Origin: Hylemonella sp.
Lineage (GTDB): Bacteria > Pseudomonadota > Gammaproteobacteria > Burkholderiales > Burkholderiaceae_C
Length of the DNA: 64,000 bases
Direction of reading: 5' to 3'
Assembly (NCBI RefSeq): GCF_027532185.1
Contig: NZ_JAPZSV010000006.1
Span: 62,001 to 126,000 of the forward strand
The translations under genes were made by a program, and so were the position numbers. Below, in pieces: positions 1 through 64,000 of this stretch. The notes beneath the pieces are model-generated. The model was given only the letters and a program-made list of their open reading frames with translations. It ran no database searches and was not told the origin of the DNA. The first letter of the stretch is position 1. Each line of letters begins with the position of its first letter.

Positions 1-1
1 C

Positions 2-646
2 GTGCGCTCGGTGGATGAGGTGGAATCCATCACCGTGGACTGGGACGTGGGCGCCGCCGCCGTGAAGACGCGCGAGGGCATCGCCAACGTTGAGGAGCGT
101 ACCGCCAAGCGTGTGGTCACCACGGGCTGTGGTCAGGGCAGTGTCTTTGGCGACCTGATGGACGAGGTGGACCAGATTGCCTTGCCGCCCGCTGCGCGTC
201 TGACCCAGGCCCAGCTCTATGGCATCGTCAACGCCATCCGGCTGCAGGAAAGCACCTACAAGTCCGCTGGCTCGGTGCACGGCTGCGCGCTGTTCCGCGG
301 CGAGGAGATGCTGATCTTCGTCGAAGACGTGGGGCGTCACAATGCCATCGACACCATTGCGGGCTGGATGTGGATGCAGGATCCGGCTTCGATGGGTTCT
401 GCGGACAAGGTGTTCTACACCACGGGCCGTCTGACGAGTGAGATGGTGATCAAGTCGGCACAGATGGGGGTGCCAATCGTGGTGTCGCGCAGCGGGATCA
501 CGCAGATGGGGCATGCTGTCGCCGAACGTGTGGGGCTGTGTGCGATCGGGCGGGCGACTGGCAGGCACTTCTACTGCTACTCTGCGCCGCAAAGGCTGGT
601 GCTTCAACCGGAACTGGCCGGGCCTAAGTTGCGGGCTGCTGCCTAG
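2..646 (+). CDS. fdhD: Formate dehydrogenase accessory protein FdhD, 5'-truncated by the window edge
   Basis: FdhD is the sulfurtransferase that passes sulfur from IscS to the molybdenum cofactor of formate dehydrogenases; without it the enzyme is inactive. The visible 214 residues are the C-terminal three quarters of the family. They include the conserved region around TTGCGQGSVF, which holds a single cysteine where E. coli FdhD has a CxxC pair, then a SAGSVHGCALF stretch, the EDVGRHNAID motif and the TTGRLTSEMV motif. The true start lies upstream of the window, so the apparent GTG at position 2 is only the first in-frame codon visible. The xdhC-like and nucleotidyltransferase genes 4 kb downstream also belong to molybdenum enzyme maturation. 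The family call is secure. Confidence 0.93.
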   Translation: MRSVDEVESITVDWDVGAAAVKTREGIANVEERTAKRVVTTGCGQGSVFGDLMDEVDQIALPPAARLTQAQLYGIVNAIRLQESTYKSAGSVHGCALFRGEEMLIFVEDVGRHNAIDTIAGWMWMQDPASMGSADKVFYTTGRLTSEMVIKSAQMGVPIVVSRSGITQMGHAVAERVGLCAIGRATGRHFYCYSAPQRLVLQPELAGPKLRAAA

Positions 647-664
647 CGTTTCGTGCGTGGCATT

Positions 665-682
665 GCCGGGTCTCGCCCCGGC
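665..682 (+). terminator. Possible 3' hairpin after fdhD
   Basis: A perfect 6-bp stem (GCCGGG, 6-nt loop, CCCGGC) lies about 20 bases after the fdhD stop. No T-run follows, so it would be an RNA-stabilising hairpin or a weak terminator at best. Confidence 0.25.
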
Positions 683-778
683 GGGCGCACATCCCGGCCA
701 CACCAAGCCGCCGGGGCAGGCAACGCTGGCAGGTGGGTACCCGCACCCCTGAGCCTATGAAATAGCATAGAGCCCCTC

Positions 779-1723
779 ATGAATCACCCCGTCTTCTCCG
801 CCCTCGGTCCCGTCGTCCTGCTCGTGATCCTGGGTTATGTCGCCGGCCGCCTGCGCTGGATACGCGCCGAGTCGAGCAAGGATCTCTCCAATCTGGTCTT
901 TCTGGTGCTCACGCCGGCCCTGATGTTCCGCACCATGGGCAAGGTGGATGTGAAACAGCTGGAGGCCTTGCCGCTGCTGACCTATTTCGCCGCCGTGCTG
1001 TTGTTGTTTGGGTTGATGCTGCTCTGGCAGGGCTTCAACCGGCGGGCCGCGGTGCTGGCTTTGGCCACCACTTTCAGCAACACGGTGATGATCGGCATTG
1101 CGCTGGTCGGCCTGGCCTATGGCGAGGCCGGTCTGGTGATCCTGCTGTCCCTGATCTCCCTGCATGCACTGGTGCTGCTGACCGCGGGCACGGTGATTCT
1201 GGAGTTGGCCGTGGCGCGCGAGGCCAGTGCCGGCGGGCAGGGCGTGCGGGCCATGTTCAGCACCGTGCTGGGCGCCGTGCGCAACGCCGTGATCCATCCC
1301 GTGCCCTTGCCCATCATTGCGGGCTTGCTGTATGCGCAGACGGGCTGGGCCATCCCCGAAGTCGTGGACAAGCCGCTGCAATGGCTGGGCAATGCCTTTG
1401 GCCCGCTGGCACTGCTGCTTGTGGGCGTGACGCTGGCCGGCACGACGGTGGGGCCGCATCTGCGCGGTGCGTTGGGGCTCGCCCTGATCAAGAACCTGCT
1501 GATGCCGGCGCTGGTGGCCGGGCTGGGCCTGCTCATGGGGCTCACGGGCTTGGCCCTGGTGGTCATGGTGGTGACGGCAGCCTTGCCCATGGGGGCCAAC
1601 GTCTTCCTGTTCTCGCAGCGCTACGCCGTGGCCGAGGAACTCGTGACCGCCAGCATCACCGTGTCGAATGCCGTGGCCTTGCTCAGCGTGCCGCTGGCCA
1701 TGTTCGTGGTGGGGCTGCTCTGA
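779..1723 (+). CDS. AEC (auxin efflux carrier) family transporter
   Basis: A 314-residue inner-membrane permease made almost entirely of hydrophobic helices, about ten by eye, in the usual two halves of AEC/MdcF-like carriers. Recognisable family stretches are LVFLVLTPALMFRTM near the N-terminus, the TFSNTVMIGIALV segment, and the C-terminal MGANVFLFSQRY and ASITVSNAVALLSVP segments. AEC proteins move small organic anions such as malate or malonate, but the substrate here cannot be told. The gene stands alone, with a 130-bp gap upstream and a strong inverted repeat just after its stop. Confidence 0.9.
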   Translation: MNHPVFSALGPVVLLVILGYVAGRLRWIRAESSKDLSNLVFLVLTPALMFRTMGKVDVKQLEALPLLTYFAAVLLLFGLMLLWQGFNRRAAVLALATTFSNTVMIGIALVGLAYGEAGLVILLSLISLHALVLLTAGTVILELAVAREASAGGQGVRAMFSTVLGAVRNAVIHPVPLPIIAGLLYAQTGWAIPEVVDKPLQWLGNAFGPLALLLVGVTLAGTTVGPHLRGALGLALIKNLLMPALVAGLGLLMGLTGLALVVMVVTAALPMGANVFLFSQRYAVAEELVTASITVSNAVALLSVPLAMFVVGLL

Positions 1724-1726
1724 CAT

Positions 1727-1761
1727 CAAGTCTTGCATGCGTAGGACGCATCCAAGACTTG
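1727..1761. repeat. 35-bp near-perfect inverted repeat after the AEC gene
   Basis: CAAGTCTTG (1727-1735) pairs with CAAGACTTG (1753-1761), and ATGCGT (1737-1742) pairs with ACGCAT (1746-1751). One C-C mismatch interrupts the stem and the loop is 3 nt. It starts 3 bases after the AEC stop codon. The following bases are cataaaaatcg, with no U-run on the + strand, so this is not a classical intrinsic terminator. It may protect the mRNA 3' end, assist termination, or be a dispersed repeat. Confidence 0.75.
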
Positions 1762-1830
1762 CATAAAAATCGTTTGAAGACAGGCTTGTAAGCTGCCAGA
1801 CTCCAGCCTTCACATGCCCATTTGTCATTC

Positions 1831-3048
1831 ATGTCGTCGCATCGTCCTCCCGCCGATCTGGACCTGTCCCAGTTCCATCCCCTGACCACGGCGCTGGCCC
1901 TGTCGCTGGCGGCCGCAGTGGCCCTGGGTCTGACGCGCTTTTCCTACGGGCTGCTGCTGCCGCCCATGCGCGAGGATCTGGGCTGGTCCTACCTGCTGGC
2001 CGGTGCGATGAACACTGCCAACGCGCTCGGCTACTTCATGGGTGCCCTACTCACCCCCGCATTGATGCGCCGCCTGGGTGTGTGGCGTCTGCTGATGGTC
2101 GGCGCCCTGCTGGCCAGCGGTTTCATGCTCATGTCGGGCCTGGTGACCGATGCCAGCGCCTTGTTCGCGCAACGCGTGGCAGCGGGCGTGGCCAGCGCCT
2201 TCATGTTCATCACGGGCGGTGTGCTGGCCGCGCGCTTGGGTTCTCTGCATCCCGGTCGCGCGGGTTTCCTGATCGGTCTGTATTACGGGGGCACGGGTAT
2301 CGGCATCGCACTGTCCGCTGGACTGGTGCCCGCGGCGCTGGCCTGTGCGCAGGCTTACGGCGTGGCGCATGCGTGGCAATGGCCGTGGTTGGCTCTGGGT
2401 TTCGCCTGCCTGTGCGCGACGGCCTTCATGGCGGGGCCGGCGCGCACGATAGGCGAGGCGTCACCCGGTCAGAACGGCCAACGGCGTTTCGCGGCGCGGG
2501 ATTTCCGCTACGGTCTGGGCGGCTATTTCATGTTTGGCGTCGGCTACATCGGCTACATGACCTTTGTCGTTGCCTTGCTCAAGGAGCAGGGCATGCCAGC
2601 CGCCTGGATCACCGCGTTCTACACGCTGCTCGGACTGGCGGTGGTGGCGTCCTCGCGCATCTGGGCACGCATGCTCGATCGCTACAAGGGGGGCGAGTCG
2701 CTGGCCATCCTCAACGGCGTGCTGGGCGTGGCCGCCATCCTGCCGGCGCTGAGCAGCGTCGTGCCCCTGGTCTTCCTCTCGGGCATCGTCTTCGGTGCGG
2801 TCTTCCTCTCGGTGGTGGCGTCCACCACGGCCCTGGTGCGGCACAACCTGCCGCCCGAGTCCTGGTCCGCCGGCATCAGCGCTTTCACGGTGGCCTTTGC
2901 CTTCGGCCAGATCGTCGGCCCGACCCTGGTGGGCAAGATCGCCGACGGGCCGGGTGGGCTGGCGCGCGGCCTGATCGTCTCGGCCTGCGCCCTCTTCATC
3001 GGCGCGGCGCTCGCAGCGCGGCAAAAAGCCCTGTCCCCGGTGCACTGA
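1831..3048 (+). CDS. MFS transporter of the YbfB/YjiJ type
   Basis: A 405-residue major facilitator protein with twelve predicted membrane helices. The N-terminal motif LGLTRFSYGLLLPPMREDLGWSY is typical of the YbfB/YjiJ group, whose substrates are mostly unknown. I chose the ATG at 1831 (MSSHRPPADL) over an in-frame TTG nine bases upstream because ATG is the stronger codon; neither has an obvious ribosome site. A LysR regulator starts 4 bases after the stop on the same strand. The two genes are probably co-transcribed, and the regulator may control this transporter. Confidence 0.87.
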   Translation: MSSHRPPADLDLSQFHPLTTALALSLAAAVALGLTRFSYGLLLPPMREDLGWSYLLAGAMNTANALGYFMGALLTPALMRRLGVWRLLMVGALLASGFMLMSGLVTDASALFAQRVAAGVASAFMFITGGVLAARLGSLHPGRAGFLIGLYYGGTGIGIALSAGLVPAALACAQAYGVAHAWQWPWLALGFACLCATAFMAGPARTIGEASPGQNGQRRFAARDFRYGLGGYFMFGVGYIGYMTFVVALLKEQGMPAAWITAFYTLLGLAVVASSRIWARMLDRYKGGESLAILNGVLGVAAILPALSSVVPLVFLSGIVFGAVFLSVVASTTALVRHNLPPESWSAGISAFTVAFAFGQIVGPTLVGKIADGPGGLARGLIVSACALFIGAALAARQKALSPVH

Positions 3049-3052
3049 GCCC

Positions 3053-3967
3053 ATGTCCACACCTCTGTTCCGACTGGCCTCGCTGGACCTGATCCGCGGC
3101 TTCGTCGCCGTAGGGCGACGTATGAGCATCACCCTGGCAGCGCAGGATCTGTGCCTGTCGCAGTCGGCGGTCAGCCGGCAGATCCAGGCGCTCGAGGCGG
3201 CGGTGGGCACGAAACTGCTGACGCGCGGCCATCGGTCCATCCGCTTCACCGCTGAAGGCGAGCGCTTGTTCCGCGCGGCCGACGGCGCGCTGCAGCAGCT
3301 GCAGGAAGCGGTGTCCTCGCTGGCGGCTGGCTACCGCCGGCCGGTGACGATCACGACCAGCGTGGGCGTCGCCGCGCTCTGGCTGCTGCCGCGTCTGGGT
3401 CAGCTCCAGCAGCAGCATCCTGAGATCGACCTGCGCGTTGCCGCGACCAACAAGGTGCTGGACCTGCACCAGGAGGGCGTCGATCTGGCCATCCGCTATT
3501 GCGACGAGGGCAAGGCCCCTTGGGGAGCGCAGAAGCTGTTCAGTGAGACCGTCGTGCCCGTTGCCCACCCCTCGTTCGCGGCCAAGCGCTTGAAGACGGC
3601 CGCGGATCTGGCCTCTCTGGTGCTACTGGAGTACGAGGAGCCAGGACGTCCCTGGCTGCATTGGGAGGATATGCTCAATGCCATGGGGCTCAGCACTGGC
3701 ATGGCCAAGGGCGTGCTGCGTTTCAATCAGTACGATCAGGTCATCCAGGCCGCGCTGGCGGGGCAGGGCGTGGCGCTCGGACGGCATGAGTTGATCGAGC
3801 CCATGCTCGCCGACGGCCGCCTGACGGTGCTCAAGCAGGCCCAGCATCGCCGCTCCGGCGGCCACGCCTACTGGCTGGTTCAGGCCGACCCCAAACCGCG
3901 CAAGGACGTGCGCGATCTGGTCGAGTGGATACGCGCTCAGGCCCAGGCCGTCGTTACAAAGTCCTGA
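3053..3967 (+). CDS. LysR-family transcriptional regulator
   Basis: A 304-residue LysR protein. The N-terminal winged helix-turn-helix covers roughly residues 8-68, with the signature AAQDLCLSQSAVSRQIQALE, and is followed by a periplasmic-binding-protein-like effector domain. The domain order and the GcvA-like features (LAIRYCDEGKAPWG) suggest the GcvA/AmpR branch. It follows the MFS gene by 4 bases, so it is likely in the same transcript. This differs from the usual divergent layout of LysR genes and their targets. The inducer is unknown. Confidence 0.92.
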   Translation: MSTPLFRLASLDLIRGFVAVGRRMSITLAAQDLCLSQSAVSRQIQALEAAVGTKLLTRGHRSIRFTAEGERLFRAADGALQQLQEAVSSLAAGYRRPVTITTSVGVAALWLLPRLGQLQQQHPEIDLRVAATNKVLDLHQEGVDLAIRYCDEGKAPWGAQKLFSETVVPVAHPSFAAKRLKTAADLASLVLLEYEEPGRPWLHWEDMLNAMGLSTGMAKGVLRFNQYDQVIQAALAGQGVALGRHELIEPMLADGRLTVLKQAQHRRSGGHAYWLVQADPKPRKDVRDLVEWIRAQAQAVVTKS

Positions 3968-3979
3968 CGAGCCCCGGCC

Positions 3980-4618
3980 TCAAGGGGCCAGCCGCTCGCG
4001 CATCCAGCCGCCCTGACCATCGGACATATAGCGCAAGCGGTCGTGCAAGCGGCTGGGTCGGCCCTGCCAGAACTCCCAGCGCTCGGGCACGAGGCGGTAG
4101 CCGCCCCAATGCGGCGGGCGGGGGGGCTGCAGCAGGAACTGTGCGCCGTACTTCGCGGCATTGGCCACGAGCACGCCACGGCCGGAGATGACCTGGCTCT
4201 GCGGGCTGGCCCAGGCACCAATGCGTGAATCGAGCGGGCGGCTGTTGAAGTATGCGTCGCTTTCCTCGGCGCTGACCTGCGCCACGCGGCCTTCGATACG
4301 CACCACGCGCTCCAGTTCGACCCAGTGGAACTGCAGTGCAGCATAGGGGTTGCCCGCGAGCTCGCGGCCCTTGCGGCTGTCATAGTTGGTATACCAGACG
4401 ATGCCGCGCGCGTCATACCCCTTGATGAGCACGATGCGCGTGGACGGCCGCAGGTCGCTGCCCACGGTGGCCAGGGTCATGGCATTGGGTTCGGGCAGCT
4501 CGGACTGGATGGCTTCATGCAGCCATTGGTCGAACTGCTGCAGCGGATCGGCGTGGGAGGCGTCTTCGCTGAGTTCGGCGCGTTCGTAGCTTTTGCGGAG
4601 GTCGGCGATCTTGGTCAT
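3980..4618 (-). CDS. pdxH: Pyridoxamine 5'-phosphate oxidase PdxH
   Basis: PdxH oxidises pyridoxamine- or pyridoxine-5'-phosphate to pyridoxal 5'-phosphate with FMN and O2, the last step of vitamin B6 synthesis and salvage. The 212-residue product matches the usual length (E. coli 218). Family landmarks are [12 protein letters not shown] at the start, [21 protein letters not shown] (FMN binding), [16 protein letters not shown], the [19 protein letters not shown] loop and the C-terminal [14 protein letters not shown]. The ATG at 4618 begins this conserved sequence, and longer upstream reading is antisense to the next genes. It is divergent from the xdhC-like gene with only 33 bp between starts. 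Confidence 0.97.
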
Positions 4619-4651
4619 ACTCGCAGTATAGAAAGACTGAAGGGCGGCAGA

Positions 4652-5656
4652 ATGGAAAGTCTGGACTTGCGGGTGCTGGCCGATGCGCTGGCCTGGAAAC
4701 AGGCCGGCCACGGGGTGTCGCTGGTCACGGTGGTGCAGACCTGGGGCAGCGCGCCGCGCCCCCCCGGGGCCCTGCTGGCGGTGCGGGCGGACGGTGTGGT
4801 CAGCGGTTCGGTCTCGGGCGGCTGTGTCGAGGACGACCTGATCTCGCGGGCCCGGGCCGCACTCGCCGCGGGTGCGCATGACGAGGCGGCAGCCCGCCCC
4901 GACATGATCGTCTATGGCGTGGACCCTGACGAGGCCGCGCGCTTTGGCCTGCCCTGCGGTGGCACCTTGCGCCTGGTGCAGGAGCCCTTGCGGGACGCGG
5001 GCTGGATCGTCCAGCTGCTGGCCCGCACGGCCGAACATCGTCTGGTGGCACGCACGCTGGACCTGGCGACGGGGGCGGTGAGCTTGGCCGACGCCGTGCG
5101 GGGCCAGGGGCTGGTCTTGGATGAGCAAGCGCAAAGACTGACCACGGTTTTCGGGCCGCGCTGGCGTCTGCTGGTCATCGGCGCGGGCCAGCTCTCGCAG
5201 GCCCTGGCGCAGATGGCAGGCCTGCTTGACTTCGAGGTGCTGGTCTGCGACCCGCGTGCGGAATACGTCCTGGACCTGCCGGGCGTGCAGCGCCTGCCCG
5301 GCATGCCCGACGACGTGGTGCGCGAGCTGCTGCCCGATGCGCATACCGCCATTGTGGCGCTCACGCACGACCCCAAGCTCGATGACCTGGCCCTGCTGGA
5401 GGCGCTCAAGTCGGCGGCTTTCTACGTGGGGGCACTCGGATCGCGGCGCAACCAGGCCGCGCGCAAGCAGCGCCTGGCCGAGCATTTCGACCTCAGCGCC
5501 GAGGAGCTGGCCCGCCTGCACGGGCCGGTGGGGCTGGCCATCGGGGCAAAAACGCCGGCCGAGATTGCCGTGGCCATCCTGGCCGAGATCGTGCAGGTCA
5601 AGAACGCCGCCGGCGCACGTGCAAGCATGACGCCCGGTTGCACCACGGTGGCATGA
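4652..5656 (+). CDS. XdhC-family molybdenum hydroxylase maturation protein
   Basis: XdhC/CoxI proteins bind molybdenum cofactor, protect it, help add the terminal sulfido ligand, and hand it to xanthine dehydrogenase-type enzymes. This 334-residue protein has both expected domains. The N-terminal XdhC/CoxI domain carries the [12 protein letters not shown] motif with its conserved cysteine. The C-terminal Rossmann domain shows [17 protein letters not shown] and [14 protein letters not shown] at 4652 was chosen because family similarity starts there. Its stop overlaps the next gene's start (ATGA), so the two are translationally coupled. A likely client in this window is the iorAB-like hydroxylase near 35 kb, but this is inference. 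Confidence 0.92.
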
Positions 5657-6183
5657 ATCCGACCGTTCTGGTGCTGGCGTCGGGGCGTGGCGAACGCTTT
5701 CTTGCTGCGGGCGGTGGCACGCACAAGCTGCAGGCCCTGCTGGACGGCAAGACTGTGCTGCAGCACACGCTGGACGCGGTGCGCGCCAGCGGCCTGCCCT
5801 GGCATCTGGAAGAGGCGCCCCACCCGGGCATGGGCGACAGCATTGCTGCGGCCGTGCGCGCCACGCCCCATGCCGAGGGCTGGCTGATCCTGCCGGCCGA
5901 TCTGCCGTTGGTCTTGCCCGAAACACTGCGCCGCATTGCCGCGGCCCCGGATGAGCAGACCGTGGTGCGACCCATCTACCAGGGGCGCCAGGGCCATCCG
6001 GTGCGTTTTGCGCGCACCTGCGCCGAGGCGCTGATGGCCCTCGGGGGCAAGTCCGGTGCGGCCGCCGTGGTCCGGCGGCACCGCCTGTGGACCCTGGCGG
6101 TCGATGACCCGGGGTGCGTGACGGACATCGACACACCCGAGGACTTGGTGCGGGCCCGGCAGATCCTGCAGGCGCGGTCCTGA
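5653..6183 (+). CDS. MobA/MocA-like nucleotidyltransferase
   Basis: A 176-residue NTP transferase of the MobA-like family. It begins with a LASGRGERF loop (variant of the LAAGxGxRxG nucleotide-binding motif), followed by [16 protein letters not shown], the ILPADLPL metal site (usual LADMP) and [10 protein letters not shown], ending in DIDTPEDL. Relatives such as MocA attach CMP to molybdopterin to make the dinucleotide used by xanthine dehydrogenase-type enzymes. Coupling by ATGA overlap to the XdhC-like gene supports that role. The exact nucleotide (CTP or GTP) cannot be read from sequence by eye. Confidence 0.88.
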
Positions 6184-6186
6184 GGG

Positions 6187-6699
6187 CTAGCTGCGGGTGA
6201 TCACCGCGCAGGCCAGGCGCGGCCCGGAATTGCCCGTGGGCTGGGTGGTGTAGTCGTCCGGGTCGCGGTGCACGATGAGGCCTCGGCCGATGATGTCGGC
6301 CTGACCGCTCCCGACGCCGATGCCTGTTGATTCAAAGCTGAAGCGGGCGATGCCCTGGGCATCGGCCTTGAGATTGGGCAGGTCGCCAGCGTGGTGCTCG
6401 CCCCGGCCGTGGGCTCCGTGTTTGCGGCCAGACGGGTTGTAGTGACCGCCAGTGCTCATGCCGTCACCGCTTGAGCAGTCGCCTTTCTCGTGCACATGGA
6501 AGCCGTGCTCGGCGCCGGGCTTGAGGCCGCGCACCTCGCCACTGACGCGCACCTTGTCGCCTTGCTGCACGAAACGGACCTCGCCGCTGGTGCTGTTGCC
6601 GCGTGTGGGCTGGAGCTGCGCGCTGGCAGAGGGACCGGTGGGTGTGGCGCAGGCGGTCAGTGTGAGCGCTGCGGCCAAGGGCAAGAGGGGGATGCGCAT
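6187..6699 (-). CDS. sodC: Periplasmic Cu/Zn superoxide dismutase, lipoprotein form
   Basis: SodC dismutates superoxide in the periplasm. The 170-residue protein starts with a lipoprotein signal (LTLTACATP, lipid cysteine about residue 17). It has the copper ligands [11 protein letters not shown], the metal-bridging region [12 protein letters not shown] with HAGDLPN, and [14 protein letters not shown]. The two disulfide cysteines (GDC and RLACAVI) are present. The ATG at 6699 has an aggaga ribosome site just upstream. It converges on the nucleotidyltransferase gene with 3 bases between stops and shows no sign of an operon partner. Confidence 0.95.
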
Positions 6700-6793
6700 G
6701 TTGTCTCCTGTGGTTGTGATGCGTTGTGACACTGTAGGAGGCCGGTGCAGACCTCGCAAGCGCAGGGGCGGCGACCCTGCACCGGACAAGGTC

Positions 6794-7387
6794 TCAGCGT
6801 GCGTGCGCCAGCAGGGCCTCCAGTGCCTTGTCGCGAATGCCGTGGGTGCGCAGGCTGTCGTAGGTCTGGCGCGCGTAGTCATGTGTGCTGCCGTAACGGC
6901 CGCGCGCATGGCTGAAGATGTGGCGGTACTGGTCCGGGCTCAGCGAGCCGGTGTAGTTGGGGCTGCGGCGCGAGAGTGTGAAGGCCAGGGCGCTGACCGG
7001 ACCATGCGGCGTCTCGCAGCGCAGCCAGCGCGGGTCGTAGACGCCGGTGGGCATCTCGCGCTCCCACAGCGTGTGCAGCACCTCGCGCACCTGGCTCTGC
7101 CGCACGCGAAACACCATGCCATGGCAGCTGCCGCCCGTGAGCAGTGCAAAGACCAGGCCCGGGAGCTCGGGCGTGCCTCGGTTCACCCGGCTCCACATCT
7201 TGAGCGCCCGGTGCCAGCCACGGACATGGGCGGGGCGGCGTTCTTCGTAGTCGAAGTCGGGCCGCCAGATCAGTGAGGCGTAGCCGAAGACCCAGAGGTC
7301 GCCGTGACCGCCCCACTGCTGCAAGGTGGCGTGCAGCATGGGCGCAGGATCGCGCAAGGGGCGAGGGAGGGAAGGCTGGGGGTTCAC
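6794..7387 (-). CDS. ChaC-like gamma-glutamylcyclotransferase
   Basis: ChaC enzymes cleave the gamma-glutamyl bond of glutathione to give 5-oxoproline and Cys-Gly. The protein shows the family opening LWVFGYASLIWRPDFDYEERRPAHVRGWHRAL, with the YGSL-type substrate loop as YASL, and the catalytic-glutamate region LWEREM. I chose the GTG at 7387 (197 residues) because it forms a GTGA overlap with the stop of the upstream GGDEF-EAL gene; a downstream ATG at MLHATLQQ is the alternative start. Coupling to a cyclic-di-GMP enzyme is unusual, and whether it is functional is unknown. Confidence 0.88.
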   Translation of the reverse strand: MNPQPSLPRPLRDPAPMLHATLQQWGGHGDLWVFGYASLIWRPDFDYEERRPAHVRGWHRALKMWSRVNRGTPELPGLVFALLTGGSCHGMVFRVRQSQVREVLHTLWEREMPTGVYDPRWLRCETPHGPVSALAFTLSRRSPNYTGSLSPDQYRHIFSHARGRYGSTHDYARQTYDSLRTHGIRDKALEALLAHAR

Positions 7388-9369
7388 AGGGCGCCGAAAA
7401 GACTGTGGCTGTGGCGGGTGGCTGTCAGCCACGCGTCCAACGGCTGCGGGCGAGCATAAAGGAAACCCTGCAGGGCGTCACAGCCATGGGCCGTGAGGAA
7501 GTCGGCCTGCGCACGTGTCTCCACGCCCTCGGCCACGACCTTGAGCCGCAGGTGACGGGCCATGGAGAGGATCATGGCGACGATGGCCGTGTCGTTCGGG
7601 TCGTGCGGGGTGTCCTGGATGAAACTGCGATCGATCTTGAGTTCGTGTAGCGGCAGGCGTTTGAGGTAAGCCAGGCTGGAGTAGCCGGTGCCGAAGTCAT
7701 CGATGGAAAAGCGGATGCCGCGTGCGGCCAGGGTCTGCATACGCTGGATGGTGCGTTCCAGGTTGTCCAGCAGCAGGCCCTCGGTGACCTCGAAGACCAG
7801 CAGCGTGGCGTCGGCCTGGTGGCGGTCGAGGATGGTCAGGGTCCGCTCCACGAAATCGCCCTGGCGGAACTGACGCGGACTGACGTTGATCGAGACTGGC
7901 AGCGCATGCCCGGCAGCCCGCAGCTGCCGCTGGATGTGGCAGGCCTGCGTCAGCACCCAGTCGCCCAGGCGCAGGATGAGCTGGCCCTCCTCGGCGATCG
8001 GGATGAAGCGTGCCGGCGGGATGGTGCCCAGCGTGGGGTGGGTCCAGCGCAGCAACAGCTCAACGCCGACCACGGTGCCATCAGCATCCATCTGGGACTG
8101 CAGGTGCAAGGCCAGCTGATCCTGCTCGATGGCGCGAGCCAGTTCGTTTTCAAGCACGAGCTGGGCTTCCACTTCCTGCTGCATCGCGGCTTCGAAGTAG
8201 GCGATGCGGTTGCGCCCCGCCTCCTTGGCCCGGTACATGGCGGTGTCGGCGTCGCGGACCAGCTCCTCGGCGGTCTGTGCCGTGCCACCGAGGAGCACGA
8301 CACCGATGCTGGCGTGGGCGGCATAGGGCTGGCCGTCGACGATGAAGGGCTGCTCAAAGGCTTCGCGCACCTTGCCGGCGATCACGCTGGCCTTGCGCGC
8401 ATCGCCCTCGGTTTCAGTCGTTCCATGGAGCGCGAGGACCACGAATTCGTCGCCGCCCAGACGGGCCACCGTGTCGTCCTCGCGCATCAGGCCGCTGAGG
8501 CGTTGCGCTACGGCGATCAGCAGCGCGTCGCCAGCGGCGTGGCCGCGAGCGTCGTTGATGTTCTTGAAGCGGTCCAGGTCCAGATAGAGCAGGGTGGCGC
8601 CCCGGGTCTTGCGTCGTGCGCCGGCCTGGGCCTGGGCCAGCCGGTCCATGAGCAGGCGGCGGTTGGGCAGGCCGGTGAGCTCGTCGTAATAGGCCAGGCG
8701 GTTGAGCGCATCGGCCGTGCGCTGCAGTTCGGCGTTGACACGCTGCAGGTCTTCCTGGCCCTGCTGCAGCGAAGCGGTGATGACCCGCTGCCGCTCCAGC
8801 GAGCGCTCCAGCTGCTGCAGCAGCACGGCGCAGGAGATGGTGATGATGGTGTTGATGAACAGGAAGTTCAGCGTGATGACCACCCACTCCACGAAGGGCC
8901 GGGTTTCGAAGCCGGGCACATGCAGATCGGTGTTGCCCAGGTAGCCCACGGTCATCAGCGTGAGCGCGTTGACCAGCAGGGCCAGCAGCGCAGGGCGCAG
9001 GCCCAGCAGCAGCGCGGCCATGACCGGAAAGGCCATGAGGTAGATCTGGCTGACGGGTCCGACGATGAAGAGAAACCAAGTTCCGAGCAGGTAGATCAGG
9101 ACCAGGAGATTCCAGGCGCGCAGCCGGTAGGACAGGCGTCGGTACTTCCACAGCGTGATGACCCAGACCAATGCAAAAAGGTCGACCCAGGCGATGCTCC
9201 AAAGGCCCTGTTGCGCGGCCAGCCAGATGCCGGGGATGGCGGTCAGCGTGCCCAGCACGCCAACGAAGAGCAGGATGGTCGAGAGGATGCGGTGGCGCCA
9301 GTCGTGCAACACCTCAGGCTCGGCCGGTGCCGATGCCAGGGTGCGCTGGAGCAGGGCAGTCACTCTCAA
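7384..9369 (-). CDS. Membrane-bound GGDEF-EAL protein (cyclic-di-GMP turnover)
   Basis: A 661-residue protein with about six N-terminal membrane helices (residues ~25-185, a MASE-like sensor), a short coiled-coil, then GGDEF and EAL domains. The GGDEF motif is intact at residues 305-309, and an RxxD inhibitory site (R296-D299) sits exactly five residues before it, so it should make cyclic-di-GMP under product inhibition. In the EAL domain the signature reads GVELLLRW (ELL instead of EAL). The other phosphodiesterase landmarks (EVTEGLL, IDDFGTGYSSLAYLK, VVAEGVET) are kept, so hydrolysis remains plausible. The start is uncertain: TTG at 9369 has a gaggt site 8 bases upstream, and GTG at 9363 is the alternative. 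Confidence 0.9.
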   Translation of the reverse strand: MRVTALLQRTLASAPAEPEVLHDWRHRILSTILLFVGVLGTLTAIPGIWLAAQQGLWSIAWVDLFALVWVITLWKYRRLSYRLRAWNLLVLIYLLGTWFLFIVGPVSQIYLMAFPVMAALLLGLRPALLALLVNALTLMTVGYLGNTDLHVPGFETRPFVEWVVITLNFLFINTIITISCAVLLQQLERSLERQRVITASLQQGQEDLQRVNAELQRTADALNRLAYYDELTGLPNRRLLMDRLAQAQAGARRKTRGATLLYLDLDRFKNINDARGHAAGDALLIAVAQRLSGLMREDDTVARLGGDEFVVLALHGTTETEGDARKASVIAGKVREAFEQPFIVDGQPYAAHASIGVVLLGGTAQTAEELVRDADTAMYRAKEAGRNRIAYFEAAMQQEVEAQLVLENELARAIEQDQLALHLQSQMDADGTVVGVELLLRWTHPTLGTIPPARFIPIAEEGQLILRLGDWVLTQACHIQRQLRAAGHALPVSINVSPRQFRQGDFVERTLTILDRHQADATLLVFEVTEGLLLDNLERTIQRMQTLAARGIRFSIDDFGTGYSSLAYLKRLPLHELKIDRSFIQDTPHDPNDTAIVAMILSMARHLRLKVVAEGVETRAQADFLTAHGCDALQGFLYARPQPLDAWLTATRHSHSLFGAL

Positions 9370-9515
9370 GGTGCGGGACCTCGCAGGGGATGCGACGGGC
9401 GGGGCTACCAGTCGCTGTGCCCATCCTAGCCTGAGTCGGCCCCGGGCGGTGACCCGTTGGGAAACTGGCCCCGCTGTCTATGGCAAAAAGTCACGTGGAC
9501 TGGCCCGGGCGGGGC

Positions 9516-9902
9516 TCAGGCGTCACGCTGGATCAGCTCGATCTTGTAGCCGTCAGGGTCGGTGATGAAGGCGATCAGCGTGTCGCCGCCCTTCACCGGA
9601 CCGGGTTCACGCGTGATGTTGCCGCCCTGGGCGCGGATCTGCTCGCAGGTGGCGTAGATATCGTCCACGCCCAGCGCGATGTGGCCGTAGGCGCCGCCCA
9701 TCTCGTACTTGTCGACACCGTAGTTGTAGGTGAGCTCGATCTCGGCCTGGCCAGGGTTGCTCTCATAGCCCACGAAGGCGAGCGAATACTTCTGTTCGGG
9801 GCGGTCGGTGGTGCGCAGCAGCTTCATGCCCATGACCCGGGTGTAGAAGTCGACGGCGCGCTGCATATCGCCGACGCGCAGCATGGTGTGCAGGATTCTC
9901 AT
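9516..9902 (-). CDS. gloA: Lactoylglutathione lyase (glyoxalase I)
   Basis: GloA converts the glutathione-methylglyoxal hemithioacetal to S-lactoylglutathione. The 128-residue length and sequence are standard. [13 protein letters not shown] holds the first metal histidine, then come ELTYNYG with the glutamate, GHIALGVDD with the second histidine, and [11 protein letters not shown] with the last glutamate. It overlaps the upstream thioesterase gene by ATGA, so the two are translated together. A glutathione-consuming ChaC homologue lies 2 kb away on the same strand but in a different transcript. Confidence 0.97.
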
Positions 9903-10459
9903 GCGCGGGATTGTGCCGGAAGTTCAAAAACCAAACATGTTGTGGTGGCGTGTGCGTAGAGCGTGCCGTCGGGTCCCACCAGGCGTGCTTCGGCGGTCGC
10001 CAACTGGCGGCCGCAGTGCAGCACCTTGCCCTCGGCACGCACGCGTGTGACCTTGGCGGGATGGATGGCCTTGACCAGGTTCACACCGAGTTCGGCGGTG
10101 GTGTAGCCACGGCCCGGCGGCATCAGGGTGTGCACGGCGCAGCCCAGGGCCGAATCGAGCAGCGTGGCGTACCAGCCGCCATGGATGCCGCCCATGGGAT
10201 TGAGGTGATCCGGCCCAGGGCGGCCCTGAAAGACGGCCCGGCCTTCGGCGACCTCCATCAGCTGAAAGTCCAGTGTCTTGGCGATGGGCGGGAAGGGCAG
10301 CTCGCCGCGCAACATGGCCTGCATCAACTCCAGGCCGCTTTTGCCGGCCACCTGGTCGGGGCGCGAGACCCCGACGCCGACGCCGGCATGGATGCGGGCC
10401 AGGACAGCTTCTTCCTGGGCCAGCCAGGCGTCAAGTTGGGAGAGAGTGCTCATGGACAT
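9899..10459 (-). CDS. PaaI-family hotdog thioesterase
   Basis: A 186-residue acyl-CoA thioesterase-like protein. The hotdog core includes [23 protein letters not shown], with the HGG and the acidic residue typical of the 4HBT/PaaI group, then [15 protein letters not shown]. It carries an extra N-terminal helical segment of about 50 residues ([23 protein letters not shown]). The first ATG of MSMSTLS is taken as start; a second ATG lies two codons on. It is divergent from marR with 65 bp between starts, and the shared region contains a palindrome that may let MarR control both directions. The substrate is unknown. Confidence 0.85.
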
Positions 10460-10499
10460 GTTGGGAACAGGGTTGAAGACGAAGGTGATTGTAGCTGCA

Positions 10500-10526
10500 A
10501 TGGTTGCATATACAATTATCAACCAT
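10500..10526. promoter_or_regulatory. Candidate MarR operator overlapping the marR start
   Basis: ATGGTTG (10500-10506) and CAACCAT (10520-10526) form perfect 7-bp arms around a 13-bp AT-rich centre (catatacaattat). The right arm includes the first two bases of the marR ATG. Many MarR proteins bind palindromes of the form TTG-N-CAA in the intergenic region next to their own gene. The position between divergent genes fits autoregulation plus control of the thioesterase-gloA transcript. No binding data exist for this site. Confidence 0.5.
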
Positions 10527-11010
10527 GAGCACCGCAAATCAGACCCGAAGCGGGGCGGAAGTCCCCGCCCGCCCCCAGGGCTGCACCAACCTCAAGCTGC
10601 GCCAGCTCGGGCGCCGTGTGACGAGCCACTACGACGCGGAGCTGGCCAAGACTGGGCTCAAGGTCACGCAGTACTCGCTGCTGTCGCACGTGGTCAAGCT
10701 CGGTCCCCTGCGTCCGGTGGACCTGGCGGCGGCCATGCGCATGAGCGCCTCCACGCTGTCGCGCAATCTCCAGCCCCTGGTGGCCCAGGGCCTGCTGGAC
10801 ATCCTGCCCGGTTCAGACGCGCGCAGCCGCCTGGTGGTCGCGACCGATTCCGGGCAGCTCAAGCGCGCCGAGGCCCAGCGCCGCTGGCGCGCGGCGCAGG
10901 AGCGGCTCAACCAGATCCTGGGTGTGGAGCGCGTGCTGGCGCTGCACACCCTGATCGACGAGGCGCTGGAATTGCTGGCGCTCGATGAAACCGGAGAAGA
11001 CGATGTCTGA
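10525..11010 (+). CDS. MarR-family transcriptional regulator
   Basis: A 161-residue MarR protein. The winged helix-turn-helix is visible as VTQYSLLSHVVKLGPLRPVDLAAAMRMSASTLSRNLQPLVAQGLL, followed by the wing DARSRLVVATDSG and a C-terminal dimerisation helix. Its ATG sits inside a palindrome that is probably its own operator. The downstream MFS gene overlaps its 3' end by 8 bases, which suggests a regulator-efflux pair, the most common arrangement for MarR genes. The ligand is unknown. Confidence 0.92.
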   Translation: MSTANQTRSGAEVPARPQGCTNLKLRQLGRRVTSHYDAELAKTGLKVTQYSLLSHVVKLGPLRPVDLAAAMRMSASTLSRNLQPLVAQGLLDILPGSDARSRLVVATDSGQLKRAEAQRRWRAAQERLNQILGVERVLALHTLIDEALELLALDETGEDDV

Positions 11011-12235
11011 AACAATAAAACGCAGGGATGTCCGCGTGTGGGCGCTGTGGCTGGTCCTGCTGGCCGCGGGCGGCACCTTTGCGCTGACCATGGGCGTACG
11101 TCAGACCATGGGCCTGTTCATGAGCGCGCTCAACACCTCGACGGGTCTGGGCGTGGGCAGCATCAGCCTGGCCTTCGCCTTCGGGCAGCTCTGGTGGGGG
11201 CTGACCCAGCCCTTCGCGGGCGCGCTGGCCGATCGTGTGGGCGCCGGGCGCGTGCTGCTGCTTGGTGTCGCGCTCGTGGCGCTGGGCACCTTCATCACGC
11301 CTTATATGACCTCGACGGCTGGGCTCATTCTGGCCATCGGTGTGCTGGCCGCCGGCGGTGCGGGCATGGCCGGTCCGGCGGTGCTCATGGCTGCGGCTGC
11401 GCGCCTGACGCCGCCCGAGAAGCGCGGTCTGGCCAGCGGCATTGTGAACGCGGGGGGCTCCTTTGGACAGTTCCTGATGGCGCCGATCGCCGCGGCGCTC
11501 ATGGCCGGGGCGGGCTGGTCGCTGGCCATGCAGATCATGGGCCTGCTGGTCTTGCTGGCCCTGCCGGCGGCCTATGTACTGCAAGGGCATGCAGGGCAGC
11601 ATGCCGCGGCGGGCGTCGGTAAAGAGCTCAGCACGGGCGAGGCGATACGCCAGGCGCTGCGTACCCCGAGTTACTTGATGCTGGCGGCTGGCTTCTTCGT
11701 GTGCGGCTTTCACGTGGCCTTTCTCGCGACGCACCTGCCCGGTGTGGTGGCCCTGTGCGGCCTGCCCACGGAGTGGGGGGCCTGGTCGCTAGCCTTGCTC
11801 GGTCTCTTCAACATCGTGGGCAGCGTGGCCATGGGCTGGGCTGTGGGACGCTGGCGCATGAAATCGCTGCTGTCCCTGGTCTATGCGACACGTGCGCTGG
11901 CCGTGCTCGTTTTCGTCTTCGCGCCCAAGACCGGCCCCGTGGTGCTGATCTTTGCCGCGGTCATGGGCCTGACCTTTCTCTCCACCGTGCCGCCCACGGC
12001 TGGTCTGGTGGCCAAATTCTTCGGCGTATCGCACATGGCCACGCTTTTCGGTCTGGTCATGCTCTCGCATCAGGTGGGTGGCTTTCTCGGCGCCTGGCTC
12101 GGCGGTCAGGTCTTCGATGCGACAGGCAGCTATGACTGGGTCTGGTACCTGGACATCGCCCTGGCCGTGGGCGCTGCGCTGATCCATTTGCCCATCGCCG
12201 AGAAGCCGCTGCCGGCACGTGCGGCGACGGCCTGA
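11003..12235 (+). CDS. MFS transporter (OFA/NarK-like type)
   Basis: A 410-residue, twelve-helix major facilitator protein. The motif ALADRVGAGRVLLLG (motif A between helices 2 and 3) is present and the first helix region ends in MGVRQTMGLFMSALN, a pattern seen in MFS proteins annotated as oxalate/formate-antiporter-like. I prefer the ATG at 11003 because a GGAG site lies 6 bases before it; an ATG at 10985 gives six more residues. It overlaps marR by 8 bases and is probably regulated by it. The substrate is not predictable. Confidence 0.88.
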   Translation: MSETIKRRDVRVWALWLVLLAAGGTFALTMGVRQTMGLFMSALNTSTGLGVGSISLAFAFGQLWWGLTQPFAGALADRVGAGRVLLLGVALVALGTFITPYMTSTAGLILAIGVLAAGGAGMAGPAVLMAAAARLTPPEKRGLASGIVNAGGSFGQFLMAPIAAALMAGAGWSLAMQIMGLLVLLALPAAYVLQGHAGQHAAAGVGKELSTGEAIRQALRTPSYLMLAAGFFVCGFHVAFLATHLPGVVALCGLPTEWGAWSLALLGLFNIVGSVAMGWAVGRWRMKSLLSLVYATRALAVLVFVFAPKTGPVVLIFAAVMGLTFLSTVPPTAGLVAKFFGVSHMATLFGLVMLSHQVGGFLGAWLGGQVFDATGSYDWVWYLDIALAVGAALIHLPIAEKPLPARAATA

Positions 12236-12265
12236 TCGGCCGGCGCAGCGGGTAGGATGACAGGC

Positions 12266-12649
12266 ATGAGTCAATTCACCCAAGTCATCCTCTACACCGA
12301 CACCGATGGCCGCGCGCGCTTTCGCGAGGAACAGATACCCCTGGGCGAGGGCACGCCGCAGTCCATGCTGTCCCAGGTGTTTGCCAGCGGCGGCTACCAG
12401 CTACGCATGAGCCCCGTGGGTTTCCGCAGCAGCTTTCACTGCACGGGCGCGCCGCAGTGGTGCTTCATCCTGCAGGGGCAGATGGAGATCGGCCTGCAGG
12501 GCGGGGTCTCGCGCATCTTCGGGCCCGGTCAGCATTTCTATTCGGCCGACCTGCTGCCCGAGGGAGCGACCTTCGACCCGACCGTTCACGGCCACTGGAG
12601 CCGCCAGGTCGGCCCCGACCCGCTGATCACCTTGTTCGTGCGCGGCTGA
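12266..12649 (+). CDS. Small cupin-like protein
   Basis: A protein of about 127 residues with a single beta-barrel cupin pattern: QWCFILQGQMEIGLQGGVSRIFGPGQHFYSADLLPEG. The usual metal histidines are not all obvious. Function is unknown; relatives are annotated as cupin domain or hypothetical proteins. The ATG at 12266 (MSQFTQ) has an agga site about nine bases before it; an earlier in-frame ATG at 12257 is possible. It follows the MFS gene by 30 bases on the same strand and may share its transcript. Confidence 0.75.
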   Translation: MSQFTQVILYTDTDGRARFREEQIPLGEGTPQSMLSQVFASGGYQLRMSPVGFRSSFHCTGAPQWCFILQGQMEIGLQGGVSRIFGPGQHFYSADLLPEGATFDPTVHGHWSRQVGPDPLITLFVRG

Positions 12650-12664
12650 GCGGCACGTGGCGTT

Positions 12665-13447
12665 TCAGGCCGGCACGGTGTAGTTCAGTGCCATGCGGCC
12701 ACCGTCCACGGTGAGGATCTCGCCCGTGATGTAGCTTGCTGCGTCGCTGGCCAGCCAGGCCACGGCTTCGGCGATCTCCTCAGGCTCTCCGAGGCGTTTC
12801 ATGGGCGTGCGGCTCAGGATGCGCTTGCGCGCTTCCTCGCTGGTGAGCACGGCCTGGGTCGCGAGCTCGGTGGCGATGGTGCCCGGCGCCACCGCGTTGA
12901 CGCGGATGCCCCGGTCCACCAGGGCCAGCGCCATGGCACGGGTGAGCTGGTTGATGCCGCCCTTGCTGACGTTGTAGCTCGCAATGCTGGGGATGGCCAG
13001 CACGCCATTGACCGAGCTCATGTTGACGATGGCGCCGCGTCCGGCCTGCGCCATGACACGCGCCACCGCCTGGCCCATGAGGAAGGCGCCCTTGAGGTTG
13101 ACGCGCAGCACGGCGTCGAAGTCGGCCTCGCTCGCGTCCAGGAAATCCGCGGCCTTGAAGATGCCGGCGTTGTTGACCAGCACGTCGATGTGGCCGTGCA
13201 CCGCGACGGTCTGCGCGACCAGCGCGTCGACCTGGGCCTTGTTACCCACATCGCAGGACACATAGAGCCCACCGAGCTCGGTGGCCAGCGCCCGGCCCGG
13301 CGTGTCGGCCACATCGGCCACGATGACCTGCGCGCCTTCGCGCGCGAAACGCCGGGCACAGGCCGCGCCTATGCCTTGGGCGGCGCCGGTGACGATGCAG
13401 ACGCGGCCCTGCAGGCCGTAGCGGATGGCGGTGGTGTCGGTGCTCAT
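12665..13447 (-). CDS. SDR-family oxidoreductase (FabG-like)
   Basis: A 260-residue classical short-chain dehydrogenase. The cofactor motif TGAAQGIG is near residue 20, VADVAD suggests NAD-type discrimination, NNAG is near residue 92, and the catalytic set is NMSS with SYNVSK. The C-terminal TGEILTVDGG is typical of FabG-like reductases. It converges on the cupin gene, and the helicase gene lies upstream on the same strand behind a strong terminator. The substrate cannot be assigned. Confidence 0.92.
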   Translation of the reverse strand: MSTDTTAIRYGLQGRVCIVTGAAQGIGAACARRFAREGAQVIVADVADTPGRALATELGGLYVSCDVGNKAQVDALVAQTVAVHGHIDVLVNNAGIFKAADFLDASEADFDAVLRVNLKGAFLMGQAVARVMAQAGRGAIVNMSSVNGVLAIPSIASYNVSKGGINQLTRAMALALVDRGIRVNAVAPGTIATELATQAVLTSEEARKRILSRTPMKRLGEPEEIAEAVAWLASDAASYITGEILTVDGGRMALNYTVPA

Positions 13448-13498
13448 AGGCCAATGCTAGCGCCTGCGCGGCGTCAAGGCCCGCCGGTTGACGCCCAC

Positions 13499-13522
13499 AA
13501 AAAACGGCCCCGCAGGGCCGTT
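13499..13522 (-). terminator. Intrinsic terminator of the rhlE-like helicase gene
   Basis: Read on the minus strand, an 8-bp perfect stem (AACGGCCC, loop TGCG, GGGCCGTT) runs into a T-tract. It lies about 25 bases after the helicase stop codon. A shorter T-run also follows on the plus strand, so it may act in both directions. It separates the helicase from the SDR gene. Confidence 0.88.
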
Positions 13523-13545
13523 CTGGTTTTTCTGGCGGGCGCGCT

Positions 13546-15195
13546 TCAGTGGCTGATGCGGCCGTAGTTGGTGCGCAGCGGATCGACGCCGCCACCCCCA
13601 CCACCTTTGCCGCCACCCTGGCCACCACCGGAGCGGCCACGGCCACCACCACCACGGCGGCGACCGCCCTGGCTCAGTGCGTCCGTGCCCGTGCGCAGCG
13701 GATCGGGTTGACCGCCATTGCCGCCCCCGTTGCCACCGCCGCGCGGGCCGTTGTTGCCACGGCGCTGCTCGCTGTTGCGGCCCTGGCCTTGACCCTGGGA
13801 CTTGGCGCCTTGCGGGCGTGCGGGGCCTTGACCGCGGGGCTGGCCCTGGCTCTGGCCGTTGCCGTTGCGTTGCCCGCCGCCGCTCTTGCCGCCACGCTCA
13901 CCCTGGGCGGCCTTGTTATCTCGGATGCGCTGCATCATCTCGCTGCGCGCAGCCTTGGCGGCGGCTGCCATGACTTCGCGGCTCGGCGGCTTGCCGGCGC
14001 CACCCCAGATGGTCTGGCGGCCCATCGCGATGGGCTCGGCGCGCTCGCCCGGCTCGGGGCCGAAGCCTTCGATCACCTGGACCTCGATCTTCTGCTTGGT
14101 GAAGCGCTCGATGTCGGCCATGAAGCCTTCCTCGTCCAGGCACACCAGGTTGACGGCGGCGCCGTCGGCACCGGCGCGGCCGGTGCGGCCGATGCGGTGC
14201 ACATAGTCTTCGCTGACGTTGGGAATCTCGTAGTTCACCACGTGCGGCAGATCGTCGATGTCGATGCCGCGAGCGGCGATGTCGGTGGCCACCAGGGCGC
14301 GGACCGCACCGCTCTTGAAACCGGCCAGCGCCTGGGTGCGGGCGCCCTGGCTCTTGTTACCGTGCAGGGCCATGGCGGTGATACCGTTCTTTTCCAGATA
14401 TTCGGCCACGTTGTTGGCGCCGAACTTGGTGCGCACGAAGACCAGCACCTGGCTCCAGTTGTGCTGCTGGATGATGTGGGCCAGCAGAGCCTTCTTCTTG
14501 CCGCGGCCCACCGGGTGGATGACCTGGGTGATGCGCTGCACGGTGGTGTTGCGCGGCGTGACCTGCACGCTCTGAGGATTCCTGAGCAGGCCGTTGGCCA
14601 GCTCGCGGATCTCGTCGCTGAAGGTGGCCGAGAACAGCAGGCTCTGTTTTTCCTTGGGCACCAGGGCCAGCACCTTCTTCACGTCGTGGATGAAGCCCAT
14701 GTCCAGCATGCGGTCGGCCTCGTCCAGCACCAAGACCTGCACGGTCGACAGGTCCAGGAAGCCCTGTTGCTGCAGGTCCAGCAGGCGGCCCGGCGTGGCG
14801 ACCAGGATATCGACGCCCTTCTTGAGGCGGTTGATCTGCGGGTTCATGCCCACGCCGCCGAAGACCACGGTGGAGCTCAGCTGCAGGTACTTGCCGTAGG
14901 TCTGCACCGATTCCTCGACCTGGGCGGCGAGTTCGCGCGTGGGCGTGAGCACCAGGGCGCGGATGCCGGTGCCGCCCCATTTGTTCTGGGCGCTGCGGGC
15001 CATGGCCAGGCGATGCAGCAGGGGCAGGGTGAAGGCGGCGGTCTTGCCGGTGCCGGTCTGGGCGCCGCCCAGCAGGTCGTGGCCTTCGAGCACCAGCGGG
15101 ATGGCCTGGGCCTGGATGGCCGTGGGGGTCTCGTAGCCTTGCTCGCGCACAGCCTTCAGGATGGCGGGAGCCAGTTTCAGTTCTTCAAAGTTCAT
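13546..15195 (-). CDS. rhlE: DEAD-box RNA helicase, RhlE type
   Basis: An ATP-dependent RNA helicase of 549 residues. Motifs in order: Q motif [13 protein letters not shown], motif I AQTGTGKT, Ia PTRELAAQ, Ib [20 protein letters not shown], and in domain 2 ARGIDI and [10 protein letters not shown]. The last ~140 residues are a low-complexity Gly/Arg/Gln-rich tail, as in RhlE proteins, in which the pentapeptide DPLRT occurs twice, once right at the C-terminus. Members help with ribosome assembly and RNA decay in the cold. The ATG at 15195 begins the conserved [13 protein letters not shown]. The upstream region has hairpins that could give cold or self-regulation. Confidence 0.93.
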
Positions 15196-15562
15196 GTGGA
15201 AGGCGCCCATCCGGGGCGCAGGGATATCGGCCTGTACGGGTGCTGAAAGCGCCCGGCCAGTCAAAGGCAGATAAGGTTCAAGGGTGGGGCCGGTCGGTCC
15301 GCAGACTGCGGCGACGGAACCCCCAGCAGAGATGCTGGTGTTGCGACCAACTGAAGTGCAACGGGTGCGATTGTCTCATGCTTCGGGGCCTCGTGCCGTC
15401 CAGGGCATAAATTGTTCGTGAAACGACTTTTATGTGCCATCTCTGGTCATTTATGTCATACCCGTAAGCAAATGTTGCGCGCGTGTATGCTGTCCGCTCT
15501 GCTGCGGAGAAAATGTAACAAGTAGCCGGGGCCCCGTTTCGGCACAGCATTGTTTTTTCCTC
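15196..15562. promoter_or_regulatory. Divergent intergenic region between rhlE and the first DUF1631 gene
   Basis: This 367-bp gap holds no convincing gene. On the rhlE side there are two compact hairpins: CCGCA-gac-TGCGG (15299-15311) and CCAGCA-gaga-TGCTGG (15323-15338). They could form a structured 5' leader, which DEAD-box helicase genes often have. From about 15405 the sequence becomes noticeably more AT-rich, where promoters for both directions probably lie, but I could not define -35/-10 pairs with confidence. A T-run (15553-15558) precedes the DUF1631 start and no strong ribosome site is visible. Confidence 0.45.
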
Positions 15563-17860
15563 ATGAAGAAGTTCCTCTCGCGACGTCTGGGTGTGTCGGA
15601 TGATCCGACAGCCGAGAAGCCATCCCTGCATGACTGCATCGAGGCGGTGCTGGAGCAGTCCGGCCCGCTGATGGACGACGTGATCAAGGGGCTGGACCTG
15701 GCCTTGCACCAGGTCGGAGGCAAGGTCTCGAAGGTGAACCAGCGGGCCCTGAGCCAGCCCATCGTCGAGGAACTGCGGCGCCAAGCCGAAGCCGTGCGCG
15801 CCACCTTCGGCGTGCAGCTGCGTCTGGCCATCTACCGCAGCGGCAGCCACGCGAGTGACCCCGAGGCGCTGGTGCGCTTCGACGACATCCAGCTGCTCGA
15901 TGAAGGCCAGCTTGAGGCCAATATCGAATTCGCGCTCGCGCAGCAGGAAATCCAGTTCGCCACCGACGAGGTGATCTCGCCGCTCAATGCCCTCATCAGC
16001 AGCCTCATGGGCTGGATGTCGGTGCAGGCCCACCTCAACCCGCTGCGGCCTGAGACCTTTGCGCGCGCGCTGCGCGAGACCCTGCTGCAGCACGTGCCCA
16101 GCGAGCAGGCACGCACCGCGCTGATCACGCCGGCCGCTGGCATCCTGGGCAACAGCCTGCGCGCGCTTTACAAGGAGCTGGCCGACTGGCTGCGTTCCCA
16201 GGGCATCGAGCCGGTCGTGCCGCTGCTGACGGCCTCGGGCGCCGATGCTAGCGGCCGGCCGGTCGAGAGCCCCGTGACCCGCACCATGCTCACGCTGGAC
16301 AAGCTGCGCAAGCTGCTGACCACCGAGATCGAGCTCGGCGGAGGCGCGCACAAGGGCAAGGACTTTCTGCACACGGTGCCGGCTTCGATGGTGGCGATTG
16401 AAGACCTGAAGATGGTCGAGCCCATGATCAAGCGCCTCAGCGAACGCGCCCTCAAGGACGCCAAGGTCGCGGCCAAAGGCAAGAGCGGCAATATGAACCG
16501 CGAGCTCGGCCAGCAACTGGGCGAGGAGGTGGTGCGCCTGATGCTGGAGAACCTGGGCAAGGACCAGCGCCTGCTGCTGCCGGTACGCGCCCAGGTCAAG
16601 GAACTGGAGCCCTTGCTACTGAAGCTGGCGCAGAGCGACCCGCGTTTTTTCAGCGACAAGCGTCATCCGGCGCGCCAGTTCCTGGACCGCATCACGCACC
16701 AGAGCCTGGGCTACAAGACTGAGAACGACGAGCGCTTCCAGCGCTTCCTCAAGATGGTTACCTCAGCGGTGCTCGAACTGCTGGGCAGCGACGGCCACCC
16801 CGAGTCCTTTGCCCGGGCGCTGACCATGCTCGATGCCCAGTGGGCACGCGTGGATCTGGAGCTCAAGGCCAGGCAGGATGATGCGGCGCGTGCCCTCATG
16901 CATGCCGAGCAGCGCAATCTGCTGGCGCAGCGTCTGGCTGCCGATTTCCAGGAGCGCATGCGCGATAAGAAGCTCCCGGAGTTCATCCAGGCCTTTCTGA
17001 GTGGGCCCTGGCCCCAGGTGGTGGCCGAATCACAGCTGCGGGCCCATGGCGCCGACGACGCTGACGGCTACCTGGCGCTGGTCGACGATCTGCTCTGGAG
17101 CGCACAGGCCAAGCTGGCGCGGCGTAACCGCGCGCGCCTGGTGCAACTGGTACCCAATCTGCTGGTGAAGCTGCGCCAGGGCTTGCAGCTCATCGAATAC
17201 CCGCCCGAGCGCATCCCGCGTTTCCTCGACGATCTCATCGCCCTGCACGAGAAGGCTTTCGAGCCGCCCAAGGTCAAGCCACCCCAAGCCGAGCTGGCGC
17301 CGATGACGCCCCCGGCCAAGCCCCTGCAGCCCGGGGTGGTCCCCGAGGAGCTGGGCGGGCCGGTCGAAGGCCTGGAGGTCACGGAGCTGGCAGGCATACC
17401 CGACGAGCTACCCGAGGAGTTCTCCCAGGACCCGGGGGAGGAGAGCACAGGCTATGGCGTGATCGAGGCGGGCGACGCGGACCAGATCTGGATGGCTGGC
17501 CACGAGGCCGACGAGGCTGGCTACCTGCCCGAAGGGGATGTGATGCCCTCCGAAGGCGCGACCGGCGCCCCCTTGTCGAATGCCTGGAACGCAGCCGACC
17601 TGGCCATCGGCTGCTGGGTCGAGCTGCAGCTCAAGGGGGAGTGGGTGCGGGCCCAGCTGACCTGGGCCAGCCCGCATCGCACGCTCTTCATGTTCATCTC
17701 GGGCAAGGGGCTGGCGCATTCCATGTCACGCCGTACCATGGAACAGCTGCGCACGCGTGGCCTGATGCGCGTCGTGTCCGAGCGCCACATGGTCGACAAC
17801 GCCCTGGACGCCGTGGCTCAGGCTGCCTTGCTCAACGAGCGCAAGCCGCCCAAATCCTGA
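15563..17860 (+). CDS. DUF1631 family protein, copy 1
   Basis: A 765-residue, mostly helical, probably cytoplasmic protein of unknown function. The region FFSDKRHPARQFLDRITHQSL and the C-terminal block GCWVELQLKGEWVRAQLTWASPHRTLFMFIS with HSMSRRTMEQL are shared with the second copy at 19.7 kb. The C-terminal ~100 residues look like a small beta-barrel, somewhat PilZ-like, but the RxxxR and D/NxSxxG cyclic-di-GMP motifs are missing. An acidic, proline-rich linker (about residues 570-670) joins the two parts. The ATG at 15563 starts the conserved MKKFLSRRLGV. DUF1631 genes are widespread in proteobacteria with no established role. Confidence 0.88.
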   Translation: MKKFLSRRLGVSDDPTAEKPSLHDCIEAVLEQSGPLMDDVIKGLDLALHQVGGKVSKVNQRALSQPIVEELRRQAEAVRATFGVQLRLAIYRSGSHASDPEALVRFDDIQLLDEGQLEANIEFALAQQEIQFATDEVISPLNALISSLMGWMSVQAHLNPLRPETFARALRETLLQHVPSEQARTALITPAAGILGNSLRALYKELADWLRSQGIEPVVPLLTASGADASGRPVESPVTRTMLTLDKLRKLLTTEIELGGGAHKGKDFLHTVPASMVAIEDLKMVEPMIKRLSERALKDAKVAAKGKSGNMNRELGQQLGEEVVRLMLENLGKDQRLLLPVRAQVKELEPLLLKLAQSDPRFFSDKRHPARQFLDRITHQSLGYKTENDERFQRFLKMVTSAVLELLGSDGHPESFARALTMLDAQWARVDLELKARQDDAARALMHAEQRNLLAQRLAADFQERMRDKKLPEFIQAFLSGPWPQVVAESQLRAHGADDADGYLALVDDLLWSAQAKLARRNRARLVQLVPNLLVKLRQGLQLIEYPPERIPRFLDDLIALHEKAFEPPKVKPPQAELAPMTPPAKPLQPGVVPEELGGPVEGLEVTELAGIPDELPEEFSQDPGEESTGYGVIEAGDADQIWMAGHEADEAGYLPEGDVMPSEGATGAPLSNAWNAADLAIGCWVELQLKGEWVRAQLTWASPHRTLFMFISGKGLAHSMSRRTMEQLRTRGLMRVVSERHMVDNALDAVAQAALLNERKPPKS

Positions 17861-17886
17861 GCCGGGGCCTTGGCGGGCCGTCGGGC

Positions 17887-17895
17887 TGGGATAAT
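17887..17895 (+). promoter_or_regulatory. Candidate extended -10 promoter for the ettA leader
   Basis: TGGGATAAT contains an extended -10 (TGn) followed by GATAAT, one mismatch from TATAAT. No good -35 sits at 17 bp; a TTGGCG lies 14 bp upstream. Transcription would begin around 17902, giving a short leader before the upstream reading frame at 17927. Confidence 0.4.
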
Positions 17896-17926
17896 GCGGC
17901 TTTTACCCCCGCAGAATTCACCGCTC

Positions 17927-18003
17927 ATGGCCCAATACGTTTTAGCGAAACAACTGCCCGCCTACGGCGGCCTCCCGTCCCTACTGTCCGGGAGGGCCAT
18001 GTA

Positions 18004-18004
<1 letters not shown>
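17927..18004 (+). CDS. Upstream leader peptide of ettA (25 codons)
   Basis: A short reading frame begins ATG GCC CAA TAC GTT, encoding MAQYV, the same first five residues as EttA itself (ATG GCG CAG TAC GTT). The first 17 bases of the two frames match except for two synonymous third positions. It runs 25 codons and its TAA (18002-18004) overlaps the ettA ATG as TAATG, in a different frame. The 3' half of the frame contains the two hairpins described next. A ribosome finishing here could open the hairpin and restart on ettA. No clear Shine-Dalgarno precedes it. That it is translated is inference; the sequence match and the stop-start overlap are seen directly. Confidence 0.6.
17958..17995 (+). 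promoter_or_regulatory. Tandem hairpins that hold the ettA Shine-Dalgarno
   Basis: Hairpin 1 is CCGCC-tac-GGCGG (17958-17970). Hairpin 2 follows directly: CCTCCCG (17971-17977), an 11-nt loop, and CGGGAGG (17989-17995). The strong ribosome site GGAGG (17991-17995), 8 bases before the ettA ATG, is the 3' arm of hairpin 2. In addition GGGCCAT (17994-18000) is complementary to ATGGCCC at the start of the upstream frame, and GCCAT pairs with ATGGC of the ettA start across three bases. Several mutually exclusive pairings are thus possible, as in translational attenuators. Confidence 0.6.
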
Positions 18005-19665
<1,661 letters not shown>

Positions 19666-19703
19666 GAGCCGCCTGACATTTGGAGAACCGGCAGGAGCAA
19701 CCC

Positions 19704-21851
19704 ATGAGTTCACGCCCAGCGCCCGTTACACGCACGCCCCAGATCGACGGCCTGATCCGCGAGGCGGCGCGGCAGGGCGTGGACATCATGGAAAACCTGC
19801 TGCGTCAGTCGCGAGAAGCCCTGCAGCGGCAGATCGACCAGTCGCGCGATGTCATGGCGCGCGACGACCGGGCCCGGGCGGTGTCGGCGCTGGTGCAGTC
19901 GGCGCCCGAGCTGCGCGCGCGTTTCCCCGAAGTGCTGAAGCAGGCCTTCGAGCGTGATCTCGACGATAGCCCGGGCACCACCATCATCGATGCAGGGCCG
20001 TCCAGCATCAAGTTCGAGCAGCTCGAGCTCATGGACGAGCGCGAGGTGCAGATGCGCATCAGCGCCGTGCGCGGCCTGCAGCAGGCCATGTTGGAGACCG
20101 AACATGAGCTGGCCGAGCTCAACACCCTGGTCAGCGCCATCCTGGGTTTCGATCAGGTCCGTCCCGAGCGCAACCCCTTCCGCCCGGAAGTCTTCGTCGA
20201 TGCCCTGCAGAACCTGATCAACGGCATGCAAGGAGACGCGGCCGCGCAGACCCAGTGCCGCCAGATCATGGTGCCCCTGCTGGGGAAGTGTCTGCGCGCG
20301 GTTTACAAGGATCTGCTGGCTTACCTCAGGAAGCAGCAGGTGCAGCCTGTGCGCTATGTGATCCAGCGAGGTGCAGCCGCTCCAGCGGCTGGCCCTGCCA
20401 TGGCGGGGCGCCCCGTGGCTACCGGTGGGGCGACCATGGCCGTCGCTTCGAGCTGGCCTCAGGCACAGGGAGCGGGCCTGGCACAGCAGGTTTATGCAGG
20501 CCAGCTCACGGTGCAGCAATTGCACGGCCTGATCTCCGGGACCCAGCAGGACGCGACCCAGCTGGTTCAGGAGGTGGTTGGTCTGTTCCTGCGCAACATC
20601 ACGGGGGACAGCCACTTGCTGTCTCCTGTGCGTGAGCTGATTGCGGGGCTGGAGCCGGCGCTGCTGCAGCTGGCCCGCGTCGACTTGCATTTCTTCAGCG
20701 ACAAGAAGCACCCCGCGCGCGTGCTGCTGGAGGAAATCGCCCAGCACAGCTTCGCCTACGACAGCGAACGTGCTGAAGGCTTCGCCGAGTTCATGGATGC
20801 GCTGGAACTGCCGTTACGCTCCATCACCCCCACGACGGCCACCGCGGAGACCTTTGCTCTGGTGCTGGCGCAGCTGCGGCAGGAGTGGGACGAGGCCGAG
20901 GGGCGGCGCGAAGCCCAGCAGCAGGCGGCCGTCCAGGCCCTGCAGCAGGCTGAGCGACGCAATGAGCTGGCGCGGCAGATTGCCGAGCACATCCGCAAGC
21001 AGCCCGGGACAGTGCTGGTGCCTGACGTGGTGGTCGACTTTGCCTGCGGCCCCTGGGCCCAGGTCATGGCCCAGGCGCAGATGGAGGGCAAGGTCGACCA
21101 GCCAGGTGAGCCTGACTACGTCGCCCTGCTGGAAGACCTGTTCTGGAGCGTACGGCCTGATCAGACGCGTCAGCAGCCGGGCCAGCTGGTCAAGGTGATT
21201 CCCCAGCTGATACAGGGCCTGCGCCAGGGGCTGGAGCGTATACATTTTCCGCAGGCTCAGGCAGAGCAGTTCTTCAGCCAGCTCTTTGCCCTGCATCAGG
21301 GCGGTATGGAGGGCATGAGTTCGGCCCGCAGCCTGCGGGCTGCGGCCCGGCCCGCTGCAAGTACGTGGCTGGCCCCGGAGGAAGCCCGCGATTCAGGCTT
21401 CATGGACGATCTCGGCAGTGCCGAGGCGGGCGGCGGCGACTTTGCAGCCACCGTCCCCGCTGATTTCCCGTCCGAGTTTCCCGCCACCGTTCCCATGGGG
21501 CTAGTGGACCGTTCGTCGGCCACCGATCAGGCACCGCTGGAGTTCATGACACGTGCCGAGCTCACGCTCGAACAGCTCAAGCCCGGCAGCTGGATCGAGC
21601 TGCAGGTCAGCGGGCAGTGGGCGCGGCTGCAGCTGGTCTGGCTCAGTGACAACGCCAGCCTCTGCCTTTTCTCCAGCAGCAGCGGTGCCAACCATTCGAT
21701 GACGCGGCGCATGTTCGACCGCCTTGTGGCCCAGGACCAGCTGCGGTTGGTGTCGCAGGGTCCCGTGGTCGACCGCGCTTTCGATGCCGTGGCCGAACTG
21801 GCCATGCGCAACAGCGTTTACATGGATATCCAGGCCGACCCGCAACCCTGA
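19704..21851 (+). CDS. DUF1631 family protein, copy 2
   Basis: A 715-residue paralogue of the protein encoded at 15563. Shared blocks include ERNPFRPEVFVDALQNLI (compare NPLRPETFARALRETLL), VDLHFFSDKKHPARVLLEEI and the C-terminal GSWIELQVSGQWARLQLVWLSDNASLCLF with NHSMTRRMFDRL. The middle has a long Ala/Gln-rich helical stretch. Function is unknown. A GGAG site precedes the ATG at 19704, which is 38 bases after ettA, so it is probably in the ettA transcript. It converges on the TAXI gene with 5 bases between stops, within the perfect palindrome CTGAGCGGCTCAG. Confidence 0.88.
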   Translation: MSSRPAPVTRTPQIDGLIREAARQGVDIMENLLRQSREALQRQIDQSRDVMARDDRARAVSALVQSAPELRARFPEVLKQAFERDLDDSPGTTIIDAGPSSIKFEQLELMDEREVQMRISAVRGLQQAMLETEHELAELNTLVSAILGFDQVRPERNPFRPEVFVDALQNLINGMQGDAAAQTQCRQIMVPLLGKCLRAVYKDLLAYLRKQQVQPVRYVIQRGAAAPAAGPAMAGRPVATGGATMAVASSWPQAQGAGLAQQVYAGQLTVQQLHGLISGTQQDATQLVQEVVGLFLRNITGDSHLLSPVRELIAGLEPALLQLARVDLHFFSDKKHPARVLLEEIAQHSFAYDSERAEGFAEFMDALELPLRSITPTTATAETFALVLAQLRQEWDEAEGRREAQQQAAVQALQQAERRNELARQIAEHIRKQPGTVLVPDVVVDFACGPWAQVMAQAQMEGKVDQPGEPDYVALLEDLFWSVRPDQTRQQPGQLVKVIPQLIQGLRQGLERIHFPQAQAEQFFSQLFALHQGGMEGMSSARSLRAAARPAASTWLAPEEARDSGFMDDLGSAEAGGGDFAATVPADFPSEFPATVPMGLVDRSSATDQAPLEFMTRAELTLEQLKPGSWIELQVSGQWARLQLVWLSDNASLCLFSSSSGANHSMTRRMFDRLVAQDQLRLVSQGPVVDRAFDAVAELAMRNSVYMDIQADPQP

Positions 21852-21856
21852 GCGGC

Positions 21857-23176
21857 TCAGTCCTGCGCGCTCGGCCTATCCTCGCCGCGCAGGCGCCGCC
21901 GCACCAGATCGATGTGGTTGCGCAGGGCGTAGAGCTCGTCGGCGTACGATAGCGGGATGCGGATGCGGCCCACGCGTGCCTCCAGCGTGTCCAGCTCCCG
22001 CACCAAGGCCTCGGCCGTGGCCTGGCCGGCCTGCAGCTGCTCCTCGATCTGCCGCAGCTGCGCATACCAGCGGAACACCCTTGAACGTACCCGGAATTCG
22101 TAGAGCGGTGGCACGATGCGGCCCAGCGGCAGCAGCAACGCGATGATCAGGCCCAGGGCCAGCCACATGCGTTCGAGCAGATTGGCCAGGTTGAAGGGCA
22201 GGTAGCGCTGCAGCAGGGGCACGCCGTTGCGCAGGGTGCGCTCGGCCTCGCGAGCCAGCGGGTAAGCGGCCAGATCGGCGTTCGGGTAGCTGCGCGCGCG
22301 GTTGAACCAGCCGGCTCCGCGGTGCAGGCGCAGCGAGGCCTGGGAGAAAAGTTGCAGCAGCGCGGGATGCACGTCTGGCCCGGCTAGCAGCGTGGTGGTG
22401 GTTGCCACCAGGCGCACATCGCGCGACGGCAGGTCCGTGGCCAGATCCACCACGCCGCGCGGCAGGGTGACGGGGCTGAGGAAATGGAAGCGCCGCGCAT
22501 AGGCCTCGCTCTGTGCCAGGTCCATGAGGGCGATGCCCGGGGTCTTGAGCAGCATCTGCACCAGCAGCGACTCAGGCGCCGAGGCGAAGACCAGCGCGTC
22601 AATGTGCCCGTCCAGCAGCGCGACCACGGCCGGAGTCGGTTCGAGTTGCATCAGCTGCATGCGCTGCGGGTCCAGGCCATTGGCCTCGATCAGCTGCTGC
22701 ATCAGCGCGGGCACGCCGCTGCCCGCGCTGCCCACGTTGACGCGCAGGCGCTGCAGATCGCGCAGCCCTTCGATCCGGCGCCCGGCAGCACTGCGGTAGA
22801 AGATCCACAGCGGCTCAACGAAGAGGTTGCCCAGCGCGCTGAGCTCCTCGTCCTCGTCGGCCGTACCGCTGCCACCCTGTACAAAGCCCAGGTCTACTTC
22901 GCCGCGGCGCAGCAGTTCCAGGTTCTCGGCCGAGCCCTGGCTGGGCCGCAGGACCACCTCGATGCCCTGCTGGGCCAGCAGCCGCGCGTAGCGCTGCCCC
23001 CATTCTTCGTACGCGCTCTGCGCCGGCCCGGTGGCCAGCGTGACGCGCCGCGGCGGCATGGGGTCCAGCCACCAGTAGGCCAGCGCCAGCAGCGCAGCAG
23101 CCAGCAACGCAAACGGTGCAGCCGGCACCAGCAGGTCGCGCAGATGGGAGAGCCAGAGCGAGAGCTTTTGCGTCAT
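21857..23176 (-). CDS. TAXI-family TRAP transporter substrate-binding protein
   Basis: A 439-residue TAXI (TRAP-associated extracytoplasmic immunogenic) protein. It has an N-terminal membrane anchor (PAAPFALLAAALLALAYWW), then the binding domain with VTLATGPAQSAYEEWGQRYA, LLRRGEVDLGFVQGG and VNVGSAGSGVPALM. A second hydrophobic segment (LWLALGLIIALLLPLG) and a cytoplasmic helical tail follow near the C-terminus. This anchored form is common in beta- and gammaproteobacteria and usually lacks a neighbouring DctM permease, as here. It is translated with the upstream P1 peptidase through an ATGA overlap. The ligand is unknown. Confidence 0.9.
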   Translation of the reverse strand: MTQKLSLWLSHLRDLLVPAAPFALLAAALLALAYWWLDPMPPRRVTLATGPAQSAYEEWGQRYARLLAQQGIEVVLRPSQGSAENLELLRRGEVDLGFVQGGSGTADEDEELSALGNLFVEPLWIFYRSAAGRRIEGLRDLQRLRVNVGSAGSGVPALMQQLIEANGLDPQRMQLMQLEPTPAVVALLDGHIDALVFASAPESLLVQMLLKTPGIALMDLAQSEAYARRFHFLSPVTLPRGVVDLATDLPSRDVRLVATTTTLLAGPDVHPALLQLFSQASLRLHRGAGWFNRARSYPNADLAAYPLAREAERTLRNGVPLLQRYLPFNLANLLERMWLALGLIIALLLPLGRIVPPLYEFRVRSRVFRWYAQLRQIEEQLQAGQATAEALVRELDTLEARVGRIRIPLSYADELYALRNHIDLVRRRLRGEDRPSAQD

Positions 23177-24177
23177 GGCCTGGTCCAGTCGGTGCAGGCG
23201 GGCCAGTACTGCGTGCCCATGCTGAGGCCGCATGCGGCATGCACGGCGTTGACCACGGCGCGTGCCGTGGCCTCGGCCGCCAGCGTGGCCAGCAGCAGCA
23301 TGTCGGCGCTGCGGCCGCTGGTGCCCGTGCCCAGGGCGAACAGGGTGTCGCCGTCGAGCTGCGTGTGCACGGGGTTGATGCTGCGCGCCAGCCCGTCGTG
23401 GGCCACCTGGGCCAGGCGTTGTGCCTGGGCCTTATCCAGCACCGCGTCGGTGGCGATCACGCCAATGGTGGTGTTGCGCCCGGCCAGTGCGTGCCGCGTT
23501 TGCATACCCTGCAACAGGGCGTCACGCGTGTTCTGCAGTGCACGGCCGTCGGCCGTGCGTGCGCCCGCGATCACGCGGCCCGTGGCCGGGTCCAGCACGT
23601 CACCCACGGCGTTGCAGACGATGAGCGCGCCCACGGTCACATCGTTGGCCGTGACCGAGGCCGTGCCCACGCCACCTTTCATCGCGCGCTCAGCGCCCAG
23701 CAGCTTGCCCACCAGGGCGCCGCTGCCGGCGCCCACATTGCCCTGCGCGGGGGCCAGTCTGCTGGCCGCGGCACAGGCGCGGTAGCCACTCTCGGCATCA
23801 GGGCGGATGCGACTATCGCCCACGCCCAGGTCGAAGATCACGGCGGCCGGCACGATGGGTACGAGACCATGGCCCGTGTTCAGGCCGATGCCCTGCTGCT
23901 CCAGCCAGCGCATCACGCCACCGGCCGCGTCCAGACCCCAGGCGCTGCCGCCCGCCAGCAGCACGGCGTGCACCTGCTGCACGAGGTTGCCGGGGGCCAG
24001 CAGATCGGTCTCGCGCGTGCCGGGCGCGGCCCCGCGCACGTCGACGCCGCCGACGGCGCCCTGGCGCGCAAGCACCACCGTGCAACCCGTAGGCCGCCGG
24101 GTGTCGCTGTCATGGCCGACGTCGATGCCGGCCACATCGGTGATGGCGCCGGGATAGGGCAGGGGGGGAGAACGCAT
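23173..24177 (-). CDS. P1 (S58/DmpA-like) family peptidase
   Basis: A 334-residue N-terminal-nucleophile hydrolase of the DmpA/NylC group. Family features are ITDVAGIDVGH near the start, LLAGGSAWGLDAAGGVMRWLEQQG, GNVGAGSGALVGKLLG, and NTTIGVIATDA at about residues 235-245. In the related nylon hydrolase NylC the chain is self-cleaved between Asn and Thr at the equivalent place, so cleavage before T236 is predicted here, giving a large alpha and a ~10-kDa beta chain. These enzymes cut N-terminal D- or beta-amino acids or amide oligomers. The real substrate is unknown. It overlaps the TAXI gene (ATGA), hinting that the two serve the same compound. Confidence 0.9.
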   Translation of the reverse strand: MRSPPLPYPGAITDVAGIDVGHDSDTRRPTGCTVVLARQGAVGGVDVRGAAPGTRETDLLAPGNLVQQVHAVLLAGGSAWGLDAAGGVMRWLEQQGIGLNTGHGLVPIVPAAVIFDLGVGDSRIRPDAESGYRACAAASRLAPAQGNVGAGSGALVGKLLGAERAMKGGVGTASVTANDVTVGALIVCNAVGDVLDPATGRVIAGARTADGRALQNTRDALLQGMQTRHALAGRNTTIGVIATDAVLDKAQAQRLAQVAHDGLARSINPVHTQLDGDTLFALGTGTSGRSADMLLLATLAAEATARAVVNAVHAACGLSMGTQYWPACTDWTRP

Positions 24178-24217
24178 GCGCCGATGATACGCAGCGCAGC
24201 CCCAGGGTCTCAGAAGC

Positions 24218-24631
24218 TCAGTCGATCACCTGGATGCGCACCGGTACCACGCCGGCGTTGAGGCTGGCGATGCTTTTGAAGGCTGAGCTCGAGAGGTCGA
24301 TGATGCGGCCCTTCACAAACGGCCCGCGGTCGTTGACGCGCACCACCACGGTCTTGCCGTTCTGGGTGTTGGTGACTTTCACGCGGGTGCCGAAGGGCAG
24401 GGTCCGATGCGCAGCCGTGAGCTTGCCCTGGTCGAAGCGCTCGCCATTGGCGGTCTTGCGGCCGTGGAATTCATTGCCGTAGTAGGAGGCCTGCCCCGTG
24501 TCGCTGTGGCCGGAGGCGCTGGAACCGGGTGTGCTGCTGCAGCCGGCCGTCATGGCCAGCAGCAGGGCGCAGCCCGCGCCGGCCCAGCGCAGGCGGGCGG
24601 ACCAGAGTGCGGAGATCCAGAGCGTGTGCAT
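24218..24631 (-). CDS. RlpA-like double-psi beta-barrel lipoprotein
   Basis: A 137-residue lipoprotein with signal and lipobox ([10 protein letters not shown]), followed by a complete RlpA-like double-psi beta-barrel: [62 protein letters not shown]. RlpA proteins are lytic transglycosylases acting on naked glycan strands at septa. This one lacks the C-terminal SPOR domain that directs RlpA to the septum, so it is a short RlpA-family form. The ATG at 24631 begins the signal peptide; a GTG nine bases upstream is possible. Confidence 0.92.
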
Positions 24632-24745
24632 GCGGGTCACTATAGAACCGGCGCGCGTGCAGGTCTTGTGGGATCTGCCTCGTCTGTTGCCAACCGGCCG
24701 CAGCGGATCGACAGGCGGTTGCATGAGCCGACGGGCGGCGGCACC

Positions 24746-25348
24746 TCAGGCTGCGGGCTTGCGGGCGATGAGGGTCACGAAGGATTTGACGGTATCTCCG
24801 GGGGCCGGGAAGTCACGTTGCTCGAACTGTTCCAGCGTCCAGCCCGCAAAGCGTTCACGCAACTGCTGGGCCGTCAGCAGGCAATGGCGCTGTGGGTCGA
24901 ACATCTCCATGTAGTTCGTGCCTTCGACCAGCACATTGAGCACCAGTACGCCGCCGGGCCTTAGCCGCTGCTGCAACTGTGTCAGCTGGTGCAGGGCGCT
25001 GTCGCAGTCCATGAACATCAACAGGCCGATGCAGACCACGGTGTCGAAGTCAGCGCTGAGCTGGTAGGCCGACAGCTCGGCCTCGCGCGCATCGATGGCC
25101 AGACCCTCGTCCTGCGCGATCTGCCGCAGGTGTGCGATGGCCGTTGCGCTCGCATCGAGCGCGAGCACCTCGCAGCCGCGCCGCGCGGCGGCCAGGCTCA
25201 GCTCGCCCAGGCCGCAGCCATAGTCCAGCACGCGCCCCTGCAGCCAGGGCAGAGCGGCCTCTTCGAAAGGGTTGAGCGCCTGTGCCTGTTCGCGCAGCTG
25301 GCGCTGGAACTGCCGCTCGAAGAACGCGACGCTGTGGGAGGGGTTCAT
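24746..25348 (-). CDS. SAM-dependent methyltransferase
   Basis: A 200-residue class I methyltransferase. Motif I is VLDYGCGLGELSLAAARRG, the acidic residue at the end of strand 2 is LALDAS, and motif IV is FDTVVCIGLLMF, then LRPGGVLVLNVL. The opening FFERQFQRQLREQAQALNPFE and the TNYMEMFDPQRHCLLTAQQL region resemble TehB-like tellurite/SAM methyltransferases, but I cannot assign a substrate. It is divergent from the radical SAM gene, and the LexA box lies 57 bp upstream of its start, so damage control of this gene is possible too. No ribosome site is obvious. Confidence 0.85.
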   Translation of the reverse strand: MNPSHSVAFFERQFQRQLREQAQALNPFEEAALPWLQGRVLDYGCGLGELSLAAARRGCEVLALDASATAIAHLRQIAQDEGLAIDAREAELSAYQLSADFDTVVCIGLLMFMDCDSALHQLTQLQQRLRPGGVLVLNVLVEGTNYMEMFDPQRHCLLTAQQLRERFAGWTLEQFEQRDFPAPGDTVKSFVTLIARKPAA

Positions 25349-25404
25349 GGCGCGAACTGTAAGCGATGGGTGAGCCTTGGCGATCTTGCCCAAGGCGGTC
25401 AAAA

Positions 25405-25424
25405 TACTGTATAAACAAACAGTA
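25405..25424. promoter_or_regulatory. LexA (SOS) box
   Basis: TACTGTATAAACAAACAGTA fits CTGT-N8-ACAG exactly and matches the E. coli consensus TACTGTATATATATACAGTA at both 6-base arms. One more flanking pair (A/T) extends the palindrome. It lies 15 bp before the radical SAM start codon and 57 bp before the divergent methyltransferase start. LexA bound here should block transcription of the radical SAM gene until DNA damage. Confidence 0.88.
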
Positions 25425-25439
25425 TCAAAGGACTGGGCC

Positions 25440-26528
25440 ATGAGCGAATTCAAGCTACCCCTGCACGCGCTCAAGGGCCGCGGTGCGGCCACCCGCAATG
25501 CGCATCGCTTTGAGCGGGATACGCGTGCGGCCTATGACGACGGCTGGGGCACCTGGGACGAGGCGCTGGCCGGCGAGGCACCGACGTGGCGGACCGAGAT
25601 CCGTTGGGAAGAGGCACGAAGTGCTCTGGTGCACAACGACTCGCCCGACATCGCCTTCGATCTCTCGATCAACCCCTACCGCGGCTGCGAGCACGGCTGC
25701 AGCTACTGCTATGCGCGTCCTTCGCACAGCTATCTGGGCCTGTCGCCGGGTCTGGACTTCGAGCGCGTGATCATCGCCAAACGCGGTCTGGCGCAGCGCC
25801 TGCGTGAGGAGCTGACCGCGCCGGCCTACCGGCCCAGCCATCTGGCCATCGGTACCGTGACGGACTGCTACCAGCCCGTCGAGCGCGAGCTCAGGCTGAC
25901 CCGCGCCTTGATCGAAGTGCTGCGCGATGCGCGTCACCCCTTCGCCCTGGTCACCAAGTCCAGCGGTGTCGAGCGCGACCTGGACCTGATCGCGCCCATG
26001 GCGGCCCGTCAGCTGGCTGCGGTCTACGTGACCATCACCACGCTCGACGGCGAACTCGCGCGCCAGCTGGAGCCGCGCGCGCCCTCGCCGCAGCGGCGCC
26101 TGCGCACCATCCGCACCCTGGCCCAGGCCGGTGTGCCCGTGGGCGTGAGCGTTGCGCCGCAGATCCCCTTCATCAACGACGACCTGGAGCAGGTGCTGGC
26201 CGCCGCGGCCGAGGCCGGCGCGCGCAGCGCCTTCTACACCGTGCTGCGCCTGCCCTGGGAGCTCAAGGAGGTCTTCCAGCAGTGGTTGCAGCTGCACCAC
26301 CCGCAGCGCGCAGCGCGCGTGATGGCGCGCATCCGCGAGATGCGTGGCGGCCAGGACTACGACAGCGACTGGGCCACGCGCATGCGTGGCAGCGGTGTGT
26401 GGGCCGATCTGATCGCACAGCGCTTCCACAAGGCCTGCGCGCGCCTGGGCCTGAACCGCGAGCGCATCGCGCTCGACCTCACGCAGTTCCGCCCTGGCCT
26501 GGCCGCGGGGCAGGGCAGCCTGTTCTGA
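25440..26528 (+). CDS. PA0069-family radical SAM protein, SOS-controlled
   Basis: A 362-residue radical SAM protein with INPYRGCEHGCSYCYAR, whose CxxxCxxC cysteines hold the 4Fe-4S cluster, at about residue 80. The distal conserved patches ALVTKSSGVERDLDLIAP and YVTITTLDGELARQLEPRAPSPQRRL are typical of the PA0069/Rv2578c group, distant relatives of spore photoproduct lyase (SplB). From memory, PA0069 is in the LexA regulon of Pseudomonas aeruginosa, and the consensus LexA box directly before this gene agrees. A role in DNA lesion repair is a reasonable inference but not shown. The ATG at 25440 has a weak AAAGG site. Confidence 0.92.
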   Translation: MSEFKLPLHALKGRGAATRNAHRFERDTRAAYDDGWGTWDEALAGEAPTWRTEIRWEEARSALVHNDSPDIAFDLSINPYRGCEHGCSYCYARPSHSYLGLSPGLDFERVIIAKRGLAQRLREELTAPAYRPSHLAIGTVTDCYQPVERELRLTRALIEVLRDARHPFALVTKSSGVERDLDLIAPMAARQLAAVYVTITTLDGELARQLEPRAPSPQRRLRTIRTLAQAGVPVGVSVAPQIPFINDDLEQVLAAAAEAGARSAFYTVLRLPWELKEVFQQWLQLHHPQRAARVMARIREMRGGQDYDSDWATRMRGSGVWADLIAQRFHKACARLGLNRERIALDLTQFRPGLAAGQGSLF

Positions 26529-26544
26529 GCGGCAAGCGCCGGGT

Positions 26545-27006
26545 TCAGCGGTAGACCTGGTAGACGCGGGCGCTGCCGTCACGCTGCACCAGCAGCACCT
26601 CGTAAGGGTCCTTATGGCCACCGTACTCCGGGCCGTCCATGCCGGGCGAACCCACGGGCATGCCGGGCACGGCCAGGCCCAGAGCCTTCGGCTTTTCTTT
26701 CAGCAGGCGATGGATTTCGCGCGCTGGCACATGGCCTTCCAGCACATAGCCACCGACGAGGCCCGTGTGGCAGGAGCCGTATTTGTCGGCCAGGCCCAAG
26801 CGGCGGCGCTGTTCGTCTTTGCGTGCCTGGGGCAGATCGTGGAACTTCACGGCAAAACCTTCGGACTCCAGGTGGCGGATCCAGTCCTTGCAGCAGCCGC
26901 AAGTGGGTGTCTTCCAGACTTCGATCACGGGGCGTGTGTTCGCCGTGATGGCCAAGGGGGTAAGGGCCAGCGCGGCGGCGGTGGCCAGCAGTTTGCGTCG
27001 TTGCAT
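26545..27006 (-). CDS. DUF411 periplasmic metal-binding protein
   Basis: A 153-residue DUF411 protein. Its N-terminus MQRRKLLATAAALALTPLA is a signal peptide with a twin-arginine look. The core has WKTPTCGCCKDWIRHLESEGF with CxCC cysteines and GSCHTGLVGGYVLEGHVPA, the two halves of the family's metal site. DUF411 proteins sit in copper and silver resistance regions and are thought to bind copper in the periplasm. The cupredoxin gene upstream starts a probable copper unit on the same strand, with 16 bases between them. Confidence 0.88.
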   Translation of the reverse strand: MQRRKLLATAAALALTPLAITANTRPVIEVWKTPTCGCCKDWIRHLESEGFAVKFHDLPQARKDEQRRRLGLADKYGSCHTGLVGGYVLEGHVPAREIHRLLKEKPKALGLAVPGMPVGSPGMDGPEYGGHKDPYEVLLVQRDGSARVYQVYR

Positions 27007-27022
27007 GGTGTGAGCTCAGTTG

Positions 27023-27517
27023 TCAGTTGGGGCGGACCGTGATGCTGCCTTTCATCCCGGCCTGGAAGTGGCCCGCGATCAGGCAGGCGAACTCGAATTC
27101 ACCCGCGCGGTTGAAGGTCCAGATGAGGTCGCCGGTCTTGCCCGGGTCGACGTGGACCATGTGGGCCTCGTCGTGGTCCATCTGGGGGTTCTTGAGCATG
27201 GCCTCGGCATGGGCCGCCAGCGTCTCGCGGGTGCCGATGACCAGCTCGTGCAGCAGCTTGCCGGCGTTGCGTACGCGCAGGCGCACGGTCTCGCCCTGTT
27301 TCACCTCGATGCGGTCGGGCGTGAAGCGCATGTTGTCGGTCATGGTCAGCGTGATGGTGCGCTGGACCTGGCGGGCTTCGCCGGCGATGCCCCAGGCTTG
27401 CTGCGTCTTGACCGCAGTGTGGCTGCCATGCGCGGCACTGCCATGTGATTTGTCGCCGTGGGCCCAGGTCGGGCCGGCGGCCAGCAAGACGGCGCAAAGA
27501 AGAATGTGTGTTCTCAT
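27023..27517 (-). CDS. CopI-like periplasmic cupredoxin
   Basis: A 164-residue exported protein. After the signal peptide there is a His-rich stretch (HGDKSHGSAAHGSH), then a single cupredoxin domain with type 1 copper ligands: histidine in LLHELVIGT and Cys-His-Met in FACLIAGHFQAGM. A Met/His segment (MLKNPQMDHDEAHMVHV) could bind extra copper. The layout matches CopI-type cupredoxins that protect the periplasm from copper. It is 16 bases upstream of the DUF411 gene on the same strand, so both are probably co-expressed. Confidence 0.88.
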   Translation of the reverse strand: MRTHILLCAVLLAAGPTWAHGDKSHGSAAHGSHTAVKTQQAWGIAGEARQVQRTITLTMTDNMRFTPDRIEVKQGETVRLRVRNAGKLLHELVIGTRETLAAHAEAMLKNPQMDHDEAHMVHVDPGKTGDLIWTFNRAGEFEFACLIAGHFQAGMKGSITVRPN

Positions 27518-27677
27518 GATGAGCTCCAGGAAAGTCGATCGTCAGACCATGCCGGCCCAGGCGGGGCGGCGTGGTGGCGGGCCAGGCCGCGCTGGTGTCG
27601 CAGGGCCTGGCCTGGCGTCCGGTGTGTCGCCGTGACGCCGATGTCCGCGCAGGGCGGACGCACTTCGGGCAGGCAGC

Positions 27678-28058
27678 TCAGGCGATGGGGGGTTTGAGGC
27701 CGGGGACCGGATCAGCGCTGGCAGGCGTCACCAGCAGGGCCTGGGGCCGCGCGTGGCCAGCCGGCGCCGGCACGTGCAGCAGCAGCGCGCCGGGCACTGC
27801 GGTGACATGGCAGACCGTGCAGTCGCTGCACTCATGATCCCCCTGCGTTCCATCGGTGGAAGCGTGCAGGACGGTGTGATGATGGCTTGTGTCATGCGCA
27901 GCCGCGTGTTGCGACGCATCGTCATGGCAGTCGTGCATGGCCGCCATGGGCAGGTCGGCCTGTGTCTGCATGCGCGCGCGCTCCATGGCCATGACGTCAC
28001 CCAGACCGGCACGCAGTGGCAGCAGGGCCATCATGATGATCAGCAGGCAGACGCGCAT
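27678..28058 (-). CDS. Small His/Cys-rich exported protein, probably copper-related
   Basis: A 126-residue protein with an N-terminal hydrophobic signal (LLIIMMALLPLRAGLG), then a Met/His/Asp-rich stretch, then the cysteine cluster HECSDCTVCHVTA and a proline-rich tail. It resembles small uncharacterised proteins found in metal-resistance regions (DUF2946-like), but I do not recognise the family firmly. ATG at 28058 was chosen because it opens the signal peptide. It lies 160 bp upstream of the cupredoxin gene on the same strand; that gap shows no clear gene. Confidence 0.62.
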   Translation of the reverse strand: MRVCLLIIMMALLPLRAGLGDVMAMERARMQTQADLPMAAMHDCHDDASQHAAAHDTSHHHTVLHASTDGTQGDHECSDCTVCHVTAVPGALLLHVPAPAGHARPQALLVTPASADPVPGLKPPIA

Positions 28059-28304
28059 GGGCAAGATGATACGGCCCGCGTGCCAAAAGTTCCCGTGGGA
28101 TGTTGGATGCTGCGCTTTTGTCCACGTCAAACCGGAATTGATCTGTGTCAAGGCCTCATACGATCGCACACCTGCTCGTGACAAAGTTCATTGACACCTC
28201 TGGGACGATCCGCATAACCTTGGTTCAAGAAACCACGCCGCTGAAAGTGATGCGGGGTCAGGCAGCAGGGAGTTGTCCGTTCATACCAGAAGGTGCGCGC
28301 CCTC

Positions 28305-29732
28305 ATGCAAGTTTCCCCGTCCTCTCATTCCGATGAATTGTCTGCCCAGGCCTTGCTGGGTGACCGCGTGCTGCTGATGTCCATCGGGCTCAGTGCCCTG
28401 GCGGCCGTCATCCTTGGCACCAGCTTCGTCGAAGCCGGGCTGGCCTGGGGATTGTCTGCTTTGCTGGTGGGGCTGGCGATGGGGATCTATGTGGTCTGCC
28501 GTGGCACGCTACTGTCCAGCATGGGCCTGGCTCTGATCCAGACCCTGTTCGTCATCCTGCACATCCAGCTGGCCCGGGGCATGACCGAATTCCACTTCGG
28601 CGTGTTCGTCACGCTCGCCCTGGTGCTGGTCTACCGCGACTGGCGCCCCATCGTGCTCTCGGCGGCCGTCTTTGCTGTGCACCATGTGCTGTTCGACCGT
28701 TTGCAGGCGGCCGGCTTCGGCCTCTACTGTCTGTCGCAAGCGAATTTCGGTGTCATCATCATCCACGCCGTCTATGTGGTCATCCAGACCGCGCTTGAGG
28801 TGCTGATGGCGGTCAGGATGTCCCAGACGGCGCGCCAGGGCGCGGAGCTGGGGCAACTGGTGAGTTCGGTGGAGCGGGCCGACGGCATCGCGCTGTCCCA
28901 GGCCACGCAGGTCCAGGTCAGCACGTCGCTGGCCAGCGTCCTGCAGTCCACGCTGGCACGCATGGACGCGGCGGTGGCGTCCATCCGTGGCACGGCGGCG
29001 GGCATGGAGGTCGCCTGTACCGAAATCGCCCACGGCAACCAGGACCTCAGTGCCCGCACCGAGAGCCAGGCCAGTGCGCTGCAGCAGACGGCGGCCTCGA
29101 TGGAAGAGCTCTCTTCCACCGTCAGGCAGAACGCCGACAACGCACGCCAGGCCAACCAGCTCGCGCAGAGCGCCAGCACGGTGGCCGCGCAGGGCGGCGA
29201 GGTGGTGGCGCAGGTGGTGGACACCATGAAGGGCATCAACGACAGCGCGCGCAGGATCTCCGACATCATCGGCGTGATCGACGGCATCGCCTTCCAGACC
29301 AACATCCTGGCCCTGAACGCCGCCGTGGAGGCGGCGCGGGCCGGTGAGCAGGGGCGCGGCTTTGCCGTGGTCGCCGGCGAGGTCCGCTCGCTTGCCGGTC
29401 GCAGCGCCGAGGCCGCCAGGGAGATCAAGTCGCTGATCAACGACAGCGTGGGCCGGGTCGAACAGGGCACGGCCCTGGTGGATCGGGCGGGGGCCACCAT
29501 GACGGAAGTGGTGGCCAGCATCCAGCGTGTGACCGACATCATGGGCGAAATCAGCGCTGCCAGCGCCGAGCAGAGCCAGGGCGTGGCGCAAGTGGGTGTG
29601 GCCGTCACGCAGATCGACCAGACAACGCAGCAGAACGCTGCGCTGGTGGAGCAGATGGCCGCCGCGGCCGACAGCCTCAGCAGCCAGGCCCGTGATCTGG
29701 TGCAGGCCGTCAGCGTGTTTCGCCAGGCCTGA
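28305..29732 (+). CDS. Chemoreceptor (MCP) with a multi-helix membrane sensor
   Basis: A 475-residue methyl-accepting protein. The N-terminal ~170 residues form about six closely spaced membrane helices without a periplasmic ligand domain. They carry histidines at H86, H97, H126, H127 and H154, including EFHFGVF and AVHHVLF. The rest is a standard signalling part: methylation helices, the hairpin tip [48 protein letters not shown], and a C-terminal helix without a CheR-binding pentapeptide. The ATG at 28305 was chosen over a GTG at 28293. No other chemotaxis gene is adjacent. The stimulus is unknown. Confidence 0.9.
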
Positions 29733-29752
29733 GGTCGGTCAGGGCGCGGGCT

Positions 29753-32548
29753 TCAGGACGTGCCGAACAGGCCCAGACTGCGCGGTGCCTGTGTGAGCAG
29801 GCGCTCAATCTCCGGCGCGGGCACCGGTCGTGAATAGAAATAGCCCTGGGCTGCGTCGCAGCCGAAGGCCCGCAGCTGGTCGCGGATCTGTTCGGTTTCC
29901 ACCCCTTCGGCCAGGGTGCGCAGGTTCAGGCTGTGGGCCATCTGGATGATGGCGCGCACGATGGCCGCATCATCGGGATCGCTGGCGAGGTCGCGCACAA
30001 AGCCCTGGTCGATCTTGAGCTGGTCGATGTCGAGCTGCTTGAGGTAGGCCAGGCTGGAGTAGCCAGTGCCGAAGTCGTCGATGGCCAGCTTCACGCCCAG
30101 CTGCTTGAGCGCGCGCACGCTGGAGAGCACGCTTTCCACGTTCTGGAGCAGGATGGACTCGGTGAGCTCCAGCTCCAGCTGGCCCGGCGGCAGGCCCGAG
30201 GCCCGCAGCGCGCGCAGCACCGATTGCTCGACCTGGCCACGCTTGAACTGGATGGCCGAGAGGTTGACCGCCAGCGTCAGCGGCGGCAGACCGGCGCGCT
30301 GCCAGCGCATGGCCTGCTGACAGGCCTGTTGCAGCACCCAGTCACCCATGGGCACGATGAGCCCGCTTTCCTCGGCCACGCTGATGAAGCGCCCGGGAAG
30401 CACCAGACCCAGCTCCGGGTGCTGCCAACGGATCAGCGCCTCGACGCCCGTCAGCATCCCGCTGGCCAGGTCGTATTGGGGCTGGTAGTGCAGCAGGAAC
30501 TCGTCGCGCTCCAGCGCCCGGCGCAGGCCGTTGCGCATCAGCAGGTGCTCGCCAGCCTCGGCGTCCATGGTCGGGTCGAAGAAATGGTAGACGTTGCGCC
30601 CTGCCTCCTTGGAGCGGTACATGGCCATGTCGGCCTTCTTGCGCAAGGTCTCGAAGTCGCGCCCGTCCTGCGGGCCGATGGCCACACCGATCGAGGCCGA
30701 GGTCGAGAACTCCTGCTGCCCCAGTTGGACGGGTTCCTGCAGCTTGTCCATGATCTTGAGCACCACGGCTGCCACCACCTCGGTGTCGGGCAGATCAGTG
30801 AGCATCAGCAGGAACTCGTCGCCGCCCTGGCGGCTGATGGTGTCGCTGTCGCGCACGCTCTCGCGCAGTCGGCGGGCCACCTCGCGCAGCAGCTCGTCGC
30901 CGGCTTCGTGACCCAGGGTGTCGTTGAGGGTCTTGAAGTTGTCCAGGTCCAGGTAGACCAGGGCGATGCGGGTCTGGTGGCGGTCGGCCTGGGCCATGGC
31001 CTGCACGAAGCGGTCCTGCACCAGCAGGCGGTTGGGCAGGCCCGTCAGCGCGTCGTGGTAAGCCAGGTACTCGATGCGCTGCTCCGCGGCCTTGCGTTCC
31101 GTGATGTCCGAGCCCACCCCGCGGTAGCCGCAAAACACACCCTGCTCGTCGAAGATGGGTGTGCCGCTGATGCTCAGGGTACGCACCATGCCCTGGTTGT
31201 CACGCACTTGGTAGACGAAGTCGTGGAAGGGCTCGTGCCGCTGCAGCAGCGCGCGGTGCGCGTCCCAGCCCGCCTCGTCGGGTGACACCACGGGCTGGTC
31301 CCAGCGGGTGCGCCCGATGTGCGGCACCAGGTCCGCGCCGTAGATGCCGCGCGAGACCTGGGTGAAGCGGAACTGCTCGTCCTGTTCCCAGAACCAGTCG
31401 GTCGACAGCTCGGCCAGGCTGCGAAAGCGAGCCTCGCTCTCGCGCAGCGTCTGCTGCTGGCGGTCGAGCCGGCCGACCATGTCGTTGAAGGCCTGCACCA
31501 GGGTGCCGATCTCGTCGTCGCGTTGCAGCACGAGCTGGCGTTGCGGGCCCGGCCGGTCGTGCAGCGACCGCACATGCCGCGTCAGGGTGTCCAGCGGCGC
31601 CAGCGCGCGGCGCATGATCAGGCCGATCAGTACGACCACCACCAGTGTGCCCGCGGCGATGCCCAGCAGCAGAAGGTTGCGCGCCTCGCGCAGCGGTTCT
31701 TCGGCCTCGGCCACGGGCAGGTTCACGCTCAGCAGCCAGGGCACCGTGCTCAGGTGCTTGAAGCTGCTCATCACCTCCTCGCCGCGCGAGGTGACCGTCG
31801 TGCCGCTGCCTTCGAAGCCAGCCACCGCGCGGTCGACCAGCGGGTTGAGGCCAGGCTGCACGATGGGTTTGAGGATGCGTTGCGGATTGCGGTTGGTGAT
31901 AAAGATGCGCTCGCGTGTGAAAAGAGAGATGTAGCCGGTACGCCCGAGCTTGACGTGGTTGAGGTCGGAGAGGAAGTTGCGCCCCTCGAGCTCGATGCTG
32001 CCGTGCAGTCGACCGACCATATCGCCCCGGCTGTCGAACAGCGGGATAGCGATGGTGATGGCCGGTCGGCCCTGGGCGCGTGCCGAAGCGAAGGGGCGCG
32101 AGATGTAGGGCTGGCGGGTCTTGGAGACCACCTGGTAGGCGTCGAGGTAGCTCACGTCGCGCCCGCGCCGGCCAGCCAGGAAGGGGGACTCCGCGATCAG
32201 GCTACCGTCTTCGGAGAGCAGGATCAGGCCGTTGCTGAACAAGGCCCGCAAGGCCGTCTGCTGGTCGAGGAATGACTGGGCCACGCGTGGATTGACGAGC
32301 GCTTCGGGGGGCACGTCGCGGGCCGTGAGCTGCAGCAGCTCCTGACTCTGGCGTAGCTTGTCGTCCAGCGCCTTGGCCAGCGTGGTGGCCAGCAGAAACT
32401 GCTGCTGTTGGAGGCTCTCGCGGAAGTTCCGGTCAAAGTGCTGCAGGGTGAGCCAGGTCAACAAGCCGGCAAAGACGATGAAGAGCAGGGCAACCGCCAG
32501 GACCACCCGGGTCTTGAGGTTGGTCAGACGCAACCAAGGCAAACGCAT
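29753..32548 (-). CDS. Sensor GGDEF-EAL protein with dCACHE, HAMP and PAS domains
   Basis: A 931-residue membrane protein for cyclic-di-GMP turnover. In order: one membrane helix near residue 20, a periplasmic dCACHE-like sensor (~40-280), a second membrane helix (LLLLGIAAGTLVVVVLIGLI), HAMP, a PAS domain (VSRGIYGADLVPHIG to GYRGVGSDITERK), GGDEF and EAL. The GGDEF motif (RQGGDEF) is intact and has an RxxD inhibitory site (RDSD) five residues before. The EAL signature GVEALIRW, IDDFGTGYSSLAYLK and LAEGVET are all intact, so both activities are possible. It starts 33 bases after the soxA stop on the same strand and might be in the sox transcript. Confidence 0.93.
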   Translation of the reverse strand: MRLPWLRLTNLKTRVVLAVALLFIVFAGLLTWLTLQHFDRNFRESLQQQQFLLATTLAKALDDKLRQSQELLQLTARDVPPEALVNPRVAQSFLDQQTALRALFSNGLILLSEDGSLIAESPFLAGRRGRDVSYLDAYQVVSKTRQPYISRPFASARAQGRPAITIAIPLFDSRGDMVGRLHGSIELEGRNFLSDLNHVKLGRTGYISLFTRERIFITNRNPQRILKPIVQPGLNPLVDRAVAGFEGSGTTVTSRGEEVMSSFKHLSTVPWLLSVNLPVAEAEEPLREARNLLLLGIAAGTLVVVVLIGLIMRRALAPLDTLTRHVRSLHDRPGPQRQLVLQRDDEIGTLVQAFNDMVGRLDRQQQTLRESEARFRSLAELSTDWFWEQDEQFRFTQVSRGIYGADLVPHIGRTRWDQPVVSPDEAGWDAHRALLQRHEPFHDFVYQVRDNQGMVRTLSISGTPIFDEQGVFCGYRGVGSDITERKAAEQRIEYLAYHDALTGLPNRLLVQDRFVQAMAQADRHQTRIALVYLDLDNFKTLNDTLGHEAGDELLREVARRLRESVRDSDTISRQGGDEFLLMLTDLPDTEVVAAVVLKIMDKLQEPVQLGQQEFSTSASIGVAIGPQDGRDFETLRKKADMAMYRSKEAGRNVYHFFDPTMDAEAGEHLLMRNGLRRALERDEFLLHYQPQYDLASGMLTGVEALIRWQHPELGLVLPGRFISVAEESGLIVPMGDWVLQQACQQAMRWQRAGLPPLTLAVNLSAIQFKRGQVEQSVLRALRASGLPPGQLELELTESILLQNVESVLSSVRALKQLGVKLAIDDFGTGYSSLAYLKQLDIDQLKIDQGFVRDLASDPDDAAIVRAIIQMAHSLNLRTLAEGVETEQIRDQLRAFGCDAAQGYFYSRPVPAPEIERLLTQAPRSLGLFGTS

Positions 32549-32581
32549 GCCGTATATATACCCGCATTCGCGAAGCTTACG

Positions 32582-33349
32582 TTAGGGGCGTACCCCGGGG
32601 GACTCCATGGGCAGACCGTGTGAGCGGTCTGCGAGATAGAGTTCCAGTGCCACCAGCTCGGGCGCGCCCAGCGGCCAGGGCTGCGCGCGTACACCGCTCA
32701 TGCAGTTGCGCAGCCGCCGCTGCAGCGAGCCCAGCCCTTGCCACTCCAGGCGGTACTGCGGATAGCTGTTCGGATGCGCTTGCGGGATCCGCGTACCGCC
32801 CAGGCGCTGGCCCCAGCGTTGGTCGTGGCATTGGGCGCAGGAGAGATTGAGCTGGCCCATGCGCTGCACGTAGAGCTGGCGGCCGAGTTCGCGCACGGGC
32901 TGCAGCCGCGCATCGTCTGGAGGGGCCAGCGGCAGGCCGCGCGACTGCAGCGCCACCAGGGCCTCAAGGGCCAGCAGTTCCTCGCTGTCGAGCGGCCAGG
33001 GGGCGGCCTGCTGCTGTTGCGTGCGGCAGCGGTTGATGCGCTGTGCCAGGTTGAGGGCGCCCCCGCGGGGTGCATCGAAGGCCGGATAGCGTGCGGCCAC
33101 GCCGCGCAGGCTCTGCACCTCACCGTGACAGCCGGCGCAGCTGCGTTGCTGCGTGCCGGCCGGCTGCTGCCAGAGCTGCGCGCCCTGCTGCACCCAGAGC
33201 ATGGCCGGGTTGCGCGTGTCGTCGCGCTGCATGGCCTGCAGGTCCGGGCTCAGGGCCTCAAAGTCGGAGCGGCGCTGCTCGGGCGCCAGCTGCGCCTGCA
33301 GCGTGCCCGCCAGCAGCAGCGCCAGCCAGGCGATGCGGCGCGGCCTCAT
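32582..33349 (-). CDS. soxA: Sulfur-oxidation c-type cytochrome SoxA (dihaem form)
   Basis: SoxA with SoxX joins thiosulfate, or a related sulfur compound, to the carrier SoxYZ. This 255-residue exported protein has two haem motifs, CAGCH and CAQCH, and the distal LRNCMSGVR motif, whose cysteine is the cysteine-persulfide haem ligand in the active site. The signal peptide is RRIAWLALLLAGTLQAQ. Its ATG overlaps the soxZ stop by ATGA. It is the last sox gene of the run; soxB and soxCD are not in the window. Confidence 0.94.
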   Translation of the reverse strand: MRPRRIAWLALLLAGTLQAQLAPEQRRSDFEALSPDLQAMQRDDTRNPAMLWVQQGAQLWQQPAGTQQRSCAGCHGEVQSLRGVAARYPAFDAPRGGALNLAQRINRCRTQQQQAAPWPLDSEELLALEALVALQSRGLPLAPPDDARLQPVRELGRQLYVQRMGQLNLSCAQCHDQRWGQRLGGTRIPQAHPNSYPQYRLEWQGLGSLQRRLRNCMSGVRAQPWPLGAPELVALELYLADRSHGLPMESPGVRP

Positions 33350-33669
33350 GTGACCGTGATCGTCACGCTCTCGCTGTGACGAAAACCCTGCTCGCCTTCC
33401 CAGCTCAGGCGCAGCGTGCCGCTGGCCACAGCCACGGTGTGGAAGGCGATCAGCGGGTTGGCCGAGATCGCGGGCGAGAACTCGGCCGCAAAGACGGGTT
33501 CCTCGTTGTAGTGGCAGCTGAAGCGCGTGATGATGTTGCGTGGCAGGCGCTGTCCGTCTGCCCCGGGCCGGAAGCCCGACTCCATGGGGTGGCCGATGAT
33601 GGCGCTGACCTCGATCACCTCGCCACGGCGCGCGGTTGGCGGGACCTTGATGAGCGTGCGTGCGCTCAC
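33346..33669 (-). CDS. soxZ: Thiosulfate oxidation carrier subunit SoxZ
   Basis: SoxZ is the small partner of SoxY in the periplasmic carrier. At 107 residues it matches the usual length. Recognisable stretches are IKVPPTARRGEVIEVSAIIGHPMESGFR, NIITRFSCHYNEEPVFAAEFSPAISANP and LRLSWEGEQGFRHSESVTITV. As in other SoxZ it has no signal peptide and would travel with SoxY through the Tat system. It overlaps soxY upstream and soxA downstream by 4 bases each, so stoichiometric translation is likely. Confidence 0.95.
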   Translation of the reverse strand: MSARTLIKVPPTARRGEVIEVSAIIGHPMESGFRPGADGQRLPRNIITRFSCHYNEEPVFAAEFSPAISANPLIAFHTVAVASGTLRLSWEGEQGFRHSESVTITVT

Positions 33670-34109
33670 TGGATTTCCTCCAGGCAGGCTGCGAGTGCCA
33701 CGATCACCTCCACCGTCTGCTGCCAGCAGCTGCCGTCACTCAGGCGGGCCACGGCGGTCAGCTTCTGCGTGGTGGCCAGGCGGATGCGGGTGCTCACCTG
33801 CGCCTTGCCCGCGCGCGGGCCCAACTGGCAGCGCAGCACATCGGCCTGCGGATTGCGCTCGTTGAAGACCGCAAGGGCCACCACATGGTCGGTGGGCGTC
33901 ATGGGGCTGTCCACCCGCACGGTCAGCGGTACGGTGTTGCCGTTGTCCACCAGAGTGGCAATGTCGATCTGCACGCGCCCGCGCTGCACGGGCGTGCCGC
34001 CGGTCCAGGCGCGCACCGCGTCCTGCAACTGGGTGTTGGCCTGCGCGGGGCGCAGCAGCAGCCAGCCGGTGAGGCCGGCAGTGGTCTGCAGAAGCTGGCG
34101 GCGTTCCAT
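33666..34109 (-). CDS. soxY: SoxY-like carrier protein with an atypical C-terminal arm
   Basis: SoxY normally carries sulfur intermediates on the cysteine of a flexible C-terminal GGCGG arm. The 147-residue product has the twin-arginine-like start MERRQLLQTTAGLTGWLLL and the Ig-like core (VPLTVRVDSPMTPTDHVVALAVFNERNP). It ends in EVIVALAACLEEIQ: the cysteine (C142) is kept but its glycine neighbours are replaced and five more residues follow. Two other cysteines are present (C94, C128). Position between soxX and soxZ supports the family call. Whether it can still swing into SoxAX and SoxB is open. Confidence 0.87.
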   Translation of the reverse strand: MERRQLLQTTAGLTGWLLLRPAQANTQLQDAVRAWTGGTPVQRGRVQIDIATLVDNGNTVPLTVRVDSPMTPTDHVVALAVFNERNPQADVLRCQLGPRAGKAQVSTRIRLATTQKLTAVARLSDGSCWQQTVEVIVALAACLEEIQ

Positions 34110-34114
34110 GGGCT

Positions 34115-34537
34115 TCACTGCTTGAGGGTGAGCAGCCAGGCGATCACGTCCTCGATCTGCTGGGCATCGAGGAGGGGGCGACCCTGCCAGTTGTTGCCCA
34201 CGCGTACCAGTCCGTCGGTACGGTAGTAGGGCGGCATGAGGCTGTCCGGGTTGACATGCTGCGGGTTCACGAGGCGAAGGCGCAACTGGGCCGCGCTCCA
34301 GCGCGCACCGGCCCCGGCCAGATCGGGCGCCAGATTGCCCTGAAAGCGTTCCTCGGGAACCGGGCCGCTGTGGCACAGCAGGCACAGGCCCTGGCTGCGA
34401 CTGGCCGCGATGGCGCGGCCGCGTGCGGCGTCGCCCGTCTTGCCTTCGAGTGCCGCGGGGATGCCGTCGCCCACCACCGACACGGCCCCGCCCGCCAGGG
34501 GCAGGGCCAGCACGGCGGCGGCCAGCAGCAGCTTCAT
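34115..34537 (-). CDS. soxX: SoxX-type monohaem cytochrome c
   Basis: SoxX is the monohaem partner of SoxA, receiving electrons from the sulfur-coupling reaction. The 140-residue protein has a signal peptide (LLLAAAVLALPLAGGA), one haem motif CLLCH and a likely methionine ligand in PDSLMPPYYRTDGLVRVG, which is conserved in SoxX. Its ATG overlaps the stop of the molybdenum hydroxylase large subunit (ATGA), an uncommon connection. It might accept electrons from that enzyme as well; this is inference. Confidence 0.9.
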   Translation of the reverse strand: MKLLLAAAVLALPLAGGAVSVVGDGIPAALEGKTGDAARGRAIAASRSQGLCLLCHSGPVPEERFQGNLAPDLAGAGARWSAAQLRLRLVNPQHVNPDSLMPPYYRTDGLVRVGNNWQGRPLLDAQQIEDVIAWLLTLKQ

Positions 34538-36717
34538 GCGCGCCGGAGGTCCTGGCTCTTGAGCGGCAGCTCGCGGATGCGCTTACCCGTGGCGGCGAAG
34601 ATGGCGTTGAGCACGGCGGGCGCCGCGACCGCGATGGTGGGTTCGCCCACACCGCCCCAGAAGCCGCCCGAGGGCATGACGATGGTTTCCACCGGCGGCA
34701 TGTCGGCCAGGCGCATGACGGGGTAGGTGTCGAAGTTCTTCTGCTCCACCGCGCCGTCCTTGACCGTGATCTCGCCGAACAGCGCGGCCGACAGGCCGTA
34801 GACGAAGGAGCCTTCGACCTGGGCCTCGATCTGCTGCGGGTTCACGGCGTGACCACAGTCGGTGGCGGCGACGATGCGGTGGATCTTGAGCTTGCCCTCG
34901 GGGCTCACCGAGACCTCGGCGCAGGCCGCCACATAGCTGCCGAAGCCCATGGTCTGGGCCAGGCCGCGGTACACGCCCGCAGGGGCGGGGCTGCCCCAGC
35001 CCACGCGCGCGGCCACGGCATCGAGCACGGCCAGGTGCTTGGGATGGTTGGCCATGAGCTTGCGCCGCAGCGCCAGCGGGTCCTGCTGCGTGGCGTGCGC
35101 GACCTCGTCGAGGAAGCACTCGAGGTAGATCGCGTTCTGGTTCAGGTTCACCCCGCGCCAGAAGCCCGCGGGCACGTGCGGGTTGCGCATGGCGTGCTCG
35201 ATCAGCAGGTGGGGGAAGCTGTAGCCGATGGAGGCCTCGGGACCGCTGGCGTTGAGGCCCTGGTAGACCACCATGTCCTTGCCGTCGCGCATGGCCTGCG
35301 GCGCCACCGTGGCCAGGATGGACTGGCCCGAGATGCGCATGTGCAGGCCAGTGATGTTGCCCTGTTCGTCCAGGCCGGCGCTGAGCTTGGCGGCGGTGAT
35401 CGGATGGAAGAAGCAGTGCTGCATGTCTTCCTCGCGCGACCAGATGAGCTTGATCGGCGTGCCCGGCATGCTCTTGGCGATCTGCACGGCCTGCGTGATG
35501 TAGTCGCTGCGCCCGCGCCGGCCAAAGCCGCCGCCGAGCAGCTGCTTGTAGACCTCGCACTGCGCAGCCGGCAGCCCTGCCGCCTCGGCCGTGGCGGCCA
35601 GCGCGGCCTCGCCGTTCTGCGTGCCGACCCAGACCTCGCAGCGCTGAGCCGTCCAGCGCGCGGTGGCATTCATCGGCTCCATGCAGGCGTGGTTCTGGTA
35701 GGGGTAGCCGTAGATGGCCTCGATGCGACGCGGTGCGGCCGTGATGGCGGCCACGGCGTCGCCGTTGCTGTTGCCCACCGAGGTGGCGGGCACCGACAGA
35801 TCCAGGCCACCACGCACCATGGCGTGGATGTCGGCCTGCGAGACCGCGGCGTGAGGCCCATAGTCCCATTCGATCTGCAGGGCGTCGAGTGCGGTCTTGG
35901 CCGTCCACCAGCTTGTAGCCACCACGGCCACCGCGCTGGTGCCCACCTGCACCACCTTCTTCACGCCCAGGCGGCGCATGATGGGTGCGGCATTGAAGCT
36001 CTTGACCGTGCCGCCGAAGACCGGGCAGTCCTTGATGGCGGCGTTGAGCATGCCCGGCAGCTGCAGGTCCATGCCGTAGTCCTGCTGGCCTGTGGTCTTG
36101 CGGAAGGTGTCCAGGCGCAGCATGCGCTGGCCCGCGATCTTCCAGTCCTTGGGGTCCTTGAGCACCACGCTGGACGGATCCGGCGGTGTGAGCTTGCCGG
36201 CGGCGGCGGCCACGCGGCCATAGAGTGTCTTGCGCCCGCTCGGTGTGTGCGTGATCACGCCGCGCGTCACGCTGCACTCGGCCACCGGCACGCCCCAGCC
36301 CTCGGCCGCAGCCTGCAGCAGCATCATGCGCGCCATGGCACCGCCCTTGCGCACGTAGTCGTGCGATTCGCGGATGCCGCGGCTGCCGCCGGTGGAGAAA
36401 TTGCCCCAGATGCGCTGGCGCTTGAGGTTCTGGCCCGGCGTCGGGTACTCGGTGGTCACGCGGCGCCAGTTGCAGTCCAGCTCCTCGGCCACGAGCTGGG
36501 CCAGGCCGGTCAATGTGCCCTGACCCATCTCGGAGCGTGCGATGCGGATCACCACGGTGTCGTCGGGTTTCACGACCACCCAGGCATTGATCTCGGGGGG
36601 CAGGTCCGAGGCCTGGACCAGGGGCACATGAAAGGCCACCATCAGGCCGCCGGCGGCGGCGCCTGTACTGGCCAGGAACCCGCGGCGTGTCACGCCATCC
36701 TGTTGCAGCGTGCTCAT
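34534..36717 (-). CDS. Molybdopterin-binding subunit of an isoquinoline-1-oxidoreductase-type hydroxylase (IorB-like)
   Basis: A 727-residue large subunit of the xanthine dehydrogenase family, IorB branch. It begins with a twin-arginine signal ([15 protein letters not shown]), so the enzyme acts in the periplasm. Features include the duplicated N-terminal domain, [53 protein letters not shown] and the C-terminal GGVGEP with the catalytic glutamate. Such enzymes hydroxylate aldehydes or N-heterocycles and pass electrons to cytochrome c. The gene overlaps the 2Fe-2S subunit upstream and soxX downstream by ATGA each. The substrate is unknown. Confidence 0.93.
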
Positions 36718-37220
36718 GACAGGTCCTCCTCGGCTTGCAGACCATCGGCGGCCGAGACACGCCGGCGTGTCACGCCCTGGGCGGCCACCTTGATCGCCGC
36801 ACGCACGCGGTTGTAGGTGCCGCAGCGGCAGATATTCGTGATGGAGGCGTCGATGTCGGCGTCCGTGGGATTGGGCTTGTCCTTGAGCAGGGCGCTGACG
36901 GCCATGATCATGCCGCTCTGGCAGAAGCCGCATTGCGGCACGTCCAGGAGTTGCCAGGCGCGTTGCACCGCGTGGGTGCCGTTGCGCGAGAGACCTTCAA
37001 TCGTCACGACCTGCTGGGTCTCCTTGAGCGCGCGCAGCGGCATCACGCAGCTGCGTACCGCATTGCCGTCGACGTGCACCGTGCAGGCGCCGCACTGGGC
37101 CACGCCACAGCCGTACTTGGTGCCGGTGAGCCCGAGCTGTTCGCGCAGCACCCACAGCAGTGGGGTGTCGGGGGCGGCGTTGAACTCCTGTTCCTCACCG
37201 TTGACATTGAGTTTGGCCAT
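36714..37220 (-). CDS. (2Fe-2S)-binding subunit of the hydroxylase (IorA-like)
   Basis: A 168-residue iron-sulfur subunit with both clusters of the family: the plant-type cluster [13 protein letters not shown] plus the cysteine in RSCVMP, and the second cluster CGFCQSGM with CRCGTY. It moves electrons from the molybdenum centre to the acceptor. There is no signal peptide, so it would be exported with the Tat-bearing large subunit. The ATG at 37220 has a good ribosome site (ggagagag). It is the first gene of the operon running to soxA. A TATAAA-like -10 (37284-37289, minus strand) lies about 65 bp upstream, without a clear -35. Confidence 0.94.
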
Positions 37221-37374
37221 CGCTCTCTCCTCCATCAGGATGCGCTGTCGCGCGCACAGGCCGGCAAGCGCCGGGCACGGACGTTTATACGGGATTTGCG
37301 TGACCGCTGCACCTGCGCTTCGTCAAAAGTGCGCACGGCCTGTATGGCGAGGGTTTACCCGGGGCGACGCGGGC

Positions 37375-37647
37375 TCAGTCCGCGAGCTGTGCGTGGGCCT
37401 TGTCCAGCCAGAGCTGCAGGCTGTCGAGCAGGTCGCGCTGGCTGAAGGAGCAACTTTCTTCCGAGAACAAGGCGCTCGATTCGAGCCGGTCCAGCAGGCC
37501 CAACAGCACCTCGCCATAGCGCGGGGGCAGTGCGGCGAGCAGATCAGACTGCGCGCGTGCCAAGGCGCTGAAGGCTGCGGGCGTGGTGGCGTCGCTGCGC
37601 AGGGCATCGAGCCCGAGTTGCAGGTGCTTAAGCAGGGGATGGCTCAT
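37375..37647 (-). CDS. Hypothetical helical protein
   Basis: A 90-residue, mostly helical soluble protein (HLQLGLDALRSD, LLAALPPRYGEVLLGLLDRLES, LDSLQLWLDKAHAQLAD) that I do not recognise. It has one cysteine and no signal. It overlaps the membrane-protein gene upstream by ATGA, so the two probably work together or at least are co-translated. The 150-bp gap after it contains the start region of the hydroxylase-sox operon. Confidence 0.65.
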   Translation of the reverse strand: MSHPLLKHLQLGLDALRSDATTPAAFSALARAQSDLLAALPPRYGEVLLGLLDRLESSALFSEESCSFSQRDLLDSLQLWLDKAHAQLAD

Positions 37648-38033
37648 GGATAGCGGGTCATGGTGCGGTGCAGGCCCTTGCGCGCGCATTCGTACTGCCC
37701 GTCCTCACAGGGGGCCCGGTAGTCGAGACGGCCCGACAGCAGCAGCGCATGCGCGCCGGCCACACAGGCCAGCGCGAGCAGGGCCGTCAGCAAGGCCTCC
37801 CAGGGGCGGCGGGTGAAGAGGCTGTAGGGCCCACACAGCGCCAGGCTGGCCAGCGCGACAGCGATGACCAGCGTGCCCATGTCTGGATGGCTGAAGTGCT
37901 GCCATTCGGCGTAGAGCAGGTAGGCGGCATCGACCGTCAAGGCCAGCACCAGCAGGATGGCCAGGGCCGAGGGCCAGGTGGTGCCAGGCGGGGCGACGGG
38001 GCCGGTGGGTTTGCCGGGTTTCATGGTGGACAT
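37644..38033 (-). CDS. Hypothetical inner-membrane protein
   Basis: A 129-residue protein with three likely membrane helices (ALAILLVLALTVDAAYLLY, MGTLVIAVALASLALCG, ALLTALLALACVAGAHALLL) and a short C-terminal tail with two cysteines (PCEDGQYECARKG). The N-terminus is proline- and glycine-rich and two ATGs (38033 and 38024) are possible starts. No family is recognised. It lies 18 bases after the Bug protein gene on the same strand and overlaps the next hypothetical gene. Confidence 0.7.
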   Translation of the reverse strand: MSTMKPGKPTGPVAPPGTTWPSALAILLVLALTVDAAYLLYAEWQHFSHPDMGTLVIAVALASLALCGPYSLFTRRPWEALLTALLALACVAGAHALLLSGRLDYRAPCEDGQYECARKGLHRTMTRYP

Positions 38034-38051
38034 GCCAAGCTTGCGCGGGCC

Positions 38052-39014
38052 TCAATCCAGACGCGCGCCGGATTTTTGAACCGCGGCGGCCCAGCGCGGC
38101 ATCTCGCCAGCGAGGAACCGGGCGAACTCGTCCGCACCGAGGAAGGCCGGGTCGGCCCCCTGGGTGATCATGCGTTCGCGCAGATCGGGCTGGCTCAGTA
38201 CCTGGCGGAAGGCATCGCTCAGTTTGGCCACCGCGTCCTTGGGTGTGCCGGCGGGCGCGAGAAAGCCATAGAAGCCCACGACCTCGAAGCCCGCGATGCC
38301 GCTCTCGATCACCGTGGGAATCTCGGGCAGCGCCGGGTTGCGCGTGCGGCTGGTCACGGCCAGGGCGCGCACCTTGCCCTGCTTGTGGTACGCCGCAGCC
38401 TGCGGAATCGATTCGGCCATGAACTGCACCTGGCCAGCCATGAGGTCGGTGAAGGCCGGCGCACTGCCCCGGTAAGGGATGTGCACCATGAAGAGCCCGG
38501 TGCTGCTCTTGAACATCTCGGGCACCAGGTGGCTGATGCCGCCGTTGCCAGCCGAGCCGTAGTTGACCTGGCCCGGGCGCGCGCGCGTGTAGTCCATGAA
38601 CTCCCTGAGCGTGTTCACGGGCAGCTTGGGATTGACCAGCAGGGCCAGCGGCTGCATCGCGGTGCGCGCGATGGGCACGAAGTCCTTGAGCGTGGCATAG
38701 GGCAGCTTGCTGTACAGCGCCGGGTTGATGACCATCACGCCCGTGTTGGCGAGCATGAGGGTGTGGCCGTCGGGCGCGGCCTTCATGACCTCCTGCGCGC
38801 CCACGGTACCGCCGGCGCCGGACTTATAGTCGATCAGCACGGGCTGGCCCAGCACGGCCTGCAGGCGGTCGGCCAGCAGGCGTGCATGCTGGTCCAGCGG
38901 TCCGCCGGCCGGAAAGCCGATGACGATGCGCACCGGCTTGGAGGGAAAGGTCTGGGCGTGGGCCCCCAGGGCCAGCAGCAGGCCGGCGCTGAGCAGGGCA
39001 AGGAGTTTGCGCAT
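38052..39014 (-). CDS. Bug-family tripartite tricarboxylate transporter substrate-binding protein
   Basis: A 320-residue periplasmic binding protein (TctC/Bug family), very numerous in Burkholderiales. It has a signal peptide (LLALLSAGLLLALGAHAQ), then FPSKPVRIVIGFPAGGPLDQHARLLADRL, YKSGAGGTVGAQEVMKAAPDGHTLM, YGSAGNGGISHLVPEMFK and IPYRGSAPAFTDLMAGQV. Most Bug genes, like this one, have no adjacent TctAB permease. The ligand is typically a carboxylate, but the specific one is unknown. Confidence 0.93.
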   Translation of the reverse strand: MRKLLALLSAGLLLALGAHAQTFPSKPVRIVIGFPAGGPLDQHARLLADRLQAVLGQPVLIDYKSGAGGTVGAQEVMKAAPDGHTLMLANTGVMVINPALYSKLPYATLKDFVPIARTAMQPLALLVNPKLPVNTLREFMDYTRARPGQVNYGSAGNGGISHLVPEMFKSSTGLFMVHIPYRGSAPAFTDLMAGQVQFMAESIPQAAAYHKQGKVRALAVTSRTRNPALPEIPTVIESGIAGFEVVGFYGFLAPAGTPKDAVAKLSDAFRQVLSQPDLRERMITQGADPAFLGADEFARFLAGEMPRWAAAVQKSGARLD

Positions 39015-39091
39015 GGTGCTTGCGATGGTGAAGAACAGGTTGCCATTGTGCGTGAGCGCCGCGCGCACGCCGGCCCGGGAAAACGCCAAGC

Positions 39092-39748
39092 TCAGCGCTG
39101 CGTGGGCAGGTACTGGCCGGCCGTCACGCCCATGGAGACATAGATGCTGGTGACGGCCTCCACGCCGATGTCCGCCGCTTCCACCCAGGCGGCCGGCACG
39201 AACAGCAGGCCGCCGCCCACGGGCACGGGCGCGGTGGGCACGAGCACGCCGAAATAGGGCTGGCCCCCCAGCAGCACCGGCTCGGGCGTGGACAGCAGGC
39301 CCAGCACGGCCGTGCCCGGCGCCTCGCTGCGACCACCGAAATGCAGCCAGACCGGGCTCATGGACTTGAGCCCCGGCGCCTGCGACTGCGAGAACAGGTC
39401 GACGAGCTTCTGGATCACGTCATAGACCGTGCGCACCACGGGGATGCGCTGCACCAGGGCATGGACGGCACGCGCCAGCCCGCGCTCCAGCCCGGCCTCG
39501 GTGAGCAGGCCCAGCAGGTAGATGCAGGCCAGCAGCAGTAGCAGGCCCAGCGCGTAGCCCAGCAGCTCCGAACCCGTGCCACCCAGGCCCAGGTGCACGA
39601 GTACACGGCCAAAGCTGCTCTGCGGCCCCAGCCAGGTCGAGAGCAGGCTCAACGCCCAGCCGATCAGCATCAGCGTCGCCGCCAGCGGCAGCATGGCGAG
39701 CAGACCGGTGAACAGGGTGCGCAGGGGATGGCGGAACTGGAGCTTCAT
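39092..39748 (-). CDS. DUF502 family membrane protein
   Basis: A 218-residue protein with two N-terminal membrane helices (TLFTGLLAMLPLAATLMLIGW and LLGYALGLLLLLACIYLLGLL) and a C-terminal soluble domain. VQRIPVVRTVYDVIQKLVDLFS and LLFVPAAWVEAADIGVEAVTSIYVSMGV are family landmarks. DUF502 proteins are widespread and uncharacterised. The ATG at 39748 opens the first hydrophobic segment. It stands 77 bases upstream of the Bug gene on the same strand, divergent from the pilin. Confidence 0.87.
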   Translation of the reverse strand: MKLQFRHPLRTLFTGLLAMLPLAATLMLIGWALSLLSTWLGPQSSFGRVLVHLGLGGTGSELLGYALGLLLLLACIYLLGLLTEAGLERGLARAVHALVQRIPVVRTVYDVIQKLVDLFSQSQAPGLKSMSPVWLHFGGRSEAPGTAVLGLLSTPEPVLLGGQPYFGVLVPTAPVPVGGGLLFVPAAWVEAADIGVEAVTSIYVSMGVTAGQYLPTQR

Positions 39749-39897
39749 GGGGCGAACTGTAGCCTGCCCCGTTGGCGGGCCGTCTGGCGTCAACTAAGTC
39801 ACGCTGCGAGCGGCATTTTTGCTATCAAATTTGTATGGCTGACGGCGACTCGGGCACAATTCGGGTCATATATTGCCCATCCACGTTGGAGTACCCT

Positions 39898-40419
39898 ATG
39901 AAAAAGTCTGTCAAAGGTTTCACCCTGATCGAGCTGATCATCGTGATCACCATCATTGGCATCCTGGCTGCCATTGCGCTGCCGCGTTACATCCAGGCCC
40001 AACGCGACGCGCGCCTCGCCAAGATGCAGGCAATCTACGGTTCGCTGCGCTCTGCCGCTGCTTTGGCTCGGGCTCGCTGCGAGCTTGACCTTGCGTCTGG
40101 TTTGACCGCTGCGGGCACCTGCGGTAACGCAACGCCCCAGGTGAACATGGATGGCCAACTGGTGGCGATGATCAACCGTTATCCTCAAGCCATCGCCACG
40201 GTCGGCAATCCACCGACTGTAGTGGGTATTCTTGGCGCAGCCGGGATTACTAACTTGGCGACTGAGGGGATTACCACCACCGGTGGTGGTACCGCTGCCA
40301 CCTCGATCCTGACGATTAGTGCACTCGGTGCTGCTGGTACCTGCCAGATTACCTATGACGCTGCGAACGCCAATGAGGCTCCGGTCATCACTTTGACCGC
40401 GACGCAAGCCGGCTGCTGA
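39898..40419 (+). CDS. Type IV pilin-like protein, orphan
   Basis: A 173-residue prepilin. The leader MKKSVKG is followed by the class III cleavage motif G-FTLIE with glutamate at mature position 5, and a long N-terminal helix (LIIVITIIGILAAIALPRYIQAQ). Two cysteine pairs are possible: CELDLASGLTAAGTC in the middle and CQITYD to the C-terminal GC, the latter like a D-region loop. A ggag site precedes the ATG at 39898, downstream of an AT-richer stretch. No pilus assembly genes are in the window, so it needs machinery encoded elsewhere. It could be a major pilin or an accessory pseudopilin. Confidence 0.9.
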   Translation: MKKSVKGFTLIELIIVITIIGILAAIALPRYIQAQRDARLAKMQAIYGSLRSAAALARARCELDLASGLTAAGTCGNATPQVNMDGQLVAMINRYPQAIATVGNPPTVVGILGAAGITNLATEGITTTGGGTAATSILTISALGAAGTCQITYDAANANEAPVITLTATQAGC

Positions 40420-40461
40420 TCCTTCCCGACCCCCTGCAAGGGGCTGGTCACGGCGGGCACA

Positions 40462-41226
40462 ATGCCTGTCATGACCAGCCCCTTGTTTTTGCCTCCGCTC
40501 ACACCACCCGCTGAACTCGATGCCGCCCTGCAGCGCCAGGGGCATGCCGTGCTGGATGCGGCGGCCGTGGCACATCTCAGCGGCTGCACCGCGGCGGAGC
40601 TGCAGGCCTTGCAGCCTTACTGGGACGCGCTGCCGCCCGACACCTTTCTCAAGGACGGCGGGCGCTATCGCCGCCGGCGCCATTCCTGCTTCGTGCTCGA
40701 CGGCGAGGGACTGACCCAGGTGCCACACCGGCCGCACTGGCAGCCCCTCGAATACAACGCCCTGCACGGCGGCATGCAGCGCCTCTTCGAGCCCATGGTC
40801 CCCGACATGTTGGCGCAGCCCGTCTGGGGCCGGCTGTTGCGCTGGCTGGGCCGCACGGCCAGCGCACTCAAGGGCGCGCAGCGCTGGTACATCGAGGCCC
40901 ATCCTTTCCGCATCGACACCACGGACGGCATCGGCCGGCCCACACCCGAAGGTGCGCATCGCGACGGTGTCGACCTGGTGGCGGTCTTTCTGGTGCAGCG
41001 CCGCGGCGTCAAGGGTGGCGAGACACGCGTGTTCGAGGCTGCGGGTCCGCAGGGCCAGCGCTTCACGTTGGCCGAGCCCTGGTCCGTGCTGCTGCTCGAC
41101 GATGCGCGCGTGGTCCACGAGACCACGCCCATCCAGCCCGTGGAGGGGCCGGCCTACCGTGATACGCTGGTCGTCACGCTGCGTGCCCACGCCTTCCAGG
41201 GAGAGGACGCAGCATCGACCCCGTGA
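40462..41226 (+). CDS. 2OG-Fe(II) dioxygenase family protein
   Basis: A 254-residue protein of the 2OG-Fe dioxygenase group typified by bacterial amino acid hydroxylases (PF10014-like). The iron triad is visible as HRD in GAHRDGVDLVAVF and a later histidine in ARVVHETTPI, with the arginine for 2-oxoglutarate in YRDTLVV. RYRRRRHSCFVLDGEGL and YNALHGGMQRLFEPM are family patches. Members hydroxylate free amino acids or have unknown targets. Starts at 40462 or 40471 are both possible, and neither has a strong ribosome site. Confidence 0.85.
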   Translation: MPVMTSPLFLPPLTPPAELDAALQRQGHAVLDAAAVAHLSGCTAAELQALQPYWDALPPDTFLKDGGRYRRRRHSCFVLDGEGLTQVPHRPHWQPLEYNALHGGMQRLFEPMVPDMLAQPVWGRLLRWLGRTASALKGAQRWYIEAHPFRIDTTDGIGRPTPEGAHRDGVDLVAVFLVQRRGVKGGETRVFEAAGPQGQRFTLAEPWSVLLLDDARVVHETTPIQPVEGPAYRDTLVVTLRAHAFQGEDAASTP

Positions 41227-41237
41227 AGGAGGCGCGC

Positions 41238-41675
41238 ATGTTCAAGCACATCCTGATTCCCGTCGACGGCTCGCCCACGGCGCAGCAGGCCGTGGCCAAA
41301 GCCGCGGGCCTGGCGCGGGCCTTCAGCAGCCAGACCACCGTCATCTATGTGATCGACCCCTATCCTTTCACCGGCCTGGGCAGCGACCTGGCCTACGGTC
41401 AGGCCGAGTACCTGAGCGCCGCGCACACCGAAGCGGCCGAGGCCATCGCGGCTGCGCGCGCTGCGCTGGCGGCAGCCGGGGTGACGGTGCAGACCGAGGT
41501 GGTGGAGTCGCATGCCGTCTGGCGCGGCATCACCGAGACGGCCCACGCGCGCGGCGCAGACCTCATCGTCATGGGTTCGCACGGGCGCCGCGGTCTGGAG
41601 AAGCTGGTACTGGGCAGCGTGGCGCAGCGCGTGCTCGCGCATGCGACGCAGCCCGTGCTGATCGTGCGCGACTGA
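41238..41675 (+). CDS. Universal stress protein, UspA family
   Basis: A 145-residue single-domain Usp protein. It begins MFKHILIPVDGSPTAQQAV and ends with the ATP-binding motif GSHGRRGLEKLVLGSVAQRVL, fitting G-2x-G-9x-GS/T, so it should bind ATP. The ATG at 41238 is chosen because a strong aaggagg site lies just before it. The start is 11 bases after the dioxygenase stop. It converges on the hemerythrin gene. Confidence 0.94.
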   Translation: MFKHILIPVDGSPTAQQAVAKAAGLARAFSSQTTVIYVIDPYPFTGLGSDLAYGQAEYLSAAHTEAAEAIAAARAALAAAGVTVQTEVVESHAVWRGITETAHARGADLIVMGSHGRRGLEKLVLGSVAQRVLAHATQPVLIVRD

Positions 41676-41695
41676 GCCAGCCCGTTCGCCCTGGA

Positions 41696-42244
41696 CTAGC
41701 CGCGCCTGCGCGCCTGCATCTCCTCGCCCATGGCGGTCTGCTGCGCAGCAGCCATGCCGGCCTGTGCGCCGGGAAAGACCAGGGTTTCTTCCACCGGGAT
41801 GTGCCCGGCATAGAGCTGCGCAAAGCGTGCGGCGTGCGCGCGCAGCGTGGCATCGGGCGCATCGCTGCCGTCGGCTTCGCACCAGCGCAGCAGCGTGGGG
41901 CGCAGCGCAGCCCACAGCGTCTCCATCTCGCGGTGCTCGGCCTGCAGGCGATGCACCATGGCCTGCAAGGCCGCGTCCCCGCCCGCGAGCAGAGTGGGGA
42001 ACACATGCAGCTCTTCGTCCTGGTGGTGCAGGGGCGCGGCCCGGTCGAAGTAACGCAGCACATCGGCCGCGGCCGAGCGACTCTGCGCGTCGTGGCCCGT
42101 CTGCGCCACATGGGCGATCAGGCGATCGAGCAGGTCCAGCGTGCGCTGCACGCGCTCGTGGCAGGCGGCCAGCATCTCGTAAGGCTGCTCGAAGCCCGCG
42201 GCCGGGCTGTTGAAGCCGGGCAGGGGGTGGCCCGGGGTGCTCAT
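41696..42244 (-). CDS. Hemerythrin domain protein
   Basis: A 182-residue four-helix hemerythrin-like protein. Possible di-iron ligands are spread through CHERVQRTLDLLDRL, LHHQDEELHVFPTLL, HRLQAEHREMETLW and YAGHIPVEETLVFP, matching the HHxxE/HxxxE pattern of the HHE family. It may bind O2, NO or iron. It begins 3 bases after a PAS-domain gene, so the two are almost certainly co-translated and may form an oxygen or redox sensing pair. Confidence 0.9.
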   Translation of the reverse strand: MSTPGHPLPGFNSPAAGFEQPYEMLAACHERVQRTLDLLDRLIAHVAQTGHDAQSRSAAADVLRYFDRAAPLHHQDEELHVFPTLLAGGDAALQAMVHRLQAEHREMETLWAALRPTLLRWCEADGSDAPDATLRAHAARFAQLYAGHIPVEETLVFPGAQAGMAAAQQTAMGEEMQARRRG

Positions 42245-42247
42245 GGA

Positions 42248-42691
42248 TCAGCTTGCCGGTTTGGGCGCGGTCAGCTCGGCCAGCTGCTTGCGCAGGGCCT
42301 TCTCTTCGTTGAAGCGCTTGGTGGCATCGCGTGCCACGGCCAGCGAACCCAGCATCTCGCCCTGCGCGTCATGCACCATCTCGAAGCTCATGTCGATGTA
42401 GATGAACTCCTCGGTCTTGTGCAGCGAGCGCGTGATCATCGAGGTGCGCCCAGGCTTGACACCGCCGCGGGCGATGGCCTGGTTGAAACCGTCCCAGTGG
42501 GCCTTGCGCATGCGCTCGGGGATGATCATGTCCAGGCTCTGGCCGATGGCTTCCTCTGCCGTCCAGCCGAAGATCTTCTCGGCGCCACTGTTCCAGACGC
42601 GGACGATGCCTTCCAGGTCAGAAAAAATCACGGCCTCCGGCATGCTGTGCAGGATCTGTGCGGCCAGTGATTCAGGCGTGGGGGTCGACAT
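42248..42691 (-). CDS. Stand-alone PAS domain protein
   Basis: A 147-residue protein that is essentially one PAS domain: ILHSMPEAVIFSDLEGIVRVWNSGAEKIFGWTAEEAIGQSLDMIIPERMR, then the SFEMVHDAQGEMLGSLAVARDATKRF end. A short C-terminal helix follows. It has no output domain, so it must act through a partner. The hemerythrin-like protein encoded 3 bases downstream is the obvious candidate. The bound cofactor, if any (haem, flavin), cannot be told. Confidence 0.9.
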   Translation of the reverse strand: MSTPTPESLAAQILHSMPEAVIFSDLEGIVRVWNSGAEKIFGWTAEEAIGQSLDMIIPERMRKAHWDGFNQAIARGGVKPGRTSMITRSLHKTEEFIYIDMSFEMVHDAQGEMLGSLAVARDATKRFNEEKALRKQLAELTAPKPAS

Positions 42692-42814
42692 GCGTTGCTT
42701 CCTTCTTCTGGTGCGAGACGTGGCAGTCTAGCGCAGCGAAAAACCATGACGGCCCCGTCGTTCGATGGAGCTGGGAGTGCCGCGTCGTGTCTTCCCTGGC
42801 ATTTCGCCGGCGCG

Positions 42815-45700
42815 TCAGCCGCACTGCCCCACGTAACCGCAGGCGGTGCAGAAGTCGCAACCGTCCTTCTTGATCACCGTGGGGTTGCCACACTCGGGGC
42901 AGGAGCGGCCAGCCATGGCCGCGGGCTCATCCGCCTCACCGGCCTCGGGGCTTTCGAGCACGCCCATCTCGCGCAGCGGGTAGCCTTCTTCGTCCAGCAC
43001 GCCCAGCATGGCGTAGCGGTGGATGATGAGGCGCGCGAGGTAGGCCACGGTGGAGGGCCAGGTCCGCTGGCGACGTTCGCCGTGCGGCAGGCCGGGCACA
43101 AAGGCCATGAAGGAGCCCAGGGGTTCGGCGTAGTTCAGCAGTTTGCGCAGCTTCATGCCGATCCAGGCCGGGTCTACCACGCGCATGTCCAGCGAGAGCA
43201 GACGCGCCAGCCCGTCGAGTGCGCGCGGGTAATTGCCCGAAAAGCCCACGGCGCAGGGCCGCGTCACATTGCCGTCCGGTCCGGGCAGCGTGACCTCCTT
43301 GAGCGTGAGCGTGAAGGCCTCGCCCGTGGCCGGGTTGTCGATGTCCACGGCCCAGGCCAGGGTGCCCGAGGGGCCGGTCTGCGGCTCCTCGCGACTGAAC
43401 ATGGCATCAAGCACGGGTGTGGCGGCGGGCTGCGCGCGCGCGCGCCACACGCCCAACTGCTCGCAGCGCCAGCGCACCACGGCCGCCGTGGCGGCCACCA
43501 CGCCGGGGAATAGCCGGCGCTCGCCGTGCGGTGGGAAGGGCATTTCAAACGAACGCTCTTCGGCCACCGTGGCCAGCGCATCGAGCTTGAGCTGGAGCCA
43601 GGCCGGGTCGTTGGCGCGCAGGTCCATGGACAGGGTCTTGGCCAGCGCGCCCAGGCCGCGCGGCTGCTCGGCGCCGTTGACCCAGACCTCGAAGGGCTGG
43701 GCCGGCCCGCCTTCCTCACCCGGCATCTCGCCGACGAAGAGCGCGAACTCGCCGTAGGAATGCCGCACCATGAAGCTCCAGGCCAGATTGCCGCCGGGCA
43801 GCTCGGGCCGGCCCGGCCAGCGCAGCGAGGCCAGCACCGGCGCGGGCAGGCGCTCCAGCGCAAGGCGGCGGTTGGCGTCGTCCAGTTCCAGCGGCGCGGC
43901 TGGAGTGGGGGCGACGCTGAGCACCGAGCCCAGCACGCTGTTGGGTCGGTAGGTCGCCAGGCCCTTGAGCCCGGATTGCCAGGCCTGGAGGTACAGGTCC
44001 TGGAAATCGGCATAGGGGTAGTCCGCTGGCACGTTGACCGTCTTGGAGATCGCCGTGTCGATCATCGGCGCCACGGCCGCGACCATGGCCGCGTGGGCCT
44101 GGGCGCTCATCTCCAGCGCGGTCACGAAGGCGGGCGTGAGCGGCGCGTCCGCGCCCTTGAGGTGGCGGTACAGCCGCCAGGCGTGGTCTTCCACCGCGTA
44201 TTCCTTGAAGCTGCCGTCGGGCATACGCTTCTTGCGCGTGTAGTGCCAGCTGAAGGCCGGCTCGATGCCATTGCTCGCGTTGTCGGCAAAGGCCAGGCTG
44301 ATGGTGCCTGTGGGGGCGATGGACAGCAGGTGCGAATTGCGCAGGCCGTGCGCTCGGATCTTGTCTTTCAGCGTGGCCGGCAGGCGCGAGGCGAAACGTG
44401 GGCTGCTCAGGTAGAGGTCGGCGTTGAAGAGCGGGAAGGGGCCGCGCTCGCGTGCCAGTTCGTTGGAGGCTTCATACGCTGCGTCACGCATGGCCTCCGT
44501 GATGCGCCGCGCCATGTCGCGCGCGGCCTGCGTGTCGTAGCGCAGACCCAGCATCACCAGCGCATCGCCCAGGCCCGTGTAGCCCAGGCCGACGCGGCGT
44601 TTGTTGCGCATCTCCTGCTCCTGCTGTGGCAGCGGCCAGACGGTCACGTCCAGCACGTTGTCGAGCATGCGAGTCGCGGTCTTGCACAGGTCCGCGAAGC
44701 CAGCGAAGTCGAAACGTGGGGTCTCCTCGAAAGGTTCGCGTACAAAACGCGTGAGGTCGATGGAGCCTAGGCAGCAGCAGCCATAGGGCGGCAGGGGCTG
44801 CTCCGCACAGGGGTTGGTGCTGGCTATGGTTTCGCAGTACGAGAGGTTGTTGTCGCGGTTGATCGTGTCGACGAAAAGCACGCCCGGTTCGGCGTGGTCG
44901 TAGGTGGAGCGCATGATCTGCTCCCACAGGTCGCGCGCGCGCAGCTTGCGGTAGACCCAGAGGTGGCGGTCCTTCGCTTCATAGGCGCCTTCGGCTTTCT
45001 GTGCGGCCCCCGGCTCGGCGTGGTGCACCAGCTCCACCTCGCCGTCGGCCACCACGGCCTGCATGAAGGCGTCGGTCACGCCGACCGAGATGTTGAAGTT
45101 GCGCAAGTCGCCGGCATCCTTGGCATGGATGAACTCCTCGATATCCGGGTGGTCGCAGCGCAGCACGCCCATCTGCGCACCGCGCCGGCTGCCGGCGGAT
45201 TCCACCGTCTCGCAGGAGCGGTCGAACACGCGCATATAACTCACCGGGCCAGAGGCACTGCTCTGCGTGCTGCCCACCCAGGCGCCGCGCGGGCGGATGC
45301 GCGAGAAGTCGTAACCCACACCACCGCCACGGCGCATGGTCTCGGCCGCTTCCATCAGCGCCACATAAATACCTGGGTGGCCTTCGTCGGGCTGGGCGAT
45401 GGAGTCGCCCACGGGCTGCACAAAGCAGTTGATCAGCGTAGCCGTCAGTTCCGTACCCGCCGCGGACTGGATGCGCCCGGCCGGCAGGAAACCCTGCTGC
45501 AGCGCCTGCAGGAAACGCCCCTCCCAGTGGGTGCGCTGCTCGGGGGCTTCCACCGCGGCCAGTGCGTGCGCCACGCGCTGGTTCACCTCCAGGATCGTCC
45601 GTTCCTCACCCTTGGCGTATTTCTCCATCAGCACTTCGGTGCTGATGTCCTGTGGTGCCAGGGCCTGGGCGATCGGTATCGGGTGCGTCGTATTGCTCAT
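42815..45700 (-). CDS. nrdJ: Adenosylcobalamin-dependent (class II) ribonucleotide reductase
   Basis: NrdJ makes deoxyribonucleotides using vitamin B12 and works with or without oxygen. The 961-residue protein has the radical site [21 protein letters not shown] (Asn-Cys-Glu triad), the first redox cysteine in [32 protein letters not shown], and [17 protein letters not shown]. After the barrel come two diverged copies of a ~100-residue unit (ends [15 protein letters not shown] and [15 protein letters not shown]), then a cysteine-rich tail ([16 protein letters not shown]) that probably re-reduces the active site. The ATG at 45700 has a ggag site. No nrdR box was recognised upstream. Confidence 0.94.
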
Positions 45701-45728
45701 GCATGACTCCACGGGGTCTCAAGGGGAA

Positions 45729-45744
45729 GTGGGCGAGTACCCAC
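45729..45744. repeat. Hairpin just upstream of nrdJ
   Basis: GTGGG (45729-45733) and CCCAC (45740-45744) form a 5-bp stem with a 6-nt loop, about 30 bases before the nrdJ start on the minus strand. It could be part of a structured leader with the larger repeat at 45769-45806. Confidence 0.4.
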
Positions 45745-45768
45745 CCGGGCGTTTGATGTACCGCCAAT

Positions 45769-45806
45769 CAGAATCTTCCTGGCGACGGCCCGAGGGCAAG
45801 ATTCTG
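45769..45806. repeat. 9-bp inverted repeat in the nrdJ upstream region
   Basis: CAGAATCTT (45769-45777) and AAGATTCTG (45798-45806) are perfectly complementary around a 20-nt GC-rich loop. A competing pairing exists: GGCGAC (45781-45786) in the loop with GTCGCC (45821-45826). It lies between nrdJ and the divergent BLUF gene. It may be an RNA leader structure or a protein-binding palindrome. I found no match to the conserved cobalamin riboswitch boxes. Confidence 0.55.
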
Positions 45807-45963
45807 TTCAGTGTGGCACGGTCGCCGGGAAAATCAAGCCAGGGATGCCGCTGCCCCCAGGGGCTGCCTGACGGCCCCAAGAGCTTCGATTTCAGGCCAT
45901 GAGACTGCGGCATGATGGCCAAGGCGCAACCGCAGCACCCCGTTGAGCTGCTAGGATGGTTCC

Positions 45964-46416
45964 ATGCCTTACCAGCTCATCTATTCATCCGTCTCCTCCA
46001 CGCCCATGCAGTCGGAGGACCTGCAGGACATCCTCAAACGCGCGCAAGACAACAACGCCCGCCAGGGGATCACGGGTGCGCTGGTCTACGTGGACGGATT
46101 CTTCCTGCAGATTCTGGAAGGCTCGATGGAGAGCGTCTGCAGGCTGATGGAAAAAATAGCCGGCGACATACGCCATGAGACGGTCACCGTCTTGCAGGCG
46201 GGGGAGGTCGCCGACGCCAGTTTCTCTGACTGGACCATGGCCTACGTCAGCGCCACGCCAGAGCAGATTGCGGAGTGGGCGGGCCTGAAGACGCCCCTTG
46301 CATTGCCCGAGCTTTTCGAGCAAGTGCGTCAGGACCGTCAGCGGGCGATGCAGCTCGCAAAAAGCATCATGTCCGTCCTGCTCGGTGAGCTGGTTCAGAA
46401 CGGCAAGGCCCCATGA
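45964..46416 (+). CDS. BLUF-domain blue-light photoreceptor (short form)
   Basis: A 150-residue BLUF protein that senses blue light through FAD. Key residues are in place: the tyrosine in YQLIYSSVSS, the asparagine in NNARQGITGALVY, the glutamine in FFLQILEG, and the Trp and Met of FSDWTMAY. After the ~95-residue flavin domain only a C-terminal helical part remains (LFEQVRQDRQRAMQLAKSIMSVLL), as in PixD-type single-domain BLUF proteins that act by protein contact. No partner gene is adjacent. A possible aggat site precedes the ATG. Confidence 0.93.
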   Translation: MPYQLIYSSVSSTPMQSEDLQDILKRAQDNNARQGITGALVYVDGFFLQILEGSMESVCRLMEKIAGDIRHETVTVLQAGEVADASFSDWTMAYVSATPEQIAEWAGLKTPLALPELFEQVRQDRQRAMQLAKSIMSVLLGELVQNGKAP

Positions 46417-46535
46417 GGGCCGTGCAGGGCAGACACCCCAGCGCTGTCATGGCTTGCTGAGCACGCCAGCCCGCTTGCGACGCCAAGTGTCGCGCCGCGC
46501 AGATACGTCACCGTCTCCCACTCCGCAGCACCGTC

Positions 46536-46982
46536 ATGAGCAGCCATACCCTCCGCATGCATCGCATGCTGCGTGCCCCGCCTGAGCAGGTCTACCGCGC
46601 CTTCCTGCACCCTGAGGCCCTGGCGAAATGGCTGCCGCCACACGGTTACACCTGCCAGGTGCACGAGATGGAGGTACGGGTCGGAGGCCGCTACCGTATG
46701 TCCTTCACCCAATTCAGCACGGGACATCGGCAGGCCTTGGCCGGCACTTACCTGGAGTTGATCCCCGGCGAGCGCATCGTTCAGACCGCCCGCTTCGAGG
46801 CGGCCCATCTGTCGGGCGAGATTCGGACCGCGATCCGCTTGAACGCGCTGTCCCGCGGCACTGAGTTGCAGATCATGCAGGACGGAATACCTGCCGTGAT
46901 TCCCCCGGACGACTGTTGCCTCGCGTGGCAGGAGTCGCTGCTGTTGCTGGCGCAGCTGCTTGAGGTAAGGCCTGCGGCTTGA
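46536..46982 (+). CDS. SRPBCC (AHSA1-like) family protein, copy 1
   Basis: A 148-residue START/SRPBCC-fold protein with HRMLRAPPEQVYRAFLHPEALAKWLPPHGYTC, VGGRYRMSFTQF, and the C-terminal AWQESLLLLAQLLE helix. These proteins bind hydrophobic ligands; the function is unknown. A close paralogue (about 60% identical by eye, no gaps) is encoded at 49512. The 120-bp region before it shows no strong promoter or ribosome site. Confidence 0.88.
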   Translation: MSSHTLRMHRMLRAPPEQVYRAFLHPEALAKWLPPHGYTCQVHEMEVRVGGRYRMSFTQFSTGHRQALAGTYLELIPGERIVQTARFEAAHLSGEIRTAIRLNALSRGTELQIMQDGIPAVIPPDDCCLAWQESLLLLAQLLEVRPAA

Positions 46983-47152
46983 ATCAGGGCGCGCTGCGAC
47001 GTCGTTGATGTGGGCGGTAGCGTCAGACAGGGCTTGGTCGTCAGCGCAGGCCTCGTCCGTGACACGGGGGATGCTATCCCTGGGCCATGCGCCTGCCGCT
47101 GATCGCAGGTCAGAGAACCTGGATCGAGGGGTGCCCGGTTACGATGCGCGCC

Positions 47153-47353
47153 ATGGACACCCCCAAACTGCGGGTCGGACGACCCATTACCCCCGAAGAG
47201 TTCGAGCTGCTCGAGGATGAGCAATTGCTGCGCCTGATCCCCAAGGCCTACCGTGAATACTTTCCCGGCAAGGACTTCTGTGCCGACGGCTATTTTTATC
47301 TGCACGACGGCACGGCCTGGAGTTTCTACAAGGGCGGGTTTCTGGACGAATAG
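47153..47353 (+). CDS. Small hypothetical protein
   Basis: A 66-residue acidic protein (RVGRPITPEEFELLEDEQLLRLIPKAYREYF, then DGYFYLHDGTAWSFYKGG) with one cysteine. I do not recognise the family. The ATG at 47153 is preferred; an ATG nine bases upstream is equally possible, and no ribosome site is clear. The 170-bp gap upstream has no other gene. It is 29 bases before tag and may share its transcript. Confidence 0.6.
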   Translation: MDTPKLRVGRPITPEEFELLEDEQLLRLIPKAYREYFPGKDFCADGYFYLHDGTAWSFYKGGFLDE

Positions 47354-47382
47354 GCTCGCATGCGCCCAAGGGAGACCACACG

Positions 47383-47991
47383 ATGAGCAAGACCTGGACA
47401 GCCCCGGATGGCCAGCCGCGCTGCCACTGGTGCAGCGCCACCCCCGAGTACCTGGCCTACCACGACGAGGAGTGGGGGCAGCCCGTGGCGGACGACCGGC
47501 GCCTGTTTGAGAAGCTGTGCCTGGAGGGTTTCCAGTCGGGGCTGAGCTGGCGCACCATCCTGGCCAAGCGTGAGAATTTCCGTGCGGCCTTCCACGGTTT
47601 CGATTTCGAGCGGGTGGCGCGCTACACGCAGCGCGACGTGGAGCGCCTGCTGGGTGATGCGGGCATCGTGCGGCACCGCGGCAAGATCGAGGCGGTGATC
47701 AACAACGCGCAGCGTGCCCGCGAGCTGGTGCAGGCCGAGGGCTCGCTAGCGGCCTTCATCTGGCGCTACGAGACCGATCCGAAATCGCAGGGTTTGCCGC
47801 AGACCCGGTCTACCTCACCTGAGTCGGTGGCCTTGTCGAAGGAACTGAAGAAGCGCGGCTGGAAGTTCGTGGGTCCGACCACGGTCTATGCCTTCATGCA
47901 GTCCATGGGCCTGCTCAACGACCATGTGGAAGATTGCGTGGTGCGCGCCCGCGTGAGCAAGGCGCGCAAGGCCTTCAGGCCGCCGCGATAG
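47383..47991 (+). CDS. tag: DNA-3-methyladenine glycosylase I
   Basis: Tag removes 3-methyladenine from alkylated DNA. The 202-residue protein has the zinc ligands in RCHWC and YHDEEWG at the start, and in NDHVEDC near the end. The substrate pocket glutamate is in LCLEGFQSGLSW, and the helix-hairpin-helix region is NFRAAFHGFDFERVARY. The ATG is preceded by an acgATG context with a gggag site further upstream. It follows a small hypothetical gene and is followed by an ankyrin gene 30 bases downstream. Confidence 0.96.
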   Translation: MSKTWTAPDGQPRCHWCSATPEYLAYHDEEWGQPVADDRRLFEKLCLEGFQSGLSWRTILAKRENFRAAFHGFDFERVARYTQRDVERLLGDAGIVRHRGKIEAVINNAQRARELVQAEGSLAAFIWRYETDPKSQGLPQTRSTSPESVALSKELKKRGWKFVGPTTVYAFMQSMGLLNDHVEDCVVRARVSKARKAFRPPR

Positions 47992-48021
47992 TGTCACTCG
48001 GACAAGAAGCAAGGAGACCGC

Positions 48022-48357
48022 ATGTCTGCCGGAGACTGGAAAGATCTCTACGCCGCCGCCTCGCAAGGCGATCTGGCGCGGGTGCGCTATCACCTGTGCG
48101 CTGGCGTGAACCCCAACTACCAGCATCCCGAGGTGCTGTGTACGCCGCTGGTGGCCAGCATCATCCAGGGACACGATGCCGTGGCGTTGTGTCTGCTGGA
48201 GCAGGGCGCAGACCCGCGCCTGCGTTCGGACTTCGACGATATGACGCCGCTGGAGGCGGCGCGCCGACACGGGCGCAGTGCCATTGAACAGCGTCTGCAG
48301 GCCCTGGGCGTGCAGACGCAACGCCCGCCGTTCTGGCGGCGCTGGCTGCCGGTCTGA
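48022..48357 (+). CDS. Ankyrin-repeat protein
   Basis: A 111-residue protein with about two to three ankyrin repeats: WKDLYAAASQGDLARVRYHLCAGVNPNYQ, TPLVASIIQGHDAVALCLLEQGADPRLR, MTPLEAARRHGRSAIEQRLQALG. It has no signal and ends in a Trp/Arg-rich tail. It probably mediates protein contact, with an unknown partner. An aaggaga site precedes the ATG at 48022. Confidence 0.85.
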   Translation: MSAGDWKDLYAAASQGDLARVRYHLCAGVNPNYQHPEVLCTPLVASIIQGHDAVALCLLEQGADPRLRSDFDDMTPLEAARRHGRSAIEQRLQALGVQTQRPPFWRRWLPV

Positions 48358-48420
48358 ACGCTGGAGTTCATCCGCCGGCGCGTTAGACTTGCGTGACGCG
48401 CTCGTTTTCCTGTGCCCTCC

Positions 48421-48909
48421 ATGTCTGATTCCGCGTACCCGTCCGTTGCCCAGCATCCGCTGGACACCCGCATCCCCGCACCTGTCGTCGCCCTGCTGCT
48501 GGGCGCGGCCATGCACCTGCTGCCGCCCCTGCCTGCCGACGATGCGCTCTTCTTCGTGCGCAAGGTGGTGATGGACCTGAGCTTCCAGCTGAGCGCGCTG
48601 TGCGTGCTGGCTGCCGTGGCCAGCCTCTGGCGCTCGCACACCACCATCAATCCGCTGCAGCCCGAGCGCGCCTCGGCCCTGGTGACCGACGGTATCTATC
48701 GCTACACGCGCAACCCCATGTACCTGAGCCTGCTGCTGCTGCTCTTCGGTTATGCCTGCGAGCTGTGGAACTGGCCGGCCTTCCTGGCGCCCGTGGCCTA
48801 TGCGGCCTACATCACGCGTTTTCAGATCCTGCCCGAGGAGCGGGTGCTGGAGGCCAAGTTCGGCGAGGCCTACCGGGCCTACAAGCGGCGGGTGCGGCGA
48901 TGGCTCTGA
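48421..48909 (+). CDS. Isoprenylcysteine carboxyl methyltransferase-like membrane protein
   Basis: A 162-residue integral membrane protein of the ICMT/phospholipid methyltransferase-like superfamily. It has four to five helices and the family motif LVTDGIYRYTRNPMYLSLLLLLFGYA, then RFQILPEERVLEAKFGEAYRAYKRRVRRWL with the conserved EE/EAKFG-Y pattern of the SAM site. The bacterial substrates are unknown. The ATG at 48421 is preferred over a GTG nine bases earlier. The next gene starts within its last codons. Confidence 0.88.
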   Translation: MSDSAYPSVAQHPLDTRIPAPVVALLLGAAMHLLPPLPADDALFFVRKVVMDLSFQLSALCVLAAVASLWRSHTTINPLQPERASALVTDGIYRYTRNPMYLSLLLLLFGYACELWNWPAFLAPVAYAAYITRFQILPEERVLEAKFGEAYRAYKRRVRRWL

Positions 48910-49418
48910 GGCACGGCCTGCGCCTGCCGTTCGGTCTGGCCTTGGTGTTGTGCCTGACGGCCTGTGCCACGGGCCCTGCCGAAGTCCGTCTGCCCCTGCA
49001 CCGCGCCTGGGTGGATGGCCATCAGGTGGAGTACGTGACCACCGATATTTCCGACGCGGCCATGGCCCGCCAGGAAGGCGTGAACCATGTGCCGCGCCTG
49101 GCGCTGGCCCTGGGTGGCCCGGGGCGGCCGGCCGTGACGGAGCGCGTCTACAAATTCGTCGGTGGCGAGCAGATCACCGTCTTCCAGTCGGCGCCCCGGC
49201 CGGCTGGCGGTGCCAATGCCGATGCGAACTACAGCCCCCTCTGGCGCATGGTGCTGGTGCGCTGGCTGCGGCCCACGGCGCTGCGCGAGCTGCGTTCCGA
49301 GGAAGAGGTGCTGGCCGCGCAGGAGCGGGGGGACGTCTCGCTGGAAGTGACGGACATCGTGGTCAACTGCCCGGTCACCCGATCGGCCGACGGGCGGGCC
49401 TTGCGCGGCGTGCGCTGA
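48900..49418 (+). CDS. Hypothetical lipoprotein
   Basis: A 172-residue predicted lipoprotein (signal LPFGLALVLCLTACATG). The mature part starts RLPLHRAWVDGHQVEYVTTDIS and includes GVNHVPRLALALGGPG and VYKFVGGEQITVFQSAPRP. I do not know its function. Its ATG lies 10 bases inside the end of the methyltransferase-like gene, so the two are translated together. It is probably anchored in the outer or inner membrane facing the periplasm. Confidence 0.78.
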   Translation: MALRHGLRLPFGLALVLCLTACATGPAEVRLPLHRAWVDGHQVEYVTTDISDAAMARQEGVNHVPRLALALGGPGRPAVTERVYKFVGGEQITVFQSAPRPAGGANADANYSPLWRMVLVRWLRPTALRELRSEEEVLAAQERGDVSLEVTDIVVNCPVTRSADGRALRGVR

Positions 49419-49511
49419 TCGATTTGGCGGGGCTGTCGATATCCGGCGCCCTGGATCGTCGTAGAGACTGAGGGTCCTTCCTCGGACACCGTCATATCAA
49501 GGAGAGCGACC

Positions 49512-49964
49512 ATGAGCACCCACACCGTCCGCCTGCACCGCGTGCTGCGCGCGCCGCCTGAACGCGTCTACCGTGCCTTTCTCGACCCCGCCGCCATGGT
49601 CAAGTGGCTGCCGCCGCACGGCTTCACGGGCCAGGTGCACGAGATGGACGCGCGCGTGGGCGGGCGCTACCGCATGTCCTTCACCAACTTCAGCCAGGGG
49701 CAGAGCCATGCCTTTGGTGGCGAATACCTGGCGCTGGTGCCGGGTGAGCGCATCGTGCACACCGACCGTTTCGACAACCCCGGCCTGCCGGGCGAGATGA
49801 AGACCACCATCACCTTCAAGGCCGTGTTCTGTGGCACCGAGATGCACATCGTGCAGGAGGGCGTGCCAGCCGTGATCCCGGCCGAAGCCTGCCACATGGG
49901 TTGGCAGGAGTCGCTGCAGCTGCTGGCCCAGCTGGTGGAGCCCGAGATCCCGGCCGAGGGCTGA
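49512..49964 (+). CDS. SRPBCC (AHSA1-like) family protein, copy 2
   Basis: A 150-residue paralogue of the protein at 46536, aligned end to end without gaps: HRVLRAPPERVYRAFLDPAAMVKWLPPHGFT, MDARVGGRYRMSFTNFS, GMKTTITFKAVFCG-type core and WQESLQLLAQLVE. An aaggaga site 10 bases upstream supports the ATG at 49512. It is followed by a hypothetical gene 29 bases on. The ligand is unknown. Confidence 0.88.
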   Translation: MSTHTVRLHRVLRAPPERVYRAFLDPAAMVKWLPPHGFTGQVHEMDARVGGRYRMSFTNFSQGQSHAFGGEYLALVPGERIVHTDRFDNPGLPGEMKTTITFKAVFCGTEMHIVQEGVPAVIPAEACHMGWQESLQLLAQLVEPEIPAEG

Positions 49965-49993
49965 GGCAGAGCCGACAGACCAGGAGACACAGC

Positions 49994-50491
49994 ATGGACA
50001 TACCAGCCAATCTGAGCGACCTGAGCGCGCTGTTCCGCCGCCTGGGTGCGGCTGATCCAGAGAGCTGGGCACGCTCACAACTGGAGGAAGGGATCCCGCA
50101 GTTGCACCGCTATCTCTGGCTCCGCCAGGCCTGGCGTCTGGTGGTGGATGAGGGCGATACCAGCTGGATGGACGCGCATATGAAACACGCCGAAGTGAGA
50201 CCGGCAGACCCCTATGCGGGGGTCGGACTGGCGCTGAAGCAGTGTCTTGCGCAAGGGCTTGATCGACAGCTTTTGAATGACATCGTGCGCGGGGTCCAGG
50301 CGGAGATGTTGGCCGGCCTAGCCTATCTGCTGGAGGATCCAGATTTCAAGGAGCCCGAACTGAGCGACTTGGGCTGGGGCCTTTTCGCAACGGATGCCGC
50401 AGGACAACCCGTCGGCCCCATCTGGGGCTTGCACGAGTCCGTGCTGGAGCTCGATCCCACGGGACGATCCATGCGCCCAAGGGAGGTCTGA
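49994..50491 (+). CDS. Hypothetical protein
   Basis: A 165-residue acidic protein without signal or membrane segment (LSDLSALFRRLGAADPES, HRYLWLRQAWRLVVDEGDTSWMD, LAGLAYLLEDPDFKEPEL). I do not recognise a family. Its repeated leucine/tryptophan pattern suggests a helical fold. A caggagac site precedes the ATG at 49994. It lies between the SRPBCC gene and a thioesterase gene on the same strand. Confidence 0.72.
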   Translation: MDIPANLSDLSALFRRLGAADPESWARSQLEEGIPQLHRYLWLRQAWRLVVDEGDTSWMDAHMKHAEVRPADPYAGVGLALKQCLAQGLDRQLLNDIVRGVQAEMLAGLAYLLEDPDFKEPELSDLGWGLFATDAAGQPVGPIWGLHESVLELDPTGRSMRPREV

Positions 50492-50523
50492 GCTCGGGCT
50501 AACATGGCGGGAGGAGGGCTCCC

Positions 50524-50943
50524 ATGATCTCAGCACACGAACTCAACCAGCGCGGCCAGGCCATGCTGCCCGGCCATCTGGGCATCGTCATCACGCACAT
50601 GGCCACCGGCGAGGTGCGGGCCGAAATGCCGGTGCGCACCGAGCTCATGGCGCCCAACGGCTTTCTGCACGCGGGCAGCATCGTGACCCTGGCCGACACC
50701 TGCTCGGGCTACGGCTGCATCACCAGCCTGCCCGAGGGCGCCAGCGGCTTCACCACCCTCGAGCTCAAGTCCAACCACCTGGGCACCGCGCGTGACGGTG
50801 CGGTGCTGTGCGTGGCGCGCGCCGTGCACAGCGGGCGCACCACCCAGGTCTGGGACGCCACCGTCACGCACCGCGAGAGCGGCAAGACGCTGGCGCTGTT
50901 TCGCTGCACGCAGATGATCCTCTATCCCAAGGCCGGGGCTTGA
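50524..50943 (+). CDS. PaaI-family thioesterase
   Basis: A 139-residue hotdog-fold thioesterase. The core motif is MAPNGFLHAGSIVTLADTCSGYG, with the HAG and an aspartate as catalytic candidates, followed by TTLELKSNHLGTARDGAVL and GRTTQVWDATVTH. It resembles the YbgC/PaaI 4HBT group acting on acyl-CoA or aryl-CoA thioesters. A gggaggagg stretch sits upstream of the ATG. The DUF429 gene begins within its stop codon. Confidence 0.9.
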   Translation: MISAHELNQRGQAMLPGHLGIVITHMATGEVRAEMPVRTELMAPNGFLHAGSIVTLADTCSGYGCITSLPEGASGFTTLELKSNHLGTARDGAVLCVARAVHSGRTTQVWDATVTHRESGKTLALFRCTQMILYPKAGA

Positions 50944-51650
50944 GTCTGGCGTCATCGATCGTCGGCGTCGATGGCTGTCCGGCCGGCTGGTACGCCGTGC
51001 AGCTGCGGCCGGGCCATGACGAGATCGAGGGCGCGGTGCACGCGCACTTCGAGCAGGTGCTGCAGGCCTGCCCGCCGCCGGCCTGTGTGGCGGTGGACAT
51101 CCCGATCGGCCTGGGCGAGTCGGGTGAGCGGGCCTGTGACCTGGCCGCGCGCCAGCGGCTCGGGCTGCGGTCCAGCTCGGTGTTTACGGCGCCGCTGCGG
51201 GGCGTGCTGGGTGCGGCGAGCCACGAGGAAGCGTCCAGGCGCCGCCGTGCCATCGAGGGCAAGGGCATGTCCATCCAGGCCTACAACATCTTGCGCAAGG
51301 TGGAGCAGGTGGATGCCGTCTTGCGCGCCGCACCCGCGCAGGCGCGCCGCGTGCATGAGACCCATCCCGAGGTCTGCTTTCTGCAGATGAACGCCGGCCT
51401 GCCACTGGCCCACAGCAAGAAGACGCCGGCGGGCCGCGCGCTGCGCCTGGCGCTGCTGGCGCCGCATTTCCCCGGTCAGGCCGAGCGCCTGTTGGACGAG
51501 CACCCCCGCCGGGACGTGCAGGCCGACGATGTGCTGGATGCGCTGGCCTGCCTGTGGACGGCACGTCGGCTGGTGGGCGGGCAGGCCTTCTCGCTACCGG
51601 CGGCGGCGGCGCTTGACGCCTGCGGCCTGCGCATGGCCATCCACTGCTGA
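50940..51650 (+). CDS. DUF429 (predicted RNase H-like nuclease) protein
   Basis: A 236-residue DUF429 protein. The fold resembles RNase H with acidic residues in VGVDGCPAGWY and VAVDIPIGLGESGERACD, then SSVFTAPLRGVL, IQAYNILRKVEQVD, HETHPEVCFLQMN and DDVLDALACLWTA. Members are annotated as predicted nucleases, but the activity is unproven. The TTG at 50940 overlaps the thioesterase stop (TTGA), which I take as a coupled start; a CTG two codons further is possible and no ATG lies near. Confidence 0.88.
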   Translation: MSLASSIVGVDGCPAGWYAVQLRPGHDEIEGAVHAHFEQVLQACPPPACVAVDIPIGLGESGERACDLAARQRLGLRSSSVFTAPLRGVLGAASHEEASRRRRAIEGKGMSIQAYNILRKVEQVDAVLRAAPAQARRVHETHPEVCFLQMNAGLPLAHSKKTPAGRALRLALLAPHFPGQAERLLDEHPRRDVQADDVLDALACLWTARRLVGGQAFSLPAAAALDACGLRMAIHC

Positions 51651-51663
51651 ACGCGGGCTGCCG

Positions 51664-53355
51664 CTAGAGCTGCACCACCCGGTTGCGCCCCAGCTCCTTG
51701 GCCGTGTACAGGGCCTTGTCGGCGCGTTCCACCACCTCGGCGCTGTCCGTGTCGCCCTTGCGGGCGCAGCTCAGTCCCACGCTGGCTGTGAGGCGGCCGA
51801 CAGCCGGGAATGCGGCGCCAGCGATCGTGGTGCGAATCTTTTCGGCAATGTGACGGCCCTCGTCCTCGTCCTTCACATCGGGCACCAGCACCACGAATTC
51901 TTCGCCACCGTAGCGCGCCACAAAGTCGGTCACGCGCGTGCACTGAGTGAGCAGGTGGCCCAGGCGGCGCAGCACCTCGTCGCCGCCCTGGTGGCCGTAC
52001 TGGTCGTTGACCGCCTTGAAGTGGTCGATGTCGATGAGCATGAGGCAGAAGCTGCGTTCGGTGCGGCGCATGAGCTGGAAGCTCTCGTGCAGGCGGGCAT
52101 CGAAGCGGCGCCGGTTGTTCAGGCCCGTCAGGCTGTCGATCGTGGCCAGGCGCTCGAGCTCCTGATTGGCAATGGACAGCGCCTCGGTGCGTTCGCGCAC
52201 CTGCTGCTCCAGCGAGGCGTTGAGGGTTTCCAGCTCGCGTTCGTGCCGCAGCAGAGCGCCGGTCATGGACTGGATGGAGTCGCTGAGCTGGCGGATCTCG
52301 GTGACCTGCTCGCTGTCCTGCGGGTAGACCGGGGGCTGGTCGCCGCGCTCGACGTGGTGCATGGCCTGGGCCAGCTGCTCGATGGGCTGGCTCACGCGCG
52401 TGGCCAATCGGTAGGCGATGAGGGCGAAGACCAGGGCCGTGACCAGGCCGAAAAGCAGCAGCTGCTGGTGCAGGATCTGCATGGGCTCCACCGCCGCCTG
52501 CAGGGGCTGGCGCAGCACGATGCGCCAGCCCAGCGGCGTGCTGGTGCGGGCCTGCACCTCGGCCGCGCTGGTGAGGTAGGGTTTGCCGTCGTTCCAGTGC
52601 ACCACCTCGTAGGGGGCTGAGGTACGCGCCAGCGACGGCAGTTGCAGCGTGGCGGTATGCCGAAAGGGGTAGAGGATGCGGCCTTCCTTGTCGGCGATCA
52701 GCACCTCGACCTGGCGGCGCACCGCACTCTGGGTCATGACCGATTCCACCGTGTCCGTGACCCAACTCCAGTGGGCATGGGCGCTGAGGACGCCACGCAG
52801 ACGGCCGCCATCATCGAGGATGGGGGCCGCGAAGTCTATGAAACGCAGCGGCTCGCTGGGCGTGCGCTGCGGGAACTGCTTGGCCAGCAGCACAGCCTCG
52901 TGCACGTCGCCGGTGTAGGGCGCCTCGCGCGCGGCCTGGAACCAGGGACGCTGGCTCACGTTCATACCCACCAGCAGTCCGCCGGTGGCCTGCAGCACGA
53001 CGCCCTGCGCGTCGGTGACGCCGATCCAGGCGTATTCGCCCGACGCCTGGATGCGAAGATCCAGCGCCTTGGCCAGGTCCGGGGCGCGCGGGTCGCCGCG
53101 CGTGAATGGCGGCAGCTGGGCGAGCAGGCGGATTTCCTTGTCGCGTTCGCCCAGGTTGGCCGCCAGCAGGTCGGCTGCCGAGCGGGCGCTGGCGTGCAGG
53201 CTCTGGCCGCCGAAGTCGGCCAGTTCCTCGGTGGCGATGTGGCCTACATAGAGTCCTACGCTGAGCAGCGTGGCCAGGGACAGGCCGCCGAACCAGAGGG
53301 TCAGGCGGCCGCGAAAACTGCGGGGGTTGAAGACGCTGGCCCAGGCAAGAGGCAT
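51664..53355 (-). CDS. dCACHE-GGDEF diguanylate cyclase
   Basis: A 563-residue membrane protein. It has a first helix (LTLWFGGLSLATLLSVGLYVG), a periplasmic double-CACHE sensor (~45-300, with YAWIGVTDAQGVVLQATGGLLVGMNVSQRPWF), a second helix (LLLFGLVTALVFALIAYRLA), HAMP, a coiled coil, and a C-terminal GGDEF domain with GGEEF. An RxxD inhibitory site (RVTD) lies five residues before it, so an active, product-inhibited diguanylate cyclase is expected. The ATG at 53355 opens the membrane segment. It converges on the DUF429 gene. Confidence 0.94.
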   Translation of the reverse strand: MPLAWASVFNPRSFRGRLTLWFGGLSLATLLSVGLYVGHIATEELADFGGQSLHASARSAADLLAANLGERDKEIRLLAQLPPFTRGDPRAPDLAKALDLRIQASGEYAWIGVTDAQGVVLQATGGLLVGMNVSQRPWFQAAREAPYTGDVHEAVLLAKQFPQRTPSEPLRFIDFAAPILDDGGRLRGVLSAHAHWSWVTDTVESVMTQSAVRRQVEVLIADKEGRILYPFRHTATLQLPSLARTSAPYEVVHWNDGKPYLTSAAEVQARTSTPLGWRIVLRQPLQAAVEPMQILHQQLLLFGLVTALVFALIAYRLATRVSQPIEQLAQAMHHVERGDQPPVYPQDSEQVTEIRQLSDSIQSMTGALLRHERELETLNASLEQQVRERTEALSIANQELERLATIDSLTGLNNRRRFDARLHESFQLMRRTERSFCLMLIDIDHFKAVNDQYGHQGGDEVLRRLGHLLTQCTRVTDFVARYGGEEFVVLVPDVKDEDEGRHIAEKIRTTIAGAAFPAVGRLTASVGLSCARKGDTDSAEVVERADKALYTAKELGRNRVVQL

Positions 53356-53540
53356 GGTGCGGCGATCCTTGCGTACGTGTTGGGCTCCCTGGTCCGCAGT
53401 GTATGCGCATTCGCAGGCCGTGGCCTGTGCCCCGGGCCGTATGTGCGCAGACATTGCTGGCGGTGTGTGTTTCCCCACGGTGCGCTGCGGAAAGCGTCCG
53501 GCGGCAGAATGGGCGCTCACTCTGCAAGGAGCCTCTCCCC

Positions 53541-53819
53541 ATGCAATGTCCCGTGTGCCAAAACGTCAGCCTGGTCATGTCCGAACGCCAGGGCATCGAG
53601 ATCGACTACTGCCCGCAGTGCCGTGGCGTCTGGCTCGACCGCGGCGAGCTCGACAAGATCATCGACCGCAGCCAGGGCGCTGCGGCGCCCGCCGCGCCCG
53701 TGCGTGTCGCCCAGCCTGCCCCGGTGGAGGCCGATCGCTACCGCGACAGCCGCAGCGACGGTTATGGCCGCAAGCGCAAGCGCGAAGGCTTTCTGTCCGA
53801 CATCTTCGATTTCGATTGA
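53541..53819 (+). CDS. Zinc-ribbon (zf-TFIIB type) small protein
   Basis: A 92-residue protein with an N-terminal zinc ribbon, CPVCQNVSLV and YCPQCRGVWLDRGELDKII, a classic zf-TFIIB domain. It is followed by a proline/alanine linker and a basic, then acidic tail (KRKREGFLSDIFDFD). Such proteins are widespread and uncharacterised. An aagga site lies upstream of the ATG at 53541. A coiled-coil gene follows 9 bases after its stop. Confidence 0.9.
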   Translation: MQCPVCQNVSLVMSERQGIEIDYCPQCRGVWLDRGELDKIIDRSQGAAAPAAPVRVAQPAPVEADRYRDSRSDGYGRKRKREGFLSDIFDFD

Positions 53820-53828
53820 GGCGCCACC

Positions 53829-54218
53829 ATGCCCATCCCCTGGTTGACCGTTCTGCAGGCCGTGCCCTGGGGCGAGGTGATCCGCAACGCGCCCAAGGTG
53901 GCCGAAGGTGCGCGCACGCTGTGGAACAAGGCTGCGGGACCGGCCGCGCCGGTGTCCCCGGGTACGACACAGGCGCCAGCGGTTCAGCCCACCGTGGCGC
54001 AGTTGCAGGCCGGCTTGCTGGCCAGCGAAGCGGCGGTGGCCGAGCTGCAGGCGCAGATGCAAAGCGCTACCCAGCTGATCAAGGAGCTCGCGGATCAGAA
54101 CACCCAGCTCGTGCGGGCCGTCGAGGCCCAGCGCCGCCAGCTGCGCTGGCTGGCGGGCGTCGCCGTGCTGCTGCTCGTGGGGGCGGTGCTCGGCGGCCTG
54201 CGGCTGCTCGCGGGCTGA
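53829..54218 (+). CDS. Hypothetical coiled-coil protein with C-terminal membrane anchor
   Basis: A 129-residue protein: an N-terminal segment (VPWGEVIRNAPKVAEGARTLWNK), a proline-rich linker, a heptad-like helix (LQAGLLASEAAVAELQAQMQ to NTQLVRAVEAQRRQL), and a single C-terminal membrane helix (WLAGVAVLLLVGAVLGGLRLL). This looks like a tail-anchored protein with the coiled coil facing the cytoplasm. It is probably in one transcript with the zinc-ribbon gene. The family is not recognised. Confidence 0.78.
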   Translation: MPIPWLTVLQAVPWGEVIRNAPKVAEGARTLWNKAAGPAAPVSPGTTQAPAVQPTVAQLQAGLLASEAAVAELQAQMQSATQLIKELADQNTQLVRAVEAQRRQLRWLAGVAVLLLVGAVLGGLRLLAG

Positions 54219-54221
54219 GGA

Positions 54222-55445
54222 TCAGGCTGGCGCCAGCGTGTCCTGGCGTGTGAGCAGACGCTCCACGAGCTCGCGCGCGCTGCGGATCTGGGCGCCGAAG
54301 GGCAGGGCGCCCGTGCCGCTGAAGAACAGGCCCTTCTTCACGTCGCCGCGCAGTGCGGCCGCGAGCTGGTTGTCGATGCAGAACTGGCCCCAGCCCGGCA
54401 GGCCGTCGCGCAGACCGCACTGGGCCAGGCAGTCGAAGCTCTTGGTGCAGCGCGTCTTGTGGTGCACCACGGCCTGCAGCTTGTGCTCGATCTTCAGATA
54501 GGCCTGCAGCCAGGGCGTGGCGACCGCGCGCGCTGGCAGGCCCGCCACGCTGGTGAACTCCACCAGGTCCTCGGGTTGGGCCTCGGCGAGCACGCGCTTG
54601 AACTCGGGATGCGCGTCGCTCTCGGTGGTGACGGCAAAGGGCGTGCCCAGCTGCACGCCGGCCGCGCCCAGGGCCTGCAGGCGCGCGATGTCGGCGTGCG
54701 TGCGGATGCCGCCGGCGGCGATCAGCGGGATCTCCTGCTCGATGCCGGCGGATCTGAGGAATTCGCGCGACTGCGGAATCACGTTCTCGAAGTCGAAGCG
54801 CGGATCGTTGAGGTCGGCGATCTTCGCGGCACCCAGATGGCCGCCCGCCAGGCGGGGGTGTTCGATGACGATGGCGTCGGGCAGGCGCTTCTTGCGTTCC
54901 CACTTCTTCACGATGAGCTGCACGCCGCGCGCATCCGACAGGATGGGGATGAGCGCGGTCTGGGGGTGGTCCTGGGCCAAGTCGGGCAGGTCCAGCGGCA
55001 GGCCGGCACCCACGACCACGGCGTCGATGCCTTCCTGCAGTGCGGTGGTGACGGAAGCAGCGTATTCGCCCACGGCGCGCATCACGTTCACGGCCAGCAG
55101 GCCGAAGCCCTGGGCCAGCGCGCGCGCGGCGCGGATCTCGCGCCGCAGCGCTTCCAGGTTGGCGGCGTTGATGGCGGTCTTGGCGGCGTCACCGGCTTCG
55201 AGATGGCCGGTGGCCGCCATCAGATCCTCATGGTGGCGGCGCAGGTCGACGGACGAGAGCGTGCCGACGCCGCCGAGCGCGGCCACGCTGCCGGCCAGGC
55301 GGTGCGCCGAGACGCCGATGCCCATGCCGCCCTGCACGATGGGCAGCAGACTGCGGCCGGCCAGCCGCAGCGGACGCAGGCCGCTGCGTGCGAGCCAGGC
55401 GGTGCTGCTGACGGGGATGTGGGGGAAGGGAAGAGCAGGATTCAT
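54222..55445 (-). CDS. Nitropropane dioxygenase / YrpB-type FMN oxidoreductase
   Basis: A 407-residue TIM-barrel flavoprotein of the nitronate monooxygenase group. Motifs include VQGGMGIGVSAHRLAGSVAALGGVGTLSS near the start, VVVGAGLPLDLP, HPRLAGGHLGA, PLIAAGGIRTHADIARLQALGAAGVQLGTPFA and the C-terminal cysteine-containing CTKSFDCLAQCGLRDG. The extra C-terminal cysteines and length set it apart from the short fungal-type enzymes. The substrate could be a nitronate or an enoyl compound. It converges on the coiled-coil gene with 3 bases between stops. Confidence 0.92.
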   Translation of the reverse strand: MNPALPFPHIPVSSTAWLARSGLRPLRLAGRSLLPIVQGGMGIGVSAHRLAGSVAALGGVGTLSSVDLRRHHEDLMAATGHLEAGDAAKTAINAANLEALRREIRAARALAQGFGLLAVNVMRAVGEYAASVTTALQEGIDAVVVGAGLPLDLPDLAQDHPQTALIPILSDARGVQLIVKKWERKKRLPDAIVIEHPRLAGGHLGAAKIADLNDPRFDFENVIPQSREFLRSAGIEQEIPLIAAGGIRTHADIARLQALGAAGVQLGTPFAVTTESDAHPEFKRVLAEAQPEDLVEFTSVAGLPARAVATPWLQAYLKIEHKLQAVVHHKTRCTKSFDCLAQCGLRDGLPGWGQFCIDNQLAAALRGDVKKGLFFSGTGALPFGAQIRSARELVERLLTRQDTLAPA

Positions 55446-55551
55446 GGCCCGCCTAGCCTAAGGGGGAACGCGGCCCTGCTTCTTGCGCTGGGTCAAGCTT
55501 TGCTGCGGCGTCGGGGGCCGCCTGTCTGGCTGAACGACGGCGCGGAAACGC

Positions 55552-57069
55552 TCAGCGCAGGCGCGGCGCCACCGGGCGCGCGCTGGCCAGGCTGCGGGCC
55601 TGCACGTCGAGCTGGCGGGCCGTGCTGGCCGAGGCCTGCAGGCGGTGCGCATGGCCGCTGGCCAGCTGCTCCAGCTGGCCCAGGGTCTGCCGCAGTTCGT
55701 CCAGTCCGGCGTCTTGCGCACGTGTGTGCTGCGTGATCTCGGCCATGGTCTGGGCCACGCGCTGCACCTGCGCCACCACGTCCTGCATGGTCTGGCCCGC
55801 CTGTTCCACGAGCTTGCCGCCCTCGGCGACACTGCTCACCGAGGCCTCGATGAGCTGCTTGATCTCCTTGGCGGCGGCCGCGCTGCGCCCGGCGAGCGCT
55901 CGCACCTCGGTGGCCACCACCGCGAAGCCGCGGCCCTGCTCGCCCGCACGCGCCGCTTCCACGGCGGCGTTGAGCGCGAGGATATTGGTCTGGAAGGCGA
56001 TGCCGTCGATGGTGCCGATGATGTCGGCAATGCGAGCCGACGACTGGCGGATGGCCTGCATGGTGTCCACCACCTGGCTCACCACGGCGCCGCCGCGTTC
56101 GGCCACCTGGGCCGCGCTGCTGGCGAGCTGCTGGGCCTGGCGGCCGCTCTCGCTGCTTTGCTTGAAGGTGCCGGCCAGGGTCTGCATCTGGATGTCGGCC
56201 TGCTGCAGGCGGGCCTGCTGCGGGGCACTGAGCACGGCCTCGCGCTGCAGGGGCTGCGCCAGTTGCTGTGACTGCTGTTCCAGCTGCTCGGCCTGCTGCT
56301 GCATCTGCGCCGCGGTCTCGCGCAGGCGCTGCTGCAGATCGCGCAGCGCGGCCTGCAGCTGGCCGGCTTCGCCGGGGTCGCGGACGTCAATGGGGCTGTC
56401 CAGATCGCCCTGCGCCAGGCGGCGCGCGGCCTGCACCGTGCCCTGAAGGCTGCGGTTGACCGGGTGCAGTACCCACCAGGCCCACAGGGCCGAGAGCAGC
56501 ATGGCCACCACGCCGGCCGCGAGCAGCAGGGTGCGCGCAGTGGCGATGCTGCCGCGCTCTACGTTGCGGCGTTGCTGGGTCGCGAGGGTCTGGATGGAGG
56601 CCTGCAGGGCATTGAGCGCGGGCAGGGTCTCGCCGATGAAGAGCAGCGAGGCCTCGGGGCGCAGGTTCTCTTCCACCAGCTTGAGCACGCGCTCGGCGGA
56701 CTCGGTGTGCGTCACGCGCTGCTTCTTGAGGCTGGCCAGCAGTGCGGCGTCGGCGCTGCGCTCCAGCGTGGCCAGGGCTGCATCAAACTGGCGGTTGGCG
56801 GCCTGCTGCTGGGCCTGCAAGGGTTGCGGGGGCGCGGAGATGGGCGCCTTGATCACATCCATGACCACGGCCGACATGGCGTTGGTCGCGGCCAGCAGCT
56901 GGGCCGCGGCCTCGGCCTGGGCGCGGTCGGCTGCACTCATGCGCTCGGCGGACTGCTCGATGTTGTGCAGCTGCACGGTGGCCAGCCAGGCATAGCCGGC
57001 CAGCAGCAGCAGGGGCAGACCCAGGCCCAGCAGCAGGCGGGTTCCGGTGGACCAGGGGGCGCGAAGCAT
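55552..57069 (-). CDS. Methyl-accepting chemotaxis protein with four-helix-bundle sensor
   Basis: A 505-residue chemoreceptor: membrane helix 1 ([19 protein letters not shown]), a periplasmic all-helical sensor (~30-190), membrane helix 2 ([21 protein letters not shown]), HAMP, and the signalling domain with tip [49 protein letters not shown]. There is no CheR-binding pentapeptide at the C-terminus. A Gln-rich stretch lies between HAMP and the methylation helices. The ligand is unknown and no che genes are adjacent. Confidence 0.93.
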
Positions 57070-57231
57070 CGTGTTCGGTGTTCCGGGGAGGGTGTCGCGG
57101 TCATTGTGACACCGGCCGCCGAGGGCGGTCCAGTGCGGCAAAACCCGCAGGCCAGCGCGAGGACGCGCACCTGTAACTACGCGTCGAAGGCTGGAAATCA
57201 CCGGGGGTGGCGCTGGGCTCAACCGCCGGGT

Positions 57232-57924
57232 TCACCAGGGGATCGACTGGCCCGCGTAGTCGATGAAATGGGCCCGGCCTGTGGGCTCCAGCTGGTCCAG
57301 GGCCTGCAGCAGACCCTGCACCGCCAGCGCGGGCGTCGTCGCCTGCTCGCCCACGAAGGGCTGGCTCAGCGACGAGCGCACGGTGCCCGGCTGCAGCGCC
57401 GCCACCACGGCCAGGGGTCGCTGACGTGCGAGTTCGATCGCTGCGGTCTGCAGCAGCTGGTTCAGCGCGGCCTTGGCCGCGCGGTAGCCATACCAGCCGC
57501 CCTTGCGGTTGTCTTCGATGCTGCCGACCCGCGCCGACAGCTTGGCCCACAGCACGCGTTCGTCGCGTGCGAGCAGCGGGCTGAGGTGGCGCAGCAGCAA
57601 CGCCGGGCCGACGGCATTGACCTGCAGGTTGGCCAGCAGGGCGGCCGCGTCCAGCTCCTGCAGGCGCTTTTCGGGTCCGCGGCCGTCGATCGTCAGCGCG
57701 CCGGTGGCGTCGACCACCAAGTGCAGCGGACCGTTCACGCGGCCGGCCAGCGTGGCGATGCTGTCGGCGTCGCGCAGGTCCCAGGGCCAGGGATGCGCCC
57801 GCGTGACCGCAAGGACTTCGGCACAGCGCGCATCAGCGCGCAGGGCCTGAACGAAGGCCTCACCGATGGCACCGGAGGCGCCGATGACCAAGGCGCGGTA
57901 GCCCTCGCGCAGCCGGCCCGTCAT
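57232..57924 (-). CDS. SDR-family oxidoreductase (CsgA/short type)
   Basis: A 230-residue short-chain dehydrogenase-like protein. The cofactor motif is IGASGAIGEAF, followed by the C-terminal pair WYGYRAAKAALNQ, where the catalytic YxxxK is Y-R-A-A-K. The usual NNAG motif appears as VVDATGAL, so it is a diverged, CsgA-like member. Its ATG overlaps the SUMF1-like gene stop (ATGA). Function is unknown. The 160-bp gap separating it from the chemoreceptor gene shows no clear site. Confidence 0.85.
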   Translation of the reverse strand: MTGRLREGYRALVIGASGAIGEAFVQALRADARCAEVLAVTRAHPWPWDLRDADSIATLAGRVNGPLHLVVDATGALTIDGRGPEKRLQELDAAALLANLQVNAVGPALLLRHLSPLLARDERVLWAKLSARVGSIEDNRKGGWYGYRAAKAALNQLLQTAAIELARQRPLAVVAALQPGTVRSSLSQPFVGEQATTPALAVQGLLQALDQLEPTGRAHFIDYAGQSIPW

Positions 57925-58631
57925 CGCGCCGCCACCGGTGGGTAGACACAGCGCATCCCGATGTACACCGCATAGAAGTCTTTGGGCTTCCAGGCGTCCA
58001 CGTCGGCGCGCATCTGGCCCGCGGGGTACCACCAGGAGCCGCCCATCGTGGGCCGCTCATCGCCGCGTACATCCGCGGCCCATTCCCAGACATTGGCCCC
58101 CATGTCGTGCAGGCCGTTGACGCCAGCGCGCGTGGCGGTCACGGGCGCGGCGCGTGGCCAGGGATCGGGCTCGCTGGTGTTGGCGCCTTGCGGGCTCTCG
58201 CCCGTGGGCCAGGGGTAGCTGCGCCCACGCACCCAGGGCGCAGGCGGCGCGCTGCGCAACTCGGTGTAGGCGGCGCGCCGCCACTCCGCGGCCGTGGGCA
58301 GGCGGCCGCCGGCCCAGCGGCAGTAGGCCGCAGCTTCGGCGTGGGTGAGGTGGACCGCAGGCAACTGCGCGCTGACGGGCTCCACACCGTCCGGGCGGCG
58401 CCAGGTCCATCCAGTGCGGCGCTGCCAGCCGGCCACGTATTCAAAGCCGCCGCCTTCGCGCTCGGCCTGTGTGACAGTACCGGTGTCGGCCACGTAGCGC
58501 GCGAACTGGGCGATGGTGACCTCGGTGCGGTCGATCTCCAGCCCGCCTGCGTCGTCGAGCCGCACACGCTCGCCCACCTGGGCCTGCGCACTGAAGGCCA
58601 CGAGGGCCAGCAGCCAGGCGGCGCGCTTCAT
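57921..58631 (-). CDS. SUMF1/formylglycine-generating-enzyme-like protein without catalytic cysteines
   Basis: A 236-residue exported protein (signal LLALVAFSAQAQV) with the SUMF1/FGE-sulfatase fold: DRTEVTIAQFARYVADTG, PAVHLTHAEAAAYCRWAGGRLPTAAEWRRAAY, GLHDMGANVWEWAAD, and GGSWWYPAGQMRADVD to GMRCVYP. True formylglycine enzymes need two cysteines in the last region, for example C-x4-C. Here only the late GMRC cysteine remains, so it is unlikely to make formylglycine. It sits between a DCC-type gene and an SDR, all three overlapping by ATGA. Confidence 0.88.
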   Translation of the reverse strand: MKRAAWLLALVAFSAQAQVGERVRLDDAGGLEIDRTEVTIAQFARYVADTGTVTQAEREGGGFEYVAGWQRRTGWTWRRPDGVEPVSAQLPAVHLTHAEAAAYCRWAGGRLPTAAEWRRAAYTELRSAPPAPWVRGRSYPWPTGESPQGANTSEPDPWPRAAPVTATRAGVNGLHDMGANVWEWAADVRGDERPTMGGSWWYPAGQMRADVDAWKPKDFYAVYIGMRCVYPPVAAR

Positions 58632-59017
58632 GGCCCGGGCTCCTGCCAGCGGTTGCGGACCCAGCGCTGCAGACGCGGGCGCAGCGGCAGGAAGGCGCGG
58701 TAGGCCAGTTCCAGCGACCAGCTGATCGGAGGCACAGCGGCCAGCCAGCCGAGCATGCGCCAGCCGGGCAGGCTGCGCCACAGGCGCGCGAAGCCGGCCG
58801 CACCGCTGTGCAGGCGGCCCTGTGCGTCGCGCACATGGAAGCGGCGCATGGCCGCCTCGCAGGACAGACCGGGACCGGTGGGCGCACCGGCGCTGATGTC
58901 ATGCCAGGCCAGCTGTTCGGCACCGCGCTGGCGCTGGTAGAGCGCGATCTCGCGTCGGCACAGCGGGCAGCTGCCGTCGTAGTACACGGTGAGTTCGGGG
59001 GGGAGGGTGGGTGTCAT
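58628..59017 (-). CDS. DCC-family thiol-disulfide oxidoreductase-like protein
   Basis: A 129-residue protein (DUF393). The family motif is YYDGSCPLCRREIALYQ (DGxCPLCxxE), followed by WHDISA and a C-terminal amphipathic region with AYRAFLPLRPRLQRW. Members are predicted to be thioredoxin-fold oxidoreductases. The ATG at 59017 starts the upstream member of the coupled trio with the SUMF1-like and SDR genes. A 104-bp gap with no visible feature separates it from the next SDR gene. Confidence 0.9.
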   Translation of the reverse strand: MTPTLPPELTVYYDGSCPLCRREIALYQRQRGAEQLAWHDISAGAPTGPGLSCEAAMRRFHVRDAQGRLHSGAAGFARLWRSLPGWRMLGWLAAVPPISWSLELAYRAFLPLRPRLQRWVRNRWQEPGP

Positions 59018-59121
59018 GGAGGCACCATCATGCCGCGGTGAAGCGCGCTTGATCGCTAGCCGCGCGCAAGCCCTGTTGCCGCGCAGGTTATCGGTCTAGT
59101 GGCTGGGGCGTCTGCAGCATG

Positions 59122-59877
59122 TCAGCCGCGCACGTCGGCCACGGGTTCGCTCCCGAAGCCGGGGCTGTGCAGGTAGGCGAGCACCTTGCGTGCAGCCACT
59201 TCAGGGCTGTCGAGCTGGCCGCCCTGCTTGAGCTGTTCAAACCGTGCACGGTCGGGGAAGCTGGCGGCATCCGCACCGCGCAACTGCAACTGCATATCGG
59301 TGTCGATCACGCCCGGGGCCAGGGCGCACACCCTGGCACCTGCGGGCTTGCGCGCCTCTTCGAGCGCGAGGCAGCGTGTGTAGTGGTCCATGCCGGCCTT
59401 GGCCGCGCAGTAGACGGCCTGCGAGGCCATGGGCCGCCGTCCCAGGCCGGAGGAGATGTTGAGCACCTTGCGTGGCACGCCCCAGCTCTCGGTCGCGGCC
59501 AGGAAGGCGGCCGTGAGCACCATGGGCGCTTCCAGGTCCACGCGCAGAGCCCCAGCCACGTCGTCCGCGGCGAGCGCCGACAACGGGGCGATCGCGGGAA
59601 TCACGCCGGCGTTGTTGATCAGGGTGGCGCTGGCAGGGCGCACCTGGATCTGTGCCAGCCACTGCTGCAGCCGGGCGGCGGCCTGGGCACTGTGGGCCAG
59701 GTCCTGCGACCACTGTTCGAGCCTGAGGCCCGCAGCGCGGGCCTGCGCGGCGAGCGCTTCGTTGGTCTGCCGCGAGATGCACAGCAGGTGGTGGCCGGCC
59801 TGCAGCAGCTGCTGTGCCATGGCCAGGCCCATGCCGCGCGAGGCGCCGGTCAGGATGAAGAGATGGGTTGGGTTCAT
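59122..59877 (-). CDS. SDR-family oxidoreductase (sepiapterin-reductase-like)
   Basis: A 251-residue short-chain dehydrogenase with the cofactor motif TGASRGMGLAM, the LCISRQ region suggesting NADP, NNAG in LINNAGVIP, and the catalytic set NISS with AVYCAAKAG (YxxxK). The length and order fit sepiapterin-reductase-like bacterial SDRs, but the substrate cannot be given. It follows the pseudouridine synthase gene by 8 bases. Confidence 0.9.
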   Translation of the reverse strand: MNPTHLFILTGASRGMGLAMAQQLLQAGHHLLCISRQTNEALAAQARAAGLRLEQWSQDLAHSAQAAARLQQWLAQIQVRPASATLINNAGVIPAIAPLSALAADDVAGALRVDLEAPMVLTAAFLAATESWGVPRKVLNISSGLGRRPMASQAVYCAAKAGMDHYTRCLALEEARKPAGARVCALAPGVIDTDMQLQLRGADAASFPDRARFEQLKQGGQLDSPEVAARKVLAYLHSPGFGSEPVADVRG

Positions 59878-59885
59878 GGGGGTCC

Positions 59886-60527
59886 TCAGAAAGGGGCGGG
59901 GCTGTGCCAGTGCAGCGGCGCGCCGCTGACGGGATGCGTGAGCGCCAGCTCGCTGGCGTGCAGCAGCAGGCGCGGGCTGCGGGCCTGGGTCTCGGCGTCG
60001 GCATAGAGCGGGTCGCCAAGCAGGGGGTGGCCGATGTGCTGCAGGTGCACGCGCAGCTGGTGGGTGCGACCGGTCACGGGTTCGAGTTCGAGCCGGGTCT
60101 GAGGCCGGCCCTGGACATCGGTTTCGCGTGCGAGCACGCGCCAACGCGTGTGGCTCGACCGACCGTCAGGTGTGACGATCTGGCGCGGACGATTCGGCCA
60201 ATCGGTACGCAGGGGCTGGTGGATCTCACCTGTTTCATCCGCAACGTGGCCGGCGACGACAGCGATGTAGCGCTTGTGCACGCGGCGCCACTCGAAGGCC
60301 ATGCCCAGTTCCCGCCGCATGGCCGCGCCGCGCGCCATGAGCAGCAGGCCCGAGGTGGCCATGTCGAGCCGGTGCACGACGAGGGCATCGGGCCACTGCG
60401 CCTGGGCGCGTGCGCTGGCACAGTCCTGGTTGACGATGCCGCGGCCCGGCACGGAAAGCAGGCCCGCGGGTTTCTCCAGCACGAGCAGGGCCTCGTCTGC
60501 GTGCAGGCAGGGCAGGGCCGGGAACAT
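59886..60527 (-). CDS. RluA-family pseudouridine synthase
   Basis: A 213-residue pseudouridine synthase without an S4 domain, the compact RluA type. It has LLVLEKPAGLLSVPGRG, the catalytic aspartate in VHRLDMATSGLLLMARG, KRYIAVVAGHV, and LEPVTGRTHQLRVHLQHIGHPLLGDPLYA. RluA modifies both 23S rRNA and some tRNAs; the target here is likely similar but not proven. The ATG at 60527 lies 5 bases after the kinase stop. A long upstream extension would run into the kinase gene. Confidence 0.92.
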   Translation of the reverse strand: MFPALPCLHADEALLVLEKPAGLLSVPGRGIVNQDCASARAQAQWPDALVVHRLDMATSGLLLMARGAAMRRELGMAFEWRRVHKRYIAVVAGHVADETGEIHQPLRTDWPNRPRQIVTPDGRSSHTRWRVLARETDVQGRPQTRLELEPVTGRTHQLRVHLQHIGHPLLGDPLYADAETQARSPRLLLHASELALTHPVSGAPLHWHSPAPF

Positions 60528-60532
60528 GGGAT

Positions 60533-62605
60533 TCAGGGCTTCTTGTCGCCCTGGATCAGGCGCTGTACCGTGTCGCAAAGCTCGGAAACGTCGTTGGGCT
60601 TGTGGATCAGTGCGCGTGCGCCCGCGGCCAGCGCATTGGCCTCGATCTCGGGCGTGATGTAGCCCGAGGCCAGGGCCATGGGCAGCTTGGGGCAGATCTG
60701 GCGCGCTTCCTTGAGCAGGTCCACACCGCTGTAGCCAGGCATGTTGTAGTCGGTGACGAGCAGGTCGAAGTCCTGCTGCTCGCGCAACGCGGCCAGCGCG
60801 GCGCGCGGGTCGGTGTAGATGCTGATCTTGAAGCCGCGCCGGCTCAGCACGCGTTCGACGAGGAAGGCCAGGGCCTGGTCGTCGTCGACATACATCACGT
60901 GGCGGCCGAAGCCCATGACGGTCTGCAGGCGTGCGGGCTCGGCCGGGATGGAGGCCACGTCGTCATCAGCGACGGGGAAGTAGAGCGTGAACTCGCTGCC
61001 CTGGCCGGGAGTGCTGCTCACGTCCACCGCGCCCAGATGCGTGCGCATCACGCCGTGCACCACAGCCAGGCCCAGGCCTGTGCCCTGGCCCACGGGCTTG
61101 GTGGTGTAGAAGGGTTCGAAGATGCGTTGCAGGGTCTCGCGGTCCATGCCGCTGCCGCTGTCGCGCACGGACAGCGTGACGTAGCGGCCCTCCGCCAGGC
61201 CCAGGCGCTGGCATTCGAGCATGGCCGGGCTGCAGCTGGCCAGCGAGATGCTGACCGTGCCGCGCACGCTGCCGATGGCATGGACGGCATTGGTGCAGAG
61301 GTTGATGAGGGCCTGTTCGACCTGGGTGGCATCGGCCAGCACGGGTGGAGTGTCGTGCAGGCGCACCTGCAGGTCCACGCCAGGCGGCAGCGTGACCTTC
61401 ATGAGGCGTACCGATTCCTGCACCACGTCGCTGAGATGGACGCTGTGGCGCTTGGGCGCCTCGTTGCGGCTGAAGGTGAGGATCTGGCGCACCAGGTCGC
61501 GTCCGCGCCGGCCGGCCTTCTCGATCTCGGCCAGGCTGACCTGCACGGGCGAGTCGGCCGGGGCGTCCTGGCGCGCCAGTGTGACGTTGCCCAGGATGGC
61601 GCCGAGGATGTTGTTGAAGTCGTGCGCGATGCCGCCGGCCATGGTGCCGATGGCCTGCATCTTGTGCGCCTCGCGCAGCTGGGCTTCGAGGATGTTGCGC
61701 TGCGCCTCCATCTGCCGGCGTGCCGTCAGGTCGCGCGCAAAGACGGTGGTGATGTCGCCGTCGCCCTCGGGCTGGCGTTCGCGCGAGACGCTGACCTCCA
61801 GCGCCAGCGGCAGGCCGTCGGCCGTGCGGCCGTTGACTTCGCCCAGGATGGCCTGGCTGGAAACGCGGGTCGCGGCGATGGCGCCGATGGACTCGGGCAG
61901 GAAACGGCCCAGCGAGGTCTTGAGCGCCTGTTCGGGCGGGCACTGGAAGAGCGCGGCGGCGGCGGGGTTGAAGACGGTGATGCGCTGCTCGCCGTCGACG
62001 CAGATGATGGCATCGAGCGAGGAGTTGATGATGGCTGCCAGCCGGTTCTCGGACAGGCGCAGCTCCTCGTTGCGCTGCTGCAGCGCCAGCGCGCTTTCCT
62101 GCAGGGCACGCCGGCGTTCCTGCAGGGCGCGGCGCTCGGTCAGCAGCGGTCCCTGGTCGATGACGGCGCAGATGAAGTGCGTGAGGTCGCGGTCGTGCGA
62201 GTACTGGATACGCGCAATGTGCAGGTCGCCCGTGAAACGGGCTTCCAGACCGCTGGAGAACACCACCTCGGTGGTGTCGCTGTGGCCCTGGAGTTTGGCC
62301 TCGTCCAGCGCGTGCTGCACGCGCTCCACATGGTCGGGTGTGACCAGGGGCAGCAGGAAGTTGAGCGGCGGATCGGATTCCTTGGGGCGGAACAGCCGCA
62401 AGGCCATGGCATTGCTCTGCTCGACCATGCCGTCCTCGTCGACCACCATCAGCGCCAGCGGTACATTGGAGAACAGGGACTCGAAGCGTTCGGAGGCGCC
62501 CTCGGCCGCAATGCGGCTGTACTGCAGCGCACTGTTCTGCGCCTCCAGTTCGGCCTGGTAGGCACGCAGGTCTTCGATCAGCTTGGGAAGGGCCCGGCGG
62601 GACAT
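60533..62605 (-). CDS. Hybrid sensor histidine kinase with PAS domains and receiver
   Basis: A 690-residue cytoplasmic kinase: an N-terminal coiled coil, PAS 1 (~45-150), coiled coil, PAS 2 (~185-310), the dimerisation domain with the phospho-accepting histidine in GTMAGGIAHDFNNILGAI, an ATPase domain (NLCTNAVHAIG, DSGSGMD, GTGLGLAVVHG), and a C-terminal receiver with MYVDDDQAL, phospho-accepting aspartate in VTDYNMPGYSG and lysine in IHKPND. There is no output domain, so it signals by phosphotransfer. It lies 25 bases after the cyclase-FHA gene and just before the pseudouridine synthase gene. The stimulus is unknown. Confidence 0.94.
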   Translation of the reverse strand: MSRRALPKLIEDLRAYQAELEAQNSALQYSRIAAEGASERFESLFSNVPLALMVVDEDGMVEQSNAMALRLFRPKESDPPLNFLLPLVTPDHVERVQHALDEAKLQGHSDTTEVVFSSGLEARFTGDLHIARIQYSHDRDLTHFICAVIDQGPLLTERRALQERRRALQESALALQQRNEELRLSENRLAAIINSSLDAIICVDGEQRITVFNPAAAALFQCPPEQALKTSLGRFLPESIGAIAATRVSSQAILGEVNGRTADGLPLALEVSVSRERQPEGDGDITTVFARDLTARRQMEAQRNILEAQLREAHKMQAIGTMAGGIAHDFNNILGAILGNVTLARQDAPADSPVQVSLAEIEKAGRRGRDLVRQILTFSRNEAPKRHSVHLSDVVQESVRLMKVTLPPGVDLQVRLHDTPPVLADATQVEQALINLCTNAVHAIGSVRGTVSISLASCSPAMLECQRLGLAEGRYVTLSVRDSGSGMDRETLQRIFEPFYTTKPVGQGTGLGLAVVHGVMRTHLGAVDVSSTPGQGSEFTLYFPVADDDVASIPAEPARLQTVMGFGRHVMYVDDDQALAFLVERVLSRRGFKISIYTDPRAALAALREQQDFDLLVTDYNMPGYSGVDLLKEARQICPKLPMALASGYITPEIEANALAAGARALIHKPNDVSELCDTVQRLIQGDKKP

Positions 62606-62630
62606 GGCAGGGGCGGGCGGTGGGCGCGGC

Positions 62631-63548
62631 TCAGGCGTTCTTGTTGGTGAACCAGAAGCTGACGACCGGGGCCGTCGGGTCGTCGAAGGAGGCGCCCAGC
62701 GACATTTCACCCTTGTCGAGCAGCACGCATTCCTGACGGCGCAGCGAGATCACGGCCGTGGAGCCGGCAAAGCGCACCCAGGTGCCGTAGCTGCTGATGT
62801 CGGAGAGCACGAAGAGGTCGCCGCGTCGGTCCAGGCGCGCGTGCAGTCGCGAGACGCGCGGGTCGAGGACGGCGAAATGGGCGTCGTTGCCGCGGCCCAG
62901 GAAGACCGGCATGTCCATGGCCTCGAACAGCACATTGTGTTCGCGCCAGGTCAGCTCGATGGTGCTGGGCAGGCGGCTGGTGGGCGCGCCCAGCGTGTCC
63001 AGGCCGGCCTGCATGGTCATGATCTCCGACGTGGTCTCGCGCTGCCAGTCGATGCGGTAGATGGTGACAGGCTCGCTCTTGCCGCGCACGTCCATGGGGC
63101 CGAGGTTGCGGTAGTTGATCTCGCCGTCGTTCCACAGCGCGTCGATCACCGATTCGGAGGCGAAGATCTGCTCGGCACCCGAAAGATCGCTCAGGCGCGA
63201 GGCCATGTTGACAGCGTCGCCGAAGCAGTCGCCGTCCTGTTCCACCACCTCGCCGCGCGCCAGGCCCACCTTGATCTGCATCTTGGTCGAGCCGGGGTAG
63301 CCGCTAACGCGCTCCTTCTGCAGGCGCTGCATCTCCACCATGGCCAGCACGGCGGCCTGGTTGTCGGCAAAGGAAGCGAGCACCCCGTCGCCCAGGTACT
63401 TGATGACGCGCCCGCCACGGGCCTGGAAGAGCTTACCGATCCAGTGCGTGGTGCGTGTCACCACCTCGGCCGCCCGGGTATTGCCCAGCGCCTCGAACAG
63501 GCCGGTGCTACCGGTCAGGTCGGCGAAGACGATGGTGAGGACGGTCAT
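62631..63548 (-). CDS. Adenylate/guanylate cyclase-FHA fusion protein
   Basis: A 305-residue protein: an N-terminal class III nucleotide cyclase domain (~1-165) and a C-terminal FHA phosphothreonine-binding domain (~215-300). Both metal aspartates are there (IVFADLTGST and KYLGDGVLASF), with the lysine before the second and the aspartate of FGDAVNMASRL that usually select ATP. The Asn and Arg of VNMASR are kept. So active adenylate cyclase is likely. The FHA part shows FLGRGND, RVSRLHA and SSYGTWV. The ATG at 63548 has an aggag site. The hybrid kinase follows, suggesting a linked pathway. Confidence 0.93.
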   Translation of the reverse strand: MTVLTIVFADLTGSTGLFEALGNTRAAEVVTRTTHWIGKLFQARGGRVIKYLGDGVLASFADNQAAVLAMVEMQRLQKERVSGYPGSTKMQIKVGLARGEVVEQDGDCFGDAVNMASRLSDLSGAEQIFASESVIDALWNDGEINYRNLGPMDVRGKSEPVTIYRIDWQRETTSEIMTMQAGLDTLGAPTSRLPSTIELTWREHNVLFEAMDMPVFLGRGNDAHFAVLDPRVSRLHARLDRRGDLFVLSDISSYGTWVRFAGSTAVISLRRQECVLLDKGEMSLGASFDDPTAPVVSFWFTNKNA

Positions 63549-63676
63549 GCAGGAGGAGCTTGTAATTTGTATGCTGATTATGACCCGGCCCGATGCGTTT
63601 CCGTTGCAGACGCGCGGTAAGGCGGTCCAGCCGAGTATATAGAGGCGCGTCGCTGCGAGGTGCCGGGGGCGCAGGC

Positions 63677-64000
63677 TCAGGAGGACTGCGCGGCCGGCTG
63701 GCGTACCCGCTGCAGGGTCAGTTGCAGCAGGCGCGCATCGGCACTGGCCCGGTGGCGCTGGGGCCCGCGTTCGCCCGCGACCTGCCGCTTGACGGCGTGC
63801 CAGCGTTCAGCCTCGTCCTCGCGCAGCAGGGCGCGCAGGTTTTCCAGCTTGAAGCGCTGGCGCAGGCCGGCGACGTCGAAGAGCAGGGCCAGCCAGGTGT
63901 AGTCGTGGTTCCAGCCGTCGGAATAGACCGTTCGGCCCTGCAGCTGTTCGTTGAGCAGGATGGCCACTTCCGCGGCCGGTTTGCCGCGGCTCAGCAGCGC
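63677..64000 (-). CDS. C-terminal part of a 3'-5' exonuclease-like protein, 5' end beyond the window
   Basis: The reading frame is open to the window edge, so only the last ~107 residues are visible. The sequence SDGWNHDYTWLALLFDVAGLRQRF followed by RHRASADARLL looks like the end of an RNase H-fold 3'-5' exonuclease (DEDD type), where a late histidine and aspartate (HxxxxD) complete the active site. The catalytic N-terminal motifs are outside the window, so the assignment is tentative. The 127-bp gap before the cyclase gene may contain promoters for both genes. Confidence 0.5.
   Translation of the reverse strand, partial: ALLSRGKPAAEVAILLNEQLQGRTVYSDGWNHDYTWLALLFDVAGLRQRFKLENLRALLREDEAERWHAVKRQVAGERGPQRHRASADARLLQLTLQRVRQPAAQSS

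Follow-up and report, generated by a model that had tools for sequence, protein, structure and literature searches.

Upstream open reading frames (uORFs) that end on the start codon of the gene behind them, and that carry the Shine-Dalgarno sequence (SD) of that gene in a hairpin, are a known kind of arrangement, in which the two frames are translationally coupled, or bicistronic. The acidic residues on which EttA acts in E. coli lie near the start. One E. coli leader peptide, MgtL of mgtA, is tied to EttA biology: in the part of PMC11282234 drawn on here, acidic residues are what EttA acts on, MgtL contains such a motif (EPDP) and works on mgtA by way of a Rho-dependent terminator, and an RpoS-annotated promoter and salt induction are mentioned for E. 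coli ettA. The ABC-F gene msrD is preceded by the leader MsrDL, where drug-induced stalling is combined with an intrinsic terminator (PMC10314930, in part), and the ermCL-type translational attenuator joins a leader ORF to a structure that sequesters the SD (PMC10219788, in part). Control of EttA, a non-resistance ABC-F factor, seems to have been little studied.

In the 64-kb stretch of DNA analysed here (the window), ettA is preceded by a leader ORF that shares features with these systems. As in coupled leader ORFs, the first frame is short, terminates on the start codon of the next and encloses a stem with the SD of that next frame; unlike them, the ettA leader begins with the former start of the gene, is a precise indel with a copy number of 0, 1 or 2, and is complementary to codons 2-6 of the main gene. 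As with MsrDL and other ABC-F leaders, a leader peptide precedes the gene of an ABC-F ribosome factor; in contrast to msrDL, the ettA leader has 25 codons and an SD hairpin, a simple scan gives no terminator, and EttA is no resistance factor. The SD-sequestering structure recalls ermCL, but the overlap of the leader stop with the main start means that the site should be opened by completing the leader rather than by stalling inside it. Unlike MgtL, the leader lies before ettA itself and in 14 of 15 cases encodes no acidic residue. We consider it likely (probability about 0.7) that this patchily distributed, structured leader-ORF cassette of about 77 bp makes translation of ettA depend on translation of the leader. 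Searches of open-access literature, at the level of titles and the beginnings of abstracts, gave no ettA leader, and the word EttA is absent from the main text of the uORF4u paper. As far as these sources go, four things are new: the gene concerned, the origin of a uORF in the start of the very gene that it precedes, a copy number that varies precisely between 0, 1 and 2, and the correspondence to synonymous codons of ettA.

The elements read directly at the locus, numbered from the first base of the window, are:

17890..17895, + strand: -10-like GATAAT upstream of the leader (sequence reading; same place in close congeners)
17927..18004, + strand: leader ORF of 25 codons plus TAA, its stop overlapping the ettA start codon (sequence reading)
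17927..17943, + strand: leader start (MAQYV, copy 1 of a 17-nt repeat), formerly that of ettA in the genus; position and flank are those of the ettA start in congeners G012, G017 and G013
17990..17995, + strand: SD of ettA, GGGAGG, 8 nt before the ATG (sequence reading; GGAGG is 17991-17995)
18004..19665, + strand: ettA, energy-dependent translational throttle protein (NF008775, 989 bits, cut-off 599; TIGR03719, 962 bits, cut-off 806.75)

The leader ORF translates as MAQYVLAKQLPAYGGLPSLLSGRAM and runs from the ATG at 17927 to a TAA at 18002-18004, which shares one base with the ettA ATG (18004-18006) in a TAATG junction. The first-pass annotation of this DNA had described this overlap, together with an upstream MAQYV frame that differs from the ettA start by synonymous changes only, and both are borne out: the 17 bases at 17927-17943 and 18004-18020 have two mismatches, each of them synonymous. 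The 14-nt pattern ATGGCNCARTAYGT has just two occurrences in the 64-kb window, one at the leader start and one at the ettA start, against a chance expectation of 0.01. Upstream, GATAAT is a candidate -10 element, from which a transcript would start about 25 nt before the leader ATG; we only infer this promoter role, since a strict sigma-70 scan of 17780-18030 gave no site. A consensus terminator scan of the + strand of 17780-18030 gave no terminator-like site between leader and ettA, and the sole Rfam match in 17600-18200 was CDKN2B-AS_2 (E 4.1), far under its gathering score.

The genus of the window (code g1) accounts for the repeated start. Of 26 genomes searched, three gave paralogue-level matches only, and the ettA start was read at 23 loci; 22 are leaderless and the window alone has a leader. 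In its closest congeners, G012, G017 and G013, the ettA start stands at the position of the window's leader start behind an almost identical 5' flank, so that the window's leader begins at what is normally the ettA start in this genus. Against such leaderless loci the additional DNA aligns as a single indel:

17944..18020, + strand: 77-bp cassette, an indel relative to leaderless congeners; its ends can shift within the repeat (pairwise alignments G298/G814, G000/G017 and others)

The clearest view comes from another genus, where G298 and G814 are identical at 236 of 240 aligned bases (flank plus 5' end of ettA) and are separated by a 77-bp gap. On these alignments, a 77-bp insertion after codon 5 of ettA supplies the second start. 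The MAQYV repeat is explained by this position of the cassette: it is the seam of the indel, and peptide mimicry was rejected as its cause. A target-site duplication was also rejected. The downstream start has GCG or GCT in all 16 leader genomes, whereas 58 of 75 leaderless starts have GCC, and it therefore came with the cassette. A gene's start can thus become a uORF in a single step, and apparent peptide mimicry can be a recombination seam combined with RNA pairing.

The leader recurs in other genera of the family. When 399 evenly drawn genomes of the family were searched with a pattern of two MAQYV-type starts, six of them, from 6 of 141 genera, had the leader at ettA; the reversed pattern, as control, gave 0. 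An independent SD-TAATG-ettA pattern matched exactly in five of the 399 genomes and newly added G118; 13 of its 18 matches carried two mismatches and are mostly chance, because the reversed control gave 8, and none of the four that were read lay at ettA. With the covariance model R1 and reading, 94 ettA starts in seven genera were divided into 16 with the leader, 3 decayed relics and 75 without. Leaders per ettA starts were, by genus code, 1/23 (g1), 4/14 (g103), 4/15 (g12), 4/38 (g85), 1/1 (g67), 1/2 (g115) and 1/1 (g94); 16 of 94 is no prevalence, because the six genera beyond g1 were picked for holding a match. One of the 16, G808, has a contig that ends inside the leader and was excluded from the alignment, leader-codon and folding counts. 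In the relics G810 (L203), G819 (L235) and G830 (L233) the leader start codon is lost and the SD stem is gone; ettA of G819 and G830 has the leaderless-type codons GCC CAG TAC GTC. R1 also matched weakly in G854 and at one more site, the third, in G091. R1 matches of about 33 nt were, where read, leaderless ettA starts. Over 399 genomes of the order, the window's genome was the only R1 match, under filters so strict that this is weak evidence of absence.

G091, which a BLAST search of the family missed and the double-start pattern found, has two leaders in series. Its tandem leader ORFs (L134/L197, minus strand) each end in TAACCATG, and they could form two gates in series, the first acting on the second and the second on ettA. 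The leader was found in none of 80 named relatives, a set that partly overlaps the genus genomes (for example L054 with G002, L063 with G007). By a simple pattern, the ettA starts of 75 of these 80 (L052-L131) have no SD, and therefore ettA initiation in the family may be largely SD-independent. Two g1 records, Hylemonella gracilis ATCC 19624 and Curvibacter sp. PAE-UM, have ettA bodies identical to those of G002 and G007, respectively.

The presence of the leader at only 1 of 23 genus loci would suit a chance resemblance or an assembly artefact. Recurrence refutes that reading, to which we give next to no weight: in 16 genomes from seven genera, the single-contig G849 and G860 among them, this element occupies the corresponding position.

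The pattern of substitutions indicates that the leader is kept as an ORF across these relatives. Its stop lies at most 2 nt from the ettA ATG in 14 of 15 full, ettA-adjacent leaders, through TAATG, TGAATG or TAACCATG, the exception being G849. Leaders are 25 or 27 codons long (26 in the outer G091 copy), the differences are whole codons, and length changes preserve the frame in 14 of 15. Near the end of the leader, a G run differs by one base between G849 (L167) and G860 (L166); in G849 this removes the leader stop at the ettA start, and it is either a real change or a sequencing error. Over 13 leaders of 25 codons (G139 excluded for its length and G849 for its frame), pN/pS is 0.59 in frame 0, and 0.90 and 1.19 in the other two frames. 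Codons 2-5 have a pN/pS of 0.16 with free synonymous change, a low value that may date from their time as ettA start. Synonymous sites are most constrained in codons 6-12 (pS 0.169 vs 0.615 and 0.424), as is expected if the RNA is constrained there. A K.LPA core is largely kept in most leaders, and the core peptide varies. Of 16 aligned leader copies, four no longer read MAQYV: G118 and the first of the two G091 copies have MAQH, G824 has MAHH and G403 has MSQY. Acidic residues are absent from 14 of 15 leader peptides.

These peptides bear on the model that came with the first-pass annotation, in which early elongation on MAQYV, dependent on EttA and on ATP/ADP, sets ettA translation through the same layout. 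There are precedents in E. coli EttA, which controls synthesis of the MgtL leader peptide (PMC11282234, in part), and in MsrD, which represses its own expression via MsrDL (PMC10314930, in part). The layout does fit a translation-dependent opening of ettA. The part in which EttA reads a mimic of its own N-terminus is not supported: MAQYV is a cassette seam common to the old ettA start and is altered in the four copies above, the peptides are almost all devoid of acidic residues, and 75 of the 94 ettA starts have no leader at all. Control by the EttA protein itself is thus possible but unsupported, and we regard it as very unlikely.

The RNA elements of the window's leader are as follows:

17947..17957, + strand: anti-start segment GAAAC-A-ACTGC, which can pair with ettA codons 2-6 at 18009-18020 (RNAalifold)
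17958..17970, + strand: hairpin 1, CCGCC-TAC-GGCGG, stems 17958-17962/17966-17970 (predicted fold)
17971..17995, + strand: hairpin 2, CCTCCCG...CGGGAGG, stems 17971-17977/17989-17995, sequestering the ettA SD (fold and covariation)
17996..18008, + strand: short helix 3, GCC (17996-17998)/GGC (18006-18008) around AUGUAAUG (fold, RNAalifold; 93.6% of cells paired)

The two adjacent hairpins, the second holding the ettA SD, had been pointed out in the first-pass annotation and are present both in the sequence and in the predicted fold of the window leader (z -2.18; 5 of 200 shuffles fold as well), where the predicted unpaired probability of the SD is 0.00 and 0.01. RNAalifold over eight leader copies adds helix 3 and a long-range helix between the anti-start segment and ettA codons 2-6, of which the window's own predicted fold has only part. 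A further proposed pairing, between GGGCCAT upstream of ettA and ATGGCCC at the leader start, exists as a complementarity in the window but lies outside the predicted fold, and 4 of 16 leader copies retain GGGCCAT; the pairing was dropped. On the minus strand, hairpin 1 and the anti-start segment give a terminator-like hairpin with a T-rich tail at 17958-17970, which is probably incidental.

Comparison of the 16 leader copies showed that this structure is conserved. The four helices are paired in 89.5% of cells, against 38-51% in slid controls. The SD hairpin has changes on both sides in 6 of 7 pairs, amounting to 12 double-change cells; none of 500 shuffles scored as high and slid controls gave 1-5 cells. 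Frame, stop-start overlap and SD hairpin, which the earlier annotation had proposed to look for in relatives, therefore all recur in other genera, with a hairpin that covaries. Of 15 leaders, 11 retain GGAGG itself (G091, G831, G849 and G860 are without it). In hairpin 1, two sequences have G-C in place of C-G at one pair. Pairing in the long-range helix reaches 91%, with a single double change (G831) and a covariation no higher than in shuffles. Compared with synonymous recodings of the leader, occlusion of the SD was higher in 8 of 15 only, and hence no stronger than in recodings, and total fold energy was weaker in 14 of 15. Codons 2-6 of ettA were more occluded than with recoded leaders in 12 of 15 (mean z -1.68), and their mean unpaired probability is 0.32 in the 15 leader genomes vs 0.56 in the 75 leaderless ones. 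The SD-hiding hairpin sits inside the leader ORF, where translation of the leader would be expected to melt it.

The anti-start segment is matched to the ettA start that accompanies it. In the window this duplex has a predicted energy of -12.6 kcal/mol with its own ettA start, vs a mean of -5.3 with the 22 leaderless starts of its congeners. For 14 of 15 leader genomes, at most 7% of the 75 leaderless ettA starts pair as well as the genome's own start; for G824 it is 29%. The match can be seen in the synonymous codons of ettA, where CAG together with GTT occurs in 14 of 16 starts with the leader vs 1 of 75 without. Over 12 phylogenetically independent pairs, CAG+GTT goes with the leader in 10.8 and against it in 1.0 on average (median p 0.006). 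GTT alone gives 9.4 with and 0 against, and CAG alone 4.0 with and 1.0 against, which is not significant (median p 0.375). The cleanest link is the avoidance of GCC (11.3 with, 0 against), a switch that pairing explains only partly. G831 alone among the leader genomes encodes Gln3 of ettA by CAA, and its leader has a compensating U in place of C (AUUG:CAAU). The match may reflect selection for pairing, or hitch-hiking of the cassette's own ettA start; the latter could produce the codon link because the cassette brings that start with it.

These features lead us to the following model for the coupling. The old ettA initiation site, comprising the promoter side, the untranslated region and the first five codons, would drive the 25-codon leader ORF, and the cassette supplies the anti-start segment, the small hairpin, the SD-hiding hairpin, a strong SD, the stop and the new ettA start. 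When the leader is untranslated, the ettA site would be closed by the SD hairpin, and probably also by the helix between the leader and codons 2-6. A ribosome translating the leader would melt the structure and terminate at TAATG on the ettA start, and this ribosome, or a following one, could then start ettA. As translation would both open the site and end on the ettA start, ettA output should depend on completing the leader. The old, mostly SD-less initiation site would then set the rate, which coupling would hand on to ettA. In proposing this we infer translation of the leader, a role of the closed state in the cell, and regulation of the coupling, by whatever signal.

Two further explanations share parts of this evidence. 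In a stalling attenuator of the ermCL/msrDL type, the layout would be the same and a drug or metabolite would stall a ribosome in the leader, freeing ettA. Resistance ABC-F genes use such leaders (PMC10314930 and PMC10219788, each in part), the leader start, anti-start segment and ettA start could pair alternatively, and the K.LPA core is largely kept. However, EttA is by family (NF008775) not a resistance ABC-F, the simple scan gives no + strand terminator and the core peptide varies. In addition, the ettA start is a stronger partner for the anti-start than the leader start is, in each of the 15 leaders, although the two are almost equal in G091. We judge stalling control quite unlikely. The cassette may also be a tolerated insertion without a regulatory role, in which selection keeps only the new SD, start and stop so that EttA is made. 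Its patchy presence fits this, as do the three relics, a near-identical sister without the cassette and the four of 15 leaders that lack GGAGG. Three features would be superfluous in a pure patch: the stem that hides the SD, which double changes have preserved in 6 of 7 pairs, the constraint on synonymous sites of codons 6-12, and the complementarity between the new ettA start and the leader. This makes the tolerated insertion an unlikely account. Coupling through the leader remains our preferred reading.

The history of the cassette was examined on an ettA tree of 110 rows (first 20 codons removed, quick method). The leader requires at least 13 changes, 11 of them forced by starred branches, a number that the tolerated insertion would also accommodate. 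Shuffled labels average 15.2 changes, and the leader is therefore weakly clustered on the tree, where leader-bearing rows often adjoin leaderless ones. Gains only would take 15 events, and one gain followed by losses only would take 26 losses (relics counted as leader, midpoint root); neither is proven. In genus g85, identities of the cassette over 57 nt are at odds with those of ettA: G811/G860 has 0.877 vs 0.825 for G403/G860, and the corresponding ettA identities are 0.784 vs 0.913. This suggests exchange, although 57 nt are not conclusive.

A search of the window's genome gave one match at E <= 0.001, at ettA, and a second match of 36 bases (E 0.217) appeared in the loose search only; R1 gave one match at E <= 0.01. 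No match was found in a plasmid and phage search, nor any exact match of one 25-nt pattern in viral contigs. A general mobile element was rejected, with no strong copy elsewhere in the window's genome and none in plasmids or phages, and an attC-like site, a likeness judged by eye only, was rejected along with it. As a tentative further reading, to which we would give somewhat less than even odds, the cassette may be a seamless, stackable gate of 77 bp. It would enter after codon 5 by recombination between related ettA alleles, turning the host start into a uORF and making the rebuilt start RNA-gated, and could be lost precisely when the two 17-nt starts recombine, or stand in series, as the two copies in G091 do. 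If true, ettA would carry an on/off layer that is reversible and is exchanged horizontally. The coming and going of the cassette among related bacteria suggests a removable translation switch, and since close relatives exist with and without the defined 77-bp element, its effect on EttA level and fitness is cleanly testable.

Two DUF1631 (PF07793) paralogues, at 15434-17860 and 19680-21851, flank ettA on both sides on the same strand; in NCBIfam they give PacR matches only, all below the cut-off.
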